Assembly (NCBI GenBank): GCA_012838795.1
Contig: DUOO01000022.1
Span: 1 to 64,000, forward strand
Source: Clostridiaceae bacterium
GTDB lineage: Bacteria; Bacillota; Clostridia; Saccharofermentanales; DTU023
Direction: 5' to 3'
DNA: 64,000 nucleotides
Shown here piece by piece: positions 1 through 64,000 of this stretch. Below the pieces are notes generated by a model. It did no database searches, was not told the origin of the DNA, and saw only the letters and a list, made by a program, of their open reading frames with translations. Both the position numbers and the translations under genes were made by a program. The number at the start of each line of letters is the position of its first letter. The first letter of the stretch is position 1.

Positions 1-248
1 CAAAACATAAATGGGTTAAAGGTTTGGGCATCATTCCTTATTTACATTGTCCTCATTATGATGAGCCTGAAAGAGCAGGCTTTGATGAGTTCTATTCCGG
101 ACAGATAACAGATGCGATTGCAATAGAAAATCAAGTAGCGATTGTTTGGGATAATTATGAATTTTATGTAATTAAATCTAATCCTGTTAAAAATGCATAT
201 ATGTTTTCTTGGAGTGATACTGGTTTGAACAAAAAAGTTTTATTATAA
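1..248 (+). CDS. Peptidase E-like (family S51) protein, C-terminal part
   Basis: The reading frame is open from the left edge of the window and ends in TAA at 246-248, so only the last ~81 residues are present. The segment GLGIIPYLHCPHYDE near its start resembles the His-containing stretch of S51 dipeptidase E / type 1 glutamine amidotransferase-like proteins (Ser-His-Glu hydrolases that cleave Asp-X dipeptides). It is followed by a strand-rich tail (AIAIENQVAIVWDNYEFYVI) that fits the same fold. A TTG at 24 could act as a start, but codons upstream keep coding, so the gene most likely begins outside the window. The nucleophilic Ser region is not visible. Family assignment is moderate because only the C-terminus can be read. 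Confidence 0.55.
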   Translation, partial: KHKWVKGLGIIPYLHCPHYDEPERAGFDEFYSGQITDAIAIENQVAIVWDNYEFYVIKSNPVKNAYMFSWSDTGLNKKVLL

Positions 249-338
249 GACTTTTCACCCGGGAGGATCATTCTTCATAAGTGCACACTACTGTAAATAC
301 CAGAACAAAATATACCCCTCTCAGCCCGATACGTACAC

Positions 339-518
339 GGCAAAATCGGATTCTTATTACCCCGGAAGCTTCGTGCACTTATAATACAGCGACTGTCCGG
401 TAACGTATTAAAATGTATAATGAATGATAATTTTAAAGAAGATATAAAGACAACTTTTATGATAATGAAAGAATTTGCTGAGGTGTTTTGGTGGGAGAAA
501 TAGAGATATCAAAACTTT
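339..518 (+). repeat. Left copy of a diverged duplicated block (acetyltransferase leader)
   Basis: This stretch, which includes the acetyltransferase leader and first codons, matches 2499-2674. Near-identical islands include AAGCTTCGTGCACTT and a run of about 30 bases around 450-482 (caacttttatgataatg... versus caacttttatgacaata...). The match continues through the first codons of the acetyltransferase (GTGGGAGAAATAGAGATATC versus GTGGGGGAAAATAGAAATGTC with one gap). A second matching block follows the gene at 1004-1028 and corresponds to 2676-2700. The two copies are diverged, so the duplication is not recent. Confidence 0.6.
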
Positions 519-997
519 CGAAAAGATATGATGTAAGAAAACTTAATATAGAAGATGTAGAAATGATTTATTCATTTTGTAAAAGCAATACACAGTATTA
601 TGAACATTGCGGAAAAGATATTTCTATTAAATTGATAGAACATGATCTCAGAGTAGCCCCACCCGAAATTCCCATGGAACAAAAATATTACATCGGTTTT
701 TTTGACGAAGGTCTGTTGGTTGCTGTCATCGATTTAATAGCCGGATATCCAAATAATAACAGTGTTTTTATTGGCTTTTTCATGATGAATAAGGAATTGC
801 AAGGAGCCGGAATTGGCAGCAAGATCATTTCAGAAATGCTTAATTATTTGAAAAAGTTAGGATTCGAAAAATGCCAATTAGGTATTGATAAGACTAATCC
901 ACAATCTAATTATTTCTGGAGAAAAAACGGATTTGAAGTAATTAGAGAAGCAATGCAAGAAGAAGGCACGATTTTAGTTGCAGAGAAACAATTTTAA
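491..997 (+). CDS. GNAT family N-acetyltransferase
   Basis: A protein of about 168 residues with the GNAT layout: an N-terminal strand/helix region, a central strand (SVFIGFFMM), the acetyl-CoA pyrophosphate-binding loop QGAGIGSKI at about residues 105-113 (the Q/RxxGxG motif), and a C-terminal NYFWRKNGFEVI block typical of motif B. Such enzymes transfer an acetyl group from acetyl-CoA to an amine; the substrate cannot be told. The start is GTG 491, seven bases after GAGG at 480-483; TTG 488 is an in-frame alternative. The first codons and the 3' flank recur fused together at 2651-2700, which shows that a second copy once existed. Base composition is even lower in GC than the housekeeping genes nearby. 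Confidence 0.8.
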   Translation: MGEIEISKLSKRYDVRKLNIEDVEMIYSFCKSNTQYYEHCGKDISIKLIEHDLRVAPPEIPMEQKYYIGFFDEGLLVAVIDLIAGYPNNNSVFIGFFMMNKELQGAGIGSKIISEMLNYLKKLGFEKCQLGIDKTNPQSNYFWRKNGFEVIREAMQEEGTILVAEKQF

Positions 998-1153
998 TAT
1001 AAGTATTTTAAGGAAATCGAATGATGAATTAGATTTAAGGAAATTAGAACAAGATTTGGAGTTTAGATAGAAGAGCATTGCTTGAAAACATCCAATTTTT
1101 ATCCTGGATTTAGATGACAGAAAGCGTTATAAGAGGAATGAAATTAATCCAAC
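998..1153. other. Gap after the acetyltransferase, no supported gene
   Basis: Starts with the second block of the duplication (1004-1028, matching 2676-2700). Beyond that I see only short broken reading frames and no recognisable product. The next promoter begins at 1168, inside the following palindrome. Confidence 0.4.
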
Positions 1154-1196
1154 TATGCGTAAAACTTTTGAAAAATAAAAGTTTTACGCATATAAT
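1154..1196 (+). promoter_or_regulatory. Promoter embedded in a perfect 16-bp palindrome
   Basis: TATGCGTAAAACTTTT at 1154-1169 is perfectly inverted at 1177-1192 with a 7-base loop. A sigma-A type promoter overlaps it: TTGAAA at 1168-1173 lies in the loop, and TATAAT at 1191-1196 overlaps the right arm with an exact 17-base spacer. The ribosome binding site AAGGAGG (1202-1208) falls almost at the expected transcription start, so the leader would be very short. The overlap of palindrome and promoter suggests an operator for this ATPase gene, possibly autoregulatory (inference). A similar palindrome lies just after the gene. Confidence 0.65.
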
Positions 1197-1213
1197 GTGT
1201 TAAGGAGGTCGCT

Positions 1214-2434
1214 ATGTTTATTCAAAGAGAAAATCTGCTTAACACACTTATCCGTTATAGACATAAGGATTTGGTCAAAATCATAACCGGTGTCAGACGC
1301 TGCGGTAAATCAATCTTATTGAATGAACTGTTTTACCGCTATTTAGTTGATGATGGAGTCCCGGCTGACCATATCATAAAAATTGCCTTTGATATGAAAA
1401 AATGGGAAAACTTACGCAAGTCCGATAACTTGTATTCTTATCTACTCGGTCTATTTAAAGACGACAAGAAGTATTATCTTCTGCTTGATGAAATTCAAAT
1501 GGTTGAAAGGTTTGAGGAAGTTCTCAATGAAGTTCGCAGCGAATACAACACCGATATCTACGTAACGGGTTCAAATTCAAAGCTGCTTTCGAGTGATATC
1601 AACACAATATTTCGAGGAAGAGGTATAGAAATAAAATGTTTCCCTCTGTCTTTTCAAGAGTTTTATTCTTTTCGCAAAGGTGACAAAAGAGAAGCTTTAG
1701 ACGAATATATTTTATTCGGTTCTTTGCCGTATACTGTTACAGAGCCGGATGCGCCCGCTAAAAGAGATTATTTGGAGATGGTGGCAAACACTGTTATAAC
1801 GAGGGATATGATCGATCGTTACGATATACGAAATGAAGAAGTTTTCCGCGGGGTGATCCATGTTCTTTGCTCATCAATCGGCTCGGCGGTATCGGCGAAT
1901 AAAATAGCGAATACATTGCAAAGCAGCGGATACAAATCTGTTGATAATGAGACTGTGAGCCGTTATCTTAAACACGTAACGGATGCTTTTCTTTTTTACA
2001 AAGTCGAACGCTATGATCTCAAAGGAAGAGCATATCTCAAAACACAAAATAAGTATTATGTCTGTGATATGGGTCTTCGCAATGCACTGATTCAGTACCG
2101 TCAGCTTGAAGTTTCCCGATCGATAGAAAATATCGTCTATGTGGAACTCATAAGGCGAGGTTACATAGTTGATATAGGGAAAAATAGGAATGAAGAAATC
2201 GATTTCGTTGCAAGAGATGCAGAAGGGCGAAAAAATTATATTCAAGTCACTTACAGCATAGAGAATCCAAGTGTAAAAGAGAGAGAACTGTCCTCATTCC
2301 GCGGTCTGGATGACGGTTATAAAAAGATACTTATAACATTGGACAGAACACCATTTTCAAATCTTGAAAAAGGCTATCGCCTATTAACAATTTTAGATTT
2401 TTTGGAAAACGATGACTCTATCGAGAATGTATAA
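1214..2434 (+). CDS. AAA-type ATPase with DUF4143 C-terminus (first of two)
   Basis: 406 residues, the usual size of the AAA_14/DUF4143 family. Walker A is GVRRCGKS at residues 26-33 and Walker B is YLLLDEIQMV at about 89-98. A sensor-like strand follows (IYVTGSNSKLL). The C-terminal half has the DUF4143 pattern: a winged-helix region (NKIANTLQSSGYKSVDNETV), KYYVCDMGLR, then ENIVYVELIRRGY and the nuclease-like NEEIDFVARD. These proteins are widespread and often accessory; their biochemical role is unsettled. The ATG at 1214 has a strong AAGGAGG. The gene is bracketed by related palindromes at 1154-1192 and 2441-2479, and a paralogue lies at 3445. The paralogue shares layout and motifs but is clearly diverged, so this is not a recent duplication. 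Confidence 0.88.
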   Translation: MFIQRENLLNTLIRYRHKDLVKIITGVRRCGKSILLNELFYRYLVDDGVPADHIIKIAFDMKKWENLRKSDNLYSYLLGLFKDDKKYYLLLDEIQMVERFEEVLNEVRSEYNTDIYVTGSNSKLLSSDINTIFRGRGIEIKCFPLSFQEFYSFRKGDKREALDEYILFGSLPYTVTEPDAPAKRDYLEMVANTVITRDMIDRYDIRNEEVFRGVIHVLCSSIGSAVSANKIANTLQSSGYKSVDNETVSRYLKHVTDAFLFYKVERYDLKGRAYLKTQNKYYVCDMGLRNALIQYRQLEVSRSIENIVYVELIRRGYIVDIGKNRNEEIDFVARDAEGRKNYIQVTYSIENPSVKERELSSFRGLDDGYKKILITLDRTPFSNLEKGYRLLTILDFLENDDSIENV

Positions 2435-2440
2435 GGCAGT

Positions 2441-2479
2441 TATGCGTAAAACTTTAATATAAAATAAGTTTTACGTATA
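2441..2479 (+). repeat. Palindrome after the ATPase, matching the one before it
   Basis: TATGCGTAAAACTT (2441-2454) pairs with AAGTTTTACGTATA (2466-2479) across an 11-base loop, with one G-T wobble. The left arm is identical to the left arm of the palindrome at 1154. It starts seven bases after the ATPase stop codon. It lacks a U-tract, so it is a poor intrinsic terminator. The matching pair bracketing one gene may be regulatory or a mark of insertion. Confidence 0.5.
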
Positions 2480-2498
2480 TTGTTCCCTGTATGCATAT

Positions 2499-2700
2499 GG
2501 CAAAACCCGATTTTTACCCCCATCCCAAAAGCTTCGTGCACTTGTATGACAAGAGCTGACCTTTAACAAATAAAATATTTGATGACTTGAAACAAGAAAT
2601 AAAACAACTTTTATGACAATAAAAGAATTTGCTGAGATAATTTTTGTGGGGGAAAATAGAAATGTCAAAACTTTAGAATTTAAGGAAACAGAATGATGAA
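2499..2700 (+). pseudogene. Right copy of the duplicated block, with the acetyltransferase deleted
   Basis: 2499-2674 matches 339-518 (leader and first codons of the acetyltransferase). 2676-2700 matches 1004-1028 (the 3' flank of that gene). Almost the whole acetyltransferase body is missing between the two, leaving a 16-codon remnant (VGENRNVKTLEFKETE) that stops at 2694-2696. The TIGR04076 gene now begins within the last bases of the block. This reads as duplication followed by internal deletion and drift. Confidence 0.55.
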
Positions 2701-3010
2701 AAAAGTAAAGATTACAGTGAAGCGAATAGTAGTCCATCAGGATCTCATCGATGAGTATGAGAATCCGATTGAGAATGCCTGTAACTTAACAGAGGGACAG
2801 GTGTTTATCGCAAATGGATGGAGAAAACCGGAAGAAATATGTGACAGTGCCTGGGAGACGATGTCACCATTTGTAATGACTTTAGCTCATGGCGGAGAGG
2901 ATATCTACAATGGATGGATGAAGAACAAAAAATCTGCGATGGTTTCCTGCAATGACGGTTTTCGCCCAGTCAGTTTTCTCTTAGAAGCTTTGGACGAAGA
3001 CGCTGATTAA
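2693..3010 (+). CDS. TIGR04076 family protein
   Basis: 105 residues, recognised by the order of small conserved blocks: KKVKITVKRI at the start, a Cys in NACNLTEGQVF, the GWRKPEEICDSAWETM block, a middle ALxHGG-type segment (LAHGGEDIYNGWM), and the C-terminal VSCNDGFRPVSF. This matches the uncharacterised TIGR04076 family, whose members keep paired cysteines; no function is established. The start ATG 2693 (or ATG 2696) is preceded by AAGGAAACAG. The start sits at the end of the decayed acetyltransferase copy. No operon partner is evident. Confidence 0.75.
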   Translation: MMKKVKITVKRIVVHQDLIDEYENPIENACNLTEGQVFIANGWRKPEEICDSAWETMSPFVMTLAHGGEDIYNGWMKNKKSAMVSCNDGFRPVSFLLEALDEDAD

Positions 3011-3444
3011 GGTTAGGAAAAAGATTGTTGAGATAAAAAATGTAATTTGATGATGCCTGTTTTCATTGTTCATGAATATAAAGAATATCCGCACACAGAG
3101 ATACGGAAATTAAAACCTGAAGAAATTAAACGTTACATGAGTGAACGCTAAATTTTGGTTTGGCAATGAAAAAATTGCTGTTTCTGCTTGACCTCGGATT
3201 TGATAGGGAAGTTCCTGAAATTAAACAAAGTTTATACTTAATTGATAATCTTACGGATAATCGTTAAATATTTTCAGTTAAATGCAAGATAATGATTAAT
3301 TTGTGTCAATTTGCAGTTAAATGAAAATCATCGTATAATAGATTAAAATTAATCAAATTCTTTCAAATATTTAATCTAAGAATGAAAAGAAATACGTAAA
3401 TATGATTTTAGGTTAAGATATAGTTTTAAGATTTCAGGTTAAAA
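3011..3444. other. Gap with two short frames and a promoter, no supported gene
   Basis: Two 33-codon frames are present, at 3050-3151 (begins MMPVFIVHEYKEYPH) and 3166-3267 (begins MKKLLFLLDLGFD). Neither has a good ribosome binding site or a product I recognise, so they may be relics. The segments CAGTTAAATGCAAGATAATG and CAGTTAAATGAAAATCATCG form an imperfect direct repeat near 3277 and 3314. A promoter for the next gene is listed separately. Confidence 0.4.
3311..3339 (+). promoter_or_regulatory. Promoter of the second ATPase gene
   Basis: TTGCAG at 3311-3316 and a perfect TATAAT at 3334-3339 are separated by 17 bases. The start codon follows 105 bases later. Confidence 0.5.
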
Positions 3445-4683
3445 ATGGAGAATATAAAATCGAAAATTATTAATCGAGAACAAGGAATTAATTTTCTGAA
3501 ACGGTGGTGTAATCAACCGATTATTAAAGTTGTTTCAGGTGTTCGGAGATCGGGGAAATCGACATTGTTTGATATTTTCCGAACACAATTGTTGAATGAT
3601 GGTATTTCAGAAGAGCAAATTCAGACAATAAATTTTGAAGATATGAAAAACCATGAATTAACAGATCCGAAATTATTACATAAATATATTCTGGACAATA
3701 TAGTCGTTGATGCAATGAACTATATTTTTCTTGATGAAATTCAATATGTAGAAGAATTTGAGAAAGTCATTAATTCATTACTATTAATAAAAAATACCGA
3801 TCTTTATATAACAGGTTCAAATGCGTATTTTTTGCGTGGAGATTTGGCTACAAGATTAACCGGTCGTTATGTTGAATATAAATTATTGCCTTTATCATTT
3901 AAGGAATATTATGAATGGCACCGACAAAATACGGATATTCCGGATGCCGCAGAGAGCACGAAAAAAATATTGTTTGAAAAATATTTGCAGGGGACTTTTC
4001 CTTTTATATTGTTTTTAACTGAACGCAAACAAATTTTGGATTATTTACAAGGAATTTATTCAACAGTTGTCCTATATGATATAGTTGAAAGACTTTCAGT
4101 AAAAGATGTGAGACTACTGGAAAGATTAATTCAGACTTTATTCAGTTCAATAGGCAGTCCGGTTTCGATCAATAAACTAAAGAACACTATGGTCAGCAAA
4201 GGTTTCTCAATTTCAAACAACACAATTGATCGTTATCTTTCCGGGATTTTAGATAGTCTTATCATGTATGAAGCAAGAAGATTTGATATTAAAGACAAAG
4301 CTTTACTCGAAACTCAAGCGAAATATTATGCGGTAGATTTAGGCTTACGGAGTTTAATTTTACCTGATCATTTTCAAGACTATGGTCATATTATTGAAAA
4401 TGTTATTTATTTAGAACTATTACGACGAGGAAATGAAGTTTTTGTTGGCAAAACAAATAACTACGAAGTAGATTTTGTGTCTGTTAATTCGCAAAAAGAA
4501 ATTGAATACTACCAGGTAGCATTAACAACTTTGGATGAGGCAGTTTTAGCAAGGGAATTAAGATCATTACAAGCCATTGCTGATCAGTATCCTAAATATT
4601 TATTAACTTTAGATGATTATAATCAAGAAGCTAATTATGCCGGTATCAAAAAACTCAATATCATAAATTGGCTTTTGGGTTAA
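3445..4683 (+). CDS. AAA-type ATPase with DUF4143 C-terminus (second of two)
   Basis: 412 residues. Walker A is GVRRSGKST at residues 32-40, Walker B is YIFLDEIQYV at about 92-101, and the strand LYITGSNAYFL follows. The C-terminal DUF4143 part shows the winged-helix block (INKLKNTMVSKGFSISNNTI), KYYAVDLGLR, IENVIYLELLRRGNEV and NYEVDFVSVN. The layout is the same as the gene at 1214 but the sequences have diverged, so this is an old paralogue pair rather than a fresh duplication. The ribosome binding site is weak (TTCAGG then AAAA before ATG 3445). The gene stands alone between the accessory strip and the heat-shock operon. The cellular role is unknown, as for most of the family. Confidence 0.87.
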   Translation: MENIKSKIINREQGINFLKRWCNQPIIKVVSGVRRSGKSTLFDIFRTQLLNDGISEEQIQTINFEDMKNHELTDPKLLHKYILDNIVVDAMNYIFLDEIQYVEEFEKVINSLLLIKNTDLYITGSNAYFLRGDLATRLTGRYVEYKLLPLSFKEYYEWHRQNTDIPDAAESTKKILFEKYLQGTFPFILFLTERKQILDYLQGIYSTVVLYDIVERLSVKDVRLLERLIQTLFSSIGSPVSINKLKNTMVSKGFSISNNTIDRYLSGILDSLIMYEARRFDIKDKALLETQAKYYAVDLGLRSLILPDHFQDYGHIIENVIYLELLRRGNEVFVGKTNNYEVDFVSVNSQKEIEYYQVALTTLDEAVLARELRSLQAIADQYPKYLLTLDDYNQEANYAGIKKLNIINWLLG

Positions 4684-4751
4684 AACATTGTGTTGATATT
4701 AAGGTTTCACTTTTAGTTCAAATTTCTACATAATTCTTTACTTTCAATCAG

Positions 4752-4780
4752 TTGACACTAATAAACCAGGGTGATAAAGT
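4752..4780 (+). promoter_or_regulatory. Promoter of the hrcA-dnaK operon
   Basis: A perfect TTGACA at 4752-4757 is followed after 17 bases by TAAAGT at 4775-4780. The CIRCE operator begins five bases after the -10, in the standard position for HrcA repression. Confidence 0.65.
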
Positions 4781-4784
4781 TGTT

Positions 4785-4811
4785 TTGGCACTCGGAGTTA
4801 ACGAGTGCTAA
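4785..4811 (+). promoter_or_regulatory. CIRCE operator, HrcA binding site
   Basis: TTGGCACTC (4785-4793), nine bases, then GAGTGCTAA (4803-4811). This matches the CIRCE consensus TTAGCACTC-N9-GAGTGCTAA with one change (A to G at position 3 of the left arm). The repressor HrcA is encoded immediately downstream. Confidence 0.95.
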
Positions 4812-4878
4812 AATGTATATGAATTCTCATAATAAATGAGGGTCAAAATACGTATAACATTACCAAAAGGAGTAATTA

Positions 4879-6054
4879 TTGTTAACTGAACGCAAAAGAC
4901 AAATCTTAAGAGCGATTATCGATGATTATGTTATACATGCTGAACCTGTCGGTTCCAGGTATTTAGTTGATAAATACAAGCTGGGTGTAAGTTCGGCTAC
5001 AGTGCGGAATGAGATGAGTGAATTGGAGGAGTTGGGATATTTGGAAAAACCTCATACTTCTGCCGGCAGAGTACCTTCAGACAAAGGCTATCGAGCTTAT
5101 ATCGATTTACTTTTAGATTTAAAGCCTGTTTCACAAACTGATCAAGATAAAATTGAGAGTTTCTTCAATGATCACATGAATGAAGTAACTGATTTGGTGC
5201 GTCAATCGGCTAATGTGTTATCTGAGCAAACGAATTTTCCTTCTTTGGTTATTTCACCAAGATACAGTGATACCAGTTTGGAACAGATTAAGATATTGAT
5301 GATCGAACCCGGCAAAGCTCTGGTTGTTGTGGTTTTATCGCCGGGTATTGTTAAAGATCGGATGATCAGAATACCACATGAGATTAAACAAGATGATTTA
5401 CACTTAATCAGCAGAATTATAGAGCAGAAATTAAGCGGGCAAAAACTGGACCAAATTACTTTGATTACCATATCTGCGGCTGCAGAAGATGTGCCGGTAC
5501 CGGAAGCTCTGTTAAATCAGGTTTTGTTTGAAGCGTATGTTTCAATTAAGCAAGCAGAGAATATCGAATTGTATATTCAGGGTACTCATAGATTGCTTAA
5601 TCATCCGGAATTTCAAGAATTGACACTTGCCAGGAGTTTTTTGGATACGATACATCAAGAAGGTATTGTTGCCGGATATATGAGTGAATGGGAAAGCATG
5701 AATGCAGATCTGGAACTTACTGAAACTAATAATCCTGAAGAAATTGAACAATTAGAGAGAACCAGACGTGAACAACCTTATTTAAAAGAGAATCCCTCAT
5801 ATATGGTTAGAATAGGTCAGGAAATTACTTTGAAGGGTTTGGAAGAGTGCAGTTTCATAACTGCTGCTTATAAAATTACTAATAAAATTACCGGTCGAAT
5901 CGGAGTGATCGGTCCGAGAAGAATGGAATATGGCAATATTATTTCGCAAATAAATTTCATAAATTATACCTTGGATCAACAGATTATGGAACTGGCATCC
6001 GGTTATGATCGGAAGGAGGATATTAATGGCAAAGAAAAAGAAGAACAAGCTTGA
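4879..6054 (+). CDS. hrcA: Heat-inducible transcription repressor HrcA
   Basis: 391 residues; it represses the dnaK and groE operons by binding CIRCE. The N-terminal winged helix is clear: MLTERKRQILRAIIDDYV, then SSATVRNEMSELEELGYLEKPH, then TSAGRVPSDKGYRAY, the classic HrcA block. The middle GAF-like dimerisation region and the C-terminal IGVIGPRRMEYG motif are present. The start is TTG 4879, with AAAAGGAG at 4866-4873; no better in-frame start exists downstream near a ribosome binding site. It is the first gene of the operon, controlled by the CIRCE at 4785. Its 3' end overlaps grpE by 29 bases in another frame, which implies translational coupling. Confidence 0.97.
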   Translation: MLTERKRQILRAIIDDYVIHAEPVGSRYLVDKYKLGVSSATVRNEMSELEELGYLEKPHTSAGRVPSDKGYRAYIDLLLDLKPVSQTDQDKIESFFNDHMNEVTDLVRQSANVLSEQTNFPSLVISPRYSDTSLEQIKILMIEPGKALVVVVLSPGIVKDRMIRIPHEIKQDDLHLISRIIEQKLSGQKLDQITLITISAAAEDVPVPEALLNQVLFEAYVSIKQAENIELYIQGTHRLLNHPEFQELTLARSFLDTIHQEGIVAGYMSEWESMNADLELTETNNPEEIEQLERTRREQPYLKENPSYMVRIGQEITLKGLEECSFITAAYKITNKITGRIGVIGPRRMEYGNIISQINFINYTLDQQIMELASGYDRKEDINGKEKEEQA

Positions 6055-6625
6055 AACAGAAGACTTGAATCAAGAACAAACTGAATCTCCGGAAGATGTG
6101 AAAAATTCTGAAGAAACGTCTGCAAAAGCTGAGTCAGATGAAACAGATGTAACAGCCGAAACAGAAATAATAGCTGAAGAGACTAATCCGGAAGAAGAAT
6201 ATGCTGAATTAAACGATAGGTTTTTACGTTTAATAGCTGAATATGATAACTTCAGAAAACGCTCACAAAGAGAAAAAGATTCTTTGTACAGTGATTCAGT
6301 AGTTGATGTTTGTAAAGCTTGGTTACCGGTTTTGGATAATTTGGATCGTGCAATCGAGGCGGCTGAAAAATTCGTCAGTGATGAGAGCAAACAAATGGCT
6401 GAAGGCATGGAAATGGTCAGGCGCCAAGCTATAGAAGTTATGAGCGGACTTGGTGTCGATATGATGGATTGTTTAGGCGAAAAGTTTGATCCGGAATATC
6501 ATGAAGCGGTAGCTCATGTAGAAGATGACTCGTATGGTGAAGGCGAGATTATAGATGTTTTGCAAAAAGGTTATATTAAAGGTGATCGTGTGATCAGATA
6601 CGCTGTAGTCAGAGTGGCAAATTAA
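6026..6625 (+). CDS. grpE: Nucleotide exchange factor GrpE
   Basis: 199 residues. GrpE releases ADP from DnaK. A long acidic N-terminal region (Glu-rich, about residues 10-62) leads into the coiled coil with LIAEYDNFRKRSQREKD, then LPVLDNLDRAIEAAE, and the beta-wing with EKFDPEYHEAVAHV and the terminal GYIKGDRVIRYAVVRV. The start ATG 6026 lies six bases after GGAAGGAGG (6011-6019). An upstream in-frame ATG at 6005 has no ribosome binding site. It overlaps the end of hrcA. Length and motif order are normal for the family. Confidence 0.96.
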   Translation: MAKKKKNKLETEDLNQEQTESPEDVKNSEETSAKAESDETDVTAETEIIAEETNPEEEYAELNDRFLRLIAEYDNFRKRSQREKDSLYSDSVVDVCKAWLPVLDNLDRAIEAAEKFVSDESKQMAEGMEMVRRQAIEVMSGLGVDMMDCLGEKFDPEYHEAVAHVEDDSYGEGEIIDVLQKGYIKGDRVIRYAVVRVAN

Positions 6626-6658
6626 CTTTTTATAATAAATTGACAATAAATAATATGA

Positions 6659-8530
<1,872 letters not shown>

Positions 8531-8581
8531 TTCTGTCATAGTTAACAGATAAATGCTAAAATAAAAAATATTTACTGACTA

Positions 8582-8606
8582 CCCGCTGTTATTTATTGAT
8601 GGCGGG
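8582..8606 (+). other. Hairpin between dnaK and dnaJ
   Basis: CCCGC (8582-8586) pairs with GCGGG (8602-8606) across 15 bases, with no U-tract. It may be an mRNA processing or stability element that sets dnaJ levels; this is inference. Confidence 0.3.
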
Positions 8607-8645
8607 ATTCATCAATTAATCAGATTGTGAAGGAGGCTCTGAATA

Positions 8646-9821
8646 GTGTCGGATAAACGTGACTATTACGAAGTTTTAGGCGTACAGAGAGATGCTGATG
8701 AAAATACTATAAAAAGAGCTTTTTGGAAATTGGCAAAAAAATATCATCCGGATGTAAATCCGGATAATCCTGAAGCTGAACAAAAATTTAAAGAAGCCAA
8801 TGAAGCATATGAAGTTCTCAGTGACCAAGAAAAACGCCAGCGTTATGATCAATTTGGTCATGCAGGTGTTGACGGACAAGGATTTAGCGGTTCTTACAGC
8901 GGTGGCTTCGGCATAAATTTAGAAGACATTTTCAGTTCTATATTTGGTGATTTAGGTTTTGGCTTCAGTGGCAACAGTAGTCGCAGCGGGTATCGTCGTC
9001 AAGGACCTATTCCCGGAGCAAACTTACGTTATCGCATGAATTTGGATTTCATGGAAGCAGCTTTCGGTACGGACCGAGAAATAAAAATTCGTAAAGAAGA
9101 TTTGTGTAAGACCTGTAACGGATTCGGAACAAAAGATGGCAAAGAACCTCCTGTTTGTCATATTTGTAATGGGAGCGGCCAGGTAACCGGAGTTCAACAA
9201 ACCATTTTCGGTCAGGTGCGCACTTCGCAAACTTGTAATAATTGTCACGGTTCGGGACGTGCAATTGATGAACCTTGTCCGGATTGTATCGGCACAGGCA
9301 GAACAATGGTTACAAAACGGCTTAATGTAACTGTTCCTGCCGGAATTAATGAAAGAGAAATGCTGACGTTAAGCGGAGAAGGCGAGCCGGGAACTATGGG
9401 TGCACCGAACGGTGATTTATATATTGAAATTCATATCAAGCCACATGAGGTTTTTTCCAGACAAGGCAACACAACATTCTGTGTTGTTCCGGTTACCTTT
9501 GCTCAAGCTGCTCTCGGTCAAGAAATAGCAGTGCCGACAATTGACGGATCAATGCAGTTTAAATTAAAACCCGGTACACAACCTGGAGATATCTATACCA
9601 TCCATAATAAAGGCATTCCTTATATCAACCGGTATAACTCGCGTGGTGATCATAAGTTCCAGGTAGAACTTGAAGTACCGCATAATTTAAATAAAGAACA
9701 AGAAGAACTGCTGGAGAAATTTGAAGCCAGCATGAAAGAAGATAACTATAAAAAACGCAAAGGTTTTTTCAATACGATTAAAAAAATATTTACGGACTTT
9801 GATTCGAAAAAATCAAAATAA
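8646..9821 (+). CDS. dnaJ: Co-chaperone DnaJ
   Basis: 391 residues. The J domain is at residues 1-70 with the HPD motif in KKYHPDVNPDNPEA. A Gly/Phe-rich linker follows (GFSGSYSGGFGINLEDIFSS). The zinc-finger domain has four CxxCxGxG-type repeats: CKTCNGFG, CHICNGSG, CNNCHGSG and CPDCIGTG. The C-terminal substrate-binding domain follows. The start is GTG 8646 after AAGGAGG at 8631-8637. DnaJ delivers clients to DnaK and stimulates its ATPase. This is the last chaperone gene of the operon; prmA follows after 66 bases. Confidence 0.97.
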   Translation: MSDKRDYYEVLGVQRDADENTIKRAFWKLAKKYHPDVNPDNPEAEQKFKEANEAYEVLSDQEKRQRYDQFGHAGVDGQGFSGSYSGGFGINLEDIFSSIFGDLGFGFSGNSSRSGYRRQGPIPGANLRYRMNLDFMEAAFGTDREIKIRKEDLCKTCNGFGTKDGKEPPVCHICNGSGQVTGVQQTIFGQVRTSQTCNNCHGSGRAIDEPCPDCIGTGRTMVTKRLNVTVPAGINEREMLTLSGEGEPGTMGAPNGDLYIEIHIKPHEVFSRQGNTTFCVVPVTFAQAALGQEIAVPTIDGSMQFKLKPGTQPGDIYTIHNKGIPYINRYNSRGDHKFQVELEVPHNLNKEQEELLEKFEASMKEDNYKKRKGFFNTIKKIFTDFDSKKSK

Positions 9822-9887
9822 AACATTAATATTTATCACTGGTATTAAGAAAACAATATAACGAGTATAATATTTTCAGGAGAAGAG

Positions 9888-11033
9888 ATGACTGAAAAAC
9901 AATGGTTGATTTTTCAGTTCAAAACAACTCATGAGGCAGCTTTTGCACTCGGCAATTACCTGCTTGCTTGTGGTGCTGCGGGAATATCATCAATCGATAA
10001 AATCGAATTGCAAGAATCATTTCAATTTAATTTCTCTCCGGATGTTATTGCTGAAGATTTTATCAACGGATTAGATTCTGAAGTAGTAGTCGAGGCTTAC
10101 TTTCCGGCATATACTGAGCTGTTGAATCGAGAGAATGAATTGTCTTCAACTTCTGAAGACAATTTTAAAGTATCAATTAATCAAGAGTTGAATTATTCTG
10201 CGACTGAGGTAAAGAATATTGCCAAACAGCTTATTCCCGTAGCTCAATTCGAGACAGAAATTGAACAAAGTTTGACACGCATAGCCGAATTCTCAGATAT
10301 CGGACAAGGCTATATCGGCTATCGTCCAATCAAAATGGAAAATTGGTCGGTAAAATGGAAAGAATATTACGACACTCGCAAAATAGGACGTATTATAATT
10401 AATCCCAGTTGGCTGGAGTACACTACACAGGCGGATGAAATAGTCTTAAATCTCGAACCGGGCAGTGCATTCGGTACAGGTGAACATGAATCAACTTCTT
10501 TGGTTCTCAATATTTTATCGGAGTTTGATTTTAATAATTTGCCCCGGGGACCGATTTTAGATCTGGGAACCGGCAGCGGCATTTTGGCCATTGCCTTGGC
10601 AAAATTATTACCCGAAATTGAAATTATAGCCCTGGATATTGACCCGCATGCCATAGAAATAGCCAAAAACAACGCTGAATTGAATTTTGTTGAAAACATT
10701 GAATTTTCGGTTGGTGAACTTAACAACCGGAATCAAAAGTTCAGTTTAATAGTTGCGAATTTAACTGCAAGCATTCATTTGGAATTGATTCAGGAATATA
10801 AGAAGAAACTGTCTTCAGGAGGTTATTTGATTCTTTCGGGCATAATTGATCAAAGAGCTGATGAAGTCAGGGGCAATTTTGAACAAAACGATTTTATTTC
10901 TATTTCCGAAATCAATGAGAATGACTGGGTGAGCATTGTATACCGTTTGCAGATGGGGGCCGCCTCATTCTCTCCGGATGATAATACGGTATCTTATCAC
11001 CAGAAGAATCAGCAAGACGGCTATAAAGACTAA
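9888..11033 (+). CDS. prmA: Ribosomal protein L11 methyltransferase PrmA
   Basis: 381 residues, longer than the roughly 310 usual. An N-terminal recognition domain is followed by the class I SAM-methyltransferase core: GSAFGTGEHEST, LDLGTGSGILAIALAKL (motif I), ALDIDPHAIEIAKNNAELN, then ANLTASIHLEL. PrmA trimethylates ribosomal protein L11. Homology appears to end near NDWVSIVYRL. The last ~27 residues read into DNA that is antisense to the next gene's C-terminus, so the original stop may have been lost at a rearrangement junction. Its place after dnaJ is the standard clostridial order. The start ATG has AGGAGAAG upstream. Confidence 0.93.
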   Translation: MTEKQWLIFQFKTTHEAAFALGNYLLACGAAGISSIDKIELQESFQFNFSPDVIAEDFINGLDSEVVVEAYFPAYTELLNRENELSSTSEDNFKVSINQELNYSATEVKNIAKQLIPVAQFETEIEQSLTRIAEFSDIGQGYIGYRPIKMENWSVKWKEYYDTRKIGRIIINPSWLEYTTQADEIVLNLEPGSAFGTGEHESTSLVLNILSEFDFNNLPRGPILDLGTGSGILAIALAKLLPEIEIIALDIDPHAIEIAKNNAELNFVENIEFSVGELNNRNQKFSLIVANLTASIHLELIQEYKKKLSSGGYLILSGIIDQRADEVRGNFEQNDFISISEINENDWVSIVYRLQMGAASFSPDDNTVSYHQKNQQDGYKD

Positions 11034-11687
11034 GGAGATTATCAGAGCTTGTTTATCATATCCTCGCAGTAAAACAAAACTATGTTTTAAAGGAATGATA
11101 TTTGTGATGTTCTGCAAGAAACCGGGTAGAAATTCAATGGGAATCATGATACCGCTGAGGAAAAGGGAAGGCATGAAGATTGCTTGTGATACAACGGTTG
11201 CCATACTTTCTATTCTTGAAAACATACCTATAGCCACCCCTATAACTGTTGATAATACAATACTTATTAATAAAGCAGTGAAATACCATAATAAAGATTC
11301 CGGCATAGTAGCGTCAAATAAGGGTTTTGCTGTTAATAAAATAACGATCGACGTAATAAAGCAATGAACTATATTGCTGATACCGGCGCAGACAAACACA
11401 CGCCAGAGGCTGATTCCGCCTGCTATATAGGCTCTTTTAATATCACCGACAGCATAACGAACAACACCGCCCGGTAATCCGATGTAGCTGTTCATGGCCA
11501 CAGCAAATGCAGTCATGGTCATAATGATTGTCAGCTTGTTGGCTGCATTAATTCCGACAAAAACCACACTGAACAAAAGATAAAATAAGATGGGTAAAAG
11601 ATAATGAGCAATAAATAAAAAAGTGTTTCTGAAAGTCATCACATAATAGATTTTCAAATTGACCAAAAGAGCTTTAAGAGATTTCAT
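10965..11687 (-). CDS. ABC-2 type transporter permease
   Basis: 240 residues with about six hydrophobic segments, consistent with an ABC-2 family permease (for example AHYLLPILFYLLFSVVFVGI, then helices around residues 50-70, 100-120, 130-155 and 170-185, and a last helix before the basic C-terminus RYRIIIRRE). The motif region SLFLSGIMIPIEFLPGFLQN is typical of ABC-2 permeases. It pairs with the ATPase gene directly upstream; the start codon overlaps that gene's stop by one base (11687). The 3' end overlaps prmA by 69 bases tail to tail. The exported substrate cannot be inferred. Confidence 0.85.
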   Translation of the reverse strand: MKSLKALLVNLKIYYVMTFRNTFLFIAHYLLPILFYLLFSVVFVGINAANKLTIIMTMTAFAVAMNSYIGLPGGVVRYAVGDIKRAYIAGGISLWRVFVCAGISNIVHCFITSIVILLTAKPLFDATMPESLLWYFTALLISIVLSTVIGVAIGMFSRIESMATVVSQAIFMPSLFLSGIMIPIEFLPGFLQNITNIIPLKHSFVLLRGYDKQALIISLVFIAVLLILLVIRYRIIIRRE

Positions 11688-12583
11688 TATTGATCACCCC
11701 GCATCATTTTAGTTAACTCTCCCTCGATAGTCTTCTTCTTTATATAAATATTTGTTATTTGATCGTTTTGAGCAGTTAAGAGTCCAAGGAGTTCGTTGAT
11801 GCAAGCATTGATATTGCTGCACTCAAAGAAATACTCCCGATCTTTTTCTTCTGTCAATTTGGAATACATGGTATTTACGGAACTCAGACTGTTTTTTTGG
11901 CTGGATATCGCAACGATATGTCTGTCTTTTTCCAGTAAACTTTCTTGACTTAATTCCTTGCTGATCCGTCCTTTGTCGATAAAAATAACCCGGTCACATA
12001 AGTTTTCAATTTCATACATATCATGAGAGGTAAGGAGAATAGTCTTTCCTTTTACTTTGAGCTCGTTAATTTTGGTGTAAAGAAGATGCTTGGAGTTGAC
12101 GTCCAGGCCGGCTGTTGGCTCATCTAATATAATTATATTTGGATTGTGAAGTATTGCTAATAAGAGGTGAAGCCGTCTTTTTTGTCCGGTTGATAATTTT
12201 CCGTACTGCTTGTTTAGCAACTGCCTGACATCCAGCTCATCATAGAGTTTTTCTTCAATCGCCGTATCATGCTCAACAGCAAAAAGTTCCAGAGCTTCTT
12301 TAACCTTAATCTCACCCGGTAAGGAAGAAGATTGAAGTTGAACACCCAAGATCCCCCTTAAATGTCCGGTATTATCTTCAATAGTTAATCCGTCAATTAA
12401 TATGTCACCCTTTTGCCATCTTCTGATACCTTCTATACATTCTAAAAGAGTGGTTTTACCTGCTCCGTTCCCTCCGACAATACCTAGACATTCACCTCTT
12501 TTAACTGCCAGGTTAACATTAAACAGAACTTGGGTCTTACCATAGCTTTTATCAAGATTTCTTACTTCGATAATATTATCCAT
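11687..12583 (-). CDS. ABC transporter ATP-binding protein
   Basis: 298 residues. Walker A GGNGAGKTT at about residues 37-45, signature LSTGQKRRLHLLLA, Walker B NIIILDEPTAGLD, and the H-loop LTSHDMYEIE are all intact. The C-terminal ~80 residues are a regulatory extension seen in drug/bacteriocin-type exporters of the ABC-2 group. The ATG at 12583 is preceded by AAAAGGA on the minus strand. It forms a two-gene operon with the permease and is the first gene. Together they make an exporter of unknown substrate. Confidence 0.92.
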   Translation of the reverse strand: MDNIIEVRNLDKSYGKTQVLFNVNLAVKRGECLGIVGGNGAGKTTLLECIEGIRRWQKGDILIDGLTIEDNTGHLRGILGVQLQSSSLPGEIKVKEALELFAVEHDTAIEEKLYDELDVRQLLNKQYGKLSTGQKRRLHLLLAILHNPNIIILDEPTAGLDVNSKHLLYTKINELKVKGKTILLTSHDMYEIENLCDRVIFIDKGRISKELSQESLLEKDRHIVAISSQKNSLSSVNTMYSKLTEEKDREYFFECSNINACINELLGLLTAQNDQITNIYIKKKTIEGELTKMMRGDQ

Positions 12584-12772
12584 CTGGTTATCCTTTTAAC
12601 GAAGAATATGTGACCATATCTGAATATCTGCTGATGTCAACAGCTTATCGGAATAGCAATGATAAGGTCAACAGGATTAATGTAAGAAATTAATAAAGAA
12701 GGCAACACTAAAACACGAAACACTGAAGCGTGAAAAGACTAAACAAGAAATACTAATTGATGAATTGTAGAT

Positions 12773-13261
12773 TTATGTATGATATGAAAACGTCTCTTTT
12801 TTTGCTTTGATATCATAAAAACGGTCGATCTCATGTGCCAGGAAGTTAACTCTTTTCAGGATGTTTTTTCTGGTAATAATGCCGAGAAATTGGTTGTTAT
12901 TGCCAACTACGCAGACAAAGTTGTGATCTACCATTTGATGCAAAATATCTTCTAAATCAGCGTCTTCATGTACTACAGAGAAATCATAACAGATGATTTC
13001 AGCAACTTTCTTTTCCGATAATTTATCCCAATCATAGGATATTTGATCTTTTATTCCTTCGATTACTAAAGGAAGAGAGATTACGCCATGGAGGCGGCGC
13101 TCATTGTCAATTACCGGGATGGAGCTATAGCCTACTGTAGATAAGATCATCATAGCGTGTAATAAGGTATTTTCAGTTCTGACTGTAGCGACTGCATCAG
13201 CCGGTATAATTAATTCATTGTCATCAAAAAGCAGTAGATTTTCAATATGTTTATTAATCAT
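12773..13261 (-). CDS. cbpB: CBS-domain protein, CbpB/DarB-like c-di-AMP receptor
   Basis: 162 residues made of two CBS repeats with little else. The order of segments resembles Bacillus YkuL/DarB: an N-terminal IIPADAVATV block, LHAMMILSTVGYSSIPVID with HGVISLPLVIEGI (first CBS), VAEIICYDF with the second CBS region, then NFVCVVGNNNQFLGIITRKNILKRVN. Those proteins bind cyclic di-AMP and relay it to Rel or pyruvate carboxylase; here that is inference from family resemblance. The ribosome binding site is ACGGAGG upstream of ATG 13261. Monocistronic, with 189 bases of unremarkable AT-rich DNA separating it from the exporter operon. Confidence 0.75.
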   Translation of the reverse strand: MINKHIENLLLFDDNELIIPADAVATVRTENTLLHAMMILSTVGYSSIPVIDNERRLHGVISLPLVIEGIKDQISYDWDKLSEKKVAEIICYDFSVVHEDADLEDILHQMVDHNFVCVVGNNNQFLGIITRKNILKRVNFLAHEIDRFYDIKAKKETFSYHT

Positions 13262-13442
13262 TCACAAAGAACCTCCGTCTTTTTGTTATCTTATTATAAC
13301 ATAATCAACAAATGCGACGAGTACAAGGCAAAATTATTAAGAATATGTATCGGTTGTTCATAATTTAACTTTTAATATAAATCAGAATTGTATCAGAAGC
13401 TCTGTATTAATGAACCTGAAATTAAGCATGTAAAACTTTCTG

Positions 13443-15230
13443 TTAGAGGTCGTTTTTGACAAAAGAATCTCCGGCGATCCAGATAAAGCAGACTACCATA
13501 ACAAACCAATAGATATAAGGTATGCTTGCCGGAGATCGCAATACGAACTCCTGATTTGAATATCCGCCGGAGAAAATAGGGATTGAATAAGAATTATCAT
13601 TGATTGCCGGGAAAATATATTTACTTAAATCAAGATATTCAAAAGGCAGGAAAGTAATTATCGGATGTAAGTTTACGGAAATTAATTTGATGAAATTATA
13701 AACGCCCAGCAAACCGAATTGCAAAACCATTGTAATACCGACTGAGATTGAAGTACTGCGAGTAATGCCGGAAAACATTAATGCGATAGTGCCGGTAATA
13801 AATACAAAACTTACTTTACTCAAACTCAATAACAGTAAGTAGACGGGAAATTGCAATGCAGCTACATTGTTTCCAATTGTGAAAGCATATGGTAAACGGT
13901 AAAAAGGTTCGACAAATGCGTAAGAAGAAATCAATGTAGTCAGATATACGATTAACATACCGATTAAACTGATACTAAGAATACTTAATACCTTGGCAAA
14001 GAATATTTTATACCGTTTTACCGGTGCAATAATCAGACCTTTGATTGATCCTGTAGAGATTTCTTGCGAGATTGTACTTCCGCCAAGAATGATTATCAGA
14101 CAAATAATTGCATATGTACCGAGATGAATTGCTAAACCGGGATAGTTATAAATTGAATGATCGGTTGCAGGCGGATCGGTAATGGGTAAATTCAGATAAA
14201 AATTTGTCACCAGATAATCTTGTTTTGCCTCTTCAAGTTCAATCGGCAATAAAGGAGAATAGGATGAGGTATATCCATTAATCATTGCTGTTAAAGCATT
14301 GTTGCGTATATTTTGCAAAGACAGGAAAAAGTATTTACCGGGATAATTCGGTTTGCCGCCGGGATTTACTCGTAATTCTAATTCTAAATCCGATATTCGG
14401 ATTTCTTTTTGTTTTTCATTCAATGATTGATTCGACTTGACATGATTGATTTGATAATCAATGAACGCAGCATAACTATCTTGTTCGATTATCTGATCGA
14501 GATTGTTAATTTTTTGTTCTATTGCATCAACCGGCAGACCGGTATATTCCTCATATGTATGAGAATCATCTTGATACAAGTCGGTCGCATATTTTTCTGC
14601 CGGAGAATAATCGTTGCTTTCAGTCAAATCTCTTTCAAAATCTGATGGATCTTCGGTTCCGTCAAGACTTGATTCCTTTGCACCCGGCTCACTTGAGCTT
14701 GATCCTATCGTATCGGCTTCGTCAATCCCGGTTACGATTTCTTCAGCGGTTGTTTCATATGCGAGAACAGACTCATCCGCTTTTTGATAATCTGCCAATA
14801 TAGACTCCTTGGCAAGCTGCAAATCGGCCAAATCACTGATTAATTCTCGCCGGTAATCTGAACTGAAAATGTTAATGTTTTTTGCCAATCCGAGCTCCAG
14901 CATTATTTTATAATGTTTTAAACTCGCCAGGCTTGTATGTAAATTAAGCAAATCTTGTGATTGATCAGATTTGTTATTTTTTTCAATACTTTCAATCTGT
15001 TGTTCCAGATCTGAAATTTCTTTTTCAATATTAAAAATTTCTCTTTCCATTTCGTTTTTGGTTTCGGTAAAAGCAATCTGATCTTCCTCATAGTATGAAT
15101 ACGAAAACAGTTTAAATATGCCGCCCAGAGCTATGATGCCCATTATGGTTAAAATCAGGATAATATAAACGATTTTCTTGCGTAGAATTTTTGTCCATTC
15201 ATTACGCAAAAGAATAAATACTTTATTCAA
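13443..15230 (-). CDS. ABC transporter permease with large extracytoplasmic coiled-coil loop
   Basis: 595 residues. One N-terminal TM helix (about residues 20-42) is followed by a roughly 300-residue hydrophilic region. That region has a predicted coiled coil (about 50-100, EREIFNIEKEISDLEQQIES) and a very acidic Ser/Glu/Asp stretch (about 165-235). About five TM helices follow from ~365 onward, in the ABC-2 pattern (ISQEISTGSIKGLIIAPVKR is the cytoplasmic coupling-type segment). Membrane permeases with one large loop often export peptides or lipids or act in resistance. The ATPase gene overlaps it by eight bases upstream. The substrate is unknown. Confidence 0.85.
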   Translation of the reverse strand: MNKVFILLRNEWTKILRKKIVYIILILTIMGIIALGGIFKLFSYSYYEEDQIAFTETKNEMEREIFNIEKEISDLEQQIESIEKNNKSDQSQDLLNLHTSLASLKHYKIMLELGLAKNINIFSSDYRRELISDLADLQLAKESILADYQKADESVLAYETTAEEIVTGIDEADTIGSSSSEPGAKESSLDGTEDPSDFERDLTESNDYSPAEKYATDLYQDDSHTYEEYTGLPVDAIEQKINNLDQIIEQDSYAAFIDYQINHVKSNQSLNEKQKEIRISDLELELRVNPGGKPNYPGKYFFLSLQNIRNNALTAMINGYTSSYSPLLPIELEEAKQDYLVTNFYLNLPITDPPATDHSIYNYPGLAIHLGTYAIICLIIILGGSTISQEISTGSIKGLIIAPVKRYKIFFAKVLSILSISLIGMLIVYLTTLISSYAFVEPFYRLPYAFTIGNNVAALQFPVYLLLLSLSKVSFVFITGTIALMFSGITRSTSISVGITMVLQFGLLGVYNFIKLISVNLHPIITFLPFEYLDLSKYIFPAINDNSYSIPIFSGGYSNQEFVLRSPASIPYIYWFVMVVCFIWIAGDSFVKNDL

Positions 15231-16161
15231 TGGGAATACCTCCTCCGGTAATTGAGAGATAAAGTTCTTCTAAATTTGTTTGATAGGGTTGTACGGAAGT
15301 TAATGCAATATGAGCTTGACTGAGGCGAAAAATCACTTCTGAAATTTGTTTTTCTTCAAGAGACAGAACCAATGTATTTTGATCGATTATACTTGGCTTA
15401 TAAATTGAATTTTCATTGAGTAATTCTAAAGCTTTATTTATTTGGTCAGCATCCGGAAAACGGAATAAAGTTAAATTTTGTTCAGTTTGTTTAATCATTT
15501 GATTTATCGGCTGATTATCGATTAATCTGCCTCGATCAATAATGATAACCCGGTCACACATTTTTTGTATTTCAGCTAATTGGTGACTGGAAACTAAAAC
15601 TGCAACACCTTCTTCATGAGCCAGCTTGACCAATAAATCTCTTAATTCGCGAATTCCGCTCGGATCCAATCCGTTTGTCGGTTCATCTAATATTAATACT
15701 TTCGGTTTATGCAGCAAAGCTTGAGCTATACACATACGCTGTTTCATGCCGAGAGAATAACGCTTTACCTTTTGGTCGGCTCTGTTCTGCATATGTACCA
15801 GTTCAATTACTTCGTCAATCCGTGATTTTTCTACTCCCGGATGTAATCGGCGGTACATTTCCAAGTTTAATCTGCCTGATAAATAGAAGTACATTTCAGG
15901 GTTTTCAACGATACCGCCAATGTTTTGCATAGCTTCTTCGTAATCGGTGCGATGATTTTTTCCGCAAATTGTTATTTCACCATAGTCTAAAGAGAGAAAC
16001 CCCATGATCAGCTTGATTGTAGTACTTTTTCCTGCACCGTTCGGACCGAGAAAACCTAAAACTTCTCCCGCGTACAGATCAAATGACAGATCTTGAATAA
16101 CCTGATGCTTACCGAACGATTTATATAAATTTCTGACTGATAAAGACACTTCTTTTTCCAT
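15223..16161 (-). CDS. ABC transporter ATP-binding protein
   Basis: 312 residues. Walker A GPNGAGKSTT at about 39-48, Q-loop region GGIVENPEMYFYLSG, signature YSLGMKQRMCIAQALL, Walker B VLILDEPTNGLDPSG and H-loop VSSHQLAEIQ are complete. The GFLGPNG...ENPEMY pattern is typical of bacitracin/lantibiotic-type (BcrA-like) ATPases. It overlaps the permease gene at 15223-15230 and follows the small membrane protein gene by 18 bases, giving a three-gene minus-strand operon. Confidence 0.92.
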   Translation of the reverse strand: MEKEVSLSVRNLYKSFGKHQVIQDLSFDLYAGEVLGFLGPNGAGKSTTIKLIMGFLSLDYGEITICGKNHRTDYEEAMQNIGGIVENPEMYFYLSGRLNLEMYRRLHPGVEKSRIDEVIELVHMQNRADQKVKRYSLGMKQRMCIAQALLHKPKVLILDEPTNGLDPSGIRELRDLLVKLAHEEGVAVLVSSHQLAEIQKMCDRVIIIDRGRLIDNQPINQMIKQTEQNLTLFRFPDADQINKALELLNENSIYKPSIIDQNTLVLSLEEKQISEVIFRLSQAHIALTSVQPYQTNLEELYLSITGGGIPIE

Positions 16162-16179
16162 GCTATGCCTCTTATTTGC

Positions 16180-16803
16180 CTAATATATCTCTTCTTCATA
16201 ATATGTAAAATCTTGTGGAAAAATCGGATCAGCTTTGACAATTTTCCATTGATCGTTAATTTGCTGCCAGACAATTTCACTTGAAACATAAAAAAAGTAA
16301 TTAGAGATAATCTGATCATTATTACGAATTTTCACATCACTTCCAATTTCCCATAAAGTAGTACATTTGATTTGATTTTTCAGATTCCAGTGAAATGTTT
16401 GATCGCTGATATTCATATTTGTAATATTATTCAGATATGTCCCGTCAGTTAAAGATTTTTCCAGCAGATCGCAAAATAATCGCTTATGTAAATGGAGTAT
16501 GTCTTGATTATAATAGTAATTTTCAATTTGATCTTGAATTTCATTCCAGTGATTTTCTGCAATTTTTTCTGTCAACAGTTCAAAGTCCTGTTCGGAGAAT
16601 TGTCCGGAATTAATCTGAGAGATCTCGGTCGGCTGGACAACCAGAGCTTTAGTCATTATTGTCTGATAACTTTCGACTTGTTTTTGCAGATCTGATTTTG
16701 CCAGAACAACTCGACTATTCAGTATGATATACACAACAAATATACTCAAAAGCAGAAATATAGTTATTAACAATCCTACATTTATTTTCTTTTTCGGTTT
16801 CAT
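16180..16803 (-). CDS. Membrane-anchored extracytoplasmic protein of unknown function
   Basis: 207 residues. A basic N-terminus (MKPKKK) precedes a single hydrophobic helix (residues ~9-28, LLITIFLLLSIFVVYIIL). The rest is soluble and mixed helix/strand, with a C-terminal IVWQQINDQWKIVKADPIF segment like small NTF2-like or exporter-accessory domains (weak resemblance only). Start chosen at 16803 because AGGGG lies eight bases upstream; an earlier ATG at 16824 has no ribosome binding site. It is the first gene of the operon with the ABC exporter, so it may be an accessory or immunity-type partner (inference). Confidence 0.65.
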   Translation of the reverse strand: MKPKKKINVGLLITIFLLLSIFVVYIILNSRVVLAKSDLQKQVESYQTIMTKALVVQPTEISQINSGQFSEQDFELLTEKIAENHWNEIQDQIENYYYNQDILHLHKRLFCDLLEKSLTDGTYLNNITNMNISDQTFHWNLKNQIKCTTLWEIGSDVKIRNNDQIISNYFFYVSSEIVWQQINDQWKIVKADPIFPQDFTYYEEEIY

Positions 16804-17146
16804 CTTTAGACCCCTGTTGATCATTTTTTAACAACAATTACCATAAAAAGCATGACAACCTGTTTTCTATAAGATAAATATAACAACAATATGTGTTTTT
16901 GTTTCTTAGATTTTTCTTAAGAACTTTAAGCGTTGATTATTTAAGTTCTAATAAAAAAACAATAACAATATAACATTTGGATGATAATCCGGATAAAAAT
17001 TATGCAATGCAAACATTTTTATCTGCTTTATTTATTTTTTAACAATCACTTCTGCAATTCTATTGAATGGAATTTTTAAGTATTTTCTTTATTTTTGATA
17101 TATAATTATAAAAATAAGAAACATTAATTTTAATTGAAAACATTAA
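16804..17146. other. Long AT-rich intergenic region between divergent units
   Basis: About 340 bases, over 75% A+T by eye, with no credible reading frame. A TATAAT at 17101-17106 may be the -10 of the downstream regulator gene, but I see no convincing -35. Divergent promoters for the minus-strand exporter operon and the plus-strand kinase locus must lie here. Confidence 0.45.
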
Positions 17147-17172
17147 GATATTTGCATACAATTCAAAATATC
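17147..17172 (+). promoter_or_regulatory. Half operator GCATACAA within a short hairpin
   Basis: GCATACAA (17154-17161) is one arm of the palindrome seen three more times in this locus. It sits in the loop of a 7-bp stem, GATATTT (17147-17153) with AAATATC (17166-17172), 56 bases before the regulator's likely start at 17218. It may allow autoregulation. Confidence 0.4.
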
Positions 17173-17217
17173 ACGAAGCAGATCCGGTTAAACTCTGAAT
17201 ATGAGGAGCGAATAATC

Positions 17218-17673
17218 ATGACAGATATAGATGACAAAGTGACAAAGAATCCTCTCGATACTTCACTTATGCATGAAAAGCTGAAAGGCGATTCTTTTCC
17301 TCAAAATCGGGATGATTTTCTGGATGACGATATTCGTGAGTTCTTCGATCAGATCTTTAGTGAAACCGGACAAAAGAAAAGTGAAGTGATTAGAAAAGCA
17401 AATCTTTCCCGAGTTTATGGCTACCAGATTATGGAAGGGAGAAGGCGTGGCAAACGAGATTATTATCTGTTGATTGCTCTTGCATTGTCTCTTGATCTGA
17501 AAACAACCCAAAGAATGTTGGCAGTAGCACAATACGGTGCGCTGCATCCGCTTATTAAACGTGATGCCGCTATTATATTTGCGATTAATCATAAATATGA
17601 CATTTTACAGACCTATGATTTTATGTGTTCACTGGGGCTAGTTCCTTTAGATGACGGAACGGAAAGTGAATAA
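17218..17673 (+). CDS. Helix-turn-helix (XRE-like) transcriptional regulator of the kinase locus
   Basis: 151 residues. An acidic N-terminal 40 residues lead to a predicted DNA-binding helical domain at about 40-100 (IREFFDQIFSETGQKKSEVI, then ANLSRVYGYQIMEGRRRGKR with the likely recognition helix, then ALALSLDLKTTQRMLAV). A C-terminal helical segment (RDAAIIFAINHKYDILQTYD) follows. Start ATG 17218 follows GAGGAG; an in-frame upstream codon at 17134 lacks a ribosome binding site. I recall similar small regulators next to kinase genes in Clostridia, but I cannot verify that here. The nearby GCATACAA palindromes are candidate binding sites. No ligand domain is evident. Confidence 0.75.
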   Translation: MTDIDDKVTKNPLDTSLMHEKLKGDSFPQNRDDFLDDDIREFFDQIFSETGQKKSEVIRKANLSRVYGYQIMEGRRRGKRDYYLLIALALSLDLKTTQRMLAVAQYGALHPLIKRDAAIIFAINHKYDILQTYDFMCSLGLVPLDDGTESE

Positions 17674-17680
17674 GATTTCT

Positions 17681-17694
17681 TTGTATGCATACAA
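17681..17694 (+). promoter_or_regulatory. Perfect palindrome TTGTATGCATACAA, candidate operator
   Basis: A 14-base perfect palindrome, eight bases after the regulator's stop codon and 96 bases before the lipoprotein start. Its arms TTGTATGC and GCATACAA are those of the two larger sites at 24576 and 28159, here overlapping by two bases instead of spaced by five. Confidence 0.5.
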
Positions 17695-17701
17695 CATTTT
17701 T

Positions 17702-17739
17702 CAGGACTAATTTAATCATTTTTTTCAATGTCCTGTTTT
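17702..17739 (+). terminator. Possible attenuator or weak terminator
   Basis: CAGGAC (17702-17707) pairs with GTCCTG (17730-17735) across 22 bases, followed by TTTT. It lies between the operator and the lipoprotein gene. The stem is short and the loop long, so activity is uncertain. Confidence 0.35.
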
Positions 17740-17789
17740 ATTGAGGAGATTATCTTTTCGATTGAAAGTTTCAAAGTGTGGAGGTTAAA

Positions 17790-19085
17790 ATGAGCAAATC
17801 GATGAAACTTGCGCAAACTATACTGTGTATGCTAACCGTATTTGTTATAATTCTGACCGGATGTAATTCTGAGCGTAAAATTAAGCCTGATGCGAAAGAG
17901 ATAGCGAAAATTTCTTCTGCAGCAGGCTTTTTAGCAGATAAAGTTGAAAAAAGCAATGGTTTTATTGCGAGCACTCCGAAAAAATCAAATGATTCTGACA
18001 ATGCTTATCTGTATGATAATGCATTAGCAATCATTGCATTATCAAATGTCGGAGCCGATCGGCATGCTCAAAAAATTGCAGATGCAATTTTATTCGCTCA
18101 GGAACATGATCGGACATTTCAGGACGGAAGACTTAGAAATGCTTACATAAGTGGTGATCCTAAAAGCGATTCCGGCAGATCTATTACATCCGGAAAAGTT
18201 GCGATCCGCCTTCCGGGGTTTTGGCGGGATGGAAGTTGGCAAGAGGATTCATATACTGTTTCAACTTCAACGGGAAATATCGCCTGGACTATTTTGGCAC
18301 TGTGTACTGTAGCTGAAAATGCTGATGCCGAGCAGCGAGAGGAATATCTTGAAGCTGCGATTCGGGCAGCGGACTTTGTCCTTACTCTAAAATCTGATAG
18401 TGGTGGTTTTACAGCAGGATATGAAGGCTGGGATGATACACAAAAGAAAGTTACTTATAAATCAACGGAACACAACATTGATCTGATCAGTGCATTCTCT
18501 GCAATTGCCGATGTAATCACACAAAAAAATCCGGAAAAAGCGACGGAGTATCGAAAAGCTTCAGAACATGCTAAAACATTTGTATTGTCCATGTATGATA
18601 AAAAGTTAAATTGTTTTTATACCGGTACGCTGGATGACGGAAAAACTATAAGTAAAGGAGTTATTCCTCTGGACACGAATACTTTGGCGATTCTTGCTTT
18701 AACTGAAGAGCCGGTAGATGTTCATCAAGTTATTTCATTTATCGAGAACAGAATAGCTGTAGGAGAAGGCTTTGATTTCAGTGCCGGAGATCTGGACGGC
18801 GTTTGGAATGAAGGAACTGCACAGATGGCAGTCTGTTACAACAAACTCGGACATTCGGAAAAATATGATTCGGTAATGAAATATTTAGAAACTCAGACCG
18901 AAAAAGACGGCAGTATTCCTGCTGCGGACAGAGATGGAGTTTCTACCGGTTTTGTTATTGCCGGATCAGATACATTATGGGAGTTCAATAATTCTCAAAG
19001 TATTGCTGCTACGAGCTGGCTTGCTTTTGCTCAGATGAAATTAAATCCTTTGGAGCAAAATTCTGAACAGGAAGAAGATGCGTAA
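17790..19085 (+). CDS. Lipoprotein with alpha/alpha-toroid (six-hairpin glycosidase-like) fold
   Basis: 431 residues. A lipoprotein signal peptide ends in the lipobox LTGC, with Cys25 as the lipidated residue, so the protein faces outward on the membrane. The mature part repeats helical hairpins with similar inner helices: LYDNALAIIALSNV, GNIAWTILALCTV, STEHNIDLISAFSAIADV, LDTNTLAILALTEE, GTAQMAVCYNKL and ATSWLAFAQM. That pattern is characteristic of (alpha/alpha)6 barrels as in glycoside hydrolases and prenyl cyclases. I cannot fix a GH family or name catalytic acids. Start ATG 17790 follows GTGGAGG. The stop overlaps the glycosyltransferase-kinase start by eight bases. A surface hydrolase beside a processive glycosyltransferase is a common pairing in exopolysaccharide loci (inference). 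Confidence 0.65.
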   Translation: MSKSMKLAQTILCMLTVFVIILTGCNSERKIKPDAKEIAKISSAAGFLADKVEKSNGFIASTPKKSNDSDNAYLYDNALAIIALSNVGADRHAQKIADAILFAQEHDRTFQDGRLRNAYISGDPKSDSGRSITSGKVAIRLPGFWRDGSWQEDSYTVSTSTGNIAWTILALCTVAENADAEQREEYLEAAIRAADFVLTLKSDSGGFTAGYEGWDDTQKKVTYKSTEHNIDLISAFSAIADVITQKNPEKATEYRKASEHAKTFVLSMYDKKLNCFYTGTLDDGKTISKGVIPLDTNTLAILALTEEPVDVHQVISFIENRIAVGEGFDFSAGDLDGVWNEGTAQMAVCYNKLGHSEKYDSVMKYLETQTEKDGSIPAADRDGVSTGFVIAGSDTLWEFNNSQSIAATSWLAFAQMKLNPLEQNSEQEEDA

Positions 19086-22000
19086 AAAAACAACTCGGAG
19101 AAAAAGAAAAAATCCGGAAAAGCAAAAAAAATCAAGAAAAATTCCGGAAAATATCGGAAATAATATATGTGGTGTTTGGCCTTATATTATTGTGCTTGCG
19201 ATTAATGCAGGAGTACATATTACACTGTTTTTTATTTACGGCAGAACTTTGGAAAGCTTTGTTCGACTTTTTCTTTCTTTTATTTTCTTCATATATCCTT
19301 TGCAATATATCACAGATACTTTATGGTCTCTCCGACCGTCTATTTGTGAGATTCTTGCCGGGAAACTGCAAATTAACAGAAAACATTATATGAATACGGT
19401 GCGTAAAGAAGTTTCCCGCGAAGCACTTCTTCCGGTTACTATCAGTATACCTGTCTATTTGGAAGACAATGAAGTAATCTTTCAAACTTTGCGCCAGAGT
19501 ATGGTTGCAGTAAAACGTTATCATGAATATAGCGGTCAGGAAAGTAATATTGTAGTTTCAGATGACGGGCTTGCACCGATGTTTGGAGGTTATTGTACAA
19601 AAGAAAAAATTGATCGGCTGATTCAGACATTTTTATTTGCTTCCTCTTCACTGACTGAGCAAGAATTACAAGCAGCCGAACGTATTCAGTTTTATCGTAA
19701 GAATCGGATTTCTTTCGTTGTGCGTCCGCAAGAGGGCAGGCGCGGTTTATTTAAAAAATCTTCTAATCTTAATTATACCTTGCGTTTCGGTAATGCTGTA
19801 TCCGCCGGTAATTCTCTTGAAAGCCTGACGCAGAAGAGACAACCTTTTGCAGAAGGTTATGCAGAAGGAGATATTCAGACAAATGAGATAATTCTATTAC
19901 TTGATAAAGATTCCGGAGTAAAAGAAAAAATTATTGAGGCGATTATTCCGGAATTTGCAGCAGATGAAAAACTGGCTTATGTTCAATGTGCGACAAAAGC
20001 GGAAAATTTGTATGAAAACTATTTTTCATACGCTACAGGCCATCAGATCAATAATCTGTTTCATAATGTTTGGCCATGTAAAGCACTGCAAGGTTATTTT
20101 GTACCGCTGATCGGACATAATGTATTTTTGCGTAAGAGTATATTGGAAAAGAGTGGTCTTTGGTCCGAGGACAAAGTATCAGAAGATTTTGATAAAGCTA
20201 TTTGTTTTTACGGTATGGGATACCATGGTAAATATGCCCAATTACAAGGACTTGAGTTTACGGAATATGCAAGCAGGACGTTTACGGAAGAAACATGCAA
20301 ACAACGGCGGTATGCCTATGGTCTATTGGAAATGATTTTTGACGGAACTATCGTCCCTGGGACAACGCGAAACTGTGACCGGTTTTATATGTATATATAT
20401 TTTTTCTCTCTCCTGAATCAAGTGATGCTTTTGCCAACAGTTCTTTACGAATGTTATTTAGGGAATATTTATCTTTTATGGGCGGGTTTTGTCTTTTGCA
20501 GTGTCTGTTTTATTATCCTTCCGTGTATAAGAAGTTTTGTTATGCGACGGCGGCTGCCAAAAGAATATGCTGAGAGAACTACACATACCGTAATTATTTC
20601 ACTCTCTTTTGTGGGACATTCTTATTCAATTCTGGCGGGAACATGCCGCTATATCGCAAACAAAATCAAAGCAAATAATGCACCGTTCCCTTCCACAAAT
20701 GTAGATAAACTCGAATATAGTTTTACTGCCGGAGTGAAAATTATCTTTGAATATCTTCGTAAGAATAAATGGTTTCTGATTATGGCAATTCTCTGTATTG
20801 ATCGTGGTGTTTTCATACTCACGCGAAAAGGAATTGCAACAGCCGCTGTATTTACTTATTGTTACATTCTGTTTTGCGCTGTATTTATTCCGTTTTTATT
20901 GACACCACAATTTTTTTCGGGTTCAAAGTTAAGGCAGGTTATTATCAAAAGAAAGGCGGCAAACGACATGGAAAATTTTGACAATAATATACCTGAGACT
21001 TTTCAAAATCAAGAAAAAACTCAAAATGCCTGGAATATGGATATGCAGATATTATCTCCGAAAATTGTCGATGAATCAGGATATAATGAAACTCCGAGCA
21101 GTGATATAGACATTTTTCTAAACTCGTATAAAAAAACGCTGCGTGATTCATTACCCGAGGCAAGCATGCCGGAAGAGCTTTTAGCTGATTATTCTTACGA
21201 AAGTTGCTTGCGTAAAGATCCTGAAGGGAAGAAAGAAATTTATCTGCTTCGACAAGCGGACAAGACCGGAGTTTTACTTAAAATTACACAAGACTATCCG
21301 GAAGAAGACGCACTTGAGGAAGCAAAACTGTTAGAAAAATTGGATCATCCGGGAATTCCCAAAGTGTTTGACTATTTTGAGTATTCCGGTAAAAAATACA
21401 TCTTGCGCGAATATTTTGAAGGACGTTCGCTTTACGAGATCATTAAAAAAGGCGGTAATCTTGGAGCAAAAGATATTTTTGATATTGTATTGAAACTGGT
21501 GGATATTTTGGAATATTTACATTCCAGAGTACCTCCTGTTATTCATCGTGATATTAAGCCTCAGAATATAATCGTAGGTAAAGACGGAAACATCCATCTG
21601 ATTGATTTCGGAATTGCGAGATTACATAAGCATGAACGTGTTCAAGATACTTCAGTCATTCTGACTCTTGATTATGCTTCACCTGAACAATATGGTTTTG
21701 AGCAGACAACACCCTTATCGGACATATACTCCCTGGGTGTAGTAATGCTTTTTATGGCTACAGGGCGAACAGCCAGAACAGGATTGGAATCACAAATTGT
21801 TAATAATCGACTTCGCAACTTGATTGAGCAATGTATTGCTTTTAATCCGAAATCTCGAATTCAGAGTGTAGAGGAGATTAGGGATTATATCATGCGAGAC
21901 AGTAATATCCGGAAGTCAAGAAGAAAACGTTCTCTCGTAGTTGCATCCTTATTTTTGATTTGCACGACTCTATTTTCTGCTTTGTCTTACGGAGCGGGAT

Positions 22001-22965
22001 TTTTCAGCGCAAAAAGTCATGCTGCCGATATTGGTTATGATCGAGGTTACGCTGTTGGTTATACAGATGGGTATGATGCTGTACCTATTCTTTTGACAAG
22101 TGCTGTACAACCTGATCTTAAACGTGGCAATAGTCTCGGTAACTCTGCTGTTGCAGGTGGAGCTTATGCTGCACAGAGTGAAGATTTCATTTTCTTTATT
22201 TCTAATGGGAATATTTACAAAATGTCGGAAAATGAAGCTGAAACTGAGCTGTTAGTGGAAGGAAAAGATGCTACAGCTTTGAGTTGTTACAATGATTGGT
22301 TATATTATTCATCCGACGGGAATATTCTGCAAACCAATATCCATACTCTTGAAACCGATATTCTCTGTGCCGACTTAACCGGAGTATTACATATATTAAA
22401 CGATCATTATTATGTCGAAACTGATGACGGACTATATTTACTGAATATAACAACCGGCAATATTTCGTCTTTGAACAATATACCTTCCTCGCAATCTTTA
22501 AATATAGTTGATGACAGTATATTTTATATCGATGAGAAAGATCGTTTCTTATACAATTCCAATCTCAACAGCAATCATTCAATTAGAATTTTGGAGCGCA
22601 ATTGCAATAGTATTTGTCTGTTTGAAGATACTTTATTTTGTGCAGTTAATGATGGTGATGATGAAGGAACGGAAGAATTGCTGTTGATCCGTGACGATTT
22701 TGAGGAAGCTGAAATTCTTACCGAGATAAATGCTGCCATGATTAACGCAACCATAAATGGAATATATTATATCAATGCACACGACGGAACAATTAACTTA
22801 TGTTCTTTTGATGGTCGTATCAGAAATAGAATATCCAAGAATTATGCTGCGGATATGAATATTGTCGGAGATTGGATTTTCTATCATAATGCTTCGGACG
22901 GAAACAGATTGTGGTGTGTCAGGCTTAATGGGGCCAATGATCATCCTGTGCAATTCGGAGGATAG
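19078..22965 (+). CDS. Glycosyltransferase family 2 - Ser/Thr kinase - DUF5050-like propeller fusion
   Basis: 1295 residues in one frame. Residues ~35-85: two TM helices. ~118-420: GT2 catalytic domain with ISIPVYLED, VVSDDG (161-163), LLDKDSG (Asp276/Asp278), the VSEDFD block (368-372, TED-like base) and KQRRY where processive synthases have QxxRW. ~435-610: further TM helices. ~675-940: Hanks-type kinase with Lys735 (VLLKI), HRDIKPQN (823-830), DFG (843-845) and SPEQYG. ~952-972: one TM helix. Then a Gly-Tyr repeat (GYDRGYAVGYTDGY) and a C-terminal extracellular beta-propeller resembling DUF5050. The glycine-rich loop is degenerate. An in-frame ATG at 20968 with AAAGGCGG upstream could give a separate kinase product. 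All GT and kinase catalytic residues I looked for are present. It is co-translated with the lipoprotein gene and the pseudokinase gene. Confidence 0.88.
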   Translation: MRKKTTRRKRKNPEKQKKSRKIPENIGNNICGVWPYIIVLAINAGVHITLFFIYGRTLESFVRLFLSFIFFIYPLQYITDTLWSLRPSICEILAGKLQINRKHYMNTVRKEVSREALLPVTISIPVYLEDNEVIFQTLRQSMVAVKRYHEYSGQESNIVVSDDGLAPMFGGYCTKEKIDRLIQTFLFASSSLTEQELQAAERIQFYRKNRISFVVRPQEGRRGLFKKSSNLNYTLRFGNAVSAGNSLESLTQKRQPFAEGYAEGDIQTNEIILLLDKDSGVKEKIIEAIIPEFAADEKLAYVQCATKAENLYENYFSYATGHQINNLFHNVWPCKALQGYFVPLIGHNVFLRKSILEKSGLWSEDKVSEDFDKAICFYGMGYHGKYAQLQGLEFTEYASRTFTEETCKQRRYAYGLLEMIFDGTIVPGTTRNCDRFYMYIYFFSLLNQVMLLPTVLYECYLGNIYLLWAGFVFCSVCFIILPCIRSFVMRRRLPKEYAERTTHTVIISLSFVGHSYSILAGTCRYIANKIKANNAPFPSTNVDKLEYSFTAGVKIIFEYLRKNKWFLIMAILCIDRGVFILTRKGIATAAVFTYCYILFCAVFIPFLLTPQFFSGSKLRQVIIKRKAANDMENFDNNIPETFQNQEKTQNAWNMDMQILSPKIVDESGYNETPSSDIDIFLNSYKKTLRDSLPEASMPEELLADYSYESCLRKDPEGKKEIYLLRQADKTGVLLKITQDYPEEDALEEAKLLEKLDHPGIPKVFDYFEYSGKKYILREYFEGRSLYEIIKKGGNLGAKDIFDIVLKLVDILEYLHSRVPPVIHRDIKPQNIIVGKDGNIHLIDFGIARLHKHERVQDTSVILTLDYASPEQYGFEQTTPLSDIYSLGVVMLFMATGRTARTGLESQIVNNRLRNLIEQCIAFNPKSRIQSVEEIRDYIMRDSNIRKSRRKRSLVVASLFLICTTLFSALSYGAGFFSAKSHAADIGYDRGYAVGYTDGYDAVPILLTSAVQPDLKRGNSLGNSAVAGGAYAAQSEDFIFFISNGNIYKMSENEAETELLVEGKDATALSCYNDWLYYSSDGNILQTNIHTLETDILCADLTGVLHILNDHYYVETDDGLYLLNITTGNISSLNNIPSSQSLNIVDDSIFYIDEKDRFLYNSNLNSNHSIRILERNCNSICLFEDTLFCAVNDGDDEGTEELLLIRDDFEEAEILTEINAAMINATINGIYYINAHDGTINLCSFDGRIRNRISKNYAADMNIVGDWIFYHNASDGNRLWCVRLNGANDHPVQFGG

Positions 22966-22969
22966 TTTC

Positions 22970-24529
22970 ATGTTGTTTAAACCGAAATTCAAATGGGAAG
23001 ACCAAGAGGAACGCTCTGTATTTGATATTGTTTCCGAAGACGGAATCATGCAAGTAAATGATATTTTGTATGTTGTTCAGCAAATCTGTATTCTGTTGGA
23101 AAGGCAATATCGTGATGATATATCAAAATTTAGAGGGTATATTCATCCGAAAAATATTATCATTTCAAAAACGAATCAAGTTCAAATTTCTGAGGCAATG
23201 CGACCGATTTTTGAGCGGGAAGCATATATTTCTCCGGAACAAAGTCAGGCGGATACTTATACTTCCGAATCAATTATTTTTAGTATAGGCGTACTGATGA
23301 TTTTTATGGCAACCGGTCATGAAAATAAAACAAATCCGGAATCGTTTATTGAAAATCGTGTACTTCGTAATTTGATTGAAAAATGTATTGCTTTCGATCC
23401 GCAGTCACGTTTTCGTGATATAAAAGAACTGATGAATGCGATCAAAAGCACAAAACTATCTCCGAAAAAATTATTGTTTGCTGTTTGGATATTAGTTTGT
23501 GTTTGCTTAATAGCAGGTGCGGTTTTTCATTTTTATCAACAGGGCAAATTGCGAGGTGATTCTATCGGAGATAATTCCGGCTATGCAACAGGCTATGCAA
23601 TCGGTTATGAAAAAGGCTTTTCGGATGCACCCGGAATCGGAATAAAAAATCCGGTCTATGATTCGAAAAGCGGGAATCTTTCCGGAAATTACACATCGGA
23701 ATTAGGTGCAATTGCAACTAATTCCGAAGACGAAGTGTTTTATATTTTTGAAAATAATATCTATCGGATGAATCCCTATACAGAAGAAATTGCTTTGGTA
23801 CAATCAAATGTCGGAGCACATAATCTTAACTATTTCGACGGTTGGCTTTATTACTGTACAGATGAAAATATTTTCAGAATCAATCCTGACAATTTAAAGC
23901 AGGAAGAGTTTTGTGATTCGCATTCCGGGACTCTTTATATTATCAATGAGCTTTTTTATCTTTATGACAGTTCCAAAACCGGATATTTATACGAGATTGA
24001 TCCTGAGACGAAAACACTTACACAATTAAGCGGTTCAATGGACTATCTTTGCCTTAATATTGTTGATCAAAAATTATATTATATTGACTCCGATAAAGGC
24101 AATCACATATACAGCAGTGATTTAGATGGCGGAAACTTAAAGATGATTAACGGCAATTACTGTGAAAGCTTTTGTATTAATCAAGATTCAATTTTTGCCT
24201 GTACAGATAATACTGATAGTAATTCGAATACATCTTGGACAAGTTCTTTGCTCAGTATGGATTTAGACGGCGGGAATCTTGATAATATGACAAATATCTC
24301 TGTGTATTATCCGAATGTTACAGACGGGGGCATTTTTTATGTTGCAGGTAAAAATAAAACTCTCGATTGGATGTCTTTAGACGGCAGAACTCACTACACC
24401 GTCGTGCCGTCACGTACCGGTCCGTTTAATATTGCCGGGCGATGGATATTCTATATAAACGAAGAAGACGACGGCAATCTGTGGCGGGTACGAATTGACG
24501 GTTCAGGGAATACCGGATTAACACCTTAA
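22970..24529 (+). CDS. Membrane pseudokinase with DUF5050-like propeller
   Basis: 519 residues. Residues ~15-160 align with the C-lobe of the neighbouring kinases (AYISPEQS, FSIGVLMIFMATG, RNLIEKCIAFDPQSRF), but the N-lobe is almost absent and catalytic motifs are gone: HRDIKPQN is replaced by RGYIHPKN (55-62) and the DFG position by SEAM. One TM helix lies at ~168-188, followed by GYATGYAIGYEKGF and an extracellular propeller (repeats of LYYIDSDKG, YSSDLDGGN, FYINEEDDGN type). Start ATG 22970 follows GGAGG, which overlaps the end of the previous gene. It most likely scaffolds or regulates the active kinase rather than phosphorylating; this is inference from the lost residues. Confidence 0.82.
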   Translation: MLFKPKFKWEDQEERSVFDIVSEDGIMQVNDILYVVQQICILLERQYRDDISKFRGYIHPKNIIISKTNQVQISEAMRPIFEREAYISPEQSQADTYTSESIIFSIGVLMIFMATGHENKTNPESFIENRVLRNLIEKCIAFDPQSRFRDIKELMNAIKSTKLSPKKLLFAVWILVCVCLIAGAVFHFYQQGKLRGDSIGDNSGYATGYAIGYEKGFSDAPGIGIKNPVYDSKSGNLSGNYTSELGAIATNSEDEVFYIFENNIYRMNPYTEEIALVQSNVGAHNLNYFDGWLYYCTDENIFRINPDNLKQEEFCDSHSGTLYIINELFYLYDSSKTGYLYEIDPETKTLTQLSGSMDYLCLNIVDQKLYYIDSDKGNHIYSSDLDGGNLKMINGNYCESFCINQDSIFACTDNTDSNSNTSWTSSLLSMDLDGGNLDNMTNISVYYPNVTDGGIFYVAGKNKTLDWMSLDGRTHYTVVPSRTGPFNIAGRWIFYINEEDDGNLWRVRIDGSGNTGLTP

Positions 24530-24575
24530 ATAAATTCTTTTTCTTTTCTGATATTTTTTGAATCATTGATATGTC

Positions 24576-24598
24576 TTTGTATGCTTAATGCATACAAA
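24576..24598 (+). promoter_or_regulatory. Palindrome TTTGTATGC-N5-GCATACAAA, candidate operator
   Basis: Nine-base perfect arms around TTAAT, 112 bases before the zinc-ribbon gene and 46 bases after the pseudokinase stop. It shares arms and spacer length with the site at 28159. No U-tract follows, so a terminator is less likely than a protein binding site. Confidence 0.55.
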
Positions 24599-24710
24599 CT
24601 GTTTGGAATTTCATCATATATTGTAGATAAATAATCGTTACGATGAGAAATCCTTTCGAAACGACAACGCTTATATGCGGAATATATGATTAAACAAGAG
24701 GAGGCAGACA

Positions 24711-26318
24711 ATGATTGAAATCTTAGCACTTATCGCATTAGTTAATATAAACAAGAAAAATGCTCTGGCACGTGGACGAAAACCGGGTGGCTTCATAGCA
24801 CTTACTATCTGTCTATGGTTGGGGTTGGAATTTTTAGGTGCTTTCATAGGAGGAGCGTTAAATCTCGGTTTTGGAATTTATGTTCTTGCTATTATAATGG
24901 CAGGGATCGGTGCTCTTATCTCATATCTGGCAGCGAAAAATTGTAAGCCGGGAACTTATATGCCTCCTGCACAGCCGGTGATACAAAACACCGCCCCAAA
25001 TGTTGAGCCGGCTGCTTTCTCCGGACCGGCACAAATGCAGTACATGACTACACCTTATTCAGAATACGAACAAGGGACACTGACTTCATATTGCCACAAA
25101 TGCGGTGCACCGTTAATAGAAGGTGCATTATTTTGCAGTGACTGCGGACAGCAACGCTATATGCCGGTTCAACCTGTCAACACCCGGACATCTATAGAAA
25201 AGAATGATGCTGTACAGTTTCAGTATAATAGTAATGATTCAGTTCCCTGTACGGTAGAACCGATGCGAGCCGTATGGACAGCAGTTTGGCTTATCGGTAT
25301 TTGGTTGATGATTTATATTACCCATATTTTGCCGGATAACAATCTGATTTATTGTGGTTCGGTTTCTTATACTATTGTTACTGTACTTCTCGGCACAGGC
25401 ATGTATCTGTTAATGCAGCAGGGCGTCAAATACAAGGTTTATGCAGGCGGCATCATGTTCATGGCAGTTCTGATTTATCTATTCAATTATTTTCTGCTGG
25501 ATGTACTTATATTGGGCAGACTGGGTGTCAATCTGCATGATTTGTTTTTAAGTTCGATTTCTCTTATGAGAATCATTAACATCCTTCTGCGAGTATTTGT
25601 TGCTGCAGGCGGCGCACTATTATTTACCCGCCTTTTGAGACCGAAACGGCAGTGTGAACCGGTTCTTGATAATGACACAACAGTTACTTGGGATTCCGGG
25701 GTTAAAGACGAAAAGAAGAGAGTTTGGCGAACCTCATTATATACGGCATTAGTGAGTATGCTTATCCAAATCGTTTTTACAATATCCACGTCACGGATAT
25801 ACTCGGAACGTCCGATCTTGCTGGTGACATTCTTTGTCAGTTGCCTGATCACAGCAACAACTCTGTTCTTTACTCCTCCTGCTTTGCATGCACTTTCCGC
25901 CATGAAAACTAAGCATATCCAATTATCAGGTTGGGGACTTGTTTGGTGTTGGTTATGTGTGGCAGGAATGTTTTTTTCAATTGCAATGTACATAGCGGTC
26001 ATGGTGAATCTTGTACCTTTTCCCATACAGATGTATTCTTCACAATTCTTAATGAGTATTGTTGCGTTTACGGGCTTTATTATGCTGATTGCTAAAAAAC
26101 GCTTGGGTTGGTACATTGTTTTGTTCGGATCATATGTTGCACTGGTCGGGCAATTCAATGAATCTTTTAATGCTGTAGTGCAGGGTGCGACTGATTACAC
26201 ACCACTATTAACAGGTGCGATATTTGGCAGTTTGAATCCGTTGATCACGTGGCTCTCTATCCGGGGAGCCTGGCGTGCTAATCCCGTGAATATCCGACAA
26301 CCGCTTCTTGTGCAGTGA
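24711..26318 (+). CDS. Zinc-ribbon polytopic membrane protein
   Basis: 535 residues. Two TM helices near the N-terminus (~27-50 and 53-75) are followed by a Pro/Ala-rich linker and a zinc ribbon with Cys128-x2-Cys131-x10-Cys142-x2-Cys145 (YCHKCGAP and CSDCGQQ). Eight to ten further TM helices run from ~190 to the end. It has no recognised transporter motif. Zinc-ribbon membrane proteins with unknown function are frequent in Clostridia beside Ser/Thr kinases and often lack assigned roles. Start ATG follows GAGGAGG. Its own upstream palindrome at 24576 and the 181-base gap suggest it starts a new transcription unit. It may be a kinase substrate or partner (inference). Confidence 0.7.
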   Translation: MIEILALIALVNINKKNALARGRKPGGFIALTICLWLGLEFLGAFIGGALNLGFGIYVLAIIMAGIGALISYLAAKNCKPGTYMPPAQPVIQNTAPNVEPAAFSGPAQMQYMTTPYSEYEQGTLTSYCHKCGAPLIEGALFCSDCGQQRYMPVQPVNTRTSIEKNDAVQFQYNSNDSVPCTVEPMRAVWTAVWLIGIWLMIYITHILPDNNLIYCGSVSYTIVTVLLGTGMYLLMQQGVKYKVYAGGIMFMAVLIYLFNYFLLDVLILGRLGVNLHDLFLSSISLMRIINILLRVFVAAGGALLFTRLLRPKRQCEPVLDNDTTVTWDSGVKDEKKRVWRTSLYTALVSMLIQIVFTISTSRIYSERPILLVTFFVSCLITATTLFFTPPALHALSAMKTKHIQLSGWGLVWCWLCVAGMFFSIAMYIAVMVNLVPFPIQMYSSQFLMSIVAFTGFIMLIAKKRLGWYIVLFGSYVALVGQFNESFNAVVQGATDYTPLLTGAIFGSLNPLITWLSIRGAWRANPVNIRQPLLVQ

Positions 26319-26321
26319 TTA

Positions 26322-26340
26322 TTAAGTTCGTATTACTTAA
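26322..26340 (+). promoter_or_regulatory. Short inverted repeat before the LRR kinase gene
   Basis: TTAAGT (26322-26327) and ACTTAA (26335-26340) flank seven bases, directly before the AAGGAGG of the next gene. It could mask that ribosome binding site or bind a regulator; this is weak evidence. Confidence 0.3.
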
Positions 26341-26358
26341 GCAAGGAGGTGCATTTGC

Positions 26359-28092
26359 TTGTCCGATATAACAGAATTCTTACAATCATATAATGAAATG
26401 CTCCAACAGGAATTAGCGGATGCCGACATGCCCTCGGAACTGACAGAGCGGTTCGTTTTTGACAGCTTAATCAAACGGAATGATGAGAAAGAAGTATATT
26501 TCATCAGGCGCAAATCAGACGGTCTTCGCACCGTACTCCGTATCACAAGTGCAGAGAACGGAGAAGATGCTGCTTCCGAAAGTCTGATATTGGCGAAGCT
26601 TGATCATCCTGCCATACCGAAAGTGCTGGGTTCATGGAAGTATAATGGACGCAGTTTTATGGTAAGGGAATATTTTGCAGGCGATGACCTCAAGGCCTTT
26701 ATCCGCAAGTATGGAACATTGAATCGGGAAAAGCTGTTTGATATCACTTTACAATTATGTGAGATTTTATCCTATATTCATAGTCAGAATCCTGCTGTAA
26801 TCCATAGGGATATTAAGCCTGAAAACATCATTATTGCAGGCAACAATGATGTGAAGCTTATTGATTTCGGTATTGCGCGTGATTTCAAAAAAGAAACCGA
26901 TAGCGATAAGGACACACAGATTGCGGGAACAAGATCTTATATGGCTCCTGAACAGTTCGGCAGTGAGCAGACCGACCACCGTGCAGATATTTATTCTTTG
27001 GGTATGGTTATGATTTTCATGGCAACAGGAAAAACCAAGAAGCAAAATCTTAAAACCTTTTATCCATATAAAGAATTAGTGCCGCTCATTGAAAAATGTC
27101 TCAGAAAAGATCGCGATCAGCGCTTTAAAACGGTAAAGCAGCTGAAAAATAAAATTCTTTGGATTCAGCAACAACAAACCCGGAAGATTTTTATTGCCGC
27201 CGGGATATGTCTTTCAGTTATCGCCGCTTTTTTATTCGGGCTGTTTATCGGACAAAAGCGAGGTTTCCAAAACGGCGTTAATTTTATTATGGATTATCCT
27301 GTAGATAAAAATCGTCCGTTCACCCAAGAGGAACTTTTGGAGCCGATTGCTTTTGACAGCGAATATCTGGATTTAGCGGTGCGAAATATTTTGAATAAGC
27401 AACAAGGCGAGGTGATATATCGTACTGAAGTAAACAGTCGAATAGGTGAACTCCGGATTTACGGAACGTATATCCTTCATCCGGATTTGGAAGATGAACT
27501 GCTCAAAACGCATGTAGACAAAGGAACAGTAAATTACACCACCGATACAGGTTTTTGGATTGATATGCGGGGCGATATCAGTTCACTTTCAGATATTCCC
27601 AACATGTATTATTTGCGCAACTTGACCTTGACATCACAATCGATATCCGATCTTTCCCCTCTTTCGGGAATGAAACTGGAAAATATTAATTTAAGTGATA
27701 ATTTTGTGGGAAATTTATTGCCGTTGAAAGATATGGTAACACTGCAGGAGTTGGATGTATGCCAAAATCCTTTGAGTGACCTTACTCCGATTTCTCGTTT
27801 ATTCTCTCTGGAAACACTTGACATAAGCCAAACGCAGGTGACAGACTTGACACCGCTTGCCGAGCTTGTCAAGTTGCAGACACTGAAATTGGAATATTGT
27901 GACATAGAAGATATCAGCATATTGGCAATACTCCCCAATTTACGGGAAGTTGATGTAAGCAATACACTGATCACAGACCTCTCACCACTCATTAGACCGT
28001 TTAATCCCATCACGGTGCGATGTGTGGGTTTACCCCCGGATGTTGTAGATGCGGTACGAGATAATCCGGGCATTGTGTTAGTTGAGGAATAG
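26359..28092 (+). CDS. Membrane Ser/Thr kinase with leucine-rich-repeat ectodomain
   Basis: 577 residues. The kinase domain spans ~5-265: HRDIKPEN (149-156), LIDFGIAR with DFG at 169-171, YMAPEQFG, and FMATGKT. The position of the ATP-binding lysine reads VLRI, so Arg61 replaces the usual Lys; the glycine-rich loop is also degenerate. One TM helix lies at ~277-297. The extracellular part has a ~90-residue domain and then about five to six 22-residue leucine-rich repeats of internalin type (LETLDISQTQVTDLTPLAEL and neighbours, ~385-560). The start is TTG 26359 with AAGGAGG nine bases before. Its N-terminus (DITEFLQSYNEML) aligns with residues 676-688 of the glycosyltransferase fusion, so the two kinases are paralogues. 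Confidence 0.87.
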   Translation: MSDITEFLQSYNEMLQQELADADMPSELTERFVFDSLIKRNDEKEVYFIRRKSDGLRTVLRITSAENGEDAASESLILAKLDHPAIPKVLGSWKYNGRSFMVREYFAGDDLKAFIRKYGTLNREKLFDITLQLCEILSYIHSQNPAVIHRDIKPENIIIAGNNDVKLIDFGIARDFKKETDSDKDTQIAGTRSYMAPEQFGSEQTDHRADIYSLGMVMIFMATGKTKKQNLKTFYPYKELVPLIEKCLRKDRDQRFKTVKQLKNKILWIQQQQTRKIFIAAGICLSVIAAFLFGLFIGQKRGFQNGVNFIMDYPVDKNRPFTQEELLEPIAFDSEYLDLAVRNILNKQQGEVIYRTEVNSRIGELRIYGTYILHPDLEDELLKTHVDKGTVNYTTDTGFWIDMRGDISSLSDIPNMYYLRNLTLTSQSISDLSPLSGMKLENINLSDNFVGNLLPLKDMVTLQELDVCQNPLSDLTPISRLFSLETLDISQTQVTDLTPLAELVKLQTLKLEYCDIEDISILAILPNLREVDVSNTLITDLSPLIRPFNPITVRCVGLPPDVVDAVRDNPGIVLVEE

Positions 28093-28158
28093 ACAAAAAT
28101 ATTATAGCGGTTTTTCTGCAATGAGAAAGTAAAATTACCCCTTCATAAGTAAAATCTC
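28093..28158. other. Inverted repeat after the LRR kinase gene
   Basis: CAATGAGA near 28120 is inverted as TCTCATTG near 28155-28162, with a loop of about 30 bases. The right arm overlaps the operator-like palindrome that follows. No gene is seen. Confidence 0.25.
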
Positions 28159-28181
28159 ATTGTATGCTTTCAGCATACAAT
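28159..28181 (+). promoter_or_regulatory. Palindrome ATTGTATGC-N5-GCATACAAT, candidate operator
   Basis: Nine-base perfect arms around TTTCA, the same arm core and spacer as the site at 24576. It lies 81 bases before the small membrane protein start. Confidence 0.55.
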
Positions 28182-28204
28182 TGATGCTAATGATCAGGGT
28201 ATTC

Positions 28205-28231
28205 TAACAATACAGAATATCTGTAATGTTA
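28205..28231 (+). promoter_or_regulatory. Second palindrome before the small membrane protein
   Basis: TAACA-A-TACAGA around ATA with TCTGTA-A-TGTTA: eleven paired bases per arm with one A/A mismatch. It sits 31 bases before the start codon at 28263, close enough to block transcription or translation. It is unrelated in sequence to the GCATACAA sites. Confidence 0.4.
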
Positions 28232-28262
28232 AAAACAAGTGAGTCAAGGAGGCGTCCCTATT

Positions 28263-28466
28263 ATGAAAAAAGAGAATAAAAAAAGTAAATTTCTATATGT
28301 TCTGGGTATCATTTTACAAACGATCGGTTTTTTGTTTTTGGCAGCGTTAATAAATGTTTTGATACATGAACGTGAAACAACCGATTGGACAGGGCTTGGA
28401 CTGGGGCTTATCGTGCTTGTTGGTTTTATTGTTGCAGGAAGAATTCTTTGTAACAAGAATAATTAA
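28263..28466 (+). CDS. Small two-TM membrane protein
   Basis: 67 residues: a very basic N-terminus (MKKENKKSK), a first TM helix at ~10-32 (FLYVLGIILQTIGFLFLAAL), a short outside loop, a second TM helix at ~43-62 and a short basic tail. Start ATG 28263 is nine bases after AAGGAGG; the in-frame codon at 28239 lies upstream of that site and is not used in my view. No family is recognised. It sits between two palindromes and the WG-repeat gene, which starts 30 bases after its stop, so they are probably co-transcribed. Confidence 0.65.
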   Translation: MKKENKKSKFLYVLGIILQTIGFLFLAALINVLIHERETTDWTGLGLGLIVLVGFIVAGRILCNKNN

Positions 28467-28496
28467 ATATTCGCAATGAATAAGAAAGGAAATGTT

Positions 28497-31169
28497 ATGA
28501 ACAAAGAAATATATACTATATCAATGGGAATTACTCTATTCGAAGATAGCAGGTATCCGGGTCCCGTTTCGCAAAACCCTGAAGAGGTAAACCGTTTCCT
28601 GGCACCTTTTGTTTTAGAAATCTTCAAAAAATATTATCCCGATGCAATTGACGATAAAAATAATCATTGGAATTATGATACTCGTTTTATGGTTATCCGG
28701 AATTTTGGAATCCATAATACACAGCATTTAGAATTTCGTGATCGAAATACCGGTGAAATTATTGATCACACAAAATATTATAATATTTGTCATGCAGCAA
28801 AAGAAAGCTGGCAAAAAGCTGTAATGCAAGCTTATCCCGAATACGACCATGCTGCTTTGGCCGAAGGAATGGCTAGGGCATCGTTTGAATATTTTCCTCA
28901 AAACGGCTTGCTTATAGGGTTCACGCTATTAAAAGGATTAGTGCGACAAGGTACGGAAGATTTTATGACAGAACGTGAACGTAATACTTTACAACACGAA
29001 CACGATACTGTGCAAGGAAATCCGCAAAGCGTACAAAGAACATTATTTATAAGATTTGATATAGAAAAACTATCCGGCAGTTACGGAGCTGATAGTTATC
29101 GCATTTTATTTAGCACAGTCTCTTCTGAATTGCTGGCAGGTGCAATTTTGCGGATGGGAGATTCCGCGGATACGCTTGCCGGCAGAGAAAATGTAAATGT
29201 TATAGGAATAACAATGCAGGATAACAGTCAATTAGACATGATCAGGCAGGAACTTTCTGCTTCAACAGCATTTATGGCTGTTTCTGATACAATGCCTTTT
29301 TCAGTTGTGGACGGGTTAGGACAAGAGCCGCTTGTTTTAGACGGAACCTTTACCGTTTCCGGTGTCCAAATTCAAGACGACAGATTTTCTTGGGCAAAAA
29401 GTGTCTGGGACGAACTTAAAAAATCCGGTAAGGCAACAGATCCAATCATAGATTCTGTTAATCAGGAAAACAATATTGCCAAGATGTTTTCTATAGAATA
29501 TGGCAATATTCAGGCAATACCTTTTCCGGAAGGAACGAAACCCTTAGAGTTTCTTGATGCCAACTATTTCGTGGTAACAAACGGCAAAGTAATGGGAACA
29601 CGATATGGGGTAGTTGATAATAACGGCATGATTGTTTTACCTGTTACCCAAAAACATTCTGAAGCAATGTTCGGTCCTATAAAATATGAGATATTGAATG
29701 AGAAAGCGATTTTGCTTAAAAGCAACGGATTTACCCTCTACAGCATGACCGGCAATCTGATTCTGAGTTGCAAGAAACTGGTTAATCTTGGCTCAGATAT
29801 GTTGGCAGTTTCTAATAAGAAGAAGTATGCAATCGTAAAAGTTGACGGCAGCGCGGTAAGCAGTGAAGAATTCGACACAGTTCTTCCTTTTTCCGACGGT
29901 ATTGCTGTTGCAAAAAAAGATGACATGGTATTTGGCTACTCAGAAGATGGTACTATTGCCTTCACGCTTACAAATATCGACGAGATCCGCGGATTTTCCA
30001 ATGGGTATGCCGTGTTCAAACAAGGGAAAAAATGGGGAGCGATTGACACCAAGGGGAATATTGCACTGGAAGCGAAGTGGAACTGGCTCAGAGATAGCGC
30101 TTTTGATGCCTTCGTATTTTCTGAAGCTACGTATCCTAAAATGAATATAGATCATTTTGGTTTAGTGGGAGTTGGTGATCGTATTATTATGCCATGCGAA
30201 TATCATAATTTGGAGCAAATAGATAAAAATTTATTGAAGCACGGCACCATGATTTTTTATCAGTATACGATGGATAACAAGCGGTATGTTAAATCTCTGT
30301 TGACCTTTGGGGTCATCGATCTGCAAGGCAATGAAATCATTCCGCAAGGAATGGCTCTTATCGGTACGGAAAGCGAGGGACTCCGAGCATACGCAAGGTA
30401 CTATTCGGATAATAATGTTGAATTCGGGTATATGGATGAAAATTGGAAAAGTATGTTTATTGTTTCGAAAGCAGAAAATATTCCGGCCAGAGATGCATTT
30501 AAATATGGTGTCGGAGAAGCAAAGACATATTTGTTTATCTATGATATTAACGATTTGTTTTCTCCTTTTTCAAATGGAAAAGCCTGGACCAGATTATCAC
30601 GTGAAGGTCGAATTTTAAAAGACGGACGTTGGATAGATAATACCGGACAGGATATATCCGGCGCCCCGATACCGCCTCTCGAGAAAACACAAAAAATGGC
30701 TGAAATTTCAAACAGTCCCGACGAAATTAAAGCGCGGGAAGCTCTTGAAAGATTAGGCAGTCGTTTTACGACTGAAGGAGGATATTTTCCGCACAAAAGA
30801 TGCAGACGCCTCATCGGGGATCTTTGGGAGATCGAAGCAAAAGACGGTAAGAAATCCTTCGTTTTAAGCCAAATGGAGTCTCTGAGCGGATTTTCCTGCG
30901 GTTTAATTGCAGTGAGAGATCTGTCTGTGAAAAAATGGGGCTTTGCAGATCAATACGGAAATCTGGTAGTGCCTCCGATATATGATTATGTCAGACCTTT
31001 TAATAATAATCGCACAATAGCACTAGAGGGAAAAAAGTATTATATAATCAAGAGAGAAGCCATTGTCAACAATAATAGCAAAGAAAAACTTAACAGTTAT
31101 ACTGAGACCGTTCTTAACAGCAATACCGATACAATTATTAGCAGTAATCCTGAAATTATCCAACAATAA
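28497..31169 (+). CDS. WG-repeat protein with uncharacterised N-terminal domain
   Basis: 890 residues without signal peptide or TM helix, so probably cytoplasmic. Residues 1 to ~330 form a domain I do not recognise, starting YTISMGITLFEDSRYPGP. The rest carries degenerate WG (KWGxxDxxG) repeats: RYGVVDNNGMIVLP, KKWGAIDTKGNIALEAKW, TFGVIDLQGNEIIP, and KKWGFADQYGNLVVPPIYDY near the C-terminus. WG repeats form beta-rich interaction surfaces. Start ATG 28497 has AAAGGAAA upstream; an earlier ATG at 28476 lacks one. It follows the small TM gene and precedes the zinc-ribbon/TPR gene, and may be an adaptor or kinase substrate (inference). Confidence 0.75.
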   Translation: MNKEIYTISMGITLFEDSRYPGPVSQNPEEVNRFLAPFVLEIFKKYYPDAIDDKNNHWNYDTRFMVIRNFGIHNTQHLEFRDRNTGEIIDHTKYYNICHAAKESWQKAVMQAYPEYDHAALAEGMARASFEYFPQNGLLIGFTLLKGLVRQGTEDFMTERERNTLQHEHDTVQGNPQSVQRTLFIRFDIEKLSGSYGADSYRILFSTVSSELLAGAILRMGDSADTLAGRENVNVIGITMQDNSQLDMIRQELSASTAFMAVSDTMPFSVVDGLGQEPLVLDGTFTVSGVQIQDDRFSWAKSVWDELKKSGKATDPIIDSVNQENNIAKMFSIEYGNIQAIPFPEGTKPLEFLDANYFVVTNGKVMGTRYGVVDNNGMIVLPVTQKHSEAMFGPIKYEILNEKAILLKSNGFTLYSMTGNLILSCKKLVNLGSDMLAVSNKKKYAIVKVDGSAVSSEEFDTVLPFSDGIAVAKKDDMVFGYSEDGTIAFTLTNIDEIRGFSNGYAVFKQGKKWGAIDTKGNIALEAKWNWLRDSAFDAFVFSEATYPKMNIDHFGLVGVGDRIIMPCEYHNLEQIDKNLLKHGTMIFYQYTMDNKRYVKSLLTFGVIDLQGNEIIPQGMALIGTESEGLRAYARYYSDNNVEFGYMDENWKSMFIVSKAENIPARDAFKYGVGEAKTYLFIYDINDLFSPFSNGKAWTRLSREGRILKDGRWIDNTGQDISGAPIPPLEKTQKMAEISNSPDEIKAREALERLGSRFTTEGGYFPHKRCRRLIGDLWEIEAKDGKKSFVLSQMESLSGFSCGLIAVRDLSVKKWGFADQYGNLVVPPIYDYVRPFNNNRTIALEGKKYYIIKREAIVNNNSKEKLNSYTETVLNSNTDTIISSNPEIIQQ

Positions 31170-31221
31170 AATGAAGAAAACAGTAATAAGTTGTCATTAA
31201 TAACCAGAAAGGAAACATATT

Positions 31222-33249
31222 ATGATTTGCAAAAACTGTGGGACACAAGTACCGGAAGGCAAAAAGTTTTGTCATATGTGTGGTAATCCCGTAATGGCAG
31301 ATCCACCCGAAGTTGACGTGCCGGCAGAACTTTTTGAAACTGCTGAAACAGTTGAACCTTCCGAAGTTACCGAAATTACAGATCTTTTTGAAACTGCTGA
31401 AACAGTGGAACCCTCCGAAGTTACTGAAATTACAGGTCTTTTCGAGAATGCTGAAACAGTGGATTTATTTGAATCTGCCGGTACAATAGATTCATCTACA
31501 TCTCCGGGAACAGCAGAACATTTCACAGCTCCTGAAATATCTGCTTCACCTGAAGCTTCCGGAACAGCAGATTCTTATCCTGTTCCCGGATCATTTTCTC
31601 CGCCCGCAGCCCCGTCAGATTATCTTAATTCTGAACAGACTTATTCTGTTGATGGAATGTATCCTTCTTATGAAAGTCCTGACAACCAATATTTTTCCCC
31701 TCAACAAGTTGAATACACCTTCGAGCAAACTCCGGAATCACCGAAGAAAAAAACCAAAAAGAAAAAACTATTTATTATCGGCGGTTCTGTCTTGGCTGTA
31801 GTCGTAGTTGCAGCAATTTTGCTGGTTCCTTTTATTATTAAGAAAACAAAACAAACAAAATATGATAATGCAATCGCATTGTTAGAAGACGGGGATTATG
31901 CCAAAGCTCAAGAACAGTTTACTGAACTCGGAGATTTTGAGGATGCGCAAGAAAAAGTTAAATACTGTCATAATAAAGAAAAATATGACAATGCAGCGGA
32001 ACTATTAGATAAGGGTAACTACGCTCAAGCTCAAAAGCAATTCACGGAACTTGGAAATTTTGAGGATGCTCAGGAAAAAACTAAATACTGTCAGAACAAA
32101 GAAAAATATGACAATGCGATAGCTTTATTGGATGCCGGCGATTATGTTCAAGCCAATAAGCTTTTCACTGAACTCGGAGATTTTGAGGATGCTCAGGAAA
32201 AAGCTAAATACTGTCAGAACAAAGAAAAATATGATAGTGCAATGGCTTTACTGGATGCAGGTGATTATGTTCAAGCTCAAGAACAATTTACTGAACTCGG
32301 GGATTTTGAGGATGCTCAGGAAAAAGCCGAATATAGTCAAGACAAGGAAAAGTATAATAGCGCAATGGCTTTACTGGATTCCGGGGACTATGTTCAGGCC
32401 AAAGAAAAATTCACGGAACTCGGGGATTTTGAGGATGCCGCAATTCAAGTTAATAATTGTGAGAACAGTATTGCTTATGAAGAAGCTGAGGAATTGCTGA
32501 CTCAAGAAAAATACAGTGATGCTGTGACAGCATTTGAGCAGTTAGGAGATTTTCGCGATTCAATTGAAAAAGCAGAATATTGCGAGAATTGGTTAGATTA
32601 TTTAAGTGCTGAAGAATTATTTGAAGCCGGGGATTATGCAGCAGCAAAAGTTATTTTTTCAGAATTATCGAATATTTCTTTCTCTGATGCATCACAAAAA
32701 TATTTAACCTGTGTTAATAAAGAAGATTATAAGGCTGCAGAAAAACTATATGATGAAGGATCTTATTATGATGCATATCTGGCTTTTGAAGCATTAGGTT
32801 CTTTTGAAGACGCTGAACAACGCAAGTCCGAATGCAAACAAACTTTTCCCTACACCGGAGAACAGTACCGTAATCCAAACTATTCTTGGGGTGATTTTTC
32901 ATTAACAATCATACCTCCTGAAACTGATCAAAGTCGAAATTATTTAAAAATTTACACGGAGGATGACGTACTCGTGAGTTCCATCACTATTGATCAAGGT
33001 TCAAGTGCTGTAGTGTCTTTACCACAGGGAACCTATCGGATCAGAAATGCTTATGGGTCCGGTGCTTGGTTCGGAGAAGAAGACATGTTTGGTGATGAAG
33101 GTAACTATATAGTGTTACTTAACGGCGAGAGTGACAGTGATTTGTTTTCCCTGGCGGCCGGCTATACATATACGCTATATTTACGCTCTTACGAAGATGT
33201 ACCCGGAGATCCGGTAGATTCGCAATATGAAAGCAGAGATAATTTTTAA
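31222..33249 (+). CDS. Zinc-ribbon membrane protein with tandem TPR-like repeats
   Basis: 675 residues. N-terminal zinc ribbon: Cys3-x2-Cys6 and Cys17-x2-Cys20. An acidic, low-complexity linker includes near-exact 18-residue repeats (LFETAETVEPSEVTEIT type, residues ~38-85). One TM helix lies at ~183-206 after a Lys cluster. Outside are about eight helical repeats; the first five are 41 residues each and nearly identical (cores LLDAGDYVQAQEQF and TELGDFEDAQEKAKYC), the later ones shorter and diverged. A C-terminal beta-rich domain of ~120 residues follows (YLKIYTEDDVLVSSITID). The ribosome binding site is GAAAGGAAA. It ends the kinase locus. The layout (cytosolic ribbon, TM, TPR stalk) suggests an envelope assembly or sensing role, unproven. 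Confidence 0.8.
   Translation: MICKNCGTQVPEGKKFCHMCGNPVMADPPEVDVPAELFETAETVEPSEVTEITDLFETAETVEPSEVTEITGLFENAETVDLFESAGTIDSSTSPGTAEHFTAPEISASPEASGTADSYPVPGSFSPPAAPSDYLNSEQTYSVDGMYPSYESPDNQYFSPQQVEYTFEQTPESPKKKTKKKKLFIIGGSVLAVVVVAAILLVPFIIKKTKQTKYDNAIALLEDGDYAKAQEQFTELGDFEDAQEKVKYCHNKEKYDNAAELLDKGNYAQAQKQFTELGNFEDAQEKTKYCQNKEKYDNAIALLDAGDYVQANKLFTELGDFEDAQEKAKYCQNKEKYDSAMALLDAGDYVQAQEQFTELGDFEDAQEKAEYSQDKEKYNSAMALLDSGDYVQAKEKFTELGDFEDAAIQVNNCENSIAYEEAEELLTQEKYSDAVTAFEQLGDFRDSIEKAEYCENWLDYLSAEELFEAGDYAAAKVIFSELSNISFSDASQKYLTCVNKEDYKAAEKLYDEGSYYDAYLAFEALGSFEDAEQRKSECKQTFPYTGEQYRNPNYSWGDFSLTIIPPETDQSRNYLKIYTEDDVLVSSITIDQGSSAVVSLPQGTYRIRNAYGSGAWFGEEDMFGDEGNYIVLLNGESDSDLFSLAAGYTYTLYLRSYEDVPGDPVDSQYESRDNF
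31858..32472 (+). repeat. Five tandem 123-bp coding repeats
   Basis: Units begin AAATATGA-like at 31858, 31981, 32104, 32227 and AAGTATAA at 32350, exactly 123 bases apart. They are similar at DNA level, not only at protein level, which points to recent expansion or recombination within the gene. Copy number may vary among strains. Confidence 0.85.
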
Positions 33250-33318
33250 CTTGATGGATGCAATATGTTTCCGACAGAAACTACAAGAAAAACCCAAATA
33301 ATTTTTATGAACAATATT
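33250..33318. other. Short spacer, nothing recognised
   Basis: AT-rich spacer between the TPR-like gene and the acyltransferase relic. No terminator hairpin with a U-tract is clear. Confidence 0.3.
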
Positions 33319-33495
33319 TTATAAACAATTAGGATTTACCCTCAGTGTTTCTGCGGAAACTCCAACAGCAGCAGCACTCGGCGGAACATTTTCCAAGACG
33401 ACGGCTCCTGCTCCGACTTTTGCTCCGTCGCCGATCGTAACCGGACCAAGCATGGTTGAGCAAATTCCCGTATTTCCGGAAGAAATAACAAGCAT
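33319..33495 (-). pseudogene. C-terminal relic of a hexapeptide-repeat acyltransferase
   Basis: A 58-codon minus-strand frame reads MLVISSGNTGICSTML, then GPVTIGDGAKVGAGAVVLEN, then VPPSAAAVGVSAETLRV. The isoleucine-patch turns (VTIGDGAKVGAGAVVL) and the VPP..VGV.A ending are those of the left-handed beta-helix C-terminus of serine acetyltransferase/maltose acetyltransferase-like enzymes. Only the end of the protein is left and a stop codon lies just upstream in frame, so it is a gene remnant. Base composition is richer in GC than the surroundings, hinting at a different source. It lies at the junction between the kinase locus and the ribosomal genes. Confidence 0.75.
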
Positions 33496-33541
33496 TTACA
33501 CTGTACGATATTTATATTTTTGAAAATTGGTGCAAAGTTAA

Positions 33542-33571
33542 TTGACTTTACATTTCATTAAGTGCTATCAT
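33542..33571 (+). promoter_or_regulatory. Promoter of the rplU operon
   Basis: TTGACT at 33542-33547 and TATCAT at 33566-33571 with an 18-base spacer, upstream of the structured leader of rplU. Confidence 0.55.
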
Positions 33572-33576
33572 ACTTC

Positions 33577-33650
33577 GGCGACCACTCTGATCGGGTGTTA
33601 TTAAAGCATGATTGCTACCTGGATCAGGTGAGACTGTTTACAGGGAGGAA
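33577..33650 (+). ncRNA. Likely ribosomal protein L21 leader
   Basis: A roughly 75-base leader with pairing segments (ACCTG-GAT-CAGGT at about 33617-33629, and other GC-rich pieces amid AT-rich DNA) lies between the promoter and rplU. In Firmicutes an L21 leader RNA is known at this place. I assign it from position and local structure, not from a covariance model. Confidence 0.45.
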
Positions 33651-33653
33651 AAA

Positions 33654-33962
33654 ATGTACGCTATAATTAAAACAGGCGGTAAGCAATACAAAGTTGCTGA
33701 AAATGATGTAATTTATATCGAAAAATTAGAAGGCGAAGCCGGCGATGAAATTGTTTTTGATCAGGTTCTTGCACTTTCCAAAGACGATAAAATTCAAGTA
33801 GGTTCACCGTTGGTGAAAGATGCTTCTGTCAAAGGTGAAATTGTCAAACAAGGTAAAGGGAAAAAGATTACGATTTTCAAATATCGGGCAAAAAATACCT
33901 ATCGTCGTAAAACCGGACATCGTCAGCCGTATACTTGTGTGAAAATAACAAGTATTGCATAA
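33654..33962 (+). CDS. rplU: 50S ribosomal protein L21
   Basis: 102 residues, normal length. It begins MYAIIKTGGKQYKVAENDVI, carries VGSPLVKDASVKGEIVKQGK in the middle, and ends KNTYRRKTGHRQPYTCVKI, all characteristic of bL21. Start ATG 33654 follows GGGAGG; an in-frame codon at 33612 would add 14 residues across the leader and is rejected. It is a 23S rRNA-binding protein of the large subunit. It forms the conserved trio with prp and rpmA. Confidence 0.97.
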   Translation: MYAIIKTGGKQYKVAENDVIYIEKLEGEAGDEIVFDQVLALSKDDKIQVGSPLVKDASVKGEIVKQGKGKKITIFKYRAKNTYRRKTGHRQPYTCVKITSIA

Positions 33963-33975
33963 AAAGAGGCTGTAA

Positions 33976-34326
33976 GTGATACATGCAAAGTTTGTCTTTG
34001 ATCAGCAAAAAAGAGTTGCATCCTTTTATCTGACGGGACATGCTGAATATGCTGAATCAGGTAAAGATATATATTGTAGTGCTGTATCGGCAATAACCCA
34101 AACTGTAATCGGAACATTAACCGAGTTTATAGAAGCGGGTCAAGATTTTATCTATCTGAATCAAACAGGTGCAATTGAATGTCAGATTTTGAATTATGAT
34201 AATTTGCCGCAAGATACAAAAATAGCTGTTCAGAGCTTGATGTTTTCAGCATATATAGGACTTAAACAAATTGAAATGATTGACGGACAAAAGTTTTTGT
34301 CCATTGAGAAAGTAGAGGAATACTAA
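33976..34326 (+). CDS. prp: Ribosomal-processing cysteine protease Prp
   Basis: 116 residues with the Prp signature: the catalytic His in [12 protein letters not shown] and the catalytic Cys in [13 protein letters not shown]. Prp removes the N-terminal extension of ribosomal protein L27, which is encoded next. The start is GTG 33976 with AGAGGCTG upstream. Its stop codon overlaps the rpmA start by one base. The presence of Prp fits the extended L27 seen here. Confidence 0.92.
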
Positions 34327-34610
34327 TGATTAAGATTAATTTACAATTATTAGCCAGCAAAAAGGGTGTTGGTAGTACTAAAAACGGTCGTGATTCACAA
34401 TCTAAGCGTTTAGGTGCAAAACTCGGTGATGGTCAATATTGTTTAGCCGGTAATATCATCTATCGCCAGCGCGGTACCAAAATTCACCCCGGTCAAAATG
34501 TTGGAAAAGGTAAAGATGATACCTTGTTCTCAATCATTGACGGTCAAGTTCGTTACGAAAGATTAGGACGTAAACGCACTCAAGTCAGTGTTTATCCGGT
34601 AGGTGAATAA
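34326..34610 (+). CDS. rpmA: 50S ribosomal protein L27 with cleavable N-terminal extension
   Basis: 94 residues. The start [18 protein letters not shown] contains the Prp-processed extension; cleavage would expose the SKKGVGST end equivalent to mature AxKKG. The rest is typical: [19 protein letters not shown], then [20 protein letters not shown], then [13 protein letters not shown]27 supports the peptidyl-transferase centre through its N-terminus, so cleavage is needed. Translationally coupled to prp. Confidence 0.96.
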
Positions 34611-34708
34611 TCTGATTGCAAATCACTTTTTTATTACAGTAAGCTAAAACAATTTAATCAGCTTGCTTAGTTTATGTAACTTTGATTCAGATTATCAGGT
34701 GAATTAAT

Positions 34709-34737
34709 TTGGACTATAAATAAGAATCTGCTATAAT
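34709..34737 (+). promoter_or_regulatory. Promoter of obgE
   Basis: TTGGAC (34709-34714), 17 bases, perfect TATAAT (34732-34737). The terminator hairpin of the upstream operon begins in the very next base, so the expected start of transcription falls inside that hairpin's left arm. Confidence 0.6.
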
Positions 34738-34762
34738 ACCCGGCTTTTAAGTCGGGTTTTTT
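34738..34762 (+). terminator. Intrinsic terminator of the rplU-prp-rpmA operon
   Basis: ACCCGGCTT (34738-34746) pairs with AAGTCGGGT (34749-34757) with one G-T wobble and a two-base loop, followed by TTTTT to 34762. It overlaps the start region of the obgE promoter. Confidence 0.75.
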
Positions 34763-34799
34763 ACTTTTAGATTTTTATTTGGTTAGAAAGCAGGTAGTT

Positions 34800-36074
34800 T
34801 TGTTTTTTGATCAAGTTATTATTGATGTTCAAGCCGGTAACGGAGGTGACGGTGCAGTATCTTTCCGACGCGAAAAATATGTTCCGGAAGGTGGTCCGGA
34901 CGGCGGCAATGGCGGTCAAGGCGGAGATGTTTACTTAAGAGTTAATGCCGGGATTAATACTTTGCAATATTACCGCTATAAAAGAAAATTCAAAGCCGCA
35001 TCCGGTGAGAACGGGATGGGGAAAATGCGTTTCGGTAAATCTGCCGATACTTTGTACTTAGAAGTACCGCAGGGTACTTTGGTTTATGATGCGGAAAACG
35101 GTGAACTCTTGGCGGATTTGACTGATGAGAATGAGGAATTTCTCTTAGCTAAAGGCGGACAAGGCGGTCTGGGAAATTCACATTTCAAAACCTCGGTCAG
35201 ACAAGCTCCGCGTTTTGCCAGAGCAGGTGGTAAAGGTGAGAAAAAGTCGGTTAAATTGGAGCTTAAATTAATTGCCGATGTAGGCTTGATCGGATTCCCA
35301 AATGTCGGAAAATCGACACTTTTATCTGTAGTTACGGCAGCGAAACCTAAAATTGCCGATTATCCTTTTACTACGCTTACTCCTCAACTTGGAGTAGTGA
35401 CATATTCGGATGTTTCATTTGTTGTGGCTGATATGCCGGGACTCATTGAAGGAGCATCGGAAGGAGTCGGTTTGGGTCATGATTTTTTGCGCCATATTGA
35501 AAGAACCAGGATGTTTCTCCAAGTTATAGATCCGACAATGGGTGATTTAGAAAATTTAATGAAGCAGTTTGAATTGATTGAATTTGAACTTGGTGAATAT
35601 CAAGCAGAACTATTGGAACGCAAGCGTCTGGTTGTAATTAATAAAATTGATATCGCCGACAGTAAAGTAGTTGACAATTTAAAAGAAGAAATTGAAACCA
35701 GAGGCTTTGAAGTATTTTTGATCAGCGCGGCTACCGGGAAAAATGTTGATCGGTTAATTGCGAAAACAGCTGAATACATTTCTGAGTTGCCGGCAGTTCC
35801 TAAATTTAAGATTGAGGAGACTGAACATAAGACATATCGTTATCAGGCTAAAGAATTGTTCACAATTCATTTTGACGGTGAATTCTTTGTTGTGGATAGT
35901 GAATGGGCGGAACGTTTAGTCAGATCAACTGACTTCAATGATAATGAAGCATTTTTCTATTTCCAAAGATTGATTAAACGTCGAGGCCTGGATCAAGCCT
36001 TATATGAAGCAGGACTGGAGAATGGTGATTGGGTGAAAATAGGCAATATGGAGTTTCAGTGGCTGGAGGAATAA
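34800..36074 (+). CDS. obgE: GTPase ObgE/CgtA
   Basis: 424 residues. The Obg glycine-rich domain comes first (FFDQVIIDVQAGNGGDGAVS, then FRREKYVPEGGPDGGNGGQG). The G domain has G1 GFPNVGKST, G3 DMPGLIEGA and G4 NKID. The C-terminal OCT domain runs from about 340. Obg links ribosome assembly to stress and GTP level. Start TTG 34800 is chosen because the family begins M-F-x-D-Q; an earlier TTG at 34779 would add seven non-conserved residues. AGCAGGTAG lies just upstream. The PAP2 gene begins one base after its stop. Confidence 0.95.
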   Translation: MFFDQVIIDVQAGNGGDGAVSFRREKYVPEGGPDGGNGGQGGDVYLRVNAGINTLQYYRYKRKFKAASGENGMGKMRFGKSADTLYLEVPQGTLVYDAENGELLADLTDENEEFLLAKGGQGGLGNSHFKTSVRQAPRFARAGGKGEKKSVKLELKLIADVGLIGFPNVGKSTLLSVVTAAKPKIADYPFTTLTPQLGVVTYSDVSFVVADMPGLIEGASEGVGLGHDFLRHIERTRMFLQVIDPTMGDLENLMKQFELIEFELGEYQAELLERKRLVVINKIDIADSKVVDNLKEEIETRGFEVFLISAATGKNVDRLIAKTAEYISELPAVPKFKIEETEHKTYRYQAKELFTIHFDGEFFVVDSEWAERLVRSTDFNDNEAFFYFQRLIKRRGLDQALYEAGLENGDWVKIGNMEFQWLEE

Positions 36075-36075
36075 T

Positions 36076-36639
36076 ATGTTTCTGAATTGGGATGGAGATT
36101 TACTTCATTTTATTCAAAAAATAACAGAGCATCCGTTACTGGACAAATTTTTTACTTTTTATACTTCTCTGGGCGATAAAGGTTATCTTTGGATTGTGAT
36201 TGGAATACTTTTATTGTTTTTTAAGAAAACTCGTAAAACCGGGTTCTTACTATTAATTTCGCTTTTGATCAGTCATCTCTTAAATACCCTTGTACTGAAG
36301 AATTTGATTGACCGCCCGCGTCCATATGAAGTACTGCCTGATATTCGTATGGTGATTGGCAGAGTAAAGGAAACATCATTTCCCTCAGGTCATTCTGCTA
36401 CAGCATTCGGTTCAGCCTTTGTTGTTTTTCTGCGAGAAAAAGGTTGGTTGGGATGGACTGCACTAGCAATGGCAATTTTAATGGCATTTTCAAGACTATA
36501 CGTAGGTGTCCATTATCCGACAGATGTATTGGCGGGGTCTATTATAGGAATACTAATTGCTTCAGGGGTGTTTTTTTTAGACAAATATATATCATCCAAG
36601 ATCAATTCTCAAAACAAATCAACTATGAGTTCAGAATAA
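36076..36639 (+). CDS. PAP2 superfamily membrane phosphatase
   Basis: 187 residues with about five TM helices. The three PAP2 phosphatase motifs are complete: KNLIDRPRP, SFPSGHSATAF and RLYVGVHYPTDVLAG (catalytic His in PSGH and in VHYPTD). Likely substrates are lipid phosphates such as undecaprenyl pyrophosphate or phosphatidic acid phosphates; BcrC-like recycling of the carrier lipid is a reasonable guess. The gene follows obgE directly (stop TAA 36072-36074, start ATG 36076), so it is co-transcribed. Confidence 0.88.
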   Translation: MFLNWDGDLLHFIQKITEHPLLDKFFTFYTSLGDKGYLWIVIGILLLFFKKTRKTGFLLLISLLISHLLNTLVLKNLIDRPRPYEVLPDIRMVIGRVKETSFPSGHSATAFGSAFVVFLREKGWLGWTALAMAILMAFSRLYVGVHYPTDVLAGSIIGILIASGVFFLDKYISSKINSQNKSTMSSE

Positions 36640-36822
36640 AGAGCAGCAAAATTTGTGCTACAAGTTACAAGCCGCTTACTTGAGTTGAAGTTTGATCATA
36701 TTGATGATAGACTTTGCAAAGAATTGAGTTTTTCCTAGTTATTAATTTAAAGAAGACTGAATTCTGTTTTAAATATTAAAAAAAATATGGAAAACAAGGA
36801 ACAATAAGGAAGGAATAATACA

Positions 36823-36984
36823 ATGAAATCATATGTTTGTGATGTTTGCGGATATATTTATGATCCTGCAGAAGGAGATCCGGATAACGGTGTAGAACCG
36901 GGAACAGCTTTTGAAGATATTCCGGAAGACTGGGTTTGCCCGCTGTGTGGTGTTGGCAAAGAAGAATTTTCAGAATTAGAATAA
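36823..36984 (+). CDS. Rubredoxin
   Basis: 53 residues, the normal size. Two iron-binding knuckles, [12 protein letters not shown] and [13 protein letters not shown], supply four Cys for a mononuclear Fe(SCys)4 centre. It also has the usual [20 protein letters not shown] middle. Rubredoxin carries electrons, in anaerobes often to oxygen or peroxide detoxifying enzymes. Start ATG 36823 has AAGGAAGGA upstream. It is a single-gene unit: a clear terminator follows at 37018. This supports an anaerobic host. Confidence 0.97.
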
Positions 36985-37017
36985 TCTTTCAGCAAATCAA
37001 ATACTAAGCAATAAAGT

Positions 37018-37055
37018 GGTGATGAATACAAATCAAACGTTCATCACCTTTTTTT
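37018..37055 (+). terminator. Intrinsic terminator of the rubredoxin gene
   Basis: GGTGATGAA (37018-37026) and TTCATCACC (37040-37048), nine perfect pairs, followed by seven T. Confidence 0.9.
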
Positions 37056-37158
37056 ATTACTTATCATCACCTTTTCTTATCTTAGATTACTGATGGCCAA
37101 TGGAAGCTATTCGTTTTTCTGCTATTCATTATTTAGATTAAACTGTACAAACTGTATC

Positions 37159-37214
37159 GTGCCAAAAAAGCTGGTGCTGTGAATTTGAACCCGCAGGCTC
37201 GTGATTTTTGGCAC
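37159..37214. repeat. 56-bp structured repeat, copy 1
   Basis: Ends are a 10-bp inverted repeat, GTGCCAAAAA and TTTTTGGCAC. Inside, AGCT (37168-37171) can pair with GGCT (37195-37198), using one G-T wobble. The copy at 37251 differs by two C/T changes only. Nothing else like it is seen in the window. It is more GC-rich than its surroundings. Confidence 0.8.
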
Positions 37215-37250
37215 GTCAGAGGTTGGTTTAGAAGGTTTTGAGGCTCAGCC

Positions 37251-37306
37251 GTGCCAAAAAAGCCGGTGCTGTGAATCTGAACCCGCAGGCTCGTGATTTT
37301 TGGCAC
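37251..37306. repeat. 56-bp structured repeat, copy 2
   Basis: Same unit as 37159-37214, starting 92 bases later, with the same 10-bp inverted ends. Here AGCC pairs fully with GGCT, so the difference from copy 1 preserves pairing. It lies ten bases after the end of nothing coding on the plus strand and ten bases beyond the stop of the DUF4364 gene, which is on the minus strand. Confidence 0.8.
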
Positions 37307-37315
37307 AGCAAGCTG

Positions 37316-37861
37316 TCAGTTGTTATCTTGCGACAGCAAAAGATGAAAGAGAGCTTGATAGATTTCAACTGCGTTTTCTTGCCAGTTACGACAAATGTCT
37401 CTTGCCATTTTTTCAGTGGGAACGTTGAGTTCTATAGAAAATATAACTTGATTGCGGTTTTTTTGTTCTAATTTGATTTTGAAATTCCGCTCGCTATCTT
37501 CAGAATAGTGAGCAGTCAAAGTACGTTCTTTTTTTTCGTGGGTACTTAGTTTTTCCAAAAAATCCTGTATCTGAGCCGGTAAGGTGTTGCCCAAAGCTTT
37601 GAGGACGGCAGAACCTTCCGGTGTAATATTAAGACGATTTACCGGTTTGCCTAAAGCTGTATATTCTACTTCACTTTTATTTTCGGAAATATGAATTAAA
37701 TGTTGTTTGATTAGCAAATCCAGAGCAGCAGCGGCCGAGAAATAGTCTAAATACAATGAATTAATTGCGGAGTCGATGATGTTTTCCGAAGTAGAATTAG
37801 GTTGTTTTTCAATGATAGATAACATGATTAGAGCAGCTTGAGAATCATTTACCTGATGCAT
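37316..37861 (-). CDS. DUF4364 family protein
   Basis: 181 residues. The N-terminal ~80 residues look like a winged helix (ALIMLSIIEKQPNSTSENII, then LYLDYFSAAAALDLLIKQHL, then a wing and LNITPEGSAVLKAL). The C-terminal half is strand-rich (RNFKIKLEQKNRNQVIFSIE) and ends with a helix (ARDICRNWQENAVEIYQALF). This order matches DUF4364, a clostridial family thought to be DNA-binding but not characterised. The two 56-bp repeats lie just past its 3' end. It is divergent from no partner; the ABC exporter genes lie upstream on the same strand. Confidence 0.75.
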   Translation of the reverse strand: MHQVNDSQAALIMLSIIEKQPNSTSENIIDSAINSLYLDYFSAAAALDLLIKQHLIHISENKSEVEYTALGKPVNRLNITPEGSAVLKALGNTLPAQIQDFLEKLSTHEKKERTLTAHYSEDSERNFKIKLEQKNRNQVIFSIELNVPTEKMARDICRNWQENAVEIYQALFHLLLSQDNN

Positions 37862-37929
37862 ATTTTCTCCATTTCATATTGTTAGATTGATATTGTTCAT
37901 ATTGTTAGAAGTAATAGGATTACACATTG

Positions 37930-39744
37930 TTATACGTTTGTGTCAATCGTAAATTGACCGGTGTAAAGATTAAAGTATTCACCTCTGGCTTTGATTAATT
38001 CAGTATGTGTACCTTGTTCAATTATTTTACCATTTTTTAAGACAATAATCAGATCTGCATTTTTTATGGTAGATAATCGATGGGCTATGATCAGAGCAGT
38101 TCTGTTATGTAAAATGTTTTCGATTGCTTCCTGAATTTTTATTTCTGTTTCGGTGTCAATTGAAGAAGTTGCTTCATCAAAAACAAAGATCGCCGGATCG
38201 GCAATGATTGCTCTGGCAAAAGAGATTAATTGTTTTTCTCCGGTTGATAATTTGTTCCCGCCTTCACCGGCAAATGTATCATAACCGTTTTCCAGTTTTT
38301 CGATAAACTCATCTGCATAGACTAATCTTGCTGCTTCTTTTATTTCTGATTCACAAGCTTCAAGCCTGCCGTATCGAATATTATCAGATATTGTTGCATT
38401 GAATAGATGCGGTGTTTGCAAGACATATCCCAGATTATGGTAAAGCCAGGCCTGAGGTAAACTTTGGATGTCATATCCGTCAATCAAAATTTGTCCTTGC
38501 TGCGGTTCGTAAAATCTGCAGGCGAGATTGACCAGTGTAGTTTTACCTGCACCGGTTTCACCGACGATTGCCACTGTTTGTCCTGCCTCAATGATTAAAT
38601 TGAAATTCTCCAAGATCGGCTCACCGTCAACATAGGAGAAAGAGACATTTCTAAATTCTATTTGGCCTTTGATTTCCGGCCAAGGCTTTTCGCCGGCTCC
38701 GTCTTGCAAACCATAATTTCTTATAACTTCGTCACTGTCAGTAATCTCGACCGGCTCATTGAGCAATATAATTACTCTTTCCGCTGCTGCTTGAGCCGCT
38801 TGCAATTCACTGAAAACACCGGCAACTTGTCGGATCGGATCCCATAAACGCAGCGAATATGCAAAAAGAGCATAGATTGTACCGATTTCGGTCAGATTTT
38901 TTGTATATGCTTCACCGCCCAAAACCAAGATCAAAGCAGCAACAATCATACCGAGGATCGAAACAGTCGGCAAGAACAAGGCAGCCATTCGGCTGGCATC
39001 GATTGAATGGCGATTCATTTTTTCTGCAGTTGCAAAGAATTCCAGTTCGTTTTCTCTTTCCCTCAATAACGTTTTTGTAGTTCTTGCACCCATGATTCCT
39101 TCGTTAAATTCGCCGGTTATTTCGGAATTAAGACGGCGAATTTCACGTTGAGTTGTCAACAATTTTTTTTGAAAATAAACAGTAATTGCAATGATAACCG
39201 GAACAGCAAGCAAAGCGATAAAAGCCAGTTTGAAATCCATAATCAACATTGCCGCGAGAATGACGATTATGGTAAAACCGCCCCAAACGAAATCAATAAT
39301 ACCGAAAGAAATAGTTTCACAAAGTCTGGTTACATCATTAATCATGCGTGATAAGATCCAACCGACCGGCATGCGATCATAAAAACTGAAAGAGAGATTA
39401 TGTAAATGTTCAAAACCCATTTTGCGAATGTTGTATGACATATCTGTTTCAATCCGCCCTGATAATTTCAGCCAATATTTTGTACAAAATGCAATTGCTA
39501 CAACTATTACCAGATAAATGATTGAATAAAGCGCAAGACCTTCCGTAACATTATTTTTGATGAAATAATTGATTGCAAAGCGTACCATGATTGGTGAAAT
39601 ACTCTCTAAAACAGCAACAATAATTAAGACGACGACAAGGCTGATAATTAAACCTTTTCGGGGTGCGGCTAATTTTATGAATTCCAACCAGGTTTTGGTA
39701 TTGATTTTATTTGTATGTTGATCTGCTTTTTTACTCATTTTCAT
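37930..39744 (-). CDS. ABC exporter half-transporter (TMD-NBD), second of pair
   Basis: 604 residues: six-helix ABC_membrane domain (~20-320) fused to a nucleotide-binding domain with Walker A GETGAGKTT, signature LSTGEKQLISFARAI, Walker B IFVFDEATSSIDTET and H-loop IAHRLSTI. Start taken at ATG 39744, which overlaps the upstream stop as ATGA; an earlier TTG at 39756 is less likely. The signature LSTGE instead of LSGGQ is a normal variant in such heterodimers. With the neighbouring half-transporter it forms a heterodimeric multidrug/lipid-type exporter. Confidence 0.93.
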   Translation of the reverse strand: MKMSKKADQHTNKINTKTWLEFIKLAAPRKGLIISLVVVLIIVAVLESISPIMVRFAINYFIKNNVTEGLALYSIIYLVIVVAIAFCTKYWLKLSGRIETDMSYNIRKMGFEHLHNLSFSFYDRMPVGWILSRMINDVTRLCETISFGIIDFVWGGFTIIVILAAMLIMDFKLAFIALLAVPVIIAITVYFQKKLLTTQREIRRLNSEITGEFNEGIMGARTTKTLLRERENELEFFATAEKMNRHSIDASRMAALFLPTVSILGMIVAALILVLGGEAYTKNLTEIGTIYALFAYSLRLWDPIRQVAGVFSELQAAQAAAERVIILLNEPVEITDSDEVIRNYGLQDGAGEKPWPEIKGQIEFRNVSFSYVDGEPILENFNLIIEAGQTVAIVGETGAGKTTLVNLACRFYEPQQGQILIDGYDIQSLPQAWLYHNLGYVLQTPHLFNATISDNIRYGRLEACESEIKEAARLVYADEFIEKLENGYDTFAGEGGNKLSTGEKQLISFARAIIADPAIFVFDEATSSIDTETEIKIQEAIENILHNRTALIIAHRLSTIKNADLIIVLKNGKIIEQGTHTELIKARGEYFNLYTGQFTIDTNV

Positions 39745-41537
39745 TCGTTCAGCCAATCATGTTGAATTTGATATACACGTTGATAGAGTCCGGTTTGATT
39801 TACTAATTCCTGATGTGTACCGGATTGAGTTATTTGTGCATCTTCCAGTACGAAAATTTGATCCGCATCGTAAATGCTTGAGATACGATGTGAAACAATG
39901 ATTGTTGTTGTTCCTTGAGGTCTTTTTTTGAGAGATTTCCGGATTTCACGATCGGTTTCAGTGTCCACGGCGGAGAGTGAATCGTCAAAAATCAAAATCT
40001 GACAATCACGGATTAAAGTTCTGGCAATTGCCAAACGCTGTTTTTGTCCTCCGGATAAAGTAACTCCGCGTTCACCGACTACGGTGTCGTAGCCTTGGCT
40101 GAATTGTTCAATTTCATTGTCCAGGCGAGCAATTTTTGCATAGCGGCGAACATTTTCAATACTGGTTTGGGGCTTAGGCAAGCGAATATTGTCGCCTATA
40201 CTGCGTGAATATATATATGATTCTTGGAGAATCAGACCTACTTGTCTGCGCAAATTATAGCGATTGATTTGCTCAACCGGTATATCGTCAAACAACAATG
40301 TGCCGGAACTTGGCAGATATAGTTTTTGTAACAGTAAGAGCAAGCTGGATTTGCCCGATCCGGTCGGACCTAGAATGCCGATTGTTTGACCTGCTTTAAT
40401 TTCAAAGTTGATATTCTGTAATACCGGTTCGGAACCGTCAGGATATTGAAAACTTACATTATTAAATTTAATATTACCATTCAGTTCAGGCTTGAGCAGA
40501 CCTTCATCATCAGGTTCCGGTTCGGCATCAAGAATTTCTTTCAACCTGCCGAATGATATTTGTGCTTTGCCGATATCGGCAATAACTCTGGCTAAAATCC
40601 TCAAGTTTATCAATAAGCGATCGGCGTAAGATACAAAAACAAGCATAATCCCAAGATGCAAACCATGTGAAACAACCCTGTAGGTACCGATAATCACTAC
40701 TAATGCCAACACAGCATTTGAAAACAAATCGGATAAAAACCAGAAATTACCCATGATATCGTATTGCTTTATACCATAATCATAAAGTTCACGATGAGTT
40801 TCTTCTAATTGGTCCAGTTCGAATTTTTTACGTCCAAATGCTTTGATTACACGCATTCCGGTTAAACTTTCTTGTAGTCTTGCCGATAGTTTTCCTTCTG
40901 TTTCATCCCAGAGTTCGAACTGACCGCGACGTTTTTTAAAATAGATAATTGTACTGATAAACATGATTGGTGTTATGGCAATTGAGACGATGCTGAGTGT
41001 TGAATCTAAATTAACCATAACAAAGATGGAGATAATAATGGTTGTGATACATCTGATAATTTGCAGAAGTTGATTTTGAAAAAATCTTCTGATTACTTCG
41101 ACATCACTGGTACAGCGTTGAACCAAGTCACCTGTTTCAGCTTTGGCATGCCATGCGTAAGGCAGTTTTTGCAAATGGGAAAATAGTTTACGCCTCATGT
41201 TTTCTGCACCATTTTCTGCAACCTTAGCAATGTGAAACTCAGAGATGAATTCAGCTATTCCCTGGATAACGGTAATTCCTAATAAAATCAGACCTAATAC
41301 CCAGAGATTATTTAATAAAAACTGACGTCCGCCGATGTGCCAATAGATATTTTCCAAAAACTGCGGCAGAACCACATCTTGATTAAGTAAAACTCTATCT
41401 ACCGTAAAACCGACAATAAGCGGAATTAATAAGCCGCAGATAGCAATGACCATAATAGATATAACTGCTGAAATCAAATAATTCAAATCTTTTTTGTAAA
41501 AACTGAAAAAATGTGTGCTTGTTTTTTGCTTTGTCAT
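39741..41537 (-). CDS. ABC exporter half-transporter (TMD-NBD), first of pair
   Basis: 598 residues. Six-helix ABC_membrane domain, then NBD with Walker A GPTGSGKSS, signature LSGGQKQRLAIARTL, Walker B ILIFDDSLSAVDTET and H-loop VSHRISSI. In Walker B the catalytic Glu position reads Asp (FDDSLSAVD), as in the degenerate site of heterodimeric exporters such as BmrC/TM287, while the partner keeps Glu (DEATSS). That asymmetry supports a heterodimer. ATG 41537 has GGGAG upstream. It is coupled to the next gene by overlapping stop and start. Confidence 0.93.
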   Translation of the reverse strand: MTKQKTSTHFFSFYKKDLNYLISAVISIMVIAICGLLIPLIVGFTVDRVLLNQDVVLPQFLENIYWHIGGRQFLLNNLWVLGLILLGITVIQGIAEFISEFHIAKVAENGAENMRRKLFSHLQKLPYAWHAKAETGDLVQRCTSDVEVIRRFFQNQLLQIIRCITTIIISIFVMVNLDSTLSIVSIAITPIMFISTIIYFKKRRGQFELWDETEGKLSARLQESLTGMRVIKAFGRKKFELDQLEETHRELYDYGIKQYDIMGNFWFLSDLFSNAVLALVVIIGTYRVVSHGLHLGIMLVFVSYADRLLINLRILARVIADIGKAQISFGRLKEILDAEPEPDDEGLLKPELNGNIKFNNVSFQYPDGSEPVLQNINFEIKAGQTIGILGPTGSGKSSLLLLLQKLYLPSSGTLLFDDIPVEQINRYNLRRQVGLILQESYIYSRSIGDNIRLPKPQTSIENVRRYAKIARLDNEIEQFSQGYDTVVGERGVTLSGGQKQRLAIARTLIRDCQILIFDDSLSAVDTETDREIRKSLKKRPQGTTTIIVSHRISSIYDADQIFVLEDAQITQSGTHQELVNQTGLYQRVYQIQHDWLNE

Positions 41538-41730
41538 TGATTCTCCCGGATTATTGTATCAGTAACTTCCCTCTTCGTGAATCGCATGATAAACGACATT
41601 TTAATGCCGTTTTAATATGCAATTTGAAAGTTTGTTTGTCAGATTAGTATTTTAGCAGTTTCATTCTTTGAGTCAATTTACTATAATAATTTGAATACAA
41701 AACATAAAAAACGAATCGGAAAGGTTACAA

Positions 41731-42855
41731 ATGATTACAATATTGTCGGAGCAAATATCACAAAATACGAATGCTTTGAATAATTTTTTGGAATATTATT
41801 TGCTTAATCGAAGTGTCAAGTTATGGTTGATTGCTTTGCTTATTGTTTTGGCAGGATTTCTGTTCAAAGGTGTATTGGGCAATTTTTTAGCAAAATTAGT
41901 TTCCCGTATTAAAATCAGTAATCGTGTTTTAGGAACGGAAAATGAAAAACAATTTAAAAAGGTATTGTCTTGGATTTTACCTTTAGTTGCTTGTAAAGTA
42001 GCAGTTACCTATGTATTAAAAGCAGGATCTACCTTAGATAGCATAATAAATGTTTTATTGAGTTCATGTTTAATTATATTGGCTTTATTTATTGTAGAAT
42101 TAATATGTCGTACTCTGTTCAGTTTTTGGCACAAAGAAAATCCTGAGAAATTTTCAGTAACGATATATCGGTTTTTAATTCAAATTATCAGAGCCGTTTT
42201 GATTATCTTAGGTTTGATCATGATTTTGAGTTTGTTAAAGATTAACGTAGCAGGAATTATAACCGGCTTAGGATTAGGCGGACTTGCAGTGTCTATGGCA
42301 GCGAAAGATTATCTGACTGATTTAATTGCCGGATTTTCGATTATGTCGGAAAAGATTTTTGAAATTAAAGATTATATTAAAGCACCTGACATCGAAGGAA
42401 TTGTTGAAGATATTAAATTTCGTCAGACTCAAATCAGGACTTTTGATCAAGGCTTGATGGCTGTGCCAAATTCGAAATTAACCCGGGATTATGTAATAAA
42501 TTACTCGAGAATGGGTAAACGCCGCTTGCGATTTATGGTCAATTTACCGACTTTTGTAACATTGGAACAAATAGCCGGTTTGAAAAAGTTGCTGGCAGAT
42601 TATATTGAGCAAAATAATAATGTTACAGAAGATGATCCTCTTCTCGTTACATTTTCAATTAATCCTGATAAAATTGAGTTTCTGGTACAATATTTCATTA
42701 AAAGTATAGTATATGCTGATTTTGTTCAGGAACAGGATCAGATTTTGCGATTGATTTGGGATTATCTGAGTAAAGAAGAAATTGCTGATCCGATTGTACT
42801 GGTAGATCTATTGGATAATAAAAATATAGCTGAGTCAGAAGGTGGAGAAACGTAA
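41731..42855 (+). CDS. MscS-type mechanosensitive ion channel
   Basis: 374 residues. Several TM helices in the first ~185 residues end with the pore helix (GIITGLGLGGLAVSMAAKDY). The MscS beta domain follows (IFEIKDYIKAPDIEGIVEDI, then FRQTQIRTFDQGLMAVPNSK) and an alpha/beta C-terminus. It releases osmolytes on hypo-osmotic shock. An upstream TATAAT at 41682-41687 may belong to its promoter, without a clear -35. The 3' end overlaps the LCP gene by 14 bases if that gene starts at GTG 42842. Confidence 0.9.
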   Translation: MITILSEQISQNTNALNNFLEYYLLNRSVKLWLIALLIVLAGFLFKGVLGNFLAKLVSRIKISNRVLGTENEKQFKKVLSWILPLVACKVAVTYVLKAGSTLDSIINVLLSSCLIILALFIVELICRTLFSFWHKENPEKFSVTIYRFLIQIIRAVLIILGLIMILSLLKINVAGIITGLGLGGLAVSMAAKDYLTDLIAGFSIMSEKIFEIKDYIKAPDIEGIVEDIKFRQTQIRTFDQGLMAVPNSKLTRDYVINYSRMGKRRLRFMVNLPTFVTLEQIAGLKKLLADYIEQNNNVTEDDPLLVTFSINPDKIEFLVQYFIKSIVYADFVQEQDQILRLIWDYLSKEEIADPIVLVDLLDNKNIAESEGGET

Positions 42856-44416
42856 GTTTTCCGTATTAAAACAAATGGATAATAAAACAATGTTAAATAA
42901 GATTTCCGGATTTTCTTTTTATAAAAAACCATGGTTTGCAGCAGGTTGTATAATTTTGGTATTTGTTATCGTTTTGTCCATAGGAGTACATTCCTTATGG
43001 AAAAATACTTTCGGACAAATCAATATTGTACGTGAAACTGATGCCGAAAAAGAAAAGCAAGCGTATGTAGTTGATGAACAATATCGAGATTCCCCGGAAT
43101 TAATACTATCGGACAAAGAACCGAAAAATCCGATTCCTTATGATAAAGATGTAACCAATATCTTGCTGTTGGGTATAGATTCGCGTCATAAGGAGAAAAT
43201 TGACGAACGTTCTGATGCAATGTTGATTTTGACAATTAACCAGACTCAGAAAAAAGTAAAATTAACTTCTTTACAACGTGATATGTTGGTCGAGATGCCG
43301 GGAATGGACATAATGGATAAATTGAATCATGCCAATGTGTACGGCGGACCGAAATATGTTATGGAAACCGTCAATAATGCGTTGCGTTTAGGTATTGATC
43401 GATATGTGGTTGTTAATATACGAGGATTGGAAAGAGTTATTGATTTGTTGGATGGGATTGAAATTAATGTAAAGGAAGATGCAATTCCTTTTGTTAATAA
43501 AAATATTGATTATACAAATCGCGTATTCCGAGATACTGAACAGGCCGGGCATATTACTAAAGCAGGATTACAAAAATTGAATGGCAGACAAGCCGTGGGC
43601 TATGCCAGAAATCGTTCAACTATTGGCGGTGACTATGATCGCATGCATTATCAACAGGAAGTAATACAGGGTATTTTCACAAAATTTACCGCTGCAAGCG
43701 GTGAGAAAAAGCTTGAAATAATAAAAGAAGGTTTATCACTTGTTACAACAAATTTAACGAATGAAGAAATGCTTGGTCTAATGCAGTCCGTATTACCGAT
43801 TTTGGATGGTAAAATTGAAAATTTAACAATTCCCGTTGAAGGATATCATACGCATTATAGTGGAGCGGCTTGGCTGAATCTCTGTGATTTCAACGGTATG
43901 ATTCCTATAATTCAGGATTTTATTTTCGGAAAAACATTTCCGTTTGATCCGGTTGCAATAATTCCCGGAGCTCCCAATTCGCCTGATGCAATTTCAGTGG
44001 TCGGTCAAATTGATCAATGGGTTGTGCCGGATGCAACGGATTCAAGTGGTAATTTAAGAGTAGAAGAGCCAAGTAGTTCGGATATTTATCAGAATACCGT
44101 TCCGTTGGAAACTACAGCTCCAGGCACGTCAGGCTCAGAACAAGGTGAACCCGTACCGTCAGTAATCGAACCGTCAGATACAGTTCCGACAAGCTCGAGT
44201 GACATTACAATACAAACTGTTCCGAACGAGTCTGCAGATCCTTCGGTAATTCCGCCGGAGTCTTCGGAGACTTCGGTAAATTCGGAAGTAACGACGCCGA
44301 CTGTACCCACAAATACATCAGAGACGGCTGCAACTACACCTGCAGCAACAACCGAAGCGCCTCAGTCTCAGGCAGATCCGCCAATTACCACACCATCTAC
44401 ATCCGATGTGCCGTAA
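42842..44416 (+). CDS. LytR-CpsA-Psr (LCP) family cell-wall polymer ligase
   Basis: 524 residues: a short cytoplasmic N-terminus, one TM helix (~31-52), then the LCP domain with LLLGIDSR, DERSDAMLILTIN, LTSLQRDMLVEMPG, DKLNHANVYGG, the RYVVVNIRGLERVIDLLDGI region and GRQAVGYARNR. LCP enzymes attach teichoic acid or other glycopolymers to peptidoglycan. The C-terminal ~130 residues are a Ser/Thr/Pro-rich, acidic, probably disordered tail. The start GTG 42842 is uncertain; ATG 42875 is an in-frame alternative. The gene is linked to mscS and to cvpA downstream. Confidence 0.92.
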   Translation: MEKRKFSVLKQMDNKTMLNKISGFSFYKKPWFAAGCIILVFVIVLSIGVHSLWKNTFGQINIVRETDAEKEKQAYVVDEQYRDSPELILSDKEPKNPIPYDKDVTNILLLGIDSRHKEKIDERSDAMLILTINQTQKKVKLTSLQRDMLVEMPGMDIMDKLNHANVYGGPKYVMETVNNALRLGIDRYVVVNIRGLERVIDLLDGIEINVKEDAIPFVNKNIDYTNRVFRDTEQAGHITKAGLQKLNGRQAVGYARNRSTIGGDYDRMHYQQEVIQGIFTKFTAASGEKKLEIIKEGLSLVTTNLTNEEMLGLMQSVLPILDGKIENLTIPVEGYHTHYSGAAWLNLCDFNGMIPIIQDFIFGKTFPFDPVAIIPGAPNSPDAISVVGQIDQWVVPDATDSSGNLRVEEPSSSDIYQNTVPLETTAPGTSGSEQGEPVPSVIEPSDTVPTSSSDITIQTVPNESADPSVIPPESSETSVNSEVTTPTVPTNTSETAATTPAATTEAPQSQADPPITTPSTSDVP

Positions 44417-44445
44417 TCGGGTGATTAGAAAAGAGATAAATTTTC

Positions 44446-45081
44446 TTGTTAATTGATTTATGTATTATAGGTATACTGTTTTATCAGGTAATTCAAGGTT
44501 GGCGCAGAGGATTTTTAGGAGTCATTTTACGTTTAGTTATTACGATTGTTGCTCTGTTGCTGGCCGCATTGATTGCAAATCTGATTTCAGATTATCTTAC
44601 TTTGACATTCTTTCCGGAAACTAAAATAACCGACTTGAGTCAAGAGCTTTCAGGGCAGATTTTGGACAAGGGAAGACCAATTCCTCTGGCATTACAAAAT
44701 ATCGGTCTTTCGGAAAATATGAGTAATCAGTTATCGGAGAGTGTAGGCGAGGCAACTCTGCCTTTGATAGAGAACCTGGTAAGAAAGCTGGCAGTGCTTC
44801 TGGTGACGGTAATTTCTTTTTCAGTTATTTTTACGATCTTACGATTGGTGTTATATTTTTTAGTTAACAGATTTTCTGATTTATTTAATCGAATTCCGAT
44901 CTTGGGAAATGTTAATCGAGCGTGCGGAATTCTTCTTGGAATTCTGATTGCAGGACTATTTTCAATGATTTTGGTAATTAGTTTAAGTCAGATTGCTCCT
45001 TTTAGCGGAATAGTATTACAGCAATCTTCAAATTCACTCTTTTATCGTTTGTTATTGGAAAATGCCATAATGATTTCATGA
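44446..45081 (+). CDS. CvpA family membrane protein
   Basis: 211 residues with four predicted TM helices. The opening LIDLCIIGILFYQVIQGWRR followed by GFLGVILRLV is the CvpA hallmark (hydrophobic helix, then G-x-x-x-G-F). Members are linked to envelope maintenance or colicin V secretion in Proteobacteria; the role in Firmicutes is unclear. The start is TTG 44446 with a weak upstream site (AAGAGATAAA). It lies 29 bases after the LCP gene and probably shares its transcript. Confidence 0.78.
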   Translation: MLIDLCIIGILFYQVIQGWRRGFLGVILRLVITIVALLLAALIANLISDYLTLTFFPETKITDLSQELSGQILDKGRPIPLALQNIGLSENMSNQLSESVGEATLPLIENLVRKLAVLLVTVISFSVIFTILRLVLYFLVNRFSDLFNRIPILGNVNRACGILLGILIAGLFSMILVISLSQIAPFSGIVLQQSSNSLFYRLLLENAIMIS

Positions 45082-45109
45082 TTATCCACAATTCTTTGAG
45101 ATTTGTTTC

Positions 45110-45138
45110 TTGACAAATGCTTTCTATGATTCTATATT
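45110..45138 (+). promoter_or_regulatory. Promoter of groESL
   Basis: Perfect TTGACA (45110-45115), 17-base spacer, TATATT (45133-45138), followed at once by the CIRCE operator. Confidence 0.85.
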
Positions 45139-45146
45139 ATTATTCG

Positions 45147-45498
<352 letters not shown>

Positions 45499-45526
45499 TG
45501 TGTTTTTTTATAGATAGAAAGAATAG

Positions 45527-47164
<1,638 letters not shown>

Positions 47165-47188
47165 TTAAACAATGATTTAGACAATAAT

Positions 47189-47228
47189 CTTGTCAGATAA
47201 TTGTCTACAAAGTATTGACAGGTTTTTT
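47189..47228 (+). terminator. Possible first terminator after groEL
   Basis: CTTGTCA (47189-47195) with TGACAGG (47216-47222), one G-T pair, then six T. It is weaker than the hairpin that follows. Confidence 0.45.
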
Positions 47229-47246
47229 GTAATAATTATACAAATT

Positions 47247-47280
47247 AAACGGCTTTATCGTTTTGATAAAGCCGTTTTTT
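47247..47280 (+). terminator. Intrinsic terminator of groESL
   Basis: AAACGGCTTTATC (47247-47259) pairs with GATAAAGCCGTTT (47265-47277) around a five-base loop and runs into TTTTTT. A strong hairpin. Confidence 0.93.
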
Positions 47281-47339
47281 GATAGGTTAAAACCCAAGAT
47301 GATTGAATTAATACGAAACAGTGACTATACTGTTACGAG

Positions 47340-48602
47340 ATGAAAAAGGATAATCCGATGATTGCAGATAAGGATAACTCAAATCGAAAAAAACAAAGCT
47401 TGGTTGAACCTCATAATTCAGGTCAAAGTCTTTTGAGTTCTAAGATTGCTAAATCAGATTTGAGAAAAAAACAAACTGATAAAAATCAACATAAGGGTTT
47501 GATTATTATCTGTTTATTAGTCTTGGTGTTTTTCGGATTATTAATCATCTTAATCTACAAACTTCCGGATTCACCGGAATTACCGGAAGATGAAGAGCTG
47601 AAACCGATTGATTCGGCAAATATTGAAACTGTTTTAGAATTCTCGGCACATGATGCAAATAGATATTTTCCTTTTGCCAATCAGCTGGTTTATTTGTCTC
47701 AAGATCAAATTATCTTGAAGAATCATGCCGGAAAAGACATTTATCAGGAACAGATTGATTTTGAAAGACCGGTCGGAGTATTTAATGCAAATTATTTTGT
47801 TGCAGGTGATAGAAATTCCGGCAAAATAATAGTACTAGATAATCATAGCAAAAAATTCTCATTACATTTAGATGGTCGTTTTGCCGGAGCATATTTTGGC
47901 GGTGATGAATTTTTGGCAATTGTTGAAGAAAATTCGGATCAACCGGGTTTTGTTCATATCATCAAGTTGCAAACCGGTGAAAAAATGTTGATGATTCAAT
48001 TTGTTGAATCAGGATATCCTTTAGCAGTCAGTTTCAGCAATAATTTAGATTATTTCGATGTTCTTCTGACTAATATAAAAGGTTCGATGATTCAGCCGAT
48101 CATTAAAAGATATGATTTGAGCGGCAATCCGATCGGGCAAAAATTACCGGATGATCATCCGTTCTTATATGGAAAAATTACTCATGATCCGAATAATAAC
48201 ATTGTGCTATCAAGCACATCGAATATTTTGGTGTTGAACTTGGAACAGGAAAAACCTCTTGCCAGCTATTCACCGGGGAAAGTTTATGAAATTGCGTCAG
48301 GCACAAAGCTTACGGCTTTTGCTTCAACGCATATTGAGGGAAATTTGCAAATTGTTGAATGGGATCCTGCAAAACAAGTATTTAATGAAAAAGAGATTGA
48401 GATCGGGACATTGATTGACAATTTCACTTATTCTGCAGATTATATCGCTTTTAACGATAACAACAAGGTTAAAGTTATTGATTGCAATAACGGAAATTTG
48501 ATCTTGGATCAGGCCGTAACTGGGGATATAGTACGTATCGGCATTAATTCAAATCAAATAATCTTGATTACTGAACAAGGTGTGAAAATTTTAAGTCTAT
48601 AA
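47340..48602 (+). CDS. Single-TM protein with extracellular beta-propeller (DUF5711-like)
   Basis: 420 residues. A long charged cytoplasmic N-terminus (~1-55), one TM helix (~57-77, GLIIICLLVLVFFGLLIILI) and an outside region of repeated four-strand units (NQLVYLSQDQIILKNHAG, NYFVAGDRNSGKIIVLDNHS, IKLQTGEKMLMIQFV, DYIAFNDNNKVKVIDCNN). The pattern resembles a seven-bladed propeller as in the clostridial DUF5711 family; the name is tentative. Start ATG 47340 has no obvious Shine-Dalgarno; a second ATG at 47358 lies in frame. Its role is unknown, probably envelope-related. Confidence 0.65.
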   Translation: MKKDNPMIADKDNSNRKKQSLVEPHNSGQSLLSSKIAKSDLRKKQTDKNQHKGLIIICLLVLVFFGLLIILIYKLPDSPELPEDEELKPIDSANIETVLEFSAHDANRYFPFANQLVYLSQDQIILKNHAGKDIYQEQIDFERPVGVFNANYFVAGDRNSGKIIVLDNHSKKFSLHLDGRFAGAYFGGDEFLAIVEENSDQPGFVHIIKLQTGEKMLMIQFVESGYPLAVSFSNNLDYFDVLLTNIKGSMIQPIIKRYDLSGNPIGQKLPDDHPFLYGKITHDPNNNIVLSSTSNILVLNLEQEKPLASYSPGKVYEIASGTKLTAFASTHIEGNLQIVEWDPAKQVFNEKEIEIGTLIDNFTYSADYIAFNDNNKVKVIDCNNGNLILDQAVTGDIVRIGINSNQIILITEQGVKILSL

Positions 48603-48624
48603 TTTTCAAGTTAACGAGGGGTGT

Positions 48625-49317
48625 ATGGAATCGGAATTAAAATTTACCTTAATAGATGACACGGATTTTACGGAAATCATGAATGAACCGATAATTTTTG
48701 AGCATTTGTTATTGACCGGAAATATGTCATATGCAATGCGTTCTTCCTATTTTGACACTGCAGATCAGCTATTGCGTCAACGTAAAGGATTTCTCAGAAT
48801 CAGAAGAAGTAATGAACGTTTCTATCTGACTCTAAAATTACCAAGCCATAATAACGGCCTGCAAGATCCGGGTGTTTTTGAAAGACAGGAATGGGAATTT
48901 GAATTAAATGATGAAGAACAATATTGGGATATGAAAACCGGTATCAATCCGACCTGGTTTTTGAATCGGATGTTGAACGGAAATGAATATAAAGAAGCTA
49001 GCGATCCCGACTTAGTTCAAATTCTGCGTGTTCTCGAGGGCAGACCTCTCCATGAAGTATGTCTTGCCGATTATACCAGAACTTCATATGCCTATTCCTA
49101 TCGTTCAAGCCGCTTCGAATTATGCTTTGATGAGGGTTATTTGGGGACTGCAGAGTATGTTAGGCAATTTTCAGAAATTGAACTCGAACTCTTGACCGGG
49201 AATCGAAAGGATTTGTTTTATCTGAAAAATGATTTTTTGACGCAATTACCGGTTGTCACTGCCACTAAAAGTAAATATGAACAGGCGATTGAGATTGCCG
49301 ACCTTTATCGAAGATGA
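48625..49317 (+). CDS. CYTH domain protein
   Basis: 230 residues. The N-terminal ExExK motif (ESELK at residues 2-6) and the strand order YFDTADQLLRQRKGFLRIRR, then ERFYLTLKLP, and FSEIELELL define the CYTH triphosphate tunnel fold. It binds triphosphates with Mg; members are thiamine triphosphatases, inorganic triphosphatases or adenylate cyclases. The likely activity is tripolyphosphatase, but that is only a guess. CGAGGGG precedes ATG 48625. The stop overlaps the next start by four bases (ATGA). Confidence 0.82.
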   Translation: MESELKFTLIDDTDFTEIMNEPIIFEHLLLTGNMSYAMRSSYFDTADQLLRQRKGFLRIRRSNERFYLTLKLPSHNNGLQDPGVFERQEWEFELNDEEQYWDMKTGINPTWFLNRMLNGNEYKEASDPDLVQILRVLEGRPLHEVCLADYTRTSYAYSYRSSRFELCFDEGYLGTAEYVRQFSEIELELLTGNRKDLFYLKNDFLTQLPVVTATKSKYEQAIEIADLYRR

Positions 49318-50573
49318 AATATGATTGTATAGTCATCGGTGGTGGTGCTTCGGGAGTAATGGCGGCATTATCGGTACGCCGGCATTTTCCTGAATATAAG
49401 ATATTAATTTTGGAAAAAGAATATCAATTATTGCGTAAAGTTCTGGCTTCAGGCAACGGCCGGTGTAATTTATCCAATAGAAATATCAAAGCAGATAATT
49501 ATTTCAGTTTGCAAGCCGGAAAATCCTCAAAACAAAAATTTCTGCAAACGGCTTTTAATATTTTTTCTTACCCTGATACAGTTGAATTCTTTTGTAATCT
49601 GGGTATCCCGTTGCGACTTGATCAGAGTGACAGAGCTTATCCTTATTCCGAACAAGCTTCAAGTGTGGTTCTGACTTTAACACAAGCTTTAATCACAGCA
49701 AAAATTGATGTGTTATTGCAAGCAAAAGTCAGCAGTATCAAATCTGCAGACGGTTTTCTGAGCTTGGCGGCAGAGCCATGCATTACGGTTAAGCAAAAGC
49801 AACACTTTACTTATTTAACTTCTGCCGAAACTTATCAGTGTAAAAAACTAATTGTAGCATGTGGCAGCAAAGCAGCCGAGAATTTGGGCGGTACAGATTC
49901 CGGATATCAATTGCTGGCAGAATATGCAGCGATATCCGAATTGCGTCCCGGTTTAGTCCCTCTCAATCTGCTAATGGATCAAAAAGCAAAAATACTTGTC
50001 GGACAAAGATTTAAGGGCAGTGCGAAATTAATTGATAACAATACGCTCTTAGCAGAAACATCCGGTGAGTTTTTATTTGTCGAAAACGGATTATCAGGAA
50101 TTGCGGCTATGGAGCTTGCACGATTCTTACCGCAAGCTGATCAAGCTAACCAAAATATAATTGTTGAATTGGATTTTGCCCCTGATTATCAATTATCTGA
50201 AATAGAAGAATTATTATTTAATCGTCAGAAAATACTGGATAAACAAAAAGAGGATTGCTCAGCGGTCGGTATAGTAAAAGCCAAAATTTCAGATTATCTT
50301 GTACAAAGGGCAGGTTCAATCAATAATCTGACAAAATTAATGAAATCAACTTCATTTAAAGTTAACGGCAGCAAAGGATTTCCGGCTGCTCAAATAACTG
50401 CAGGCGGTGTATGCCTATCACAAATCAGAATGCCGAGTTTAGCCCTCAAATCTCAACCTAATATTTATCTCTGTGGCGAACTGATCGATATTGACGGTAA
50501 AACCGGCGGTTTCAATTTACAATGGGCATGGACGAGCGGTTTTATTGCCGGACAGTTGCATGATTCTATCTGA
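49314..50573 (+). CDS. HI0933/YhiN-type FAD-dependent oxidoreductase
   Basis: 419 residues. The N-terminal dinucleotide-binding fold is IVIGGGASGVMAALSV with acidic LILEKE. The HI0933 family block LRKVLASGNGRCNLSNRNI follows, and the C-terminal FAD closure is VCLSQIRMPSL and YLCGELIDIDGKTGGFNLQW. Members include BaiN-type flavoproteins and other NAD(P)/FAD oxidoreductases with poorly known substrates. It is translationally coupled with the CYTH gene. Length is normal. Confidence 0.9.
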   Translation: MKYDCIVIGGGASGVMAALSVRRHFPEYKILILEKEYQLLRKVLASGNGRCNLSNRNIKADNYFSLQAGKSSKQKFLQTAFNIFSYPDTVEFFCNLGIPLRLDQSDRAYPYSEQASSVVLTLTQALITAKIDVLLQAKVSSIKSADGFLSLAAEPCITVKQKQHFTYLTSAETYQCKKLIVACGSKAAENLGGTDSGYQLLAEYAAISELRPGLVPLNLLMDQKAKILVGQRFKGSAKLIDNNTLLAETSGEFLFVENGLSGIAAMELARFLPQADQANQNIIVELDFAPDYQLSEIEELLFNRQKILDKQKEDCSAVGIVKAKISDYLVQRAGSINNLTKLMKSTSFKVNGSKGFPAAQITAGGVCLSQIRMPSLALKSQPNIYLCGELIDIDGKTGGFNLQWAWTSGFIAGQLHDSI

Positions 50574-50959
50574 AAAACATTCTCAATATACAATACATCT
50601 GCTCATGTGTACTAACAAAAATATTGCTAACTACATCGAGATAGCAGCGGTTTTGAAACAGATATCATAATTCACTTTCCGGATGGATTTTTTACAGTCG
50701 TTTTACATGTTTTTAAATATCGTGTAGTAATATTATTCCAGAAGATTATTGGTCAAACATTTGTTTTACAATATTTTGCAAAATCTTGTTGCTTAAGCTT
50801 AATATCTTTATGGAATCCGGTTGTTGACGCTCAGTGGATCATTTAATAAGTTTAAAAGTGTAAGTAGTTCAAGCTCAATGCGTGAGTATATTTTCGTAAC
50901 AGAATCGGACGGAATTTTCATAATGTGTATGTCGCTATGAACTTAATGGAGAACAATAA
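50574..50959. other. Intergenic region, no gene supported
   Basis: 386 bases, AT-rich. A 21-codon frame at about 50605-50670 (MCTNKNIANYIEIAAVLK) resembles no protein I know. I see no terminator or clear promoter. Confidence 0.35.
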
Positions 50960-51340
50960 ATGGAGAAAAAAATAATGAGTAATACAGAAATCCTGATCTT
51001 CGAAGTGGTTTTATCTGCTGTTATCGTTGTTCTTGGTCTGACAAATAAGAAAGTACTATTCCTTCAGGGACCGAGAGCCATGACTATTGTCCTGGGAATT
51101 ATGGGTATGCTGCTGTGTACCATCAGCATCGGTAAGTTCATTTCGGCTGCTCCTGCTCATCCATTAACTATTCTGGGGTATATCTTCGGGTGTGTGGCAC
51201 TGATTGCATTTATCACTCAGGTTTTTAAGCTTGAAATCCCGGTGCTGAAAGATCCTGATAAGGCATTGGTCGTTTTGGTAGTTGCCTTGGTAATGAAAGG
51301 TCTGATTGCCAGGTTCCGGCCACTCTTGTCCAGGGCATAA
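50960..51340 (+). CDS. Small four-TM membrane protein
   Basis: 126 residues with four hydrophobic stretches: ILIFEVVLSAVIVVLGL, MTIVLGIMGMLLCTISIG, LTILGYIFGCVALIAFI and DKALVVLVVALVMKGLIA. No motif is recognised. Start ATG 50960 has ATGGAGAAC upstream; ATG 50975 is also possible. It lies in a low-density strip flanked by gene relics and may itself be accessory. Confidence 0.6.
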   Translation: MEKKIMSNTEILIFEVVLSAVIVVLGLTNKKVLFLQGPRAMTIVLGIMGMLLCTISIGKFISAAPAHPLTILGYIFGCVALIAFITQVFKLEIPVLKDPDKALVVLVVALVMKGLIARFRPLLSRA

Positions 51341-51378
51341 TAACCTGTTTTTTGTGTCTCTTGTAGCAGTGTATTCTA

Positions 51379-51720
51379 CTATTTTCCTGATAAATATTCT
51401 GAATAAATAATCTCACCATAGTGTTCTTTCAGCTGATTGGCCATACAGGGGACTTTACCGGTAAAATCCATTTTATCAAGACCCGTGTGAGATGCACCGT
51501 AAATACTCATGATTTTTTCGTAATCAAGTGAATCAAACTCACGGATAAAATTTTCTGTCATTTTATTCTCACGATAAACATCGTCAGAGGTTTCATAAAA
51601 GTATTCGCCCTGCTCGATAACTTCTTGTGCTATTATAAATTGCTCAGAATTTGGAGCTGTGCAGGTTTTTATCTGGACAGCAGTGAAAAGTGAGCAGATT
51701 TCATGGTTGAGACGTGAGTT
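51379..51720 (-). pseudogene. Minus-strand relic of an unidentified gene
   Basis: An open minus-strand frame without an upstream start runs from about 51720 to the stop at 51379. Only the last 60 codons have an ATG (51561) and a protein-like composition: IREFDSLDYEKIMSIYGASH, then TGLDKMDFTGKVPCMANQLK, then EHYG. It looks like the C-terminus of a larger protein; the GASHT motif faintly recalls the TraB/erythromycin-esterase group, which is a weak hint only. It continues in the frame of the next relic, broken by two stops. Confidence 0.45.
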
Positions 51721-51738
51721 TCTGCTCAGAATTTAGAG

Positions 51739-51885
51739 CTATGCATAGTCAATAGGAGGAGCAAAGTACATTCTGTCCCCGCGATACTTTTTTATACTTG
51801 CTTTATCTGTAATTGTTTGAAATTTAGGCATATCTTTACTATTATGCAACATAGCATTAAAATCTTTCTTGTCTTCATTAGCCAT
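51739..51885 (-). pseudogene. N-terminal fragment of a broken minus-strand gene
   Basis: 48 codons with a strong AGGAGGTGA site before ATG 51885: MANEDKKDFNAMLHNSKDMP, then KFQTITDKASIKKYRGDRMY, then FAPPIDYA and a TAG stop at 51739. The excellent initiation signal and abrupt end suggest truncation. From memory it resembles the N-terminus of small MGMT-type (methylguanine methyltransferase-like) proteins, at low confidence. An 18-base segment, TGCTCAGAATTTAGAGCT near 51722 versus TGCTCAGAATTTGGAGCT near 51641, is repeated with one mismatch beside the break point. Confidence 0.5.
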
Positions 51886-51969
51886 ATTGTTCACCTCCTG
51901 ACTCAAGAATAATGTCTTAACTTTGTCTATGCAATGAGACAGTTTTAAATATTTTGAAAATTTTATCAA

Positions 51970-52176
51970 TCTGTTTTTTTCTTTATTTTCGAACCTGCCT
52001 GATCCTTATACATCAAATATCATTTATTTGAGCATTCTCAGTTTATATTTTTTATTTAATAAGATAATATATTGACTGACAAGTCTATCCGGATTTGAAA
52101 AACTAAATCATAAAAAATGTAGAATGTATTCTGTTTAATAAATTGAACTATAACCATAGAATATGAGGCACATAAA
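51970..52176. other. AT-rich spacer, no gene supported
   Basis: About 200 bases between the minus-strand relic and the DUF6487-like gene. It must hold divergent promoters, but I cannot pick convincing boxes. Confidence 0.3.
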
Positions 52177-52410
52177 ATGCAACTTGAAAAATGTCCCTAT
52201 TGTGGGAACGAGATGGAAAAAGGAAGTCTGCCGAATGAAACACATCCGTATTGGTTGCCTGCAGATATAAAAGCAACTCCGTTAAGATATGTAGTGCCTA
52301 AATCGGGAGTAAAATTAAAGCTTGAGGATTCTACATTTTTCGAGTATCACAAAACAACTGCCTACTACTGCTCTAATTGTAAAATCATTATTGCAGAAAC
52401 TTATGATTAA
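52177..52410 (+). CDS. Small zinc-ribbon protein, DUF6487/PF20097-like
   Basis: 77 residues. An N-terminal CPYCGNEMEKGSL knuckle and a C-terminal YYCSNCKIIIAETYD knuckle give two CxxC pairs for one zinc. The short middle holds YWLPADIKA and a Lys/Thr-rich stretch, as in PF20097 family proteins, which have no known function. Start ATG 52177 has ATGAGGCAC upstream. It is a stand-alone gene. Confidence 0.7.
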   Translation: MQLEKCPYCGNEMEKGSLPNETHPYWLPADIKATPLRYVVPKSGVKLKLEDSTFFEYHKTTAYYCSNCKIIIAETYD

Positions 52411-52525
52411 TAAGTTTCTGACAACTAATCTTATAAACCAAAAGTGTAAACACCAAATGTCAAAACATTATGAGTGGTTCGAAGGAGGATATTTCTGTCG
52501 TAATTGGGTAGAAGACTGAAAAATA

Positions 52526-52550
52526 GGAGTCAAACAGATTATATGACTCC
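52526..52550. terminator. Hairpin between convergent genes
   Basis: GGAGTCA (52526-52532) and TGACTCC (52544-52550) with an 11-base loop, between the DUF6487-like gene and the convergent ABC-F gene. There is no clear U-tract on either side. Confidence 0.35.
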
Positions 52551-52557
52551 GGAGTTG

Positions 52558-54654
52558 TCAGCCGAAGTTTTCTAAAATTTCAGCCAGCTTTAAATAGATC
52601 GATTCGTATTGATCAATCAGGATTAACAATTGCTCATACTGTACATAGATTTTCGGATCGGTTGCAGTTTCAAATTTGGATTCCATTTTATTTTTTTGTT
52701 TAATTGCAATATCAATTTTTCTGGTTAGGGAAGCGAGGGTTTCATCACCGAGAGCTTTGAATCTTCTGGTTTGCATTAGATTATTGGGTAAAGTCTGTAA
52801 ATTGTTCAAAGATTTTTCTAAACGTACTTCTTTTTTTGACCAAAGCTTTCTTTTGTTTTGTGAAGTAATTTTGTTGGTATCATCTGTATCATCGGATTTT
52901 GAATTATCAGTTTTATAAGAATTATCATTTTCGTTAAGTGAATTATCTGCTGAAATATCTTGCTGCCGGGGGATTATTGTTGTTTCAACTGTTTGGCTTC
53001 GTTTAGTTGGAGCTGCAATAGCCTGTTCTTCGACACGACGAAAATCATTGTAATTGTTAAATCGTTGGATTGTTCCGCCAATAAAACCTAAAATGTATTG
53101 AGCAATTTTTTCGATGAAGTAGCGATCGTGACTGACTGCTATTATTGATCCCTCATACGTAACCAGTGCATTTTCCAAGATTTCACATGAATTGATATCA
53201 AGATGATTCGTCGGTTCGTCAAGAAAGAGCACATCGGGTTTTTTGCTTAACAAATGACATAAGTAAAGGCGACTTCTTTCTCCGCCGGATAAGGTGTTTA
53301 AGGGTTTAAAAACATCAATACCGCGAAAACCGTATTTTGCCAGTTCGTTGCGGGCGGTAGCTTCTGTCCAATTTGGTTGAACTTCAGCCAAGCTTTCCAA
53401 AACATTGCAGTTTTCATCGGAAAATTCAATCAATTGACCGAGAAAGCCGTATTTGATGTCAGTTGCTAAATTAACTGTACCAAATGCATGTGGTTCATTT
53501 CCCAGCAAGGATTTTAAGAGAGTGGTTTTGCCACAACCGTTTACTCCGACAACGACAATTTTTTGTTTGCCTTGCAGCGACCAGGAAAAAGGCTGAAACA
53601 AAGGTGCGGTTCGTCCCGGAAATTGCACATAAAGATCTTTTGTTGATATTAAGGTTCTGGTGGGATCACCTAAATCCTGACCTTTGAGAATTTTAATATT
53701 TAACTGCGTCGGTTTGTTTTTTAATTTAGTTTTCAGGTGGCTTAACTTCTGACTGATTATCGCCTCTTTTTTTTGACTGGAACGGTAAGAACTTATTTTA
53801 CGATGAGAAAACATGGTTTGTGTAATATCGGTCTGTTTATTCAATTCAGTCTCAACTTTATCTATACTTCGATTTAATGATTTTTGTTGCTCAGCACTCA
53901 ATTTGACAAAGTTGGAGTAATTACCGGGGAAGATAGTCAATTTACCTCCTGATAATTCGGCAGTTCGCGTCGCGATTCGATCAATAAAAAATCGATCATG
54001 CGAAATAAGCAGTACGGTGGAAGAAGTTTTTTGCAAAAAGTTTTCTAACCATTCAATTGCTTGATGATCGAGATGATTGGTCGGTTCATCGAGCAACATC
54101 ACATCAGGTTCCCGTATCAACAATCTGGCGAGTTGAACACGCATTTTTTCTCCGCCGGATAATTCTTGAACCGGCCTTTGTGCGGTAGCTGAATCGATAC
54201 CTAAACCTGCTAAGATTTCTGCTAAACGGTATTGATATGCATAACCGCCCAGACTTTCGAATTTTGCGGTGGTTGAACTAAATTGATCCATAATTTGTGC
54301 GTGTTCGGATTCAGTGTGACGTGCTGATGTATCGGCAAGACCATTCGCCAATTTCTGCATTTGTTGTTGTAAATCATAAATTTCTGCATCGAAAAGGGCA
54401 TCGGTGATAATGTTGTTCAGATTAACCTGTTGTTCTAAATAACCGATAATTGTATTCTTTGCAATTGTAATCTCGGCATTTTCCGAATCCGGTTGTTCCA
54501 AACCCAAAATTAAACGAAACAGAGTAGTTTTGCCTGTTCCGTTTTCACCGATGATTGCCAGTTTTTCTCCGGGATTGATGTGCAAATCAATATCTGTTAA
54601 AACCGCTTTTTCATAATATGATTTACTGACATTTTTCAAACTAATTAAACTCAT
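52558..54654 (-). CDS. ABC-F family ATPase
   Basis: 698 residues: two nucleotide-binding domains without membrane segments. NBD1 has GENGTGKTT, LSGGEKMRVQLARLL and MLLDEPTNHLD; NBD2 has GVNGCGKTT, LSGGERSRLYLCHLL and LFLDEPTNHLD. The linker between them (~240-325, with KVETELNKQTDITQTMFSHR) is the ABC-F P-site tRNA interaction motif region. A Ser/Asp/Lys-rich stretch and a C-terminal coiled coil finish the protein, as in Uup/YdiF types. ABC-F proteins act on ribosomes; some give antibiotic resistance, others aid translation. Which one applies cannot be told. Confidence 0.92.
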   Translation of the reverse strand: MSLISLKNVSKSYYEKAVLTDIDLHINPGEKLAIIGENGTGKTTLFRLILGLEQPDSENAEITIAKNTIIGYLEQQVNLNNIITDALFDAEIYDLQQQMQKLANGLADTSARHTESEHAQIMDQFSSTTAKFESLGGYAYQYRLAEILAGLGIDSATAQRPVQELSGGEKMRVQLARLLIREPDVMLLDEPTNHLDHQAIEWLENFLQKTSSTVLLISHDRFFIDRIATRTAELSGGKLTIFPGNYSNFVKLSAEQQKSLNRSIDKVETELNKQTDITQTMFSHRKISSYRSSQKKEAIISQKLSHLKTKLKNKPTQLNIKILKGQDLGDPTRTLISTKDLYVQFPGRTAPLFQPFSWSLQGKQKIVVVGVNGCGKTTLLKSLLGNEPHAFGTVNLATDIKYGFLGQLIEFSDENCNVLESLAEVQPNWTEATARNELAKYGFRGIDVFKPLNTLSGGERSRLYLCHLLSKKPDVLFLDEPTNHLDINSCEILENALVTYEGSIIAVSHDRYFIEKIAQYILGFIGGTIQRFNNYNDFRRVEEQAIAAPTKRSQTVETTIIPRQQDISADNSLNENDNSYKTDNSKSDDTDDTNKITSQNKRKLWSKKEVRLEKSLNNLQTLPNNLMQTRRFKALGDETLASLTRKIDIAIKQKNKMESKFETATDPKIYVQYEQLLILIDQYESIYLKLAEILENFG

Positions 54655-54794
54655 CTCTTAAATTATACAGATTATTTTGTTACTGTTCTATTTTAATCCT
54701 TATGTTAGAATAATATTATTAAACTGAATTTTAAAATAATTCTGTCGAACTGAATCGTTACAGAAATTGTTAATAATTGTCTTGAGGAAATATT

Positions 54795-55898
54795 ATGCGG
54801 ATTTCATTTGCAAATGACTATAGCGAAGGTTGTTTACCGGAAATTTTAGAAAATTTGGGCAAAACAAATTTTGAACAAACCGGCGGATATGGATTGGATT
54901 CGTACTCTAAATCTGCAATCAGGAAAATTGAGCAATTATTGGGAGCAGAACCGGAACAAGTTGACATTCATTTTACGGTGGGCGGAACTCAAGCAAATTT
55001 AATTGTAATTTCCCATGTTTTAAAACCGTATGCAGGTGTCTTATCTGCACCAGGCGGACATATTGCATCTCATGAATCGGCAGCGATTGAAGCGACCGGT
55101 CATAAAGTGATTGTGCTGGAGGCGGATCCATATAGCGGGAAATTGGATGCGACCACCCTGGCTGCTTTTTTACAAGAATATTGGGCGGATTCTGAACCTG
55201 AACATTCACCGTTCCCCGGAATGATTTATTTTTCTAATGCAACAGAATACGGAACTCATTATTCGGCTCAAGAGTTAAGTGCGATCCGAGATATTGCAGA
55301 TGAATATGATTTGCCGATCTTCATGGATGGAGCCAGATTGGGCACTGCATTAGTTGCTGAACCTGATAAGTTGAACATTAAGCAATTACTTGATTTAGTA
55401 GATGTATTTACCATCGGCGGGACCAAGAATGGAGCCTTGAGCGGTGAAGCAATTGTTTTTACCAATCGCAAACAGAATTATGCCGACAGGTTTCGCTGGA
55501 CATTAAAGCAACGAGGCGGAATGTTAGCTAAAGGTCGTTTATTAGGGATTCAGTTCAATACCCTTTTTACTGACGATTTGTATTTCAGGGCTGCACGCCA
55601 TGCCAACCGGATGGCGGATTTACTGCGTACAGGTCTTAAACAAAGAAATGTAAGATTTTGGACTGAAACGAAGACAAATCAGCTGTTTATTCTGATTAAT
55701 CCGAAATTAAAACAAATGCTGTTGCAAGAATTTGTTTTTTTAGATTGGCTGATTCCGAATCAGCAGCAATTAATAGAACTGGGACTTGAAGAATCTGATC
55801 AAAGCTATCATGTTGTTCGTTTGGTAACATCTTGGGCAACGCAAGAAGAGTGGATTGAGCAATTTTTGAATAGGTGGGATGATTTTGCAAATTTGTAA
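54795..55898 (+). CDS. Threonine aldolase-like PLP enzyme (beta-eliminating lyase family)
   Basis: 367 residues. It begins SFANDYSEGCLPEIL, has FTVGGTQANL near the PLP phosphate cup, the stacking region HIASHESAAIEATGHKV, the Asp in IFMDGARLGTAL and the Schiff-base Lys in TIGGTKNGAL. These fit low-specificity L-threonine aldolase, which cleaves threonine to glycine and acetaldehyde; related amino acid lyases share the motifs. GAGGAAA precedes ATG 54795. The next gene starts inside its 3' end (55879), which implies coupling. Confidence 0.88.
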   Translation: MRISFANDYSEGCLPEILENLGKTNFEQTGGYGLDSYSKSAIRKIEQLLGAEPEQVDIHFTVGGTQANLIVISHVLKPYAGVLSAPGGHIASHESAAIEATGHKVIVLEADPYSGKLDATTLAAFLQEYWADSEPEHSPFPGMIYFSNATEYGTHYSAQELSAIRDIADEYDLPIFMDGARLGTALVAEPDKLNIKQLLDLVDVFTIGGTKNGALSGEAIVFTNRKQNYADRFRWTLKQRGGMLAKGRLLGIQFNTLFTDDLYFRAARHANRMADLLRTGLKQRNVRFWTETKTNQLFILINPKLKQMLLQEFVFLDWLIPNQQQLIELGLEESDQSYHVVRLVTSWATQEEWIEQFLNRWDDFANL

Positions 55899-57726
55899 AA
55901 AAACATTGACAATTTGTTTAATTCTGATTTGTTTATGGCCGGTTATTCCTGTATCGAAAGTAAGGGCGAGTTCCACTGAAACACAGATTGAGATTTCCGA
56001 TACTATTATAGACTTGAGTTCTCAGAAAGTTCTGATTACGGAACAATATGAGTTCAGCTTGAGCAGTTCGCAATCTGATTTGCGTTTTGAATTTCCTCTG
56101 CTGGACAATCAATCAACCGGTGTTCTGTTGGAAGTGATGTTATCTGACAATCAGAATGAAAATGAATACATGTTTATTGCGGAAAAAATTACTGCGGAAA
56201 ACAAAGAAAACGCGGGAACTTTTTCTTACCGGACATCATTATCCGAAACCGGAGATATGTTAATTGTCGATGTTTATTTTGATTTTTTGGCTAATCATGA
56301 TTATTTGTTGATTTTTAACTTCGATCAGAGTGCTCTGCTCAAAATTTCTGAAGAAAATGCATTTTTGAAATATCCTGTTGCAATTCCCGATTTTTTCAAA
56401 ACAACGGATACTTATAATGTGTATTATCATTTATCACGTGAAATTTTGCCGGAAGAATATCGTTTTCAGACAGTTTCTGAAACTTGGTTTGCAGACCAGT
56501 CAAATGAATATAATAATTTAGTGTTTAGTTCGAATAATTTTCGTTTTCAAGCAGATCAATTTATATACATCAGTTTGCCGCAAGATTTGTTCTCAGATTT
56601 AGCAATCAACCGACCGGATTTGACTTTTGACAACTTCTTTCCGAATCCTGGTTCCATCAGGATTAACCAGAAAAGTTTCTGGGATTTTTTATCGGAACCT
56701 TGGTTGTTGGGTGTTGTATTGGCAGTCAGTATTATTTCGGTCTTAATAATTTTTGTGGTATTTGAACTGGAAGGTTATTTATTAGTGAAAAGCCCGCGAT
56801 TGGGACGCAGTCTTTTTGCAATTAATGCTGCTCATGCAGCTCATTTGGTCAAACCGGATGCCCAAGGCAGCCTGATTCTTGCAGGGTTGCTGCAATTAGT
56901 GCAAAAAAATGAAATTGATTTAAACAGATCTACTTTTTACTGGAATTATCCTGAACGTGAAATTTTTTCAAATTTCAATTCTTCCGAGGTCTTTTTGCTG
57001 CAGTGGTTATTTGAGGATTCAACTAAAACCCAAAAGTATCCGGTAACTTCTGCTGAAAAAATATATGTTCAAACCGGATCCGGGAAACATGCTGCTGATT
57101 TTTTACTCAATTTCAAACAATATGTACTTTTATTAGAGGATGATTTAGCCAAAGCAGGGTATATCAGCAGAAAGAATAAACGTCGGGGACACAGAGGATA
57201 TATCGTTATTTCCGTTCTGATTTTACTGGCATTTTTGCTTATTTTTACTGCCGGCAAATCTTGGTGGAGTCTGATATTGCTCTTACCTTATCTTTTTTCA
57301 TTGTTCAGAATTTTCAAAGCCCGTTATCTTACACTTGAAGGAAGAGAAAAATTGAAACAATTTAAAAGTTTAAAAATTGCTTTGCAATCTCCGAAAGATT
57401 TTTTTGATCAACAGTCGAAATGGATTGACCGGCGTGATCTGGCACCGTTGATTTTACCTTATGCGGTAAGCCTTAACCTTGTCGAAACATATCTGCATCA
57501 ACTGAATAACGACAATCCTGCGCGTCTGGGCGTTTTAGATTTATTAAAAGTTCAAGTTAATTACAGTAATCTTTCAAAGGATATACTTGACGAAGTATGG
57601 TTGTTTGCCAAAACGGACATTTTACGCATGTATTATTTATTTGTTGCGAGTAGAATATCTGCCGAAATCAGCACTCAGCAACAATTAATTGAAGATAATC
57701 GAATCAAAACGGGAAGTGAAATATGA
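55879..57726 (+). CDS. DUF2207-like membrane protein
   Basis: 615 residues. A signal peptide (1-30, ending VSKVRAS) is followed by an extracellular beta-rich domain (~32-265), one TM helix (~274-296), a cytoplasmic region (HAAHLVKPDAQGSLILAGLL, LQLVQKNEI), a pair of TM helices (~440-475) and a cytoplasmic tail. The layout and the LAGLLQLVQK block, resembling the small winged-helix-like segment of DUF2207, support that family; it has no known function. The start overlaps the aldolase gene by 20 bases and its stop overlaps the next start (ATGA). Confidence 0.65.
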   Translation: MILQICKKTLTICLILICLWPVIPVSKVRASSTETQIEISDTIIDLSSQKVLITEQYEFSLSSSQSDLRFEFPLLDNQSTGVLLEVMLSDNQNENEYMFIAEKITAENKENAGTFSYRTSLSETGDMLIVDVYFDFLANHDYLLIFNFDQSALLKISEENAFLKYPVAIPDFFKTTDTYNVYYHLSREILPEEYRFQTVSETWFADQSNEYNNLVFSSNNFRFQADQFIYISLPQDLFSDLAINRPDLTFDNFFPNPGSIRINQKSFWDFLSEPWLLGVVLAVSIISVLIIFVVFELEGYLLVKSPRLGRSLFAINAAHAAHLVKPDAQGSLILAGLLQLVQKNEIDLNRSTFYWNYPEREIFSNFNSSEVFLLQWLFEDSTKTQKYPVTSAEKIYVQTGSGKHAADFLLNFKQYVLLLEDDLAKAGYISRKNKRRGHRGYIVISVLILLAFLLIFTAGKSWWSLILLLPYLFSLFRIFKARYLTLEGREKLKQFKSLKIALQSPKDFFDQQSKWIDRRDLAPLILPYAVSLNLVETYLHQLNNDNPARLGVLDLLKVQVNYSNLSKDILDEVWLFAKTDILRMYYLFVASRISAEISTQQQLIEDNRIKTGSEI

Positions 57727-58382
57727 TAATTAAACAGGCTATTTTTGATTTGGACGGAACTTTATTACAGACAATGGACTCTCTGATTAAAACAGGAAAT
57801 TCAATGTTGAATCAACTCGGATTTCAGGCAAGAACATCCGAGGAATATCGTTTTGCCATCGGTTACGGTGCAAAAGAACTTGTGCGCCGGCTATTAGTTT
57901 TATCGGGTGATCTGCAAGCTGAAGGTTTAGAAGAGGCCTATGTAATATATATGGAACTGTTTGATGAATATTGCACGTATGGAGTTAAACCTTATCCGGG
58001 TATTCCGGAATTGATATCCGAAATGCAAAAACGAGATATTGCTTTGGCAGTCTTGACTAACAAACCGCACCAAATGGCTCAGAGAGTACTCGATACATCA
58101 TTTGCTCCTGATACTTTTGCTTTTGTTCAAGGTCAGGATGACGATTTACCTCGCAAACCGGATCCCACTGCAGCTTTTTATATAGCAGAAAAACTCGGAG
58201 CGACCGATTTCAGACAAGTACTGTTTGTCGGCGACAGTGATGCCGATATGCAAACTGCAGTCAACGCAGGTATGATTCCGGTCGGAGCTGCCTGGGGATT
58301 TCGTACAGTTGAAGAATTGATAGCCAATGGCAGTGAGATCTTATTGAACGAGCCTTTAGATTTGTTAGCTTATTTGAAATAA
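57723..58382 (+). CDS. HAD-family phosphatase (phosphoglycolate phosphatase-like)
   Basis: 219 residues. HAD motif I is FDLDGTLLQT (nucleophile and acid Asp), motif II VLTNKP, motif III Lys in PRKPDPT and motif IV FVGDSDADMQTAVNAG. The cap of helices between motifs I and II is of Gph type. The substrate may be phosphoglycolate, pyrophosphate or a sugar phosphate. Coupled to the DUF2207-like gene by ATGA overlap. Confidence 0.92.
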   Translation: MIIKQAIFDLDGTLLQTMDSLIKTGNSMLNQLGFQARTSEEYRFAIGYGAKELVRRLLVLSGDLQAEGLEEAYVIYMELFDEYCTYGVKPYPGIPELISEMQKRDIALAVLTNKPHQMAQRVLDTSFAPDTFAFVQGQDDDLPRKPDPTAAFYIAEKLGATDFRQVLFVGDSDADMQTAVNAGMIPVGAAWGFRTVEELIANGSEILLNEPLDLLAYLK

Positions 58383-58420
58383 TCGATTAGATAAAACTGT
58401 CATTCTGCGGAGAGAAATAT

Positions 58421-59809
58421 ATGGCTAAAAATAAAACGGTTTATACTTGTGAAGAATGTGGTTATGAATCATCAGGCTGGCTGGGAAAATGTCCCGGTTG
58501 CGGAACTTGGAACAGTTTAGTAGAAACTGTGATTCAAAGAAAGTCTGTCAAGAATAATAATCGAGCTTGGCTCGAACTTGATCAGAACGCAGATCAGCAA
58601 GCAATATTTAATTTAGCAACGATTGAAAATGATGATCGGGAAAGACTATGTTCCGATATTGAAGAAATGGATCGTGTTTTGGGCGGAGGTTTTGTCCGTG
58701 GCTCATTAGTTCTTTTGGGCGGAGATCCCGGTATCGGCAAATCAACTTTATTATTACAAACTTTAGCCAATCTTAATGCTCAATATTCGACACTATATGT
58801 TTCAGGAGAAGAATCGCCGGCTCAAATAAAAATGCGGGCCGATCGTTTACAGATTAAAGCTAAGCAAATACGGATGCTTACCGCAACGGATTTTGCTTCG
58901 ATCGCACATACTCTGCAAAAACATAAACCGGAATTTGCCGTAATTGATTCGATTCAATCAATATATGTTGAAGAACTCAGTGGAGCTCCGGGTTCAGTAT
59001 CACAAATCCGAGAAGCGACCGCAGGTCTTTTGCGCTTAGCCAAAGCTTTGAACATTACCATAGTCTTAGTCGGACATGTGACTAAAGAAGGTGGTATAGC
59101 CGGACCTCGGGTTTTAGAACATATGGTAGATGCAGTCTTATATTTCGAAGGTGAAAAAACCAATCAATATCGTATACTGCGCGCGGTTAAAAATCGATTC
59201 GGCACAACAAATGAAGTCGGAATGTTCGAGATGACTCAAAGTGGTTTGAAGTCGGTTGATAATCCGAGTACGGCAATGTTGGAAGGCCGCCCGTTAAATG
59301 TTCCCGGAACAACCATTACTTCAACTTTAGAAGGTAGTCGCTCGATATTATTGGAAATTCAAGCATTGTTGAACCCGACCGATTTTGCTCAACCGATTCG
59401 TAATACTCAAGGTATTGACCGGTTAAGACTGAATATGCTTCTGGCTATTCTCCATAAATCCTGCGGTATTGCGACTGCGCCTTATGATGCCTATGTAAAT
59501 GTGACGGGTGGCATGAAGATCATTGAAACATCGGCAGATTTGGCAATTGTTGCCGCAGTGGTTTCCAGCATTCAGGATAAACCGATTGCGTCTGATTTAA
59601 TAATTCTCGGTGAATTGGGTTTAGCCGGTGAGGTTCGTATGATTACAGCAATTGAACGTAGAATTATTGAGGGATTGCGTCTTGGCTGGAATAAATTTGT
59701 TGTACCGGCAGCATGCAAACGCAGTGTTAAAAATATCAATTTGCCCGAAGATTGCGAAATATTTTATGTCAGTTTATTGCAAGAAGCATTAGACTTTTTG
59801 TTTTCATAG
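58421..59809 (+). CDS. radA: DNA repair protein RadA
   Basis: 462 residues, normal length. N-terminal zinc finger CEECGYESSGWLGKCPGCG. RecA-like ATPase with Walker A GDPGIGKST and Walker B VIDSIQS. The RadA-specific motif KNRFG is present (VKNRFGTTNEVG), followed by the Lon-like domain with TGGMKIIETSADLAIVAAV. RadA promotes branch migration during recombination. The start ATG follows CGGAGAG. Confidence 0.96.
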   Translation: MAKNKTVYTCEECGYESSGWLGKCPGCGTWNSLVETVIQRKSVKNNNRAWLELDQNADQQAIFNLATIENDDRERLCSDIEEMDRVLGGGFVRGSLVLLGGDPGIGKSTLLLQTLANLNAQYSTLYVSGEESPAQIKMRADRLQIKAKQIRMLTATDFASIAHTLQKHKPEFAVIDSIQSIYVEELSGAPGSVSQIREATAGLLRLAKALNITIVLVGHVTKEGGIAGPRVLEHMVDAVLYFEGEKTNQYRILRAVKNRFGTTNEVGMFEMTQSGLKSVDNPSTAMLEGRPLNVPGTTITSTLEGSRSILLEIQALLNPTDFAQPIRNTQGIDRLRLNMLLAILHKSCGIATAPYDAYVNVTGGMKIIETSADLAIVAAVVSSIQDKPIASDLIILGELGLAGEVRMITAIERRIIEGLRLGWNKFVVPAACKRSVKNINLPEDCEIFYVSLLQEALDFLFS

Positions 59810-59864
59810 CTTAACCAATTATAATCTTTTAATAATAATTTACTTCATGATCGGGAGAATACAA

Positions 59865-60695
59865 ATGCCAAAAGTCATTGCGATAATACCGTCTGCAGGA
59901 TTAGCCAAGCGTATGGAATCAAAGCAGAACAAAGCTTTTATTAAAGTTGACGGTGAAAGTATAATCAAACGAACGATCAAAACTTTTTTGTTAATTAAGG
60001 AAATTGATCAAATTTGTGTCATGGTAAATCCTCAGGAGCAAGCAACAATGGTCAAAGAGATTTCGACTTTGGCAAATCCTTTTGGTATTAAAGTTTCTAT
60101 TGTTCCAGGCGGTGACACAAGACAAGATTCGGTTCGTTTAGGTTTGGAATATGTTGTTGATAATGACCCTGATTTATTGGATTCAATCAAGACAATGTTT
60201 ATGCATCGAATCAAAAATCGGGAGAACGGAATGTGGAGACATATAGATCTGAATAATCTTTACGAACAGATTAAATCTTTATGTCTTTCAGGTAAAGAAA
60301 GAAATCTTTGTATTGTACATGACGGTGCACGTTGTCTGATAAATAAAGAACTTGTTCAAGATTACTTAAAAGAGCTTAGACAAGACTATATCGGTCTTGG
60401 AGTTGCTGTTCCGGTTAAGGATACGATACGGCAAATTGATGATGCGGGAAATGTTGTTGAAACACCGAAACGCTCTAATTTAAGGGCAATGCAAACACCA
60501 CAAGGTTCAGATTTCGAGGTTATTTTTGCTGCCTATCAATATGCAAAAGAGAATCGGATTGAAGTAACAGATGATCTTGCCGTTTTGGAAATTATAAATT
60601 ATCCTGTGAAATTATATCCCGGAAATTTCACAAATATTAAGATTACTTATCCTCAAGATATCCCGTTAGCCGAAAAATTATTAAAGATAGAATAA
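59865..60695 (+). CDS. ispD: 2-C-methyl-D-erythritol 4-phosphate cytidylyltransferase IspD, with insertion
   Basis: 276 residues, about 45 longer than typical IspD. The nucleotide-binding motif is IIPSAGLAKRMESKQNKAF; then PGGDTRQDSVRLGL, VHDGARCLI, VPVKDTIRQID, MQTPQGSDFEVI and VTDDLAVLE, all in IspD order. The enzyme makes CDP-ME in the MEP isoprenoid pathway. Residues ~98-147 (rich in Asp, Lys and Arg, MFMHRIKNRENGMWRHIDLN) are an extra segment between the RxDSV and VHDGAR blocks. Start ATG 59865 after CGGGAG; an in-frame ATG at 59847 lacks a site. Confidence 0.9.
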   Translation: MPKVIAIIPSAGLAKRMESKQNKAFIKVDGESIIKRTIKTFLLIKEIDQICVMVNPQEQATMVKEISTLANPFGIKVSIVPGGDTRQDSVRLGLEYVVDNDPDLLDSIKTMFMHRIKNRENGMWRHIDLNNLYEQIKSLCLSGKERNLCIVHDGARCLINKELVQDYLKELRQDYIGLGVAVPVKDTIRQIDDAGNVVETPKRSNLRAMQTPQGSDFEVIFAAYQYAKENRIEVTDDLAVLEIINYPVKLYPGNFTNIKITYPQDIPLAEKLLKIE

Positions 60696-60703
60696 AAAGA
60701 TTA

Positions 60704-60712
60704 TGCTATAAT
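60704..60712 (+). promoter_or_regulatory. Extended -10 promoter of the PP2C-like/SH3 gene
   Basis: TG-C-TATAAT: the TGn extension (60704-60706) directly precedes a perfect TATAAT (60707-60712). The -35 is poor, as expected for an extended -10 promoter. The start codon is 84 bases downstream. Confidence 0.5.
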
Positions 60713-60795
60713 AACGTTTAGTTTAATTGTATATTTATTATTTATATATATAATTTTATTTATTTAGTTAAATATTTTGAGTGGGAGGCATAATT

Positions 60796-62706
60796 ATGGC
60801 CAAAATTTCACGTTTTGCAACTACCAGAATAGCAGCTAGTTTAAATGCTGATTATAGAGCTGATGAAAATGTGAAAGATTCATTTTTCTTGGATGGTAGA
60901 ATCGCTAGAAAGCGCGAGAGACGCGGAGCAGATATATCAAGTTCCGGCGAAGATCGCGGTTTCTTTTATGCTGTTTTTGCATCGCATGATTTGAACATTG
61001 GCTCACCCGGCTCAGAGACGATTGCTATACTCAACAATCTGACTGAAGCTATTAAAAAGAGTAATGATAAAATCGATAACGAAATTAATGATCTAGCAGA
61101 TTGTGCGGTTGAGGTCGGAGGTAGAGCGACGATTGCCAGAGAAGGTGTCAGACAGTCTTATTTTGCCGGAGTCATTGTTAAAGAAGCAGAAGTTGCAGCA
61201 GTCACAACAGGTGGTGCATGTATTTTTCTATATCGCAACAATGCAATTTATCCGCTGACAGGTTGTGATGTTGATTTGGTAAATGCGGATTACCACGGGA
61301 ATGCAATTGAGAATATGAATGATTTTTCTGCCGGTGTTGCAGGTACAATCAAATATTCAAATATTGCTCAATTACAAGCGGGAGACGGACTGATTCTTTG
61401 CAATAAAGAAGTCATGGAAGCAGTCGGTCAACGTGAATTATTAAGTGTTCTGTATAATTATGATGACAGTGGTGATGCAGCTGCTGAAATTATCGATCGG
61501 GCAAGAAAAGCAAATTCCGATGATTCGTTACAAATTCTGATTGCTTCAGTTGAAGAAGTTATTCCGGCAGATCGCACCGGCAAAATTAATCTCGGTCTGT
61601 TCCAAACTGCAAAAGATATTGCAGATCAAGCTACAACCAGATATGAACCGATTCAATCCGAATCTGCAAAAGAAGCAGAAACGGTTAATAAAGAATCACC
61701 TGCAACGGAAATTGTACCTAAAGATGAAATTGCTGTGGATAAACCTGGCCAAACGTATTCGGATTCAGAGCAAATTGTTCCGCAAAATGATGATCCTTTC
61801 AAACCTTCATATAGCATAAGAGATGATTCCGCACCGGTTAATTTTGCAGGTCTGGAAGAACAGGAAGTTTCCCGTGTAGAAGTTGATTCACAAGATCATT
61901 TCGCTGATGTATCGAAATCTGCAGAAGATAGCGTACCGGTTTTTGAACCGATTATTCCTAAAAAAGCAAGTTATGAGTCAGATGATTTTGCTGCAGGCAG
62001 AAAATATGCTGATGATGATTTTTATAATATGGCAGAAGATGCATATGCTCCTGATAAATATGGTGATCGGGAATATTATGATGAACAAAGCTATGAAGAA
62101 CAATGGCAGGATGATCGGGCAGTTCTTTCCGGGAATCGCAATAGAGATTATGATGATTACGGTTATGAAGATGACTATGAAGTGTATCAAGGTCAAGCTT
62201 CCGGCGGATCGAAAACCAAACAGTATATTTTATATGCAGTATTAGCATTGATCTGTATTGCCTGTTTGGTTGCTTTATACTTTATGCTTTTCAAGAAAGA
62301 TGATAAAGGTGCCAAACCTGCAGATCCGGATACCAAACAGTCACAATCAACAGACATGGCCGATCAAAGTGTTATTCCTAAAGCGACCGAAGAAGCTGAT
62401 ATCAGAACTCCGGTCAAACAAGATTCAGATGAAACGACTGATCCTTCCGCAACAGATGAAACTGCTGCAACAACGGATGACAGTTCAGTTGATGATTCAA
62501 TTGCGGCAGGTGATACGGTTTACGTAACGGTAGATGGACTGAACGTTCGGAGCGCACCGGGTACTGATGCAGATATTGTTGCATCTCTCTATACAAATGC
62601 TGCAGTGACTGTATCAGAAATAGCAGATGGTTGGTATGGAGTTACAACTGAAGATGGAACGTACGGTTATGTCTCTGCTGATTATGTAACTAAGACAGCG
62701 CCGTGA
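60796..62706 (+). CDS. PP2C-like pseudophosphatase with TM helix and SH3 domain
   Basis: 636 residues. Residues 1 to ~270 follow the PP2C fold in order: SGEDRGFFYAVFASHDLNIG aligns with the metal-binding ADGMGGH block, AAVTTGGACIFLYRNNAIYP with the NVGDSRAYLLR block, and LQAGDGLILCNKEVMEAVG with the LLLCSDG block. All three metal-binding Asp positions are replaced, so activity is unlikely. Then comes an acidic, Tyr-rich disordered region, one TM helix (~476-497), a Ser/Thr/Asp linker and a C-terminal bacterial SH3 domain (~573-634, YVTVDGLNVRSAPG). Start ATG 60796 after GGGAGG. It may sense the wall and signal inward through the inactive PP2C domain (inference). Confidence 0.78.
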   Translation: MAKISRFATTRIAASLNADYRADENVKDSFFLDGRIARKRERRGADISSSGEDRGFFYAVFASHDLNIGSPGSETIAILNNLTEAIKKSNDKIDNEINDLADCAVEVGGRATIAREGVRQSYFAGVIVKEAEVAAVTTGGACIFLYRNNAIYPLTGCDVDLVNADYHGNAIENMNDFSAGVAGTIKYSNIAQLQAGDGLILCNKEVMEAVGQRELLSVLYNYDDSGDAAAEIIDRARKANSDDSLQILIASVEEVIPADRTGKINLGLFQTAKDIADQATTRYEPIQSESAKEAETVNKESPATEIVPKDEIAVDKPGQTYSDSEQIVPQNDDPFKPSYSIRDDSAPVNFAGLEEQEVSRVEVDSQDHFADVSKSAEDSVPVFEPIIPKKASYESDDFAAGRKYADDDFYNMAEDAYAPDKYGDREYYDEQSYEEQWQDDRAVLSGNRNRDYDDYGYEDDYEVYQGQASGGSKTKQYILYAVLALICIACLVALYFMLFKKDDKGAKPADPDTKQSQSTDMADQSVIPKATEEADIRTPVKQDSDETTDPSATDETAATTDDSSVDDSIAAGDTVYVTVDGLNVRSAPGTDADIVASLYTNAAVTVSEIADGWYGVTTEDGTYGYVSADYVTKTAP

Positions 62707-62732
62707 TTTGAATTAATTTTGTGATTGGTTTT

Positions 62733-62780
62733 TAAGCTGAGGTTAACATATGCTAAAATAGAACCTCAGCTTATTTTTTT
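62733..62780 (+). terminator. Intrinsic terminator upstream of alaS
   Basis: TAAGCTGAGGTT (62733-62744) pairs perfectly with AACCTCAGCTTA (62762-62773), followed by TTTTTTT. It ends transcription of the SH3 protein gene. Confidence 0.93.
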
Positions 62781-62858
62781 AGAAATAAGTAAAATAATAG
62801 AATTATAATTCAGGAAATTATTGCAGCCAATAATTGTTACTGAAAAGGAGAATATAGA

Positions 62859-64000
62859 ATGAAACCACTGGGGTTAAACGAAATTCGAAGTAAATTTTTG
62901 GAGTTTTTCACTTCCAAGGAACATTTGGTAATACCGAGTTTTTCTCTGATTCCACAGAACGATCCGTCGATTCTATTAATTAATGCCGGTATGACACCTC
63001 TGAAGCCATATTTTACCGGAGCTGAGAAACCGCCTGCGCTCAGAGTCGCAACTTGTCAAAAATGTGTACGCACCCAGGATATTGATATAGTAGGGCAAAC
63101 TGCACGTCATGCGACTTTTTTTGAAATGCTGGGTAATTTTTCTTTCGGTGACTATTTCAAAGATGATGCAATTACTTGGGCATGGGAATTTTGTACCGAA
63201 GTGTTGGAAATGCCTTCGGAAAAATTATATGCAACAGTTTATCTCGATGATGATGAAGCTTATGATATTTGGCACAAAAAAATCGGTTTGCCACATGAGA
63301 AAATTTTTCGATTCGGCAAAGAAGATAATTTCTGGGAACATGGTACAGGACCTTGCGGACCGTGTTCGGAATTGTTTTTTGATCGCGGACCGGAACATGG
63401 CTGCGGTGATCCGAACTGTACAGTAGGATGTGAATGTGATCGGTATATTGAATTTTGGAACTTGGTTTTTACTCAATTTGAAAAAGATGAGGCCGGAAAT
63501 TATATTCCCTTGAAACAAAAAAATATAGATACCGGTGCAGGTTTGGAAAGACTTGCCAGTATAATGCAAGACGTAGGATCTATCTTTGAAGTGGATACTG
63601 TGCATGCAGTTTTAGAAGCAGTATGCAAAATCGCAAATGTTGAATACGGCCAAAATGAAGAAAACGATGTTGCAATCAGAGTGATTACCGATCATGCACG
63701 AAGCACTGTATTCATGATCAGTGACGGAGTTGAGCCCTCAAATGAACGCAGAGGCTATGTTTTGCGTCGGCTGATTCGTCGTGCTGCCCGTTACGGTCGT
63801 AAATTGGGAATTTCAGGTTTGTTTTTAACCGATTTGGCAAAAATTGTCATTCAGCAATCTTGTGATGCTTATCCGGAATTAGCTGAACGTGAAGCGCAAA
63901 TTCTCCGGGTCTTAACACGTGAAGAAAAAGCTTTCGGCACTACAATAAAGCAAGGATCAATGATATTAGCAGACTATCTGGAAAAGAGTAAAGCTGAAGG
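62859..64000 (+). CDS. alaS: Alanyl-tRNA synthetase, N-terminal part
   Basis: The first 380 codons of AlaRS; the gene runs off the right edge. Visible blocks are [105 protein letters not shown] and [18 protein letters not shown]: a complete class II catalytic core. A Cys-rich insert ([14 protein letters not shown]) sits in the core. Start ATG 62859 follows AAAAGGAG. No T-box leader fits in the 78 bases between the terminator and the start. Confidence 0.98.

Follow-up and report, generated by a model that had tools for sequence, protein, structure and literature searches.

A single forward-strand gene (19078–22965) in the 64,000-nucleotide stretch of Clostridiaceae DNA analyzed here (the window) joins a GT2 glycosyltransferase (GT), a Hanks-type Ser/Thr kinase, a transmembrane (TM) helix, and a DUF5050 β-propeller in one polypeptide. 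We regard this protein, with moderate confidence, as a BcsA-like synthase whose C-terminal control slot, held by PilZ in cellulose synthases, would be taken by a transmembrane receptor kinase, and we offer a working model in which a cue sensed outside would switch synthesis inside. The frame begins with ATG and runs for 1295 codons (1295 aa) with zero internal stops; at its own base composition (37% GC), chance alone would leave so long a frame open with log10 P ∼ −42. Three Pfam domains were recognized, each above its curated cut-off: Glyco_trans_2_3 at residues 271–474 (69.7 bits, cut-off 27), Pkinase at residues 742–918 (123 bits, cut-off 31.7), and DUF5050 at residues 1113–1289 (69 bits, cut-off 27). 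Hydropathy indicated TM helices at approximately residues 37–55, 61–79, 438–456, 466–484, 564–582, 590–608, and 952–970, and hydropathy and charge together gave a layout of two helices N terminal to the GT domain and four C terminal to it. The last helix is followed by an outside segment with a Gly/Tyr repeat (GYDRGYAVGYTDGYDAVP; helix and segment together, 21931–22086) and by the extracellular propeller (22135–22962). The cytoplasmic loops are rich in Lys and Arg, and this, with the hydropathy, is consistent with a predicted topology of GT and kinase inside and propeller outside. The architecture that an earlier note had read from the letters alone, one 1295-codon frame running from GT2 and TM helices through a Hanks kinase and a further helix to a propeller, thus held up in the open frame, the Pfam domains, and the hydropathy.

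The GT part (residues 1–612; 19078–20913) gave no match by phmmer against the sequences of solved structures and a weak match to BcsA by profile search (E ∼ 0.01), so comparison at the level of fold was needed. A structure model of the first 625 residues (mean pLDDT 74.5) had its best fold matches in bacterial cellulose synthase BcsA (Z 19–21 over 409–466 residues), followed by hyaluronan synthase, cyclic glucan synthase, and plant CesA. Both the GT-A fold and the flanking TM bundle match BcsA; residues 33–616 of the model pair with residues 67–581 of the Rhodobacter enzyme (Z 19.6, rmsd 5.3, 466 residues), with an identity of just 13 to 15%. A membrane-embedded, BcsA-like polysaccharide synthase is the best explanation for the GT part, as judged from this model. 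The motifs SDDG (161–164, with DDG at 162–163), DKD (276–278), and SED (368–370) are invariant among relatives, and their acidic residues, like those of the kinase HRD and DFG, are identical in all 10 intact relatives, in agreement with the catalytic motifs that the earlier note had listed. The fusion shares with BcsA of Rhodobacter and E. coli the GT2 and TM fold, the DxD motif, SED for TED, a gating-loop-like FxxT motif (FPST, 537–540, kept), a control domain straight after the last TM helix, and a partner hydrolase. It differs in having KQRRY (408–412, with R411 and Y412 invariant) in place of QxxRW and kinase, TM helix, and propeller in place of PilZ, and no BcsB or BcsC was recognized beside the fusion gene. 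In Rhodobacter BcsA, the RxxxR motif that opens PilZ begins at R580 (PMC5567048); because the fold match ends at BcsA residue 581, the kinase sits where PilZ would. A Pfam scan found no C-terminal PilZ domain in the fusion, the kinase and DUF5050 occupying its place.

The same GT also occurs with other modules at this position. In two genomes (G523 and G1091), a degenerate GGDEF and an EAL domain follow the last TM helix; GGDEF reads SGGNF and EAL reads EALVRW/DGFGSG, alterations that suggest a putative c-di-GMP receptor. In G636, the GT is a solo protein of 629 aa whose stop overlaps the start of a histidine kinase gene as ATGA, with a response regulator next. The earlier note had made its case depend on fusions in related genomes, and ten intact loci bear it out, but three close GTs lack the kinase, one being solo and two having GGDEF-EAL, which makes the kinase an exchangeable module. 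From sequence comparison, the GT and its partner glycosidase appear to be a pair with exchangeable control modules, and the fusion suggests that the on/off switch of such sugar-polymer machines can be exchanged in evolution. As to the order in which modules were gained or lost, the solo GT and one kinase-form locus (G108) lie on long branches, and the kinase group requires one or two changes. Neither GGDEF nor PilZ proteins were found in the genome of the window or in G034, G035, and G047, and control there is therefore not canonical c-di-GMP control. However, a rule by which the kinase form marks genomes without c-di-GMP was rejected, since six kinase-form genomes (G002, G004, G006, G108, G772, and G805) also carry GGDEF proteins; for the same reason, the kinase is not a simple substitute for absent c-di-GMP.

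The fusion belongs to a conserved four-gene cassette (17218–24529) that thus extends beyond its own coordinates. The gene for a lipoprotein (17790–19085, forward strand; alternative start GTG 17778 possible) overlaps the fusion start by 8 bases, and in all 14 GT loci the GT adjoins a lipoprotein or membrane-anchored protein of this one toroid family. The structure model of the lipoprotein (pLDDT 82.9) has an (α/α)6-glycosidase fold and matches MmpH (Z 32.1, rmsd 2.8, 311 residues), GH15 glucoamylase (Z 29.9), and dextran dextrinase; GH144 and GH186 glucanases were not among the best structure matches listed, which excludes nothing. The sole sequence matches obtained, to nitric oxide synthase, were spurious. 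The family alignment has invariant acids at D80, D111, E156, D157, E231, and E345. The model indicates that the protein is probably an outside glycosidase. In G523, its counterpart is fused to a GDPD domain, the G1091 counterpart has equal length, and in both genomes an LTA-synthase-like gene lies upstream of the GT. Downstream of the fusion (22970–24529, forward strand), a paralog of its C-terminal half (34% identity to residues 779–1287) consists of a half-kinase, a TM helix, a Gly/Tyr segment with the repeat common to both proteins, and a DUF5050 propeller; it has only the kinase C-lobe, has lost HRD and DFG, and is conserved in 11 of 11 kinase-form loci and none of the three others. A second membrane kinase, with an LRR ectodomain (26359–28092, forward strand), is conserved at the level of the genus and is a probable relative rather than a core part of the cluster.

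In the proposed mechanism, the propellers of the fusion and of the half-kinase protein would sense a surface cue outside the cell, possibly the polymer itself, and pairing of the two proteins through their TM and Gly/Tyr segments would shift the kinase domain to another state. In response, the attached synthase would be switched on or off by the kinase, either through contact or through phosphorylation of the synthase or of its gating region, and the kinase might relay the same signal to an HTH protein encoded upstream. BcsZ-type hydrolases trim or release the cellulose product, and the glycosidase-fold lipoprotein may do likewise for the polymer made here. Control of the synthase in cis is, we infer, the best reading of the fusion, and it gains indirect support because the kinase fills the slot of PilZ in BcsA and of GGDEF and EAL in the relatives. 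The swapped fusion partners mean that the position tolerates control modules; tolerance alone is not the same as a kinase controlling the GT. Bacillus subtilis provides a precedent by analogy in which an outside polysaccharide governs a glycosyltransferase through a kinase: its exopolysaccharide acts via EpsA and EpsB, the latter a tyrosine kinase that phosphorylates EpsE, a glycosyltransferase, and activates it (PMC4304235). That system likewise leads from an outside cue to kinase control of an exopolysaccharide glycosyltransferase; in contrast to the fusion, its kinase is of the BY type, separately encoded and unfused, and its GT is another one.

The main rival to control in cis, unlikely in our estimate though to be taken seriously, is that the kinase is a surface receptor reporting to the HTH protein, so that its true output would be that protein and, through it, gene expression, and the fusion would merely position the sensor at the polymer exit. 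The small HTH-like protein in question (151 aa; 17218–17673, forward strand) is present in all 11 kinase-form loci (69–89% identity) and in none of the three others, and its close orthologs (at least 69%) in the order are confined to genomes with the fusion. Distant paralogs are common, and a kinase gene adjoins 9 of the 12 examined. These pairings suggest a partnership between the HTH protein and the kinase module, and they fit GT-independent signaling equally well; taken with the half-kinase partner, they point to a possible kinase target other than the GT, either additional to it or in its place. The proposal of the earlier note that the kinase controls synthesis in cis is thus favored by the position of the module, but the output of that module may be another or an additional one. 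Output to the HTH protein alone leaves unexplained both why the module sits in the slot taken by PilZ or GGDEF-EAL in relatives and why the covalent fusion is retained over several families.

The kinase domain (residues 666–940; 21073–21897) has PknB as its best solved-structure match and resembles the PASTA kinases PknB and PrkC in combining a Hanks kinase, one TM helix, and an outside sensor. It differs from them in lacking PASTA repeats and a glycine-rich loop of the usual form, in being joined to a GT and, as its alignment indicates, in a catalytic lysine that is probably at the WNK position. Assignment to the PASTA kinases (NF033483), the type with which the earlier note had compared it, was rejected on a score of 134 bits against a cut-off of 450 and on the DUF5050 ectodomain. 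HRD (823–825), DFG (843–845), the catalytic-loop Asn, and the αC glutamates E747/E748 are invariant, and the HRD Asp, DFG Asp, and αC Glu of an active Hanks kinase are accordingly all present. The β3 lysine is not a feature of the family: residue 735 is Lys in 7 of 11 members, the window copy included, and Arg in the remaining four (G034, G035, G047, and G108), so that Lys735, previously named as the kinase lysine, is probably not the essential one. The invariant N-lobe lysine is instead Lys719 on β2, which is Lys in 11 of 11 kinase-form members. In a profile alignment, Lys719 falls on the Ser of GGMSEV in PknB, equivalent to PKA position 55, where WNK kinases have their relocated catalytic lysine (PMC1821047), and a WNK-like mechanism via Lys719 is plausible from this alignment. 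All four neighboring kinase-LRR proteins of the genus, that of the window among them, have Lys at the position of residue 719 and Arg at β3, whereas Ala and Lys, respectively, occupy these positions in conventional kinases (∼700 aa) from the same bacterial family. The fusion kinase is reminiscent of the eukaryotic WNK kinases in its Lys at PKA position 55 and in the loss of the β3 lysine in some members; it differs in being bacterial, in having Arg rather than Cys at β3, and in the β3 lysine that remains in 7 of 11 members. Kinases of the fusion type are bacterial material for the WNK lysine question.

Given the missing glycine-rich loop and the β3 Arg in four members, the kinase might be weak or inactive. 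A stronger version of this, in which a pseudokinase domain would bind nucleotide or nothing and would act on the synthase as a lever, allosterically and not by phosphotransfer, could also draw on the neighboring paralog that lacks the N-lobe, HRD, and DFG. We consider it rather improbable, since the invariance of HRD, DFG, the αC glutamates, the catalytic-loop Asn, and Lys719 in 10 to 11 members would be unlikely without catalysis. Bacterial DYD pseudokinases have a DYD motif and have lost the αC Glu (PMC12599244), and membership among them was rejected, as the fusion keeps DFG and E747/E748.

For cellulose-like synthases, control is generally taken to mean c-di-GMP and PilZ. That BcsA-like synthases have C-terminal control domains is known already, from PilZ, from the mixed-linkage glucan synthase BgsA of Sinorhizobium, in which the C-terminal tail governs activity and need not be PilZ (PMC5567048), and from the BcsA-like GT2 RiGT2 of Romboutsia, in which activity is governed by a C-terminal cytoplasmic tail (PMC10374906). 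The fusion resembles BgsA and RiGT2 as a BcsA-like GT2 with control through such a tail, but their tails are c-di-GMP-binding or PilZ rather than kinases and come without an outside sensor. Listeria PssA-E is likewise a Firmicute exopolysaccharide synthase under a dedicated regulatory protein; there the regulator is PssE, a separate GGDEF-domain protein and c-di-GMP receptor, and no kinase is involved (PMC4125290). Neither a Ser/Thr kinase that brings a transmembrane sensor of its own to the place of PilZ nor a GT2-kinase fusion was found in the open-access literature searched, and the impression of the earlier note that no such system had been described stands to that extent. If our reading is correct, a polymer synthase could be gated directly by phosphorylation or kinase contact, here in a genome that yielded neither a GGDEF nor a PilZ protein, and control domains of synthases would be exchangeable. 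The fusion would then combine sensor, kinase, and enzyme in one molecule, each open to mutation independently of the others, with the natural swaps (GGDEF-EAL and solo) as controls. More tentatively, and in our view doubtful as a whole, the PilZ position may serve a family of Clostridial synthases as a control socket into which entire signaling systems can be plugged, be it a receptor Ser/Thr kinase, a degenerate GGDEF-EAL pair, or a coupled histidine kinase; the kinase form would then be synthase and receptor in one molecule, reading its own product outside and using a WNK-style relocated catalytic lysine.

The joint of the fusion is a linker (residues 613–665; 20914–21072) in which 0 of 53 positions are invariant in the alignment of kinase-form loci, yet the frame is maintained through all indels. 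As dN/dS in the linker was 0.32 to 0.62 in four species pairs, frame and substitution pattern together imply that it is translated as protein. The stretch from residue ∼610 to ∼675, where according to the earlier note a stop or frameshift would speak against a true fusion, was checked and has neither in any of the 11 kinase-bearing relatives, one of them a single-contig genome. Besides the full-length fusion, a receptor kinase on its own might nevertheless be made by internal initiation at codon 632 (ATG 20971, preceded by GAAAGGCGG), as all four species of the window's genus retain this ATG and a GAAAGG ahead of it; the start is not kept beyond that genus, the frame is open throughout in every relative, and the linker dN/dS is below 1, which makes this very improbable. 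An assembly or annotation artefact joining two adjacent genes can be dismissed, for although most members come from metagenome-assembled or draft genomes and the frame of G108 breaks after the kinase, the same fusion recurs in ten independent loci, with overall identities to the window protein as low as 55%, including a single-contig genome of 3.2 Mb.

The ten loci with the whole fusion free of stops are the window, G002, G006, G004, G034, G035, L010, G047, G772 (the 3.2 Mb contig, from another family), and G805. Identity to the window fusion is 91% for G002, 82% for G006, 81% for G004, 59 to 60% for G034, G035, and L010, and 55% for G047, and the fusion-bearing loci are spread over several Clostridia families. 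The 11th kinase-form locus, G108, encodes the GT and the greater part of the kinase in one frame, with the remainder after a frame break; it comes from a 74%-complete draft genome and is not counted among the ten intact loci. GT and kinase retain their catalytic residues together across members, and invariant positions in the fusion alignment amount to 47% in each of these domains and 14% in the propeller, as expected if a variable outside input were coupled to a fixed inside output. A search of a plasmid collection found no relative. The GT family was present in 8 of 188 genomes of the window's order, with only a handful more carriers in samples of 391 genomes of the class, 200 and 392 of the family and order of G523, and 398 of the phylum; it is a narrow, Clostridial family. 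The named relatives of the GT are MAGs deposited as Clostridiaceae and Oscillospiraceae.

The cassette containing the fusion of a BcsA-like GT2 domain (GT) to a Ser/Thr kinase and DUF5050 propeller begins with a gene for a small HTH-like protein (17218–17673), whose family, including distant paralogues at the 12 further loci examined (L124–L135), is without a Pfam match. At 9 of these 12 paralogous loci, a Ser/Thr kinase gene adjoins that of the small HTH-like protein. On its other side, the cassette is adjoined by a gene for a polytopic membrane protein with a zinc ribbon (24711–26318), an arrangement kept in the genus and weaker in the more distant kinase-form genomes G034, G035, and G047. 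The same cluster encodes another membrane kinase (26359–28092), whose ectodomain is of the LRR type; in all four genus species seen, its residue at the WNK-type position is Lys and that at the β3 position is Arg. The copy of the fusion in G108, a draft genome of 74% completeness, lies at L066 1398–4968 and its frame is broken downstream of the kinase, reflecting either sequencing error or decay.

In G636 (L081 6870–10702), a solo GT gene overlaps a histidine kinase gene by ATGA; next in order come genes for a response regulator and for another histidine kinase. Conservation of the neighborhood may extend beyond the cassette, as relatives of the window's WG-repeat protein (28476–31169) and zinc-ribbon/repeat protein (31222–33249) are also encoded near this solo GT (L081 558–2402 and 12112–13467), with sequence identities of 26% over the WG part and 37% over 70 residues near the C terminus, respectively.

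Neither GGDEF nor PilZ domains were found in the window's genome, whereas its sister species G002, G004, and G006 encode 8 to 16 GGDEF domains. Elsewhere, a GT of this family is fused to degenerate GGDEF and EAL domains (G523, L078 7574–10909; G1091, L096 8411–11731). An LTA-synthase-like gene lies upstream of this fusion at both loci, and a fusion of GDPD to a toroid, from the family of the cassette's lipoprotein with an (α/α)6-glycosidase fold, lies downstream in L078; these adjoining genes hint at a glycerophosphate-modified glycan.
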